Origin: a virus
Virus record (IMG/VR): IMGVR_UViG_3300032163_001782
Coordinates: 1-26,665 of that record
Direction: 5' to 3' (one strand)
Length of the DNA stretch: 26,665 nt
Shown here piece after piece: positions 1-26,665 of this stretch. Position 1 is the stretch's first letter, and every line of letters begins with the position of its first letter. The notes beneath the pieces were generated by a model, which was not told the origin of the DNA, did no database searches, and worked only from the letters and a program-made list of their open reading frames with translations. Made by a program: the position numbers and the translations under genes.

Positions 1-681
1 GTCGAGGACAAGGTCAAGGAGGTCAAGGAAGACATCGTGGTCGCGCTCGGGCTGTCACGGTCACTGGTATCGGGTGACGGTCCCAACTTCGCGACCGCGT
101 CCGTGAGCATGCGCAAGATGGTGGTGATGATCCGGGAGATAACACAAGCGGCGCGAACGATACTCGACTGGATATACGACGATTGGTTGGAGCTTGCTGG
201 GCATGAGGGCAAGGGCATCCACTTCCTTTTCAATGACCTCGACCCGACGGACGCCGTCGACTTCAAGAAGCTGCTCATCGAGCTTTATGACCGTAAGCTA
301 ATCAGCCGGTCGTCCCTGCAGATGAAGATGGACCTCGACCCGGAGATTGAAGAAGGCAACCGCCAGAATGAAAGCAAGTCGGCAGACCTGCTGGATGAGA
401 AGCAGGTGAAGCCCATCGTTGACATGGTGGTCGCCGGGATAATGAGTATTGAGAGCGCGCAGCAGATGCTGGGGTTGGACCCGGCGAAGAACCCCGTGGG
501 CTCCGGCGCTGCAGCAGACTGGGCAGGTCTATTCACGCAGGCCAACTTCTCGGACAAGCTCTGCGACGACTGCGGGTACTTCGGTGAGGACAACAACCGC
601 TGCGGCGTTACATCGGCGGAGGTCACGTTTGACACGTCGGCCTGCCGTTTCCTGCGACCCAAGAAGAAGGCTATTCAGTGA
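1..681 (+). CDS. Phage portal protein, C-terminal part (5' end outside window)
   Basis: The reading frame is open from base 1, so the gene begins upstream and about 226 residues are visible. The portal forms the dodecameric ring at the capsid vertex through which DNA is packaged and to which the tail connectors bind. The visible part starts with a charged helix and a stretch reading GLSRSLVSGDGPNFATAS, typical of the region after the portal clip and stem, followed by long amphipathic helices. Its position directly before a MuF gene supports the call. Odd point: the end carries four cysteines (codons at 562, 571, 601 and 643, spacing C-x2-C-x9-C-x13-C), which look like a small metal-binding knuckle. 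The stop overlaps the next start (GTG at 678). The family is inferred from motif feel and gene order, not from a search. Confidence 0.82.
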   Translation, partial: VEDKVKEVKEDIVVALGLSRSLVSGDGPNFATASVSMRKMVVMIREITQAARTILDWIYDDWLELAGHEGKGIHFLFNDLDPTDAVDFKKLLIELYDRKLISRSSLQMKMDLDPEIEEGNRQNESKSADLLDEKQVKPIVDMVVAGIMSIESAQQMLGLDPAKNPVGSGAAADWAGLFTQANFSDKLCDDCGYFGEDNNRCGVTSAEVTFDTSACRFLRPKKKAIQ

Positions 682-3600
682 GAGTGCCCCAGCCCACAAT
701 GTGCGCTGTCGCGGATACGACCTGGCAGGCCAAAGCGATCCGCGAGGCGGCTGGCAAGAGCCTCATGGCTCGCGATATGTACGCGAATCAGGTGGTGACC
801 GAGCTTACGCAGTCGCTTGTTTCCGCGCGCAAACAGGTTCACGCGGCGATGCTTGGTTTTGGGAACCTGGGGTCACTGCCTGATAACAAGCTCGCCGCCA
901 AGCAGGGTCTGGACAAGCTCGACTCCGAGATTGGGGATGTGCTCAAGTCGCTGGAGAGAGACCAGACTCTGATGTTCAAGCGCTCCGGCAAGGCGGCGTT
1001 CCGCTCGGGTGTGTATCGCGGCATAGAAGAGTTCGCCACGGCTCAGATGCCATTCTACAAAGACCTGACGCCGGATGGGATCGACAAGCTCACCACATCT
1101 GTGTTCACCCTTATCGACACCGACGCTCTGGACTTCATGGCCAACTACAACCTCGTGCTTGTGGGCGATGTGCACCGGGAGCTTGCCGACGGCATCCGGA
1201 AGACCATCTTCTCCGGCGTCGCCACGGGCAAGAGCGCCAGAGACATAGTCCGAGACATGGGTAGCGTCATTGAAGACAAGGAATCGTTCCGCCGCGCCGG
1301 GAGCAAGGTGTTCTCCAAAGCGCAGTACCGGATGGAGATGATAGCTCGCACCGAGGTCCTGCGCGCGCACAACCAGGGGCGAATCAAGTTCCACCAGCAG
1401 GTGGGGGTTACAAAGCTCGAATGGATGACCATGGAGGACGAGCGGATGTGCCCGGTCTGCGGCGAGCTTGACGGTAAACAGTTCGACATAGACAAGATTC
1501 CCAGTCAGCCTCGGCATCCAGATTGCCGTTGCAGCAGTATCGTCGCGTGGCCTCTTGTGATCTGCGGCGGGGAACTCGGTGCGACAGCCGCTACGGGTCA
1601 GAGCGCATGCATCCTCCCGCCGCAGGCAATACACGACCAGGCAAAGCAGCAGACCGAGGAAGAGAAGAAACTCAAGGGCGCATTTGAATCCGGTCAGATC
1701 GCGGACCTGTCGGGGCTGACGGTAAAGCAGCTACAGACTCTTGCCAAAGGTAACGGCATTGGTGTCGCTCGCACAAAACCCGACTTCATCAAGCTCCTCG
1801 ACGCGTCAGAGCCGGGGATCGGCCATGCGGACCTCTCCGGCGCGGCGCTGCAGGCAAAGATCAAGCAATATAACATCGCCGCACTGCGTAGTAAAGACGA
1901 TCTCGCGAAACTGCTCGCCGAGAAGCAGGCCATCATCAAGCAGGCGAAAGCCCTGGAGGAAGCCGCGAAGAACGCCGCACCTCAGACCGATCTTTCGGGT
2001 CTTACCGTGGCTCAGCTCAAGGACATGGCCAAGCAGCACGGCGTGTCTCTGAACCTCACTAAGTCCGATGTCATCGAGATGCTGGACGGCCTTGAGCCGC
2101 ACATAGACCATTACAACTACTCCGGCAAGACCCTGATCGCCGCCAAGCAGAAATTCGGCATCCCCCCGCTCAAGAACAAAGAGCAGCTCGTGAAAGCCCT
2201 GGAGAAAACGGCGGGCAAGCAGATGGCTGATCAGGCCAAGCAGCAGGCTCTTGATGTGGCGAAAACCGAGGCGCTGAAGAAAGCCGAGCAGTCTATCAAG
2301 GATGCCGCCGCGCAGATAGTGATGCCGTCCTCTCCGGCGCAGTATTCATCGTTCCTGAACTCGGTGACGGTCGCTGAAGCGGAACTCGCGAAAGGCTCCG
2401 AGCTGCCCGCTGCCGTCATAGAACAGCACGCCAAGGAAGTGGCGCTGAAGAAGCTCACGTTCCAGCAGCAGGTCTCGGCGATGAAGTCCGGCGAACTGAA
2501 AGACCTCGCGAAGCAGACGAAGGTCACGCACTGGCAGTGGGCCACGAAAGATGAACTGACAACACTGTTCAGCGAAACCGATCCTGGAAAGATCGGGGCA
2601 GCCAAAGCAGGCATCGAGGCAAAGCATGCCAAGTGGGCCGAAAAGCACTTGGGTAAGTCCGGCAAGCCCGTGCCGAAGCAGCCGAGCCCACCGCCGACCC
2701 ATCCCACGGTTGAACACACAACACCAGCCGTGCCCGCATTCACCAAGAAAGGCTCGGAGTTTGACAGCGCCGATACCGCCTGGGCAGAGCACGGCAAGCC
2801 TGAGAAGTTTAAGTATGACGGCAACGCCAAAGTCGGAGGCGCTCACGAGAAGGAGTTCTGGCTCGATGAGAACGGCAACAAGTGGCTCTTCAAGCCGGTC
2901 GGCAGAGCATCGGATGACTTCATTGCCGAGGGTGAGGAGGTCGCATACAAGTTAGGCAGGCTCATCGACCCCGATGCAGTGGAGGTCAGAACCATTCGGT
3001 TGAAGGACCGCACCGGGTCGATCCAGAAGTGGCGCAATGATCTGGCTGCCAAGTACGACTTCTCCAGTTTTGATGTAGCCGATCTCACTGCTGAAGAGAT
3101 AGCGCAGGTACAGCGTGAACACGTCCTTGACTGGCTTATCTCAAACCACGACGGCCACTCCAAGCAGTTCCTCCGGGCGAAGAATGGCAAGGTCTACGGT
3201 ATCGACAAGGGACAGCTATTCAAGTTCCTGGGATCGGACAAGCTCTCCGTTGACTATCACCCCAATGGCGTCTGCGGGGAACAGGAGCCGTTCTACAACA
3301 CGCTCTTCCGCGCGGCGAAGCAAGGCAAGGTGACGGTCGACCCGTCCACCACTCTGCGCTACATTCGCGAAGTGGAGCGCATATCGGACGACGATTACCT
3401 CGGTCTGCTGCGGCCTTACGTCGAAGGCAGGTTCGGCAGCGATGAGGCCGGTAAGCGGGCGTTCTACGAACTGGCGCTGGCTCGAAAGCACAACCTGCGT
3501 CGGGACTTCGAAGGGTTCTATTCGGATGTCCTCGGAAAGAAGAAGTTCGCATTCGACGAGGCGGCAGACATCCCCGTCAAAGGTCGTATCGGGAAGGCCG

Positions 3601-5255
3601 AAGAGAAGATCATCGAAGATGCCCAGCGTCTCGGCTGGCAGGGCAAGGCGCTCCCGATAGACGAGGACGACATAGAGGACCAGAACGCGCTCATCTTCAC
3701 CGAGACGGCGAAAGGCCAGCAGCGCACCGTCATCAAGCTCAAGGTCAGGCCGGAGGCGGAATCGAAGATACTGGCCAAGCTCCGCAAAGCCACAAAGCAA
3801 GTCAGCAAGGTCGGGGAGAGCCTGCCGGAAGACGACTTCGCCGCTGATATCCTCGATGCCGCGAAGAGCGTGAACCACCACGCGGGTGATGGCAAGTACA
3901 ACCAGGCCAAGATTGATAAGGCCGCCGGACACATCAAGGCTCTGAGGCAGCTTGCAAAATCCGATGACCCCGACATCCGTGAGATGGCCGAGACCTACAT
4001 CGACTGGGTGGACAGAGTCCAGCAGGCCGCGATTCAAGGTAAGTCCATACCTGAGCGCTTCGAGGGTTATCTGAAGAAGGTCGTTACCAAGGCCAAGAAG
4101 ACCGACTCGGACTTCACGGTTCGTAAGACCAAAGTGCTACTCGAAAAGCGCAGCGTCAGCAAAGGGGACTTATCTGTCGAAAGCGATTCTGCCGATCTGG
4201 GTGACCTGTTCGGCGGACGACACCTTCCGGATGGTGAGCAGTACGAGATAGACTTCGGTGACGGCGTCCGCGCGGTCTACCGCCCGTGGTCATCAAAGAA
4301 CATGTATGCGCATTCCGGGGAGTTCGAGATGGTTGTGCCCGACCGACCCGATGCAAAGAGCCTGGACAGGGCGCTGGAGCGAATGGAGAAGATCGGGCTG
4401 AAGGCTAACGTTGCCACTCCCGAAGACGCGGAGATCCTATATCTCCACAAGCAGGCATATCTGACAAAGGCCGACAAGTCCCCGGAATACACGCAGATGG
4501 TCTCTTCCCTTGACCAGCGCAACGCGTCCAAGACCGAGCGGGTGCAGAGCATGCGCGCGTTCTGGGAGAAGCGGCTCGGGGTTTCGGACATTACGAAAAC
4601 GCCGGGTTATGACCCGGTCGGTGAGTATCAGCTCGGGTTCAAGGACCAGAAGATCGCGGGTGGCTATCGCCATCAGTATCGGTTCGACATTTCCGACGCG
4701 GATATGGAGCGCGATATGGCGGGCTACAGCCTCCACCACAGCCTGACGAACAGCTCCAGCATGAGCGGGTTCCTGGACGCGGCTCTGGAGAACAACGGTA
4801 CCATGATAAGCACGGTCGAGAAGCTTAGGGCCGGGGTGCAACCGCGCGGTATGTCGCCGGAGTCGGACATGAGAAGCGGCGGCGCGTCTTATGTGTTTAC
4901 GCGAATCAAGAAGTCCCCGCTTTCCGGCGCTTCCGGTGAGAATGGGCTCTACTTCAAGAAACGGCTTCTGCGGCGCATGGATGCCATTAGCTACAGTCAC
5001 GATGCCTTTGGCAAGGTTACCGAAGACTATGTGCCCACGCACCGGGGCAGCGATCCCAAGACCTGGAAGACTTATGCGCGCAACTCAAGCAACGAGACCA
5101 TCCTCAAGCACTCCGTGACGCTGCTTGATAACCTGGAAGCGATAGTAGTGGGAAGCGAGTCCGAGCGGACCAAGGTGCTCGCGATATTCAAGAAGCACGG
5201 CATATCCAAGCTGACCGACGGCCGCAAGGTCGAGGAAATCGTTCTGGTGAGGTGA
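678..5255 (+). CDS. Giant MuF minor head protein with SAP-like repeats, kinase-like domain and unknown C-terminal domain
   Basis: A 1525-residue protein from GTG 678, coupled to the portal stop. Residues about 150-290 are a Phage_Mu_F (minor head) domain: ARTEVLRAHNQGR at 223-235, then C258-P-V-C261 and HPDCRC at 280-285, the usual metal-binding ending. Residues about 344-635 hold at least five SAP/HeH-like helix repeats with the pattern LSGLTVxQLxxxAKxxG..KxDxxxxL. A proline-rich linker (about 660-690) follows. Residues about 715-930 look like a HipA/PI3K-like kinase: WLFKP with K739, catalytic-loop-like SNHDGHSKQF (D825) and GID with D843. Residues about 1330-1525 form a further globular domain (LHHSLT at 1352, SGGASYVFTR near 1403, LEAIVV near 1486). 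MuF proteins are packaged in virions, and MuF fused to variable effectors is a known phage polymorphic-toxin layout. The kinase call is moderate and the C-terminal function is unknown. Confidence 0.85.
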   Translation: MRVPQPTMCAVADTTWQAKAIREAAGKSLMARDMYANQVVTELTQSLVSARKQVHAAMLGFGNLGSLPDNKLAAKQGLDKLDSEIGDVLKSLERDQTLMFKRSGKAAFRSGVYRGIEEFATAQMPFYKDLTPDGIDKLTTSVFTLIDTDALDFMANYNLVLVGDVHRELADGIRKTIFSGVATGKSARDIVRDMGSVIEDKESFRRAGSKVFSKAQYRMEMIARTEVLRAHNQGRIKFHQQVGVTKLEWMTMEDERMCPVCGELDGKQFDIDKIPSQPRHPDCRCSSIVAWPLVICGGELGATAATGQSACILPPQAIHDQAKQQTEEEKKLKGAFESGQIADLSGLTVKQLQTLAKGNGIGVARTKPDFIKLLDASEPGIGHADLSGAALQAKIKQYNIAALRSKDDLAKLLAEKQAIIKQAKALEEAAKNAAPQTDLSGLTVAQLKDMAKQHGVSLNLTKSDVIEMLDGLEPHIDHYNYSGKTLIAAKQKFGIPPLKNKEQLVKALEKTAGKQMADQAKQQALDVAKTEALKKAEQSIKDAAAQIVMPSSPAQYSSFLNSVTVAEAELAKGSELPAAVIEQHAKEVALKKLTFQQQVSAMKSGELKDLAKQTKVTHWQWATKDELTTLFSETDPGKIGAAKAGIEAKHAKWAEKHLGKSGKPVPKQPSPPPTHPTVEHTTPAVPAFTKKGSEFDSADTAWAEHGKPEKFKYDGNAKVGGAHEKEFWLDENGNKWLFKPVGRASDDFIAEGEEVAYKLGRLIDPDAVEVRTIRLKDRTGSIQKWRNDLAAKYDFSSFDVADLTAEEIAQVQREHVLDWLISNHDGHSKQFLRAKNGKVYGIDKGQLFKFLGSDKLSVDYHPNGVCGEQEPFYNTLFRAAKQGKVTVDPSTTLRYIREVERISDDDYLGLLRPYVEGRFGSDEAGKRAFYELALARKHNLRRDFEGFYSDVLGKKKFAFDEAADIPVKGRIGKAEEKIIEDAQRLGWQGKALPIDEDDIEDQNALIFTETAKGQQRTVIKLKVRPEAESKILAKLRKATKQVSKVGESLPEDDFAADILDAAKSVNHHAGDGKYNQAKIDKAAGHIKALRQLAKSDDPDIREMAETYIDWVDRVQQAAIQGKSIPERFEGYLKKVVTKAKKTDSDFTVRKTKVLLEKRSVSKGDLSVESDSADLGDLFGGRHLPDGEQYEIDFGDGVRAVYRPWSSKNMYAHSGEFEMVVPDRPDAKSLDRALERMEKIGLKANVATPEDAEILYLHKQAYLTKADKSPEYTQMVSSLDQRNASKTERVQSMRAFWEKRLGVSDITKTPGYDPVGEYQLGFKDQKIAGGYRHQYRFDISDADMERDMAGYSLHHSLTNSSSMSGFLDAALENNGTMISTVEKLRAGVQPRGMSPESDMRSGGASYVFTRIKKSPLSGASGENGLYFKKRLLRRMDAISYSHDAFGKVTEDYVPTHRGSDPKTWKTYARNSSNETILKHSVTLLDNLEAIVVGSESERTKVLAIFKKHGISKLTDGRKVEEIVLVR

Positions 5256-5257
5256 GC

Positions 5258-5734
5258 ATGAGAGAGTTCATAGCGAGCGAAAAGACGAGACTGCAGGTCC
5301 TTTTTGAGGAGTTCAACCGCGACGGGTCGATCATGGTGATGCGTGAGGGGCACGACACGCCGCTGCCGTTGGGACTCGTCGACAGCTACATCGTGACGCG
5401 CGTCGCCCCCAGCTTCGATGCTGCGGGCAACGTCACCAAGACGGACTTCTGGGTGATGTTCAAGTCGGTAGGCTACAATAACGGGTATCAGTATGCGCAC
5501 ACCATCAAGGTCGTTGGATGGGGCAGCGAAGACAGTTACGAGCTTGACCTCACCGATGATCGCGGACGCCGGTACCACATCGAGCTGATCATGGATATAG
5601 CGGAACACGACTATGTTGTCGACTGGCGCACGTGGCATAGCTACAAGGCCGCAAATGCCGCCGAGTTTGAGATCATCGACACTCAGCTTCTCGCTGAACA
5701 TAGGGCGATTGCGGAGGGCTGGGATGCGGCTTAG
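5258..5734 (+). CDS. Unknown acidic protein, translationally coupled to the MuF gene
   Basis: 158 residues, not recognised. ATG 5258 is preferred over GTG 5252 because GAGGTGAG lies just upstream. The gene begins at the stop of the MuF gene and overlaps the next gene by 11 bases, so the three are coupled. The protein is acidic, soluble and beta-rich in the middle (IVTRVAPSF, WVMFKSVGY, HTIKVVGWG), with no signal peptide or membrane segment. By position it could be an immunity or partner protein for the MuF C-terminal domain, or a small head protein. Nothing in the sequence decides between these. Confidence 0.7.
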   Translation: MREFIASEKTRLQVLFEEFNRDGSIMVMREGHDTPLPLGLVDSYIVTRVAPSFDAAGNVTKTDFWVMFKSVGYNNGYQYAHTIKVVGWGSEDSYELDLTDDRGRRYHIELIMDIAEHDYVVDWRTWHSYKAANAAEFEIIDTQLLAEHRAIAEGWDAA

Positions 5735-6125
5735 ATACATGCTGGAGTATGTGCTGCGAGACCGGGACACAAACCCGCGCTACGAACCCATCGGCGTGTG
5801 GGTGCAGGGTCCGGGGCCGGGGCTGGATATCGCCATGGAGTTTCTGCCCGCTAACGATGAATCCCAAGAGGAAGCGGACTGGGTCATCAACCGGCTGGTG
5901 GAGAATGATATCAAGTCTCTGCCGGATGGCTTTCTGGAGTATCACCGGGCGACGATGTCGCCGTATCGCGGCATGCGCGGCGAGATTGTTGAGACCCAGG
6001 AGTACGCGACGGCGGAGGAGTGCGCAAAGTCGGTCGTACGGCTGATGGCTTCGCAAGGTGACATGAAAAAGACAGAGGATTTGACCGGCTTTGCCAGGCT
6101 GAAATCCTCTGTCAAGAAGCTCTAA
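5724..6125 (+). CDS. Unknown small phage protein whose C-terminus is encoded by a minus-strand terminator
   Basis: 133 residues from ATG 5724, with GGAGGG at 5713-5718. Not recognised. The central part is acidic (ANDESQEEADWVINRLVEND), followed by the stretch LEYHRATMSPYRGMRGEIVE and then ATAEEC. That second half recurs in a truncated copy at 6721-6864, so this is a real conserved family. The last 20 or so residues come from a perfect inverted repeat that serves as terminator for the convergent hsp20 gene. They are absent from the second copy and may have been acquired when the cargo block inserted. It may be an immunity-like or accessory head gene. Confidence 0.7.
   Translation: MRLRYMLEYVLRDRDTNPRYEPIGVWVQGPGPGLDIAMEFLPANDESQEEADWVINRLVENDIKSLPDGFLEYHRATMSPYRGMRGEIVETQEYATAEECAKSVVRLMASQGDMKKTEDLTGFARLKSSVKKL
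6066..6113 (-). terminator. Rho-independent terminator for the minus-strand hsp20 gene
   Basis: A perfect 12-base inverted repeat (GACAGAGGATTT at 6071-6082, AAATCCTCTGTC at 6102-6113) encloses a 19-base loop. On the minus strand it is followed directly by TTTTT (AAAAA at 6066-6070 on plus). It lies 30 bases past the hsp20 stop. There is no T-run on the plus side, so it works in one direction. It sits wholly inside the 3' end of the convergent coding region 5724-6125. Confidence 0.85.
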
Positions 6126-6142
6126 GCTGCTACTGTTTGCCC

Positions 6143-6592
6143 TCAAGCCTCTATGGGCACTTTATGCTCCTTTGGTTTGGCCTCCTCTAGTTCCGGTGCC
6201 GTGATCTCAAGCACTCCATCCTTGAAGGTCGCTCTCACCTGATCCGGCTTGATAGCGGCCGGCACCGGGATTGTGCGGAAGAATCTCCCCTCTCGCCTCT
6301 CATGGCGATAGAAGCCCTCCTTCTTCGTCTCTTCTTCTCGTTTGAACTCGCCCTTGAGGCTGATGCGGTCCTCGGTGGCAGTGACGTCGATGTCCTCTTC
6401 CTTCAAACCCGGCAGCTCGGCTTTCACCACCACATTGCCATCTCGCTCATAGACGTCCACTGGAGGACCAGCCATCTCAGCCGTCGGCCAGACAGAACTG
6501 ATGAGTGGCCTCGCGAAGCTTTCGATCAGCCTGTCCATGTCCTCCTGCATCCTGCGCAACTCTGTCATCGGTTCCCATCTTACTAAGCTCAT
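6143..6592 (-). CDS. Small heat shock protein Hsp20 (alpha-crystallin family)
   Basis: 149 residues. The ATG at 6592 is chosen over the longer frame because GGAGGTGA lies 5 bases upstream and the protein then starts MSLVRWEPMTELRRM, the usual start of this family. The alpha-crystallin domain covers about residues 40-135: VDVYERDGNVVVKAELPGL, then EDIDV, and the conserved GVLEIT near the end. The tail VPIEA resembles the C-terminal I-x-I anchor. Such proteins are ATP-independent holdases that bind unfolding proteins. The gene faces against the phage operon and has its own terminator, so it is cargo. Hsp20 genes are known in some large myoviruses, for example cyanophages. A CIRCE-type operator was not seen. 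Confidence 0.95.
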   Translation of the reverse strand: MSLVRWEPMTELRRMQEDMDRLIESFARPLISSVWPTAEMAGPPVDVYERDGNVVVKAELPGLKEEDIDVTATEDRISLKGEFKREEETKKEGFYRHERREGRFFRTIPVPAAIKPDQVRATFKDGVLEITAPELEEAKPKEHKVPIEA

Positions 6593-6720
6593 CAGATTCA
6601 CCTCCAGAACGGTCTGTGGGGATGAGACCCACGTTGATGCGATTCGAGAGCATGTGCTGGCTCCGAAATCTGACAGATGTTTTCCCACAACGAGTGCGCA
6701 ACTAAACCATCGGCATCAGT

Positions 6721-6864
6721 GTGCTAGACTTCCTAGAGTATCACCGGACCACAATGTCTCCGTATCGTGGGATGCGCGGTGAGATAGTGGAGACTGATGA
6801 ATTCGCGACGGCGGAGGAGTGCATCAGCAACGTGCCGCGTAGGCTCGCTGCCAGCCGAGGATAG
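6721..6864 (+). pseudogene. Truncated paralogue of the small phage gene at 5724-6125
   Basis: An open plus-strand stretch of 47 codons ending in TAG reads FLEYHRTTMSPYRGMRGEIV and then ATAEEC, matching the second half of the 5724-6125 product at about 30 of 43 positions. Most base differences are at third codon positions, so the copies diverged while coding and this is not a fresh duplication. The N-terminal half is missing and no ribosome site or credible start precedes it. It lies between hsp20 and the phosphatase gene. It suggests that phage sequence once ran through here before the cargo genes arrived or were rearranged. Confidence 0.75.
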
Positions 6865-6885
6865 CATGTCTGCAATGAGTAACGA

Positions 6886-8142
6886 TCACGAGCTTTTTGG
6901 TTCGGTCTCGACCAACAGTATCGCCACGTCGTCTCTGAGGTGTGGAAACGAGAAAGCCTGCAAGTGCTCCAGCAGCCGATCAGTGAACACCCTCGGCGGC
7001 TCTTGAGCATGGGACAGGAAAAACTCCTTCAACCGCTCCAACCCAAAGAACCCTTCCTTTGAGCTCGCCTCTGTTACTCCATCAGTGTACAGCAGTATTC
7101 TGCTGCCCTCCGTAAAGCGAATTGAATGTTGTTCGTAGGTCGTTTCGGCCCTGACGCCCAAAGGGATTCCCGTATTCGGAAGCTCCACGATCCCGGCGTT
7201 GTCGGGAGTCAAGCATAAAGGCGGTTCGTGCCCGGCGTTCACATAGCATAGCGTACGTTCCCGCACATTCAGCAGTCCGTAGAACACGGTAACGAAGGAT
7301 TCCGGGATGGTCTCCCGCACGATCACACTGTTCAATGCGTCCATAACGGAGGTGGGAGAGGGATCTATGTAGGAATAGGCCTTCAGACTGTGTCTGGTCA
7401 GCGCCGTGCGCACCGCCGCCTCAACTCCCTTGCCTGCAACATCGCCTATGACTATTCCGACAAGACTGGGAGTTGGACAGAACACGTCAAAGAAGTCCCC
7501 GCCGATCTGCGCCTTTTCCAGAGCCGCCCGGTAGACGCTTGCCAGGTGCAGGCCATCCAGTGTCTGCGGGATGCTTGGAAGCAGGGCTTGCTGCAGTGTT
7601 TCCGACACGCGGCGCTCTCTTGCGTAAGCCTGCCTGAGAGCCTCTTGCGCTTGTCGTAGTGAAGTAATGTCCTCTGTTGAAGCGACAGCCCCGTAGATAC
7701 CGCCGGACTCGTCATATAGCGGCGCTGATCCCAGCAGAAGATAGCTGGTCTTTCCGGTCCGGGTTTCGACGACCAATTCTTCACCGTAGACCACTTGCCC
7801 AGTGCGTAGTGACCTGTGGATCGGCATCTCCTCCATCGTGAACAGGCTGCCATCCGGATGGAGCAGTCTATTGGAGGCAAGATAGGCAGGCAGCGGTTCG
7901 CCAATCTCAGGAGGTGCGCCGAAGAACTCGTGGGATCGCCTGTTCATTAACACTATCCGGGCATCAGTTCCTTCCACTACTATAAGCCCTGATGGGACTG
8001 TGTCGAGCACCGTCTGGAGGCGGTTGCGTTCCAGTTGGGCGCGTCGGAGCGATTCCTCCAGCCTGGCTTCGGCCAGTTTCCTCGCCTCGATATCTGTCGT
8101 CGAATCTGCTTGTGTGGTCTCGTCGTCTCTCACTTTTCCCAT
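6886..8142 (-). CDS. PAS domain plus SpoIIE/RsbU-type PP2C serine phosphatase
   Basis: 418 residues. An N-terminal coiled coil (about 15-45) leads into a PAS domain (about 40-165, including VLDTVPSGLIVVEGTDARIV and ending YGAVASTEDIT). The C-terminal SpoIIE domain (about 200-415) has all the metal-binding motifs: GGDFFDVF, IGDVAGKGVEAA, LYTDGVTEA and RDDVAILLV. Members dephosphorylate anti-anti-sigma proteins or similar partners in partner-switching control; the PAS domain would be the sensor. No STAS or anti-sigma partner is nearby. The ATG has GAAGG immediately beside it, so GTG at 8133 (spacing 9) is an alternative start. It follows the AbiE remains and may be read from the AbiEi promoter. 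Cellular-type cargo, unusual inside a structural operon. Confidence 0.93.
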   Translation of the reverse strand: MGKVRDDETTQADSTTDIEARKLAEARLEESLRRAQLERNRLQTVLDTVPSGLIVVEGTDARIVLMNRRSHEFFGAPPEIGEPLPAYLASNRLLHPDGSLFTMEEMPIHRSLRTGQVVYGEELVVETRTGKTSYLLLGSAPLYDESGGIYGAVASTEDITSLRQAQEALRQAYARERRVSETLQQALLPSIPQTLDGLHLASVYRAALEKAQIGGDFFDVFCPTPSLVGIVIGDVAGKGVEAAVRTALTRHSLKAYSYIDPSPTSVMDALNSVIVRETIPESFVTVFYGLLNVRERTLCYVNAGHEPPLCLTPDNAGIVELPNTGIPLGVRAETTYEQHSIRFTEGSRILLYTDGVTEASSKEGFFGLERLKEFFLSHAQEPPRVFTDRLLEHLQAFSFPHLRDDVAILLVETEPKSS

Positions 8143-8297
8143 CCTTCAAAATACGGGCACCAGACCCAGGCTCTCGACATTTCCAGCCCCGACTTGGTTT
8201 CGTCGTTGTGGTATACAACGAGATCCTGCTCAACCATGTCCGGCTACGACCACGGCACTGTCTGCTGCAATTCGGTGATGTAGGCCGTGGGGATCAT
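8143..8297 (-). pseudogene. Decayed AbiEii-type toxin gene (start only, in-frame stop)
   Basis: On the minus strand an ATG at 8297 overlaps the AbiEi stop (ATGA). The translation MIPTAYITELQQTVPWS is followed by an in-frame TAG, then PDMVEQDLVVYHNDE. The pattern I..(10).PW....VEQDL is the typical start of AbiEii nucleotidyltransferase toxins, which are normally coupled to AbiEi in this way. The match fades after VEQDL, and the frame ends at the beginning of the phosphatase gene. The nucleotidyltransferase core is absent. So the toxin is lost by a nonsense change and a deletion. The family match is from memory. Confidence 0.75.
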
Positions 8298-9082
8298 AAG
8301 TCTGGCTCGATTTCGGCATTCGCGATCACGCGCCACTTGGGCTCACGCGGGCCATCTTTGGGCAGATCCGTGCGCATCGGCCGCCATGCCATCTGCTTGC
8401 TTCGAAGTCTTTCGGCGAGCGAACCGGTCTTCTCAGACCAGCCCGCATAGTCGAGCAGCCATCCAAGGCGTTGGAGAGTCGCGACCTCCGTCTCCGAGTC
8501 AACCAATGCTGCCAGATGATCAGGGCTGATCCTTTCACCTAGTTCCTGCAACACCGTGGCGGCAAGGTCCAATGATGGGCATGCCTTCGGATACCGCAGG
8601 ATGTCGTAGGCCGTCATTTCGGGGGTGCTTATCCAGAAATACCCAGCCGGGGACCGCCGCTGCTCACGGCAGTTGTCTGGGACATCCTTCTTGTAGAAGA
8701 ATGAGATCTGGTAGGGCCCCTTATCGACGGATCGAAACTCCGTATCCCGGACTATCTGCACCTGCTGCGGCTTCTGGTGAGATGCCCCGTGCAACATGGC
8801 GGCGCTCAGCAGCCCGAGATAGTAACGTCCGCCAAGATGTGCCATCCAGTCTTCGATGAACCACTCCACGGGAAGAAATCCGCTGCTTTGGTGCTGCGGG
8901 TCGATGATGACGTAGAATCCCCTGCTAGGAGAGAAGAGCCAGCCCTGTCTTACCAATCTGTTGATTGCCTTCTGGGTCTTCTCGCCCGTGCCTATGGCAT
9001 TCTCGGCTTCCTTGAGAGGAAACGTGTAGTAGCCGTGCTCCAGTCGGGACAGCACGAAGTCCTTTGCATGTGCAACTTTCAT
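8294..9082 (-). CDS. AbiEi-type antitoxin / transcriptional regulator (type IV toxin-antitoxin)
   Basis: 262 residues. An N-terminal winged helix (about 8-60: LSRLEHGYYTFPLKEAEN, then INRLVRQGWLFSPSRGFYVI) is followed by the antitoxin region with YYLGLLSAAMLHGASHQKPQ and the QVQIVRDTEFRSV strand, ending with a long helical C-terminal domain. In complete AbiE systems this protein represses its own operon and counters the AbiEii nucleotidyltransferase, which gives phage resistance by abortive infection. Here it is intact but its toxin partner is a fragment, so it may act as a stand-alone regulator or protect against other AbiEii toxins. A good promoter lies upstream at 9121-9149. Confidence 0.9.
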   Translation of the reverse strand: MKVAHAKDFVLSRLEHGYYTFPLKEAENAIGTGEKTQKAINRLVRQGWLFSPSRGFYVIIDPQHQSSGFLPVEWFIEDWMAHLGGRYYLGLLSAAMLHGASHQKPQQVQIVRDTEFRSVDKGPYQISFFYKKDVPDNCREQRRSPAGYFWISTPEMTAYDILRYPKACPSLDLAATVLQELGERISPDHLAALVDSETEVATLQRLGWLLDYAGWSEKTGSLAERLRSKQMAWRPMRTDLPKDGPREPKWRVIANAEIEPDL

Positions 9083-9120
9083 CTGCGTATACCGCCAAAA
9101 AGTGTCGGTTTATGAGGATG

Positions 9121-9149
9121 ATTGTAGCAGCAATAGCCGTGCGAGTCAA
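9121..9149 (-). promoter_or_regulatory. Sigma-70-type promoter for the AbiEi gene
   Basis: On the minus strand, TTGACT (9149-9144) and TACAAT (9126-9121) are separated by exactly 17 bases. A start of transcription near 9114 would leave a leader of about 30 bases before the ATG at 9082. It is the only clear housekeeping-type promoter I found in the window. An imperfect repeat, ACCG (9091-9094) and CGGT (9106-9109), lies in the leader where a self-repressing AbiEi could bind; that is weak. Confidence 0.75.
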
Positions 9150-9359
9150 GCCATCCGAGATAGCTGTCCTGGATGGGCACGGCCTGCACTTGATCGCGTG
9201 CTCCGTAAGGTATAGGAATCCTATCCCTTTCGCTACACAGCATCAAGCCGACCTCGCTTCTTGAACACCGAAAAGATTCCGGCACGCCGAGAATTCCGCC
9301 AGTAAATATCAACTGGAGAGGTTCCCTGCCAATGGGAACCGCACGTGTCGGAGTGATTG
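9150..9359 (+). other. Intergenic region before the methyltransferase-protease gene
   Basis: No gene is supported here. It holds a 13-base palindrome, ATAGGA-A-TCCTAT (9212-9224), and a hairpin GGTTCCC (9320-9326) / GGGAACC (9334-9340) with a 7-base loop, 19 bases before the ATG at 9360. The hairpin has no T-run, so it is not a simple terminator. Either could be an operator or RNA structure controlling the downstream head genes. No convincing plus-strand promoter was seen. Confidence 0.5.
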
Positions 9360-12300
9360 ATGCAGCTTTTCGCCACGGACAATGACCGGCTTGCCTTTCT
9401 TCTGGAGACTGACGCCTCGCGCCACCTCGAGCAGCTTCTCGCCGAGGCAGCGGAGCTTGTCACCGAGGAACTGCCTGCCGATCAGCGGCCCAAGTACATA
9501 ACCAACTATATCGGCTCCAAGCAGAAGCTCATCGACTGGATCTGGAAGCACACTCCCGAAGGGGTGGATTCAGTCCTTGACGCGTTCTCCGGCTCTGGCG
9601 TCGTTGCCTATATGTATAAGACCAAGGGCCTCAAGGTCACTGCCAACGACCGGCTCCGCTACTCCTATCACGCTGCCCGCGCAATAGTCGAGAACTCAAA
9701 CGTCCGGATAAGCGAGGACGAGCTTGCTGTTCTGCTTGCGGATAATCCAAAGGCTGGGACCTTTGTCCGAGACAACTTCAAAGGGATTTTCTTCGCAAGC
9801 GGAGTGCATGGCGTCATCGATCAGATCCGGGCTAATGCTGATAAGCTCGAGGGATTCAAGAAAGACATTGCGTTCTTTGCTCTGGGCAAGACTTGCATGT
9901 CCGGCAAGGGCGGCTTCGGCCACTTCTCTTCCTCGACCGACTACGGTAAGCGCCAGGACACTCCAGAGGAGTTTCGGCAGCGCTTCGCGGATAACATCGC
10001 GCGTATAAACGCGCTCATCTTCGATAACGACAAGGAGTGCAAGGCATCCAACAAGGACATCAACGAGATCCTGCCGGAAGCCAAAGTAGACCTTGCCTAC
10101 TTCGACCCGCCATACGCAACCGAGTTCTCGACGACCAACTATGAGAAGAGCTACCACTTCGTCGAAGGTTTGATGACCTACTGGGACGGGCTCACGCTCG
10201 TCGAGGACTCCAAGACTCACCACTATCAAACCGACCACAAGACAGTAACGAAGGCCAACGCCAATGAGTTCTTCGGTACATTCCTTGCAAGCGCCAAGCA
10301 CATTCCAAACTGGCTCATATCCTACCGCGACCACGCCTACCCAAACGAAGGCGAGATGAAAGACATCATCTCGGCAAACGGGATGTCCAGTCGGATGCAG
10401 TCCCAGCAGCACAGGTATCACATCTCATCGAAGCATTCCGAGAACTCAGTCGCGATGGAGCACCTCTTCGTGTGCTCTCGCTCAAAGGAGATGAAGCAGA
10501 ACGCAAGCCTCTGTCCTGTCTGTTCTCAGCAGGCAATGGAGGCCGAGGCCGTATGGGACGAGACGGAAAACGAGATCCGCTTTCGTATGCGCGACCCCGA
10601 ACAGTTCGAACCCGACAGTTTCAGGACGAAAACCCTCGACGGCGTGGACGGCGTCGCGATCATCGTCGGCAGGCTGAAGAAGGAGAGCGTTCCACAGGGG
10701 CATGATCCGCGGGCGATGGTGCTGCAGGCATATCGCTTTGCCAAGAAGACGGAGCAGAACCCCGAAGGCTGGACAATCGAGAAGGCCAAGGAGTGGATCG
10801 CTGATCATGAACCGGAAGCCTCCAAGGCTGAGATTCGAACAGAACACAACATGGAGGCGCTGGCCGCTGCGCCGTTTGCGGACGAGTTTGACCTGCTCTC
10901 CTGCCAGGCCGGGATGGACCCGGTCAAGGTAACCGGCTTCATGGGCAACAAGTACGTGATGCTCGGCTGGATCGAGCGGCAGCTTCCCAAGGATGCAAAG
11001 ACGGTAGTCGACGCGTTCTCAGGCGGAGCCAACGTCGCCTATCACTTCAAACGCAAGGGACTGAAGGTCATCGCGAATGACCTTCTGCTCTTTCCATATC
11101 ACGTTGCGCGCGCGGTCGTGGAGAACTCCCACGAGACTCTCACCGACGAAGATATCGAGAATATCCTCGCGCCGAACCCCGACGCAGGCACATTCATCGT
11201 CGATAACTTCAACGGCTACTACTACACGAAGAAGGTTCTCTCCTGGCTCGACCAGGTGTGGGCGAACATCCAGAAGCTCTCCGGCTACAAGAAAGACCTG
11301 GCGCTGGCCGCGCTCGGAAACACTGTCAAGGCGAAGAGTCTCTACGGCCAATTCCATCGCTCGAAGATCAACCTCAAAGCCGAACTCGGCATGGATGCCG
11401 ACGCGGAGATGGAGGCATATGCTGGTGGGTTCAAGGAAAGCCAGCTCACCAGCATCCCCATCTCCAGCATGGTCGAAAGCTTCAAGCGATACGCGAACCA
11501 GCTCAATCGACTGGTCTTCGACAGCGGGCAGGAGTGCAAGGCTTTCCATGGCGACGCGGTAGAGGCGGTGCGGAAGTACGGCGCGGACGTCCTGTATCTC
11601 GACCCGCCTTACATCACCGAGTTCTCCAACAACGACTACGAGTATTCGCTGCACTTTGTCGAGGGCCTGATGAACCGTTGGGCGGACAAGGAACTTCTCG
11701 ACGATAACCGCCGCAGCTACAAATCGAGGACTCACTATGACCGTGAGAGCATCCGCTCGCTCATTGAGAACCTGGTTTCGGAGGCGCACGGCAAGTATAA
11801 GACCGTGATCATGTCCTACCGCGACCGGGCGTTTCCCACTGAGAAAGATATAAAGGACATCTTCTCCGAGCGATTCGGGCAGGTCCGGGTCAAGGGAATG
11901 GATGTCGAGTATGGCATCGTGCTCGGCAAGGGGGGTGAGGGCAAGAACGGTCGCGAACTTCTCTTCATCGCATCGGGTTCTCGGCAGGCTCCAAGGTCAA
12001 TCGCCTCGGCCGGCGCTTCCAATTGCCACACTACTATCCCCGTGGAAGTGAGTCTGAAGATCACAGACGGACTCTCGGCCGAAGCGATTGACCTCAACCC
12101 CAACGCGGGGGACCCGCAATTTAGCTTTGTGATGTGCCGCGCGGGCACGAACAGGAACGGCGATCACTTCACCCCGGACGAGCTGGCGGCTCGCTACACG
12201 ACGGCCATCAACAAGAAGATCGACCTGAAGCACTCCCAGGACCTCACGGACATCGTGGGCGGGATAATGGCGGCTGACTTCGTGGAAGACGAGACCGGCG

Positions 12301-13232
12301 GGCGCGTCGAGTGCGTGGGCGAGCTATTCACGACGGACACCCCTACCGCTGCGCTCGCCCACAAGCTCATGAAACGCGGGATCATCACCCAGGTCTCGAT
12401 GGAATGCGACTACGAGACCGGGGAGTGCTCCATCTGCGGCAAGACCGTCACGAGTAAGAACGACTACTGCGTCCATCTCAAGAAGTCCAAAGGCGCGGAG
12501 TATCAGGGCAAACCGGTGTTCGAGATCCTGCACGGCGTCACATTCACCGGCCTTGGGCTTCTGGATCGCAAGGGCGCGGATGACAACGCGCGAATAACAC
12601 AAGTCGCCTCGCAAGAGGCACGGCAATGCAACACAGGAGGCAACTCAGTGGACGACATCCAGAAAGAGAACGAAGAGCAGCTTGAGGCTGCGAAGAAGAA
12701 AGAAGCCCCGGCTGGCGGGGCCGCTCCTCCGGTAGACGACAAGGCCCGGGTGAAGGAGCTTGAGACGGAGAACAAGGATCTCAAGAACCAGGTTCTTGAG
12801 CTTCAGAAGCAGGTCCAGGAACTTGAGGCGGCGAGCAAGGCTGCCGCGAACAAAGCGCGTGCGCAGAAGCTGGTGAAGAAGCTTGAGCGCGCAGGAATGT
12901 CCTTTGCATCCGACGAGGACAAGGATCAGGAACTCAGCCGACTTGCCGGGCTTTCCGATGAATCGTTCGCGGCTACCGAGGCCGCTTACGACAGGGCCGT
13001 TCAGGCCAAGCCCGATTGCCCGAACGCGGCAAAGCAGGATGCGGACAAAGAGACCCCTGGGGCCGACAAGTCCGCTTCGGCATCGGCGGATCGGCAGCTT
13101 AGGACAGACGCCGGAGTGCGCGCGCTGGAAGTAGACGACAAGAAATCATCGCTGGAGGACAAACTCCGCGACGGATTCATGACAGCCTACCGCGAGCGAG
13201 TCGGTCTCGCGGGTTCAGGCAAGAGCAACTAA
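9360..13232 (+). CDS. Fusion: two D12-class DNA adenine methyltransferase domains + prohead protease + scaffold
   Basis: 1290 residues with no internal stop, from ATG 9360 (GGAG 6 bases upstream). Domain 1 (about 45-380): YIGSKQKLIDWI, SAM-binding DAFSGSG at 74-80, catalytic DPPY at 249-252. Linker module (about 385-490): C385-x2-C388, then RDPEQFEPDSFRTKTL and WTIEKAKEWIADHE, a stretch I associate with phage protease-type proteins. Domain 2 (about 520-870): GFMGNKYVMLGWI, DAFSGG at 551-556, DPPY at 748-751. Residues about 897-1080 resemble a prohead protease: candidate catalytic H958 (DLKHSQD) and S1013 (TQVSMEC), and a zinc knuckle C1023-x2-C1026-x10-C1037-x-H1039. Residues about 1090-1290 are a charged coiled-coil scaffold. 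The place between MuF and capsid genes is normal for protease/scaffold but not for methyltransferases. Confidence 0.88.
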   Translation: MQLFATDNDRLAFLLETDASRHLEQLLAEAAELVTEELPADQRPKYITNYIGSKQKLIDWIWKHTPEGVDSVLDAFSGSGVVAYMYKTKGLKVTANDRLRYSYHAARAIVENSNVRISEDELAVLLADNPKAGTFVRDNFKGIFFASGVHGVIDQIRANADKLEGFKKDIAFFALGKTCMSGKGGFGHFSSSTDYGKRQDTPEEFRQRFADNIARINALIFDNDKECKASNKDINEILPEAKVDLAYFDPPYATEFSTTNYEKSYHFVEGLMTYWDGLTLVEDSKTHHYQTDHKTVTKANANEFFGTFLASAKHIPNWLISYRDHAYPNEGEMKDIISANGMSSRMQSQQHRYHISSKHSENSVAMEHLFVCSRSKEMKQNASLCPVCSQQAMEAEAVWDETENEIRFRMRDPEQFEPDSFRTKTLDGVDGVAIIVGRLKKESVPQGHDPRAMVLQAYRFAKKTEQNPEGWTIEKAKEWIADHEPEASKAEIRTEHNMEALAAAPFADEFDLLSCQAGMDPVKVTGFMGNKYVMLGWIERQLPKDAKTVVDAFSGGANVAYHFKRKGLKVIANDLLLFPYHVARAVVENSHETLTDEDIENILAPNPDAGTFIVDNFNGYYYTKKVLSWLDQVWANIQKLSGYKKDLALAALGNTVKAKSLYGQFHRSKINLKAELGMDADAEMEAYAGGFKESQLTSIPISSMVESFKRYANQLNRLVFDSGQECKAFHGDAVEAVRKYGADVLYLDPPYITEFSNNDYEYSLHFVEGLMNRWADKELLDDNRRSYKSRTHYDRESIRSLIENLVSEAHGKYKTVIMSYRDRAFPTEKDIKDIFSERFGQVRVKGMDVEYGIVLGKGGEGKNGRELLFIASGSRQAPRSIASAGASNCHTTIPVEVSLKITDGLSAEAIDLNPNAGDPQFSFVMCRAGTNRNGDHFTPDELAARYTTAINKKIDLKHSQDLTDIVGGIMAADFVEDETGGRVECVGELFTTDTPTAALAHKLMKRGIITQVSMECDYETGECSICGKTVTSKNDYCVHLKKSKGAEYQGKPVFEILHGVTFTGLGLLDRKGADDNARITQVASQEARQCNTGGNSVDDIQKENEEQLEAAKKKEAPAGGAAPPVDDKARVKELETENKDLKNQVLELQKQVQELEAASKAAANKARAQKLVKKLERAGMSFASDEDKDQELSRLAGLSDESFAATEAAYDRAVQAKPDCPNAAKQDADKETPGADKSASASADRQLRTDAGVRALEVDDKKSSLEDKLRDGFMTAYRERVGLAGSGKSN
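12635..12640 (+). promoter_or_regulatory. Internal ribosome binding site for a nested scaffold protein
   Basis: A perfect AGGAGG lies inside the fusion gene, 7 bases before an in-frame GTG at 12648. It falls exactly at the junction between the protease-like part and the coiled-coil part. Confidence 0.6.
12648..13232 (+). CDS. Probable nested scaffolding protein (internal start of the fusion gene)
   Basis: In-frame internal GTG start giving a 194-residue protein beginning (M)DDIQKENEEQLEAAKKKE. It contains a coiled coil (about residues 35-75: KELETENKDLKNQVLELQ), a helical part, and a lysine/aspartate-rich tail. The layout copies lambda C/Nu3, where the protease and the scaffold share a C-terminus and the scaffold is made in excess from an internal start. 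A scaffold would guide capsid assembly and be removed by the protease. No other scaffold gene is visible. That the internal start is used is an inference from the ribosome site. Confidence 0.55.
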   Translation: MDDIQKENEEQLEAAKKKEAPAGGAAPPVDDKARVKELETENKDLKNQVLELQKQVQELEAASKAAANKARAQKLVKKLERAGMSFASDEDKDQELSRLAGLSDESFAATEAAYDRAVQAKPDCPNAAKQDADKETPGADKSASASADRQLRTDAGVRALEVDDKKSSLEDKLRDGFMTAYRERVGLAGSGKSN

Positions 13233-13243
13233 GGAGGAGCAAC

Positions 13244-13606
13244 GTGGCAATTCTTAACCCCAATCATCGAGGGCTGGCTTACGGCGACGGCTACATGCAG
13301 GGCGCGGGATCGTGCGGCCAGTTCGTAAAGCTGGTCGGCAACGACCTATTCGCCGTGAACACAGACGCTCAGGACAAGTCGTTCGGCATCCTCATCAAGG
13401 ACTACAAGGCGGGCGAGATGCCCGGCATCTTCTGCATGGGTGGCGTCTACGAGACCGACGTCCACGAGGGCACCATCAACGCCGGGGACGACCTCAAGGT
13501 CTCCGCCAACGGCAAGCTGACGGCCGGTGTCGAGGAGGGCGACGAGATCGTCGCACGGGCCATATCAATTTCGAGCGGGACACTGAAGTTCAGACTGCTC
13601 ATCTAA
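13244..13606 (+). CDS. Head decoration-like protein
   Basis: 120 residues from GTG 13244, with AAGGAGG at 13231-13237 overlapping the previous stop. Glycine-rich beta-strand pattern throughout (LAYGDGYMQGAGSCGQFV, GEMPGIFCMGGVYETDV, NAGDDLKVSANGKLTAG), like the small trimeric beta-barrel decoration proteins that stabilise mature capsids. The position directly before the major capsid gene is the usual one. It could instead be a short head fibre protein. No transmembrane or signal segment. Confidence 0.72.
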   Translation: MAILNPNHRGLAYGDGYMQGAGSCGQFVKLVGNDLFAVNTDAQDKSFGILIKDYKAGEMPGIFCMGGVYETDVHEGTINAGDDLKVSANGKLTAGVEEGDEIVARAISISSGTLKFRLLI

Positions 13607-13635
13607 GGACGGAGGGAGTGTTGGAGACAACTCAG

Positions 13636-14484
13636 ATGAACATTCACAGCCAGGAATACATGGAGACCATGGCGCGCCTCATGACCGAGGCTCTTGAGTC
13701 TCCTGACGGGATGCGGGCTCTCGCGGCGGCGATAGCGGCCCCTATTGACGAGGAGATAAAGCGCAAGGAAATAACGTCGCTGCTCCTCACGCAGCACACG
13801 CTCCCAAAAGGCGAGCGACCTATCTACCAGAAAAAGCCGAAGGTCAAGGCTTACTGGGTGAGCACCGAGGGTGAGGCTCGTGAGCAGGAACTGGGACAGG
13901 ATGAGGTCGAGTTCCCGACAAATCGGATTCACTCGACTCCAATGGTCGATGTGAGCGTGCTCAAGAACGGCAACATTGGCACCCTGATGGACATCCAGAC
14001 CTCCTCTGCCGACGAGATTCGCAAGGAGATAGACAAGAGAACACTCACGGTTCTTTCGGCGGCAGTACCGGCCGCGAACACAATCGAGGTCACTGGCGGC
14101 AAGCTCACCGACGACGCTCTGAACGAGGCGATCTCTGTCATCGAGGACCTGGAACTGTCGGTCAAGTACATCGTTATGCGCGGACGGCGCTTTAACGATA
14201 TGCGCGACTGGGATCTTGACCCGGAGACCCGTGCCGAACTGCGCACCAAGGGTCTCATAAAGAACTATGGCACCGGCGGCATTCTGCTTACGGCTTCCGC
14301 TGACATGAACGAGATTATCCTTGTGCCGGACGATGAAGTCGGCAAGATGCCGATCCGAGAGGCGCTGAAGACCGAGGCAATCGAGCAGAAGACTCGTTTC
14401 AAGACGGGTTGGCTCGTGTGGACTGAACTTGGCCAGGGCATAACCAGGCCCGAGATTCTCGCCAAGATAAAGATTCTGGCTTAA
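13636..14484 (+). CDS. Major capsid protein (HK97-fold type)
   Basis: 282 residues if ATG 13636 is used (GGAG at 13623-13626, spacing 9). TTG 13621 with GGAGGG at 13611-13616 is an equally possible start adding five residues. An N-terminal helical arm (about 1-60) is followed by an E-loop-like stretch (KKPKVKAYWVSTEGEAREQE) and a long spine helix with P-domain strands (DALNEAISVIEDLELSVKYI, then VMRGRRFNDMRDWDLDPETR), ending in a strand with GWLVWTELGQGITRPEIL. Order protease/scaffold, decoration, capsid, connectors is canonical. The shell protein is expected to be the most abundant product of the operon. Confidence 0.83.
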   Translation: MNIHSQEYMETMARLMTEALESPDGMRALAAAIAAPIDEEIKRKEITSLLLTQHTLPKGERPIYQKKPKVKAYWVSTEGEAREQELGQDEVEFPTNRIHSTPMVDVSVLKNGNIGTLMDIQTSSADEIRKEIDKRTLTVLSAAVPAANTIEVTGGKLTDDALNEAISVIEDLELSVKYIVMRGRRFNDMRDWDLDPETRAELRTKGLIKNYGTGGILLTASADMNEIILVPDDEVGKMPIREALKTEAIEQKTRFKTGWLVWTELGQGITRPEILAKIKILA

Positions 14485-14494
14485 GGAGGCCCAC

Positions 14495-14839
14495 GTGACA
14501 AAGCTAAAGAACGTCCGCGCAGGCATAGTGATCATCGCCGACGCCGGACTCAAACTCGCCCCGGGCGAGACCGTGTCAGTCGAGAGGCCGTCGCCGCAGA
14601 CACACAGGGCGGTCGACGCGGGTCTACTCGCCCGGGTTGATATTGATGGCGACGGCAAGTCCAAGCCGAAGAACGCGCCAAAGGTCGATGCAACCAACCC
14701 TGAGCCTACTGACAGCGGACCATCCGTCGCGGCGGAACAAGGCACTCAGACCGCAAGCGACGCCGAAGCGACTGACCCCGGCAAAGACAATGGTGCGCCT
14801 GTTGAGGCCGCACCAGGAGTGAAGCGTGGCGGTAAGTGA
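14495..14839 (+). CDS. Small head-region protein with disordered C-terminus
   Basis: 114 residues from GTG 14495, with AAGGAGG (14483-14489) overlapping the capsid stop. The first 50 residues look folded and beta-rich (GLKLAPGETVSVERPSP, then AVDAGLLARVDID). The rest is low complexity, rich in A, P, T, D and K. No known function. The folded part resembles the start of the product of 17103-17378, and both end in a basic lysine tail. It overlaps the next gene by 14 bases. Possibly a capsid-associated or connector accessory protein. Confidence 0.68.
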   Translation: MTKLKNVRAGIVIIADAGLKLAPGETVSVERPSPQTHRAVDAGLLARVDIDGDGKSKPKNAPKVDATNPEPTDSGPSVAAEQGTQTASDAEATDPGKDNGAPVEAAPGVKRGGK

Positions 14840-15284
14840 TCTGATCTCGATTCTCAGGACCGATCTCGCCGACCCAGGCGCGGAGCGTTTCTCTGATGAA
14901 GTGTTGACGCGCTGCATTTTGAGAAGCGCATTCCCGGTCGGCAGAGATACCGGCATGCAGATGACGGTGATCGGCGGCGAGGTCGTGCCGGAGCCTCAGG
15001 GTGAGATGCTGGACATGCTCCTGCTCTGGGCGCGGATCGAGGCTTGCCGGTATATGCGCGCGGCGACCGCCAGCGCTTTCTCGTTTTCTTCCGGCGACAA
15101 GCGGGTGGATAAGACCAGCCAGCCGGAGCACTGGGCGAAACTGGAGACAGACCTGACGGCTACTTACCGTCAGCGGCTGCACGAGATACGCCCGGAGACG
15201 GGGCAAGGCGACTACATCCTGACGCCCAGGGAACTCAGGCCAATCGCCTACGAGCAGGGGATCGACCTTGAGACTACTGTCTGA
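14826..15284 (+). CDS. Head-tail connector (adaptor) protein
   Basis: 152 residues from GTG 14826 (AGGAG just upstream). Mostly helical: a short first helix SDLISILRTDLADPG, then FSDEVLTRCILRSAF, and a long helix pair around LLLWARIEACRYMRAA. This matches the small helical adaptor proteins (HK97 gp6 / SPP1 gp15 type) that dock under the portal. Position after the capsid gene and before stopper and tail completion genes agrees. It overlaps the next gene by 17 bases. Assigned on size, helix pattern and order. Confidence 0.68.
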   Translation: MAVSDLISILRTDLADPGAERFSDEVLTRCILRSAFPVGRDTGMQMTVIGGEVVPEPQGEMLDMLLLWARIEACRYMRAATASAFSFSSGDKRVDKTSQPEHWAKLETDLTATYRQRLHEIRPETGQGDYILTPRELRPIAYEQGIDLETTV

Positions 15285-15630
15285 TGTGGAGAAGGCCGCT
15301 GCGGCCGCGGACGTGAGGGAACTCATAACCTCCTCGGGCCAGACGGCAACGCTGCTGCGAAAGCAGACTGGCGAGAGCCTATATGGTTCAGACGAGGGTG
15401 CGTTTGCCGAGGTGTGCGCGTTTCCACTGGAGCTATCGGAGACACCACCAGTGGACATTGCCAAGAGGGCCGACGCGGCGGCCAGTGTTCTCCCGGAGCT
15501 TGATGTTCGCGTGGAGGACCGTGTTCGTTGCGCGGGGTGCGACTACCGGGTGCAGACCGTCGCGCCGCAGTCGCTCTTTGGTGTAGTGACTCACAAGGTT
15601 TTGGAACTGGTGAGGTTGCATGGAGATTGA
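15268..15630 (+). CDS. Head closure (stopper)-like protein
   Basis: 120 residues from TTG 15268, with a GGGG stretch 7 bases upstream. GTG 15286 is an alternative start just after the upstream stop. The protein begins with a helix, then a beta-barrel pattern (TATLLRKQTGESLY, ELDVRVEDRVRCAGCDYRVQ, VVTHKVLELVRLHG) as in head-tail joining stoppers, which seal the packaged genome and receive the tail. It carries an internal C-x2-C pair. Function is inferred from size, strand pattern and order. Confidence 0.62.
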   Translation: MRLLSDVEKAAAAADVRELITSSGQTATLLRKQTGESLYGSDEGAFAEVCAFPLELSETPPVDIAKRADAAASVLPELDVRVEDRVRCAGCDYRVQTVAPQSLFGVVTHKVLELVRLHGD

Positions 15631-16108
15631 CCGGTTCGGAGACTGGGACAAGGCCAAGCGTCTGCTCACCAACGGCTTCAACCAGCGACTGGCGCTGGCG
15701 ATCCGAAAGGCGACTATCAAGAACGCGCTCCTGCTGGTGCGGGAGATAAAGCGAGGCATTCGAAGCCAGGCTCCGGGCGGCAAGCAGTTCGCTCCGCTTG
15801 CCGAGATCACGATAAAGGGCAAAGGCTCAAGTAAGGCGCTCATTGATACGGGGTTCCTGGTGAACTCCATTACTCAGAAGATAATGTCCGATGGTGCGTT
15901 CATCGGGTTGCTGCGAACCAGTATTTCGAAAGACGGCGAGAGTGTCGCCAACGTCGGCGCGATTATGGAGTATGGGGCGACCATCAACCACCCGAGCGGC
16001 GCGGTGATAGTGATCCCACCCAGGCCGTTCCTGCATCCAACGATGCTCAAATACCGCGACGAGGTCATCGAGAACTACCGACAAGCTCTGCTTTCGGTCA
16101 TCAGATGA
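15620..16108 (+). CDS. Tail completion / virion morphogenesis protein (Mu gpG / P2 gpS-like)
   Basis: 162 residues from ATG 15620, with GGTGAGG 5 bases upstream. The signature is clear: an early helix (LALAIRKATIKNALLLVREI), the segment RSQAPGGKQFAPLAEITIKG, then KALIDTGFLVNSITQ, a GAIMEYGATI stretch, and IPPRPFLHPTM near the end. This pattern is typical of the phage virion morphogenesis family that joins tail to head. Order supports it. It is followed by a small secreted protein gene, an odd neighbour. Confidence 0.85.
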   Translation: MEIDRFGDWDKAKRLLTNGFNQRLALAIRKATIKNALLLVREIKRGIRSQAPGGKQFAPLAEITIKGKGSSKALIDTGFLVNSITQKIMSDGAFIGLLRTSISKDGESVANVGAIMEYGATINHPSGAVIVIPPRPFLHPTMLKYRDEVIENYRQALLSVIR

Positions 16109-16124
16109 TGGAGAGAAAAACCCA

Positions 16125-16571
16125 ATGAGATACAGCACATCGACGATCCTAATAGTCATGCTTGCATTCGTAACGGGGGGGCCGGTGTTTGCGGACGCGC
16201 TGGAGGTGACCGTTATTCCCGCATCAGCCACGGCCAAACGCGGCCAGCCGGTCGCAATGGCGGTGAGCTTGAAGAACGCGCTCACGCCGCGCGAACCTGT
16301 CACGATCACGGCCGAAGCCGAGTGGGAAGACGAATACGGGACTGCCAGGAGCACTACCGCGAGCACCACCATAGTCGTCGTGCAGCTCGTCAAGATCAAT
16401 CGCTACAAGGTCATCATACCCGCTCTTTTTGCTTTTGTGGCTGGCAGCGCGAAGATAGACGGCCAGCCTGCGACGCCGGTGCTTGAGGCAGGTCGGCTCA
16501 CATTCGAGATCGGGCGCACGCTGCTTGAGGGCGAATCGGTGACGCTCGAATACTCAGTGAAGGCGCAGTAG
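16125..16571 (+). CDS. Secreted beta-sandwich protein with signal peptide
   Basis: 148 residues from ATG 16125 (GGAGAG at 16110-16115). Residues 1-24 form a classic Sec signal peptide (basic start, hydrophobic core ILIVMLAFVTGG, cleavage likely after VFA). The mature part is beta-rich, with an Ig-like/DUF11-like look (LEVTVIPASATAKRGQPVAM, ending LLEGESVTLEYSVKAQ). No lipobox and no other membrane segment except a mildly hydrophobic strand IIPALFAFVAG. A secreted protein within a head-tail operon is unusual, because virion parts are normally cytoplasmic. It may act in the envelope of the infected cell, for example in exclusion, or be a misrouted surface protein. Function unknown. Confidence 0.72.
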   Translation: MRYSTSTILIVMLAFVTGGPVFADALEVTVIPASATAKRGQPVAMAVSLKNALTPREPVTITAEAEWEDEYGTARSTTASTTIVVVQLVKINRYKVIIPALFAFVAGSAKIDGQPATPVLEAGRLTFEIGRTLLEGESVTLEYSVKAQ

Positions 16572-16572
16572 C

Positions 16573-17106
16573 TTGGACATTCTGCGAGAGGTAGTCGAGT
16601 CACTTGTACGGCTGGCGAAGTCGGAGATACGCCCGAGTGCGGTTCTCGTCTGCGCCGATGACATCTTCGAAGTGACGGACGTGCCGAGCGTCGTCCTGCA
16701 GGGACCGACTCTATCCGAGGACGGCGACAGACGAACACCGGCAATCCTGGTCGCTCGCAATGAGGCTGAACTCACGTTCGAGCAGTGCAGGCATCCACGC
16801 CTGTATCATCTGGACTTCGATGTCATAGTAACGACCGGCAAGGAAGCCGAGTTACTGGACCTTACGGAGAAGCTGGCACGGTTCTACCAACTGCATCCGG
16901 CGCTGGCGGTCGGTGGGCACGGATCGTTGAACATCACTGAGCTTGTGCCGCTCGGCGGCCTGAAGCGGGTGAACCTTTCGAATATGCGGCAAGCGTCAGG
17001 CAGGTGCCGGATTGAGGACTGTCCCATCTATGATGGCAGAGTCAGCGCCGGTAAGCTTGCGACCGGCGTGAAGATAGAAATCGAGAATACAGGAGAGACA
17101 CCGTGA
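16573..17106 (+). CDS. Tail terminator / completion-like protein
   Basis: 177 residues from TTG 16573, one base after the previous stop and with only a weak ribosome site, so translational coupling is likely. An N-terminal helix (ILREVVESLVRLAKSE) leads into alternating strands and helices (SAVLVCADDIFEVTDVPSVV, LYHLDFDVIVTTGKEAELLD), fitting the alpha/beta tail terminator fold that caps the tail end. Position immediately before sheath genes agrees. Assigned by order and fold impression, not by a distinctive motif. It overlaps the next gene by four bases. Confidence 0.6.
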   Translation: MDILREVVESLVRLAKSEIRPSAVLVCADDIFEVTDVPSVVLQGPTLSEDGDRRTPAILVARNEAELTFEQCRHPRLYHLDFDVIVTTGKEAELLDLTEKLARFYQLHPALAVGGHGSLNITELVPLGGLKRVNLSNMRQASGRCRIEDCPIYDGRVSAGKLATGVKIEIENTGETP

Positions 17107-17378
17107 TTGAAATACGCAATCTGATGTTCCAGCCTCTTGCTCTTCACTTGGCTGGTGAAGAAGGTGGCATTCACCTTGGCTCCCGGGAGCGCATGACCAT
17201 TCCTGAAGACCAGGTGTCCGACGAAATGCGAGTTGCCGCGTCGCGAGGGTTTGTGTCCCTTGCCCAGGTCCGCGAGACCACGCAGCCGGACCCACACGTG
17301 GACACGGCGGAACGCGAACACGACGTGGTTTCCGCTGGTGACGACAGGGCTCCCGCAAAACCAAAGAAAGGAAAGTAG
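17103..17378 (+). CDS. Small unknown protein before the sheath gene
   Basis: 91 residues from GTG 17103, overlapping the previous stop (GTGA). The first 55 residues are folded-looking (IEIRNLMFQPLALHL, IHLGSRERMTIPEDQVSDEM, RVAASRGFVSLAQV); the rest is charged and ends KPKKGK. It shares its layout, and probably ancestry, with the product of 14495-14839. Small genes just before the sheath are common in myoviruses, but I do not recognise a function. Confidence 0.65.
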   Translation: MIEIRNLMFQPLALHLAGEEGGIHLGSRERMTIPEDQVSDEMRVAASRGFVSLAQVRETTQPDPHVDTAEREHDVVSAGDDRAPAKPKKGK

Positions 17379-17380
17379 GC

Positions 17381-19228
17381 ATGACCGCATATCTTTCACC
17401 GGGGGTATATACCCGCGAAACTGACTTCAGCTTCTACGTGAAGCAGATATCGACTTCCGCATGCGCCATGGTTGGAATTGCGGAGAAAGGTCCTGTCAAC
17501 AAAGCGGTGCTGGTGACGAGTTGGGAACAGTTCATCCGCAAGTTCGGTTCCTACATAGCCGACGGCTATCTCGCCTACGCGGCGCGGGCGTTCTTCGACA
17601 ACGGCGGACAGGTGCTCTACGTGAACCGCACGGCGCACTACACCGATCCCGCCGACCGCGCGACTCTGGCTGCCAAGCGCGCAACGATTGCGCTGAAGAA
17701 TCGCCGGGCTGCGGCGGCGACTCTCACGACCGGAAGTGCGGGCACGAACAGGATTGTCTGGACCGCGAAGACAGTGGGCTCGGCAGGCAACCTTATCACT
17801 ATTGCGCTTGTGGTATCAGGCACGAACACACCCCTTTCGGTGGAGGCAGCCGGGCAGGCCATAACAGTCCGCCTGGCAACCAACGATGTGGGGGCAGCCA
17901 CAAGTACGGCCACGCAGGTGGTAAGCGCTATCGGCGCTCATGCGGGCGCATCGGCGCTTGTTACCTCCGCTTCCGGTGATACGGGAGTGGTAGGGGCACT
18001 GGCCGCCACCCATCTTGCCGGAGGCAGGGACTCGACAGACACGCTCAAGGTGAGCGCGATAGACGAAGGCAAATGGGGCAATGCCCTGTCTGTCCGAGTT
18101 GAGGACGGTACGCTTGACCCGGCAAATGAGTTTAACCTGGTCGTTCTGCATAAAGGTGAGACAGTGGAGGTGTTGCCGAACCTTTCGATGGACGAGTCGA
18201 AGCCGAACCACGTGGAACTCGCGATCAATGAGAGGTCTGACTACATCACGGTCGACGATCTCTACACGACATACAACACTGATCAGTACAGACCAGCGAC
18301 CGGCACATCCGCACTTACCCTGGGAGACGACGGTATCACCGGGCTGGCTGATGCCGACTACACCGGCGACTCATCTCAGCACACGGGGTTCTACGCCTTC
18401 GACGAGATCGAAGCCCTGAACATTCTGCTCGTGCCGGGTGTCACGACAGCGCCGGTCCTAATAGGTGGCATTGCCTACGCTGAGAGCCGCAAAGACCTGC
18501 TCTTCATCGCTGAAACGCCGGTTCATCTTGAGCCGCTTGAGGCAGTTGACTTCCGCAAGGGACAGGGGTTCTACACTCACGCAGCTTTCAACTCCTCGTA
18601 CGCGGCGCTTTACTACCCGTGGATCGAGATATCCGACCCGCTTACGGACAAGAAGAAGCTGGTGCCGCCCACCGGAGCTGTCGCGGGCTGTATAGCAAGG
18701 TCTGATCAGAAAACGGATGTCTGGTATGCACCTGCGGGAACAGACAGAGGCCGCGTCTTCAACGCCCTATCTCTGGCCTACAAGACCAGTCGTGGCGAAC
18801 GGGATGTGCTCTATCCTGAAGGCGTCAACGTGATCGCGTCGTTCCCCGACACAGGTATCAACATCTGGGGACAGAGGACTTTGCAGAGCCAGTCATCGGC
18901 AACGGACCGAATCAACGTGCGCAGGCTCATGATGTATGTGGAAGCTGCGATCTCCCAGTCATCGCGGTTCGTGGTCTTCGAACCCAACAACTCGCAGACC
19001 TGGCGGGCGCTGGTGCGGCTCATCACGCCATTCCTGCAGAATATCAAGAGCAAGGGCGGGTTCTACGATTTCCGTGTCCAGTGCGACGAGGAGTCGAACC
19101 CCCCGGCCGTCATCGACCGAAACGAGATGGTCTGCCGGGTGTTCGTGAAGCCCACGAAGACCGCCGAGTTCGTTGAACTCAACTTCATTCTGACCGCGAC
19201 CGGAGCAAACTTTAGGGAGGTGCTTTGA
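17381..19228 (+). CDS. Contractile tail sheath protein
   Basis: 615 residues from ATG 17381 (AAAGGAAA upstream). It starts with the typical sheath opening AYLSPGVYTRETD, followed by GIAEKGPVNKAVLVTSWEQF and the FGSYIADGYLAYAARAFFDN region. Residues about 115-220 form an inserted beta-rich domain (NRIVWTAKTVGSAGNLITIA to ATHLAGGRDS) seen in many phage sheath proteins. The C-terminal core includes INVRRLMMYVEAAISQSS and FVVFEPNNSQTWRALVRLI, the standard sheath signature. It forms the contractile outer tube around the tail tube. Its stop overlaps the tube gene start (ATGA-type overlap). Confidence 0.95.
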   Translation: MTAYLSPGVYTRETDFSFYVKQISTSACAMVGIAEKGPVNKAVLVTSWEQFIRKFGSYIADGYLAYAARAFFDNGGQVLYVNRTAHYTDPADRATLAAKRATIALKNRRAAAATLTTGSAGTNRIVWTAKTVGSAGNLITIALVVSGTNTPLSVEAAGQAITVRLATNDVGAATSTATQVVSAIGAHAGASALVTSASGDTGVVGALAATHLAGGRDSTDTLKVSAIDEGKWGNALSVRVEDGTLDPANEFNLVVLHKGETVEVLPNLSMDESKPNHVELAINERSDYITVDDLYTTYNTDQYRPATGTSALTLGDDGITGLADADYTGDSSQHTGFYAFDEIEALNILLVPGVTTAPVLIGGIAYAESRKDLLFIAETPVHLEPLEAVDFRKGQGFYTHAAFNSSYAALYYPWIEISDPLTDKKKLVPPTGAVAGCIARSDQKTDVWYAPAGTDRGRVFNALSLAYKTSRGERDVLYPEGVNVIASFPDTGINIWGQRTLQSQSSATDRINVRRLMMYVEAAISQSSRFVVFEPNNSQTWRALVRLITPFLQNIKSKGGFYDFRVQCDEESNPPAVIDRNEMVCRVFVKPTKTAEFVELNFILTATGANFREVL

Positions 19229-19686
19229 TGGAATTGACAATGCCCCAGAGCTTGTACCAAAACTGGCAGTTCGCCATTGAGGTCAACGGCTTCGATGTGG
19301 CGCTCTTCAAGAAAGGCCAGGAGCCAAAGACCGAGTTCGAGGAGGTCGCTTTCGCGCCCGCCGGATCGATGTTCGACCAGAAGGTCGCCGGTCGTATGAA
19401 GTTCGAGGATATCACCCTGGAGAAAGGCGTGCTCGCGGATGGTTCGGATGAGTCCGCCCGCGACTGGGTGCGGATTCAGGCCGATGTCAACGCGGGTGTC
19501 GGCGCGCTGCCGGAGGAGTATATGCGAGACATTGACATTGTGCGCTACGACCGTTCGGGCAATGAAACCCGCCGCTGGACGCTGCACGGCGCGTGGGTGA
19601 AGTCACTCGAATACGACGAACTCGAAGGCGGCAGCTCAGACAACACCATCGAGAAGATATCGATCTGCTACCAGTGGTGGGAGTAA
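19228..19686 (+). CDS. Tail tube protein (T4 gp19-like)
   Basis: 152 residues from ATG 19228, with GGGAGG at 19214-19219. The sequence NWQFAIEVNGFDVALFKKG near the start and RRWTLHGAWVKSLEYDELEG near the end match the short tail tube family of contractile tails. It would stack in hexameric rings inside the sheath. It directly follows the sheath gene, as expected. The ending in ISICYQWWE is also typical. Confidence 0.92.
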   Translation: MELTMPQSLYQNWQFAIEVNGFDVALFKKGQEPKTEFEEVAFAPAGSMFDQKVAGRMKFEDITLEKGVLADGSDESARDWVRIQADVNAGVGALPEEYMRDIDIVRYDRSGNETRRWTLHGAWVKSLEYDELEGGSSDNTIEKISICYQWWE

Positions 19687-19698
19687 GGGGGAGACACA

Positions 19699-20376
19699 GT
19701 GTACACATTTCAACTGCCGAGTGGTGACGAGATAGAGCTTCGTGAGATGACCGGCGCGGAAGAGGAACTGCTCACAAATCAGCGCCTCATTCGGAGCGGT
19801 GACGCGGTGAACCAGGTTCTGGCCAACTGCACATTGCGGATCGGTGAGGATGAAGAGATCGGCCCCAAGCTCGTCATGGACATGCTCTCTGGGGACAGGC
19901 TCTTCACTCTGGTGAAGCTTCGCCAGGTGTCGCTTGGCGACGAAGTTGAACTCGATCTGGTTTGTCCAAGTGCGGCGTGTCGAGCGAAGAACCGGGTGAC
20001 GGTGAATCTCGACGACCTGCCGGTGACGCCCTATGGGGAAGAGCGCGAGTTCGTATTCGGTCTACCGGCGTCAGGGTCCAAGGTGCGGTTCGTGTATCTT
20101 GACGGCCACAAGGAGAAGCGGCTGGCCCAGATGGAGGAGCCGTCCATCTCCGCAGCAATGATGATCCGCATCCTGGATATCGACGGCACGGCTCCGTCCA
20201 AGAAGGCTCTTGCAGAGATGTCTCTGCGGGACCGTAGCGTGCTCCGGCAGGAAATGCTGCGTGTTGACGCGGGGATAGACACCTCCATCGAGTCTGACTG
20301 TGATTCGTGCGGAACGAGAATCCGCACTCGACTGGAGGCAGAACCCTCTTTTTTATTCCCCGGAGTTCGGTTGTAA
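19699..20376 (+). CDS. Tail assembly chaperone-like protein with zinc-ribbon cysteines (0-frame product)
   Basis: 225 residues from GTG 19699 (GGGGGAG at 19686-19692). The start TFQLPSGDEIELREMTGAEE is typical of proteins found between tube and tape measure genes (T4 gp26/gp51-like or tail assembly chaperones). Cysteines C89, C94, C201 and C204 could bind one metal ion between a central beta part and the end. A slippery heptamer at 20349-20355 lets some ribosomes shift -1 and add the 56-residue extension ending at 20525. Tail chaperones coat the tape measure during tail assembly and are absent from finished virions. Confidence 0.8.
   Translation: MYTFQLPSGDEIELREMTGAEEELLTNQRLIRSGDAVNQVLANCTLRIGEDEEIGPKLVMDMLSGDRLFTLVKLRQVSLGDEVELDLVCPSAACRAKNRVTVNLDDLPVTPYGEEREFVFGLPASGSKVRFVYLDGHKEKRLAQMEEPSISAAMMIRILDIDGTAPSKKALAEMSLRDRSVLRQEMLRVDAGIDTSIESDCDSCGTRIRTRLEAEPSFLFPGVRL
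20349..20355 (+). promoter_or_regulatory. Programmed -1 ribosomal frameshift site (T TTT TTA)
   Basis: The 0-frame codons TTT and TTA (residues 218-219 of the upstream protein) are preceded by T, giving the canonical slippery heptamer TTTTTTA. A slip of one base back continues in the open frame that ends at 20525. The site is 7 codons before the 0-frame stop. No strong downstream stem was recognised. Confidence 0.8.
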
Positions 20377-20525
20377 GAGATGCGTTCTTCCTGGCCTACG
20401 GCGGGCTGCACTGGGAATACGCGGAGGTTGCGAAACTGCCGCTTAAGACCAGGCAGCAGTTCGTCGAGGCGTTGGAGAGCCAGCTTGACTATGAGAAGCA
20501 GGAACTGGAGAAGAGCAAGCGATGA
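20355..20525 (+). CDS. Tail assembly chaperone, -1 frame extension
   Basis: 56 codons joined to the upstream gene by the -1 frameshift, giving a product of about 275 residues. The frame has no ATG; its only possible start is GTG 20307, deep inside the upstream gene and without a ribosome site. The sequence is strongly coding (LAYGGLHWEYAEVAKLPLKT, then helix LESQLDYEKQELEKSK). The HWEY..xLP pattern resembles small proteins found next to tape measure genes in phages and contractile injection systems. The stop overlaps the tape measure start. It corresponds to lambda gpG-T or P2 gpE-E' by layout. Confidence 0.78.
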   Translation: MPRSSVVRDAFFLAYGGLHWEYAEVAKLPLKTRQQFVEALESQLDYEKQELEKSKR

Positions 20526-23500
20526 TGAGTGATCTTGGCCTCGGCATAATAGTGAGCCTCAAAGATGCCTTCACTCAGAACGCGTCGCGCATCCAGTCCT
20601 CGATGGAATCCCTGGATTCATCGGTCGCGAAGGCGGGTCAGAACATGACCCGCAATCTTGGCCTTATCCAAAAGGGCACGATGATGGTCGGCGCGGGTCT
20701 TGCGCTTCTTGCAGTGCCAACGGCGCTCGTGGCGTCTACCGCTGCAACACAAAAGGCTCTGGGTGAGCTGGCGTCAGTCGGAGTCAAGGACTTCCGGGCA
20801 ATGGAAGACGCGGCGGAGTCCTTTACCAACCAGTGGGCAGGCGCGAGCAAGGCTGAATTCATAGGGGCGGCCTACGATGTGAAGTCGGCTCTGGCGAGTC
20901 TTTCGGACACGGCAGTCGGCACATTCGCCGCAATGGCGGCGCTTACCGGCAAAGCCACCAAAGCCACAACTCAGGAAATGGTGGAGACGTTCACCACGGC
21001 CTATGGCATATTCAAACCGCTCGCAAAGGACATGTCCGACGTCGAGTGGGCGAAGATGTTTTCCGGCGCGCTCTCGCAGACTGTTGGGGTGTTCAAGACC
21101 ACAGGTCCGCAGATGGCTGAAGCCATTAAGAACATCGGCGCAATCGCCGCCGCGTCTAACGTGCCACTCCAGGAGCAGATGGCGATCCTTGGGCAGCTTC
21201 AGACAACGATGCCGGGTTCCGAGGCAGGCACACTCTACAAGGCGTTCATGATGAAAGTGGCCGAGGCAGGAGACGAGCTTGGGCTGTCATTTGTGGGTGC
21301 GAGCGGCAGGCTCAAAGGCATCGTGCCGATCCTACAGGAAGTGAAGCGAGGATTCCCGGACCTCTCGCAGGCAGCGGCTCAGGTGAAGCTCAAGAAGGCA
21401 TTCGGCTCGGACGAGGCTGTGCGGTTCCTTCTGCAGATGTCGATGGGCATGGACCAGCTTGAGGGCAACATCAAGAGCGTCGGCCAGGCAATGAAAGGCG
21501 GCACCGCGATCACCCTGGAGATGGCAAACGCCATGAACATGGATATTGGTTCGCAGTTTACTCTCGTGAGACAGCAGATTCAAAACCTGGCCGAGATCCT
21601 CGGACGAACTCTGCTGCCTGTCGTGATCCCGGTCTTCCAGGGGATATCTCGATTCATCCTGCGCTTGCAGGACATGGCGAGGTCTACGCCCGGCGTCACG
21701 AGAGTTATCCTTACACTTTGTGTCGCCCTCGGTGCGGCGCTTGTTGTGGTAGGCAGCGTGACCGCCGCACTCGGAACGATTGGTATTGTAATGCCTGCGG
21801 TTCAGGCGGGAATCGCGGCGCTGGGACCGATGCTTGCAGGAGTCGGCGCGGCAGTCTCAGCTTACTTCTGGCCTGTGGTTGCCATCATTGCGGCTGTGGT
21901 CATCGCGGTTGTTCTTCTCAAGAAAGCCTGGGAAACCAACTTCGGCGGAATTCGCGATGTGGTTCTTGGCGTGTGGAATAAGGTGTCTCTGGCATTCCAG
22001 GGCATACGCGCGCTTTTCAGTTCGCTCACGGGCGGCGGCGGCCAGATGTCCGCGGAGCTTGCGAAGAAACTGGAAGCCGCCGGACTGATGAAGTTCGTCA
22101 CCACGGTGTTCCAGGTCTACTACCGCGTGCGGCAGTTTCTCACCGGTCTTTGGCAGGCGTTCTCCTCTGTGTTCGGAAGCATCCGCAGAATCCTTGAGCC
22201 CGCTATCCGTGCGGTAATGGGCGCGTTCTCTGAACTCGGAGGAGCATTGCTTTCGGTATTCGGAATCTTCGGCAAGACTGCGACGTCGGTGGATTCGGCA
22301 TCGTTTAGGAGCCTTGGTCAGACTCTGGGCAAGGTGCTCGGCGTGATTCTGCAGGTTGGAGCCTATCTTCTGAGATTCGTCATCTACAACCTTGTGTCCA
22401 CCATCCGGGTTGTGGCGCTGGTTGTGAGGGCTGTGGTCTGGCTTAGCGGGGTCATCATTGGGGCCTTCGTCGCGGCGGCCCCCTACGTCTACAAGTTCTT
22501 CCTGCCGCTGCGGATGCTCGTTCAGGGCCTGCTCATGGTAGGCCGGGTTGCATACACCGTCTGGCAGATGATTACCGGTCAAGTGTCAGTGGTGGATGGT
22601 CTGAAATCCATAGGCGGCGCGATCTATCAGTATCTCTCGACTCCGTTTGCGTGGGTGCGAGATGTGGCATCGGCGACGTGGGGGTATTTGCGAGGGCTGT
22701 TCTCAGGCTTAGGCGGGTTCTTCAGATCGGCGGGATCGGCGCTGCTATCGGTTTTCACAAACCTGCCGGTCGTGAGCACGCTCTCCCGAGTGTTCGGGAC
22801 AGTCAAAGCGTTCCTCTCGGGCCAACTGAGCTTTGCTGAGGCGGGCAAGAAGATACTCATTACACTTGCTCAAGGTATCTGGTCGGTGGCTACCTATCCC
22901 TATGAGATGCTCAAACGCGCTCTGGGATGGCTCCGGAGGCTGCTGCCGTTCTCGGATGCTCCGGAGGGTCCGCTTTCCAGTCTGATGGATTCAGGCGCGG
23001 CGTTACTGCGAACACTTGCCCAGGGAATGTTGTCGGTCATAATGCTTCCGGCGCAGGCGCTGAGCTACGTATTTCAGCGAATGCTGGATGGCGTCCGGTG
23101 GATATGGGATGGTCTGAAGTCAATAGGCGCGCAGGTCATCTCCACGCTTTCCAGCGCTCTTTCGACCGGCGCGCAGATCGCGAGTTCGGCTTGGAACGGA
23201 ATCACGGGCATAGTGTCGTCGGGTTGGAATGCGGTTGCATCCATAGGTTCATCGGCATATTCGTTTGTGGCTGCTCCGTTTCGTTGGGTGGCCGGAGTCG
23301 CCGGGTCCGCCTGGTCACAGGTGACTGGTTTTGCATCATCAGCCTGGTCAGGCATTCGCTTGATGGCATCATCCGCCATAGGCTGGCTGAGATCGCCGTT
23401 TGCGAGCCTGGTTAACTTTGCTTCGTCGGCATGGTCAACTGTTCGCGGCGCGGCGTCGAGTGCGTTCTCCTCAATCCTATCAGGCTTGCGGGGGTTGGTT

Positions 23501-24136
23501 ACAGGCGCTTTTGTAAGCGGCAGGTCAATGATGACAACAATCGCTTCCGGCATCAGGTCGGCAGTTTCCGCTCCTTATGACACCTTGAGGTCGGCGCTTT
23601 CCAGACTCAGAAAGCTACTGCCGTTTTCGGATGCAAAGGAAGGACCGCTTTCGACTCTCACGAGAAGCGGCGCGGCAATGCTGGAGGCGTTCAGTTCGGG
23701 GATTACCGGGGCGTCTAAGCTCCCGTCCCAGGCGCTGAAACAGGCTTTCGGGTTTGCGAAATCGGCGGTGCTCCCTACTGCGATTGCGGGCACGCTCGCG
23801 CTTACTCCGTCTATTGCCGGTGCTGTGCAGAAGCCGGTCATGCCGATGGTCGCTACTCAGAGGGCAGCGGTAAGTGCCACAGATTCGAAGCAGACCGAGC
23901 AATCCAGATTGCTGTCGGTCACGCGCGGGGCGCTTGGCAACGGCCCGGCAAGGGAGGCCAGCGCACAGTCACAGGATCTGCGCCCGATACTTGAGGCTGT
24001 TCTGGCAAAGCTCGATGGGATCGCGGAACGGCCCATCGATGTAACAGTTACCACCAATCTGGATGGTCGGAAGATCGCCCAGGCTGTTTACAAGGATATG
24101 CGGGACAGAAAGGTCAGGAACTATGATTCAGCCTGA
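20522..24136 (+). CDS. Tail tape measure protein
   Basis: 1204 residues from ATG 20522 (or ATG 20525). An N-terminal coiled-coil/hydrophobic part (about 1-75) precedes a TP901-type core (about 75-380: FTNQWAGASKAEFIGAAYDV, MPGSEAGTLYKAFMMKVAEA). Hydrophobic segments lie at about 394-470 and 610-675. The C-terminal half contains tryptophan-rich repeats of about 11-13 residues (SSAWNGITGIV, GSAWSQVTGFA, SSAWSGIRLMA). An internal repeat LPFSDAxEGPLS occurs at 809 and 1034. It ends with DGRKIAQAVYKDM, a usual tape measure ending. It sets tail length and may help form the channel through the host membrane. Confidence 0.95.
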   Translation: MMSDLGLGIIVSLKDAFTQNASRIQSSMESLDSSVAKAGQNMTRNLGLIQKGTMMVGAGLALLAVPTALVASTAATQKALGELASVGVKDFRAMEDAAESFTNQWAGASKAEFIGAAYDVKSALASLSDTAVGTFAAMAALTGKATKATTQEMVETFTTAYGIFKPLAKDMSDVEWAKMFSGALSQTVGVFKTTGPQMAEAIKNIGAIAAASNVPLQEQMAILGQLQTTMPGSEAGTLYKAFMMKVAEAGDELGLSFVGASGRLKGIVPILQEVKRGFPDLSQAAAQVKLKKAFGSDEAVRFLLQMSMGMDQLEGNIKSVGQAMKGGTAITLEMANAMNMDIGSQFTLVRQQIQNLAEILGRTLLPVVIPVFQGISRFILRLQDMARSTPGVTRVILTLCVALGAALVVVGSVTAALGTIGIVMPAVQAGIAALGPMLAGVGAAVSAYFWPVVAIIAAVVIAVVLLKKAWETNFGGIRDVVLGVWNKVSLAFQGIRALFSSLTGGGGQMSAELAKKLEAAGLMKFVTTVFQVYYRVRQFLTGLWQAFSSVFGSIRRILEPAIRAVMGAFSELGGALLSVFGIFGKTATSVDSASFRSLGQTLGKVLGVILQVGAYLLRFVIYNLVSTIRVVALVVRAVVWLSGVIIGAFVAAAPYVYKFFLPLRMLVQGLLMVGRVAYTVWQMITGQVSVVDGLKSIGGAIYQYLSTPFAWVRDVASATWGYLRGLFSGLGGFFRSAGSALLSVFTNLPVVSTLSRVFGTVKAFLSGQLSFAEAGKKILITLAQGIWSVATYPYEMLKRALGWLRRLLPFSDAPEGPLSSLMDSGAALLRTLAQGMLSVIMLPAQALSYVFQRMLDGVRWIWDGLKSIGAQVISTLSSALSTGAQIASSAWNGITGIVSSGWNAVASIGSSAYSFVAAPFRWVAGVAGSAWSQVTGFASSAWSGIRLMASSAIGWLRSPFASLVNFASSAWSTVRGAASSAFSSILSGLRGLVTGAFVSGRSMMTTIASGIRSAVSAPYDTLRSALSRLRKLLPFSDAKEGPLSTLTRSGAAMLEAFSSGITGASKLPSQALKQAFGFAKSAVLPTAIAGTLALTPSIAGAVQKPVMPMVATQRAAVSATDSKQTEQSRLLSVTRGALGNGPAREASAQSQDLRPILEAVLAKLDGIAERPIDVTVTTNLDGRKIAQAVYKDMRDRKVRNYDSA

Positions 24137-24467
24137 GGCCCAGAGAGTCTTCATCTGCAGCAAGTATGCCGGTGATATCGAGCACAACGTGAGGGTTGCG
24201 CTGGCTCTCTGCCGTATGGCCTTGGAAGCCGGACTCGCGCCGTTTGCGCCACACCTGCTCTACACGCAGTTCCTGGACGACTTCGGCCCGGTTCAGCGGG
24301 ATCTCGGCATATCGACGGGCCTGCGCTTCATGGAAACTTGCGACGTGGTCTGGGTCTATGTTGGCGAAGGCGTCTCTGATGGCATGCGCCGTGAGGTGGA
24401 GCATGCGCAGAGCCTCTGCAAGCCTGTGGTCATTCTCCGGGAGGTGCGGCCGTGCGTCGTGATCTAA
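24123..24467 (+). CDS. DUF4406/DUF7768-like protein (nucleoside deoxyribosyltransferase-like fold)
   Basis: 114 residues from ATG 24123, overlapping the tape measure end. The pattern VFICSKYAGDIEHNVRVALA, then APHLLYTQFLDDF, LGISTGLRFMETCDVVWVYV and GMRREVEHAQS is that of small phage and bacterial proteins with a nucleoside 2-deoxyribosyltransferase-like Rossmann fold. In the enzyme family a conserved glutamate attacks the nucleoside; E in REVEHA is the likely equivalent. Such genes usually sit among phage replication or early genes, so a place between tape measure and baseplate genes is odd. The substrate is unknown. Confidence 0.82.
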   Translation: MIQPEAQRVFICSKYAGDIEHNVRVALALCRMALEAGLAPFAPHLLYTQFLDDFGPVQRDLGISTGLRFMETCDVVWVYVGEGVSDGMRREVEHAQSLCKPVVILREVRPCVVI

Positions 24468-24922
24468 GGAAAACGACCGGCTACATCGTGGATGTGGTCA
24501 CCCGCGAGTCGCTGGAGTTCCAGTATAACCCGGACGAGATCACGGACGAAAAGAGCACGGATTTCGCAACCATCAAGGTGCCGGGCATGAGCCACCCGCG
24601 CTATCAGTATGTCTCAGGCGAGGCAAGGAAGATATCGTTCAAGGTGTCATTCTTCAAGGGACCGGTTCGGGAGAAGACGGCGTGGCTGCAGTCGCTTCTG
24701 TATCCACAGCACGAAAAGACGATGCTGAAGAACGCCCCTCACAAGGTGCTGTTCTTCCTGGGCGATCTGTATCCGGGAACGCTCTGTATTGTGCGGCAGG
24801 TCCGAGCGCGCTACTTCCACATGTTTGATAAGGATAACCTGCTCCCGCAGCACGCCGAGGTAGACCTGACGCTCGAAGAGATAGTGGTGAAGTCAGTGGA
24901 CTATACGGCGGTGAGACGATGA
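24452..24922 (+). CDS. Baseplate/tube-initiator protein (contractile injection system tube-protein family)
   Basis: 156 residues from GTG 24452, with GGGAGG at 24439-24444; it overlaps the previous gene by 16 bases. The stretch LEFQYNPDEITDEKSTDFAT and then RKISFKVSFFKGP is typical of the family that links tail tube to hub (Afp7/PVC-like). The later strand LGDLYPGTLCIVRQVRARYF and the ending ALP/HAEVDLTLEEIVV-like strand complete the fold. It probably starts tube polymerisation on the baseplate. Order after tape measure supports this. Confidence 0.8.
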   Translation: MRRDLRKTTGYIVDVVTRESLEFQYNPDEITDEKSTDFATIKVPGMSHPRYQYVSGEARKISFKVSFFKGPVREKTAWLQSLLYPQHEKTMLKNAPHKVLFFLGDLYPGTLCIVRQVRARYFHMFDKDNLLPQHAEVDLTLEEIVVKSVDYTAVRR

Positions 24923-25209
24923 TCGGGCCGGATTCAAGATATGCCACCTGCGTGCTATTCGTAGACGGTGCCCAGGAGTTCATTGGGACCAGGCAGCGAA
25001 TAGATGCCACGCCCCGGCCGGACGATGTGTTTCACGTCGTGGTCGAGGGTGACCGTGTAGACATGATTGCCCATCGCTATCTGGGCAGGGCGGAACTGTG
25101 GTGGATCATCTGTGATTACAATGACATCTTCTTTCCGCTGGAGATTGAGCTTGGAAGAGTGCTCAGGTTGCCGTCGGCAGAGCATGTCGAGATGAGGATA
25201 CTTGGTTAG
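24919..25209 (+). CDS. LysM-like baseplate protein
   Basis: 96 residues from ATG 24919, overlapping the previous stop (ATGA). Residues about 35-90 read VVVEGDRVDMIAHRYLGRAE, LWWIICDYNDIFFPLEIELG and VLRLPS, the pattern of the short LysM-type baseplate proteins (P2 gpX / T4 gp53 type). It likely joins the hub and the wedge. Located right before the gpD-like gene as in many contractile tails. Confidence 0.82.
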   Translation: MIGPDSRYATCVLFVDGAQEFIGTRQRIDATPRPDDVFHVVVEGDRVDMIAHRYLGRAELWWIICDYNDIFFPLEIELGRVLRLPSAEHVEMRILG

Positions 25210-25211
25210 CA

Positions 25212-26546
25212 ATGCAACTAGACGTCTATCAACCCACATTCATTATAGAGATCGAGGGCAAACGGCTCTCCAAGGACATCACTCACGAGATAACCTCGTT
25301 CACCTTTGAGGACAACGAGGAGGAGATGGACGTGATGGAGATCTCCGTCACGGACCGGTATCTGCAGTTCGTGGACGATCCACTCTTTCAGGAGGGCAAC
25401 GAGATCGCGGCCCGGTTCGGCTATGTGGACGACCTTTCTCTCAGGAAGGTGGCAGTCATCAAGGAGATAGACTACGACTTCCCGGAGACCGGTGAGCCCA
25501 CCATCAAGATCAAGGCTTACGATAAGGGGCACAAACTTGCGGGCAAGCAAATCCAGCGCGTGTGGCAGAAACCGGCTCCCGGCATTTCCTATTCGGAGAT
25601 TGCGGAGAAGGTCGCGGCAGAGCACGGGCTGACCGCTGTTGTGACAAAGACCGTCGGCAGGCATCTGCGCGTGGCCCAGGGCAATCTCTCTGACGCCCAG
25701 TTTCTGAAAACACTGGCAGCCAAGAGCCGTGACAAGGACGGCAAGGGAGTGACCGGGTTTGTATTCTACGTCCAGGACGACGAGCTGCATTTCCACCCGA
25801 GGAAGCTCGAATCGCGTCCGGGATTGGCGCTGGAGTACTTCACCGACCGCGAAGGAGTGCTGCGCTCATTCACTCCGTCGACTCAGTCGCAGGGCGTGAA
25901 AGGCGCTGGTACGGAGACCAAGGCTGTCGGTGTTGACCCGCGCAAGAAAGGCCACGTGGAACACGCGGCCAACAACGCGACCACTGCCGACCGGACGTCG
26001 CTCGGAAAGAAGACGTATCTCGTCGACGGCAACACCGGCGAAGGCAAGTATCGCAAACAGGAGTCGGGCAAGATCGCGCAGAGCTTCGAGCGGTCCGAGG
26101 GCTTTCACGAAGAGCCACACCAGGAGCCTGCTCAGGATAAAGCCGAGGGGCATTTCAAAGAAGCCGAGCTTCGGCAGGTAGAAGCGGCCGCCGTAACCAT
26201 CGGCATACCGACTCTCGTGGCTAAGCAGAACATCGAAGTGCGCGGGGTAGGCCGGAAGTTCTCCGGCACATACTACTGCACCTCGGTGCGGCATATCTTC
26301 GACGACGGCTACTCATGTGAACTCAAGCTCAAGCGCAATGCGCTGGGCAAGGGCGCTGGCAGCAAGTCTGTGGAGGCCAAGGGCAAGAAGAACGAACACG
26401 AAGCGCCGCGACATCCGAAGAAGCAGGCGGCGACCAAGTCGGGACACACCGCACAGGTCAAACGGTCCCAACCGGCAAGGCCGGTGAAGCCGAAGCCGCA
26501 GATGGTCCGAATCGACGCCAATACAGGGCGCATTCTCAGCAAGTAA
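25212..26546 (+). CDS. Baseplate hub protein (late control gene D / T4 gp27-like)
   Basis: 444 residues from ATG 25212. An N-terminal hub domain (YQPTFIIEIEGKRLSKDITH, EEEMDVMEISVTDRYLQF) and a second domain with GISYSEIAEKVAAEHGL and QGNLSDAQFLKTLAAKSRD follow the gpD/VgrG-like plan. A charged insert (about 225-320) separates these from a last folded part (IPTLVAKQNIEVRGVGRKFSG). The final 60 residues are a lysine/proline-rich, probably disordered tail, longer than usual. It forms the central hub to which the spike binds. Confidence 0.9.
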   Translation: MQLDVYQPTFIIEIEGKRLSKDITHEITSFTFEDNEEEMDVMEISVTDRYLQFVDDPLFQEGNEIAARFGYVDDLSLRKVAVIKEIDYDFPETGEPTIKIKAYDKGHKLAGKQIQRVWQKPAPGISYSEIAEKVAAEHGLTAVVTKTVGRHLRVAQGNLSDAQFLKTLAAKSRDKDGKGVTGFVFYVQDDELHFHPRKLESRPGLALEYFTDREGVLRSFTPSTQSQGVKGAGTETKAVGVDPRKKGHVEHAANNATTADRTSLGKKTYLVDGNTGEGKYRKQESGKIAQSFERSEGFHEEPHQEPAQDKAEGHFKEAELRQVEAAAVTIGIPTLVAKQNIEVRGVGRKFSGTYYCTSVRHIFDDGYSCELKLKRNALGKGAGSKSVEAKGKKNEHEAPRHPKKQAATKSGHTAQVKRSQPARPVKPKPQMVRIDANTGRILSK

Positions 26547-26547
26547 C

Positions 26548-26554
26548 AAGGAGG
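26548..26554 (+). promoter_or_regulatory. Strong ribosome binding site (AAGGAGG)
   Basis: A full AAGGAGG lies two bases after the hub gene stop and 9 bases before ATG 26564, fixing the start of the last, partial gene. Confidence 0.7.
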
Positions 26555-26563
26555 CAATCGCAC

Positions 26564-26665
26564 ATGCAGATCGATCAGGTAGCCAGGTTCATCCTGGACA
26601 ACAGGGAGGTTCTTACAGCGTTCCTCGTCGCGCTCATCGCGGTCGTCAGGCTAACAGCCTGGGGA
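26564..26665 (+). CDS. Small membrane protein, N-terminal part (runs off the window)
   Basis: 34 codons are visible, from an ATG with a strong ribosome site. After a short amphipathic start (MQIDQVARFILDNREV) comes a hydrophobic segment, LTAFLVALIAVVRLTAW, that looks like a membrane helix. It may be a holin-like or other small membrane protein. The visible part is too short to decide. Confidence 0.6.
   Translation, partial: MQIDQVARFILDNREVLTAFLVALIAVVRLTAWG

What the first reader, a model, noticed from the sequence alone, without database searches (positions are those of the whole stretch)
678..5255. MuF protein carrying SAP-like repeats, a kinase-like domain and an unrecognised terminal domain
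The MuF domain takes up less than a fifth of the 1525 residues. The rest looks like a payload: at least five short DNA-binding-type helix repeats, a HipA/PI3K-like kinase core (K739, D825, D843), and a C-terminal domain with LHHSLT, a GTMIST segment, SGGASYVFTR and LEAIVV. That last pattern (early H, middle S/T, late E) could be an ADP-ribosyltransferase-like fold, which is speculative. MuF fused to toxins is an established polymorphic-toxin arrangement in phages. Two enzyme-like domains in one virion protein would be notable.
Basis: partly seen in the sequence, partly recalled or inferred. Interest (0 to 1): 0.78.

Follow-up and report, generated by a model that had tools for sequence, protein, structure and literature searches.

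The report
Phage head protein carrying two enzymes
A capsid protein of a bacterial virus carries two predicted enzymes, a kinase and a DarT-like ADP-ribosyltransferase, and is nearly always followed by two small genes; it is probably injected into the host with the viral DNA, and the same unit is conserved in prophages of several distant bacterial phyla.

Summary
Window 678-5255 encodes a 1525-aa protein: portal-proximal MuF domain (Pfam E 1.3e-15), four to five SAP/Rho-N-like repeats, a proline-rich linker, an atypical kinase (AlphaFold pLDDT 94; best solved match CtkA, E 3.8e-6; K739, D825, D843 invariant in 43 relatives), and a C-terminal domain whose three best PDB matches are DarT, a nucleic-acid ADP-ribosyltransferase (probability 0.96-0.99, but E only 0.02-0.06). 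H1354, R1384, R1409 and E1473 are nearly or fully invariant. The catalytic glutamate is probably E1473, not the one in LEAIVV. Sequence comparison with the DarT family is not significant. The payload is not polymorphic: over 100 loci from Desulfobacterota, Armatimonadota, Acidobacteriota and others keep the same kinase and C-terminal domain, followed by two small genes hardly ever seen without it. In mycobacteriophages the same kinase is fused to a different, Pfam-recognised ADP-ribosyltransferase. Best explanation: a virion-packaged two-enzyme effector with cognate immunity or chaperone genes. Activity, injection and immunity are inferred, not shown. New variant of a known kind (MuF/polyvalent effector fusions).

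The parts
1..681 (+). C-terminal part of the portal protein gene, upstream, overlaps the MuF gene by 4 nt
   Evidence: phrog_2739 portal protein, E 3.2e-24; coordinates
678..5255 (+). MuF - SAP-like - kinase - X1/X2 - DarT-like ADP-ribosyltransferase fusion, 1525 aa
735..1652 (+). MuF region (residues 20-325; Pfam core 172-287)
   Evidence: PF04233 E 1.3e-15; TIGR01641 E 1.1e-17
1689..2210 (+). four SAP/Rho-N-like helix repeats (residues 338-511)
   Evidence: profile-profile matches between repeats, 93-98% for the best pairs
2475..2585 (+). fifth, weaker SAP-like repeat (residues 600-636)
   Evidence: 54-61% to repeat 3
2775..3542 (+). atypical kinase domain, HipA/CtkA/PI3K-like (residues 700-955; K739, N823, D825, H827, D843)
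   Evidence: pLDDT 94.1; Foldseek CtkA 3akl E 3.8e-6, TM 0.52; HipA_C weak in 42/43 relatives; invariance
3555..4217 (+). X1 region, alpha/beta plus helices (residues 960-1180), function unknown
   Evidence: conserved in nearly all members; model
4230..4682 (+). X2a region between X1 and the transferase-like domain (residues 1185-1335), function unknown
4695..5252 (+). DarT-like ADP-ribosyltransferase domain (residues 1340-1525; H1354, R1384, R1409, E1473)
   Evidence: mean pLDDT 89 for 960-1525, mostly above 90 here; Foldseek PDB ranks 1-3 all DarT, prob 0.96-0.99; invariance
5252..5734 (+). g160, 160-aa partner gene, 4-nt overlap with the MuF gene stop; putative immunity or chaperone protein
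   Evidence: found directly downstream in 123 loci; no Pfam or PADLOC match
5724..6125 (+). g170, second partner gene (start by comparison with relatives about 5724; longer ORF 5613-6125)
   Evidence: 124 loci; a separate scan finds it only beside this cassette except one cut contig and one relic

Best explanation
It is a portal-associated minor head protein that doubles as a packaged two-enzyme effector. The MuF part would anchor the protein at the portal inside the head (known for the MuF family, inferred here). The SAP-like repeats would bind the packaged or injected DNA (inferred). On infection the C-terminal two thirds would enter the cell with the DNA (inferred by analogy with T4 Alt and MuF proteins). 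There a CtkA/HipA-like kinase and a DarT-like ADP-ribosyltransferase act on host components, for the second enzyme more likely a nucleic acid or a protein bound to one. The two small genes that follow would protect the producing cell or fold the effector: g160 perhaps serves the transferase half, g170 the kinase half. Shown: gene, domain order, kinase fold and catalytic residues, conserved cassette. Supported but not proven: the ADP-ribosyltransferase fold. Inferred: injection, catalysis, targets, immunity.
For: MuF match and position after the portal gene. Kinase fold at high confidence with CtkA and HipA among the matches, catalytic residues 43/43. C-terminal model confident and its three best PDB matches are all DarT; DarT had been named in the notebook from motifs before that search. 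DarT needs R51 and E160 and uses H13/T15/N19 and Y71 for NAD (PMC9967889); the domain has H1354, R1384, Y1405-F1407 and E1473 in the same order with comparable spacing. In all 12 annotated phage records with this kinase it sits in a protein with transferase-like domains: Pfam-confirmed on one representative each of the McProf and Onyinye groups, by eye only in Phrappuccino and its relative. Partner genes in 123-124 loci, NTGA stop overlap in 56 of 76 non-redundant loci. L075 keeps g160 and lacks g170 where the kinase is of a diverged type.
Against: Foldseek E-values for DarT are 0.02-0.06 and profile-profile comparison with ten DarT proteins gave 1% probability. No Pfam, NCBIfam or PADLOC transferase hit. 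H1354 and R1384 are lost in the most distant relative L172, R1384 also in L166. The residue correspondence with DarT is by eye. The invariable C-terminus is unlike MuF toxins. No macrodomain or NADAR reversal enzyme was seen next to it. The partner genes could be ordinary late genes. There is no virion proteomics.
Confidence: 0.6

Rival explanations
1. The kinase-like and transferase-like parts are a fixed structural or assembly extension of the portal-associated protein, with the enzymatic folds reused and no activity needed on the host.
For: The C-terminal part is the same in essentially all members, co-diverges with MuF (r 0.93), and is nearly always followed by the same two small genes.
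Against: Catalytic-type residues are among the most invariant positions; kinase absent in Pan1, diverged in L075, payload split from MuF as a separate gene in L128, L131, L159, L160, L162.
Confidence: 0.2
2. The kinase mainly regulates the transferase in cis (or keeps it inactive until delivery) instead of acting on host targets.
For: The kinase family is joined to transferases of different types in several phage lineages; kinase-fold control of a transferase is known for other effectors (own knowledge, not tested).
Against: Pan1 carries the transferase-like domain without kinase; actinophages Morgana and Sixama have the R-S-E transferase without this kinase.
Confidence: 0.12
3. A classical MuF polymorphic toxin: the C-terminus is an exchangeable toxin cassette with its own immunity gene, used against rival bacteria or superinfected cells.
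For: MuF fused to ADP-ribosyltransferases and small downstream ORFs are features of MuF toxins (PMC5576092); a different small-gene family follows the R-S-E transferase gene in actinophages.
Against: No exchange of the C-terminal domain within the group, only at much larger evolutionary distance.
Confidence: 0.08

Closest known systems
MuF / SPP1 gp7 minor head proteins and MuF toxins (Jamet et al. 2017, PMC5576092)
   Same: MuF domain above Pfam cut-off, next to portal, C-terminal enzymatic extension, small downstream ORFs
   Different: Two enzyme domains plus DNA-binding-type repeats; C-terminus constant across phyla instead of polymorphic
Phage polyvalent proteins (Iyer et al. 2017, PMC5512222; 2022 survey PMC9503650)
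   Same: Large multidomain proteins predicted to be packaged and injected; ARTs, kinases and SAP/Rho-N domains all known as parts, and ARTs fused to MuF
   Different: Their kinase group has an insert between the conserved H and D; here H824 and D825 are adjacent. Their MuF-fused ARTs are mostly Alt/VIP2 and N4-ART types; this one is DarT-like by fold
DarT (PF14487), Thermus sp. 2.9 DarT 7OMX/7OMY
   Same: Best structural match; H, R, aromatic-F and E residues in the same order with comparable spacing
   Different: No significant sequence similarity, no DarG or NADAR partner seen, part of a 1525-aa virion protein
H. pylori CtkA, HipA and PI3/4-kinase-like atypical kinases
   Same: Fold and catalytic K, D, D
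   Different: Below Pfam HipA_C cut-off; no HipB partner seen; fused to a head protein
Mycobacteriophage McProf gp54 and Onyinye gp16 (annotated ADP-ribosyltransferase)
   Same: Same kinase family plus a C-terminal ADP-ribosyltransferase in one protein; McProf gp54 also has a minor capsid domain; a small gene follows
   Different: Transferase is of the PF03496 R-S-E type, small gene unrelated (profile comparison 0.1%), no SAP-like repeats found by Pfam
Pseudanabaena phage Pan1 head morphogenesis protein
   Same: MuF plus the same C-terminal transferase-like domain (33.5% identity over the domain)
   Different: No kinase; a different gene follows

Membership tests
MuF minor head protein (PF04233) | MuF domain above curated cut-off | tested here: met
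   58.5 bits vs 29.6
MuF minor head protein (PF04233) | Gene next to portal in head cluster | tested here: met
   portal C-terminus at 1-681, capsid and sheath genes downstream
MuF minor head protein (PF04233) | Protein present in virion and ejected | not testable with these tools
   needs virion proteomics
HipA family (PF07804) | HipA_C above curated cut-off | tested here: not met
   20.7 bits vs 30.5 for the domain
Atypical kinase fold (CtkA/HipA/PI3K-like) | Kinase fold and catalytic K, D, D | tested here: met
   Foldseek E 3.8e-6, TM 0.52 to CtkA; residues 43/43
Polyvalent-protein kinase group (Iyer 2017) | Insert between conserved H and D | tested here: not met
   H824 (42/43) and D825 (43/43) are adjacent (definition)
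DarT (PF14487) | Pfam or profile similarity | tested here: not met
   no Pfam hit; hhalign 1.1%
DarT (PF14487) | DarT-type ART fold | tested here: inconclusive
   ranks 1-3 in PDB, prob 0.96-0.99, TM to target 0.50-0.53, but E 0.02-0.06
DarT (PF14487) | Catalytic R (R51) and E (E160), H at first strand | tested here: inconclusive
   H1354 21/22, R1384 20/22, E1473 22/22; register with DarT by eye
DarT (PF14487) | Adjacent DarG macrodomain or NADAR antitoxin | tested here: not met
   g160 and g170 have no Pfam match; only the window's neighbours were scanned
R-S-E ADP-ribosyltransferase (PF03496) | Pfam match to PF03496 | tested here: not met
   not among the families matched by this domain or listed for 35 members, whereas McProf and Onyinye proteins hit
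Polymorphic toxin (MuF type) | Variable C-terminal toxin domain on constant N-terminus | tested here: not met
   same C-terminus in the group, co-divergence
Polymorphic toxin (MuF type) | Downstream small immunity gene | tested here: inconclusive
   two conserved small genes; immunity not testable here

The most novel reading that the evidence does not exclude
A phage injects a DNA-tethered DarT-like enzyme with its genome and ADP-ribosylates host nucleic acid at entry, with the fused kinase controlling or complementing it. Kinase plus transferase would then be a recurrent, functionally coupled pair of virion effector domains, assembled several times with different transferases, each with its own partner gene.
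Probability: 0.15. Interest if true: 0.78.

Novelty: new variant of a known kind. Interest (0 to 1): 0.52.

Why it matters
MuF-effector and polyvalent fusions are known, but a constant kinase plus DarT-like transferase payload held by prophages of several bacterial phyla suggests a basic function in infection, not a strain-level weapon. DarT is best known as a bacterial toxin that can act against phage DNA; a phage head protein with a similar fold would turn that chemistry around. The partner genes give directly testable immunity candidates, and cultured bacteria carry the cassette (for example Ectothiorhodospira shaposhnikovii and Desulfatitalea alkaliphila).

Tried and rejected
Sequence-level link to DarT by hhalign against ten DarT proteins: not significant (1.1%); however DarT against KptA, which shares the fold, was also not significant, and the KptA set held one sequence, so the test has little power. 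PDB sequence searches with the C-terminal and kinase profiles: nothing meaningful. Hypothesis that g160 or g170 and the McProf gp55/Onyinye gp17 family are homologous: rejected (0.1%); the actinophage small gene follows the R-S-E transferase with or without kinase. L024, which lacks payload and both small genes, looked like a natural deletion test but is a decayed copy with broken frames, so it was not used as evidence. The g160 alignment could not be used for a collection scan. The split kinase gene in L050, suspected to be an intron, is a transposase insertion; no Rfam match. Defence-system match for the protein or partners: none.

Full report
Observation. The ORF at 678-5255 is intact, starts with GTG, overlaps the end of the portal gene and encodes 1525 residues. 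Pfam finds MuF at 172-287 (E 1.3e-15), weak Rho_N/SAP at about 438-467 and weak HipA_C at 804-831. PHROG 6577, of unknown function, covers most of the protein in pieces. Comparing profiles of the repeats with each other supports four SAP-like repeats strongly and a fifth weakly.

Relatives. Four scans of viral and genome collections gave well over 100 loci. In nearly all, the order is MuF, SAP-like region, kinase, X1, X2 with the transferase-like domain. Genome records include bacteria titled Armatimonadetes, Desulfobacterota genera, Acidobacteriota, Ectothiorhodospira, Anaerolinea, Rhodopirellula and Pontiellaceae; several are MAGs, but Desulfosarcina widdelii and D. alkanivorans are complete chromosomes, so prophages occur. 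Variants: MuF as a separate gene from SAP-kinase-X (L128, L131, L159, L160, L162), about 570 further residues before MuF in a 2129-aa ORF (L047), a diverged kinase in L075 (profile E 8e-4 to this kinase), and MuF plus transferase-like domain without kinase in Pseudanabaena phage Pan1. Pairwise identities of MuF, kinase and X2 correlate at 0.91-0.93, with a few pairs showing local recombination, e.g. MuF 0.79 and X2 0.99 between this protein and L137.

Kinase. AlphaFold gives pLDDT 94. Foldseek finds 663 PDB matches with E of 0.001 or less, CtkA of H. pylori first (E 3.8e-6, TM 0.52), HipA among the first 50. K739, N823, D825, H827 and D843 are invariant in 43 relatives. The domain looks catalytically complete. 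It is not a HipA family member by Pfam's cut-off.

C-terminal domain. Before any fold search I noted from motifs (SYVFTRIKKSP and NETILKHSVTLLDNLEAIVV, against my recollection of DarT) that it might be DarT-like. The model of 960-1525 has mean pLDDT 89. Three DarT structures rank 1-3 with probability 0.96-0.99; the next best probability in the first 50 is 0.51, and no other transferase family appears there. The E-values (0.02-0.06) are marginal; only about 190 of the 566 residues correspond to DarT. In DarT, R51 and E160 are needed for catalysis, H13/T15/N19 bind the ribose and Y71 stacks on nicotinamide (PMC9967889). Ten DarT proteins that I collected keep the corresponding R and E in 10/10. 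Here H1354 (21/22), R1384 (20/22), Y1405 to F1407 and E1473 (22/22) fall in the same order with comparable spacing. The register is by eye. A direct profile-profile test failed. I therefore treat the transferase fold as likely and DarT family membership as not met.

Recurring kinase-transferase pairing. A tblastn search of 50,697 phage records with the kinase found 12 records, all mycobacteriophages. One representative of each of two groups was checked with Pfam: McProf gp54 (VG15 domain, kinase, PF03496 E 4.7e-16) and Onyinye gp16 (kinase, PF03496 E 6.6e-8); IMG/VR relatives carry the same C-terminus. Phrappuccino gp195 has the kinase at 33-278 and three later segments that look transferase-like by eye, without a Pfam match. 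L284, a further relative with two kinase domains, is cut before its end. The pairing with different transferase types suggests a functional link, but the number of independent lineages is small.

Partner genes. Two small genes follow directly: g160 (5252-5734) and g170 (about 5724-6125). They are found in 123 and 124 loci (several loci are overlapping pieces of one contig). Apparent absences in L123, L129 and L167 are explained by short or divergent ORFs on inspection; real exceptions are L075 (no g170), L172 and Pan1 (different genes). In 56 of 76 non-redundant loci the last base and stop of the large gene form NTGA, compatible with a 4-nt overlap; that pattern alone is not rare by chance. 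A separate scan with g170 gave 70 loci; apart from a contig cut at its edge (L224) and an orphan relic near a recombinase (L238), all have the large gene, and g160 except L227, which is the L123 contig. The scan works by conserved patterns and is biased to close relatives. Actinophage R-S-E transferases have their own, unrelated small gene family directly downstream, with or without the kinase. This parallels toxin-immunity organisation, but a chaperone or structural role remains possible.

Mechanism and verdict. MuF toxins and polyvalent proteins are thought to be carried in the head and injected (PMC5576092, PMC5512222, PMC9503650). With two intact-looking active sites, a poorly conserved proline-rich linker between the SAP-like part and the kinase, and partner genes, an injected two-enzyme effector is the most likely explanation (0.6). 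Its constancy across phyla suggests that it helps infection in general and is not an exchangeable weapon. No step beyond sequence and predicted structure has been shown.

Noticed in passing
window 9357-13232 (+): 1291-aa protein with two adenine-methyltransferase modules (about 33-358 and 527-871) fused to a head-protease-like and scaffold-like part; 71 ORFs of related loci carry both methyltransferases plus the protease part. A methyltransferase inside a head-assembly protein is unusual and might also be packaged.
   Followed up: partly
window 6143-9082 (-): Three reverse-strand genes between the cassette and the methyltransferase-protease gene: HSP20, PAS-SpoIIE phosphatase, and AbiEi antitoxin (PADLOC E 3.5e-77) with no AbiEii toxin recognised nearby; none was found in the related loci held.
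   Followed up: partly
L047 342-6728 (same contig as L119): 2129-aa relative with about 570 residues in front of the MuF region, possibly a portal-MuF fusion; the extra part was not matched to a portal family.
   Followed up: no
L050 3033-4634: Transposase-like insertion (IS3-like by eye) splits the kinase domain of a relative.
   Followed up: partly
L075 2052-6743: Relative in which the kinase slot holds a strongly diverged kinase (GNWDVVGMGFDN) and g170 is missing while g160 remains.
   Followed up: partly
L278 3558-9650 (Phrappuccino gp195): 2030-aa protein annotated hypothetical: kinase at the N-terminus and three later repeats that look like R-S-E transferases by eye.
   Followed up: partly
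L202 4415-6357, L203 2097-6330, L026 8141-8509, L028 7253-7651: Small gene family found directly after R-S-E ADP-ribosyltransferase genes in Gordonia and Mycobacterium phages: candidate immunity family.
   Followed up: partly
L284 3386-5749: Actinophage-like contig with two tandem copies of the kinase domain in one protein, cut by the contig end.
   Followed up: no
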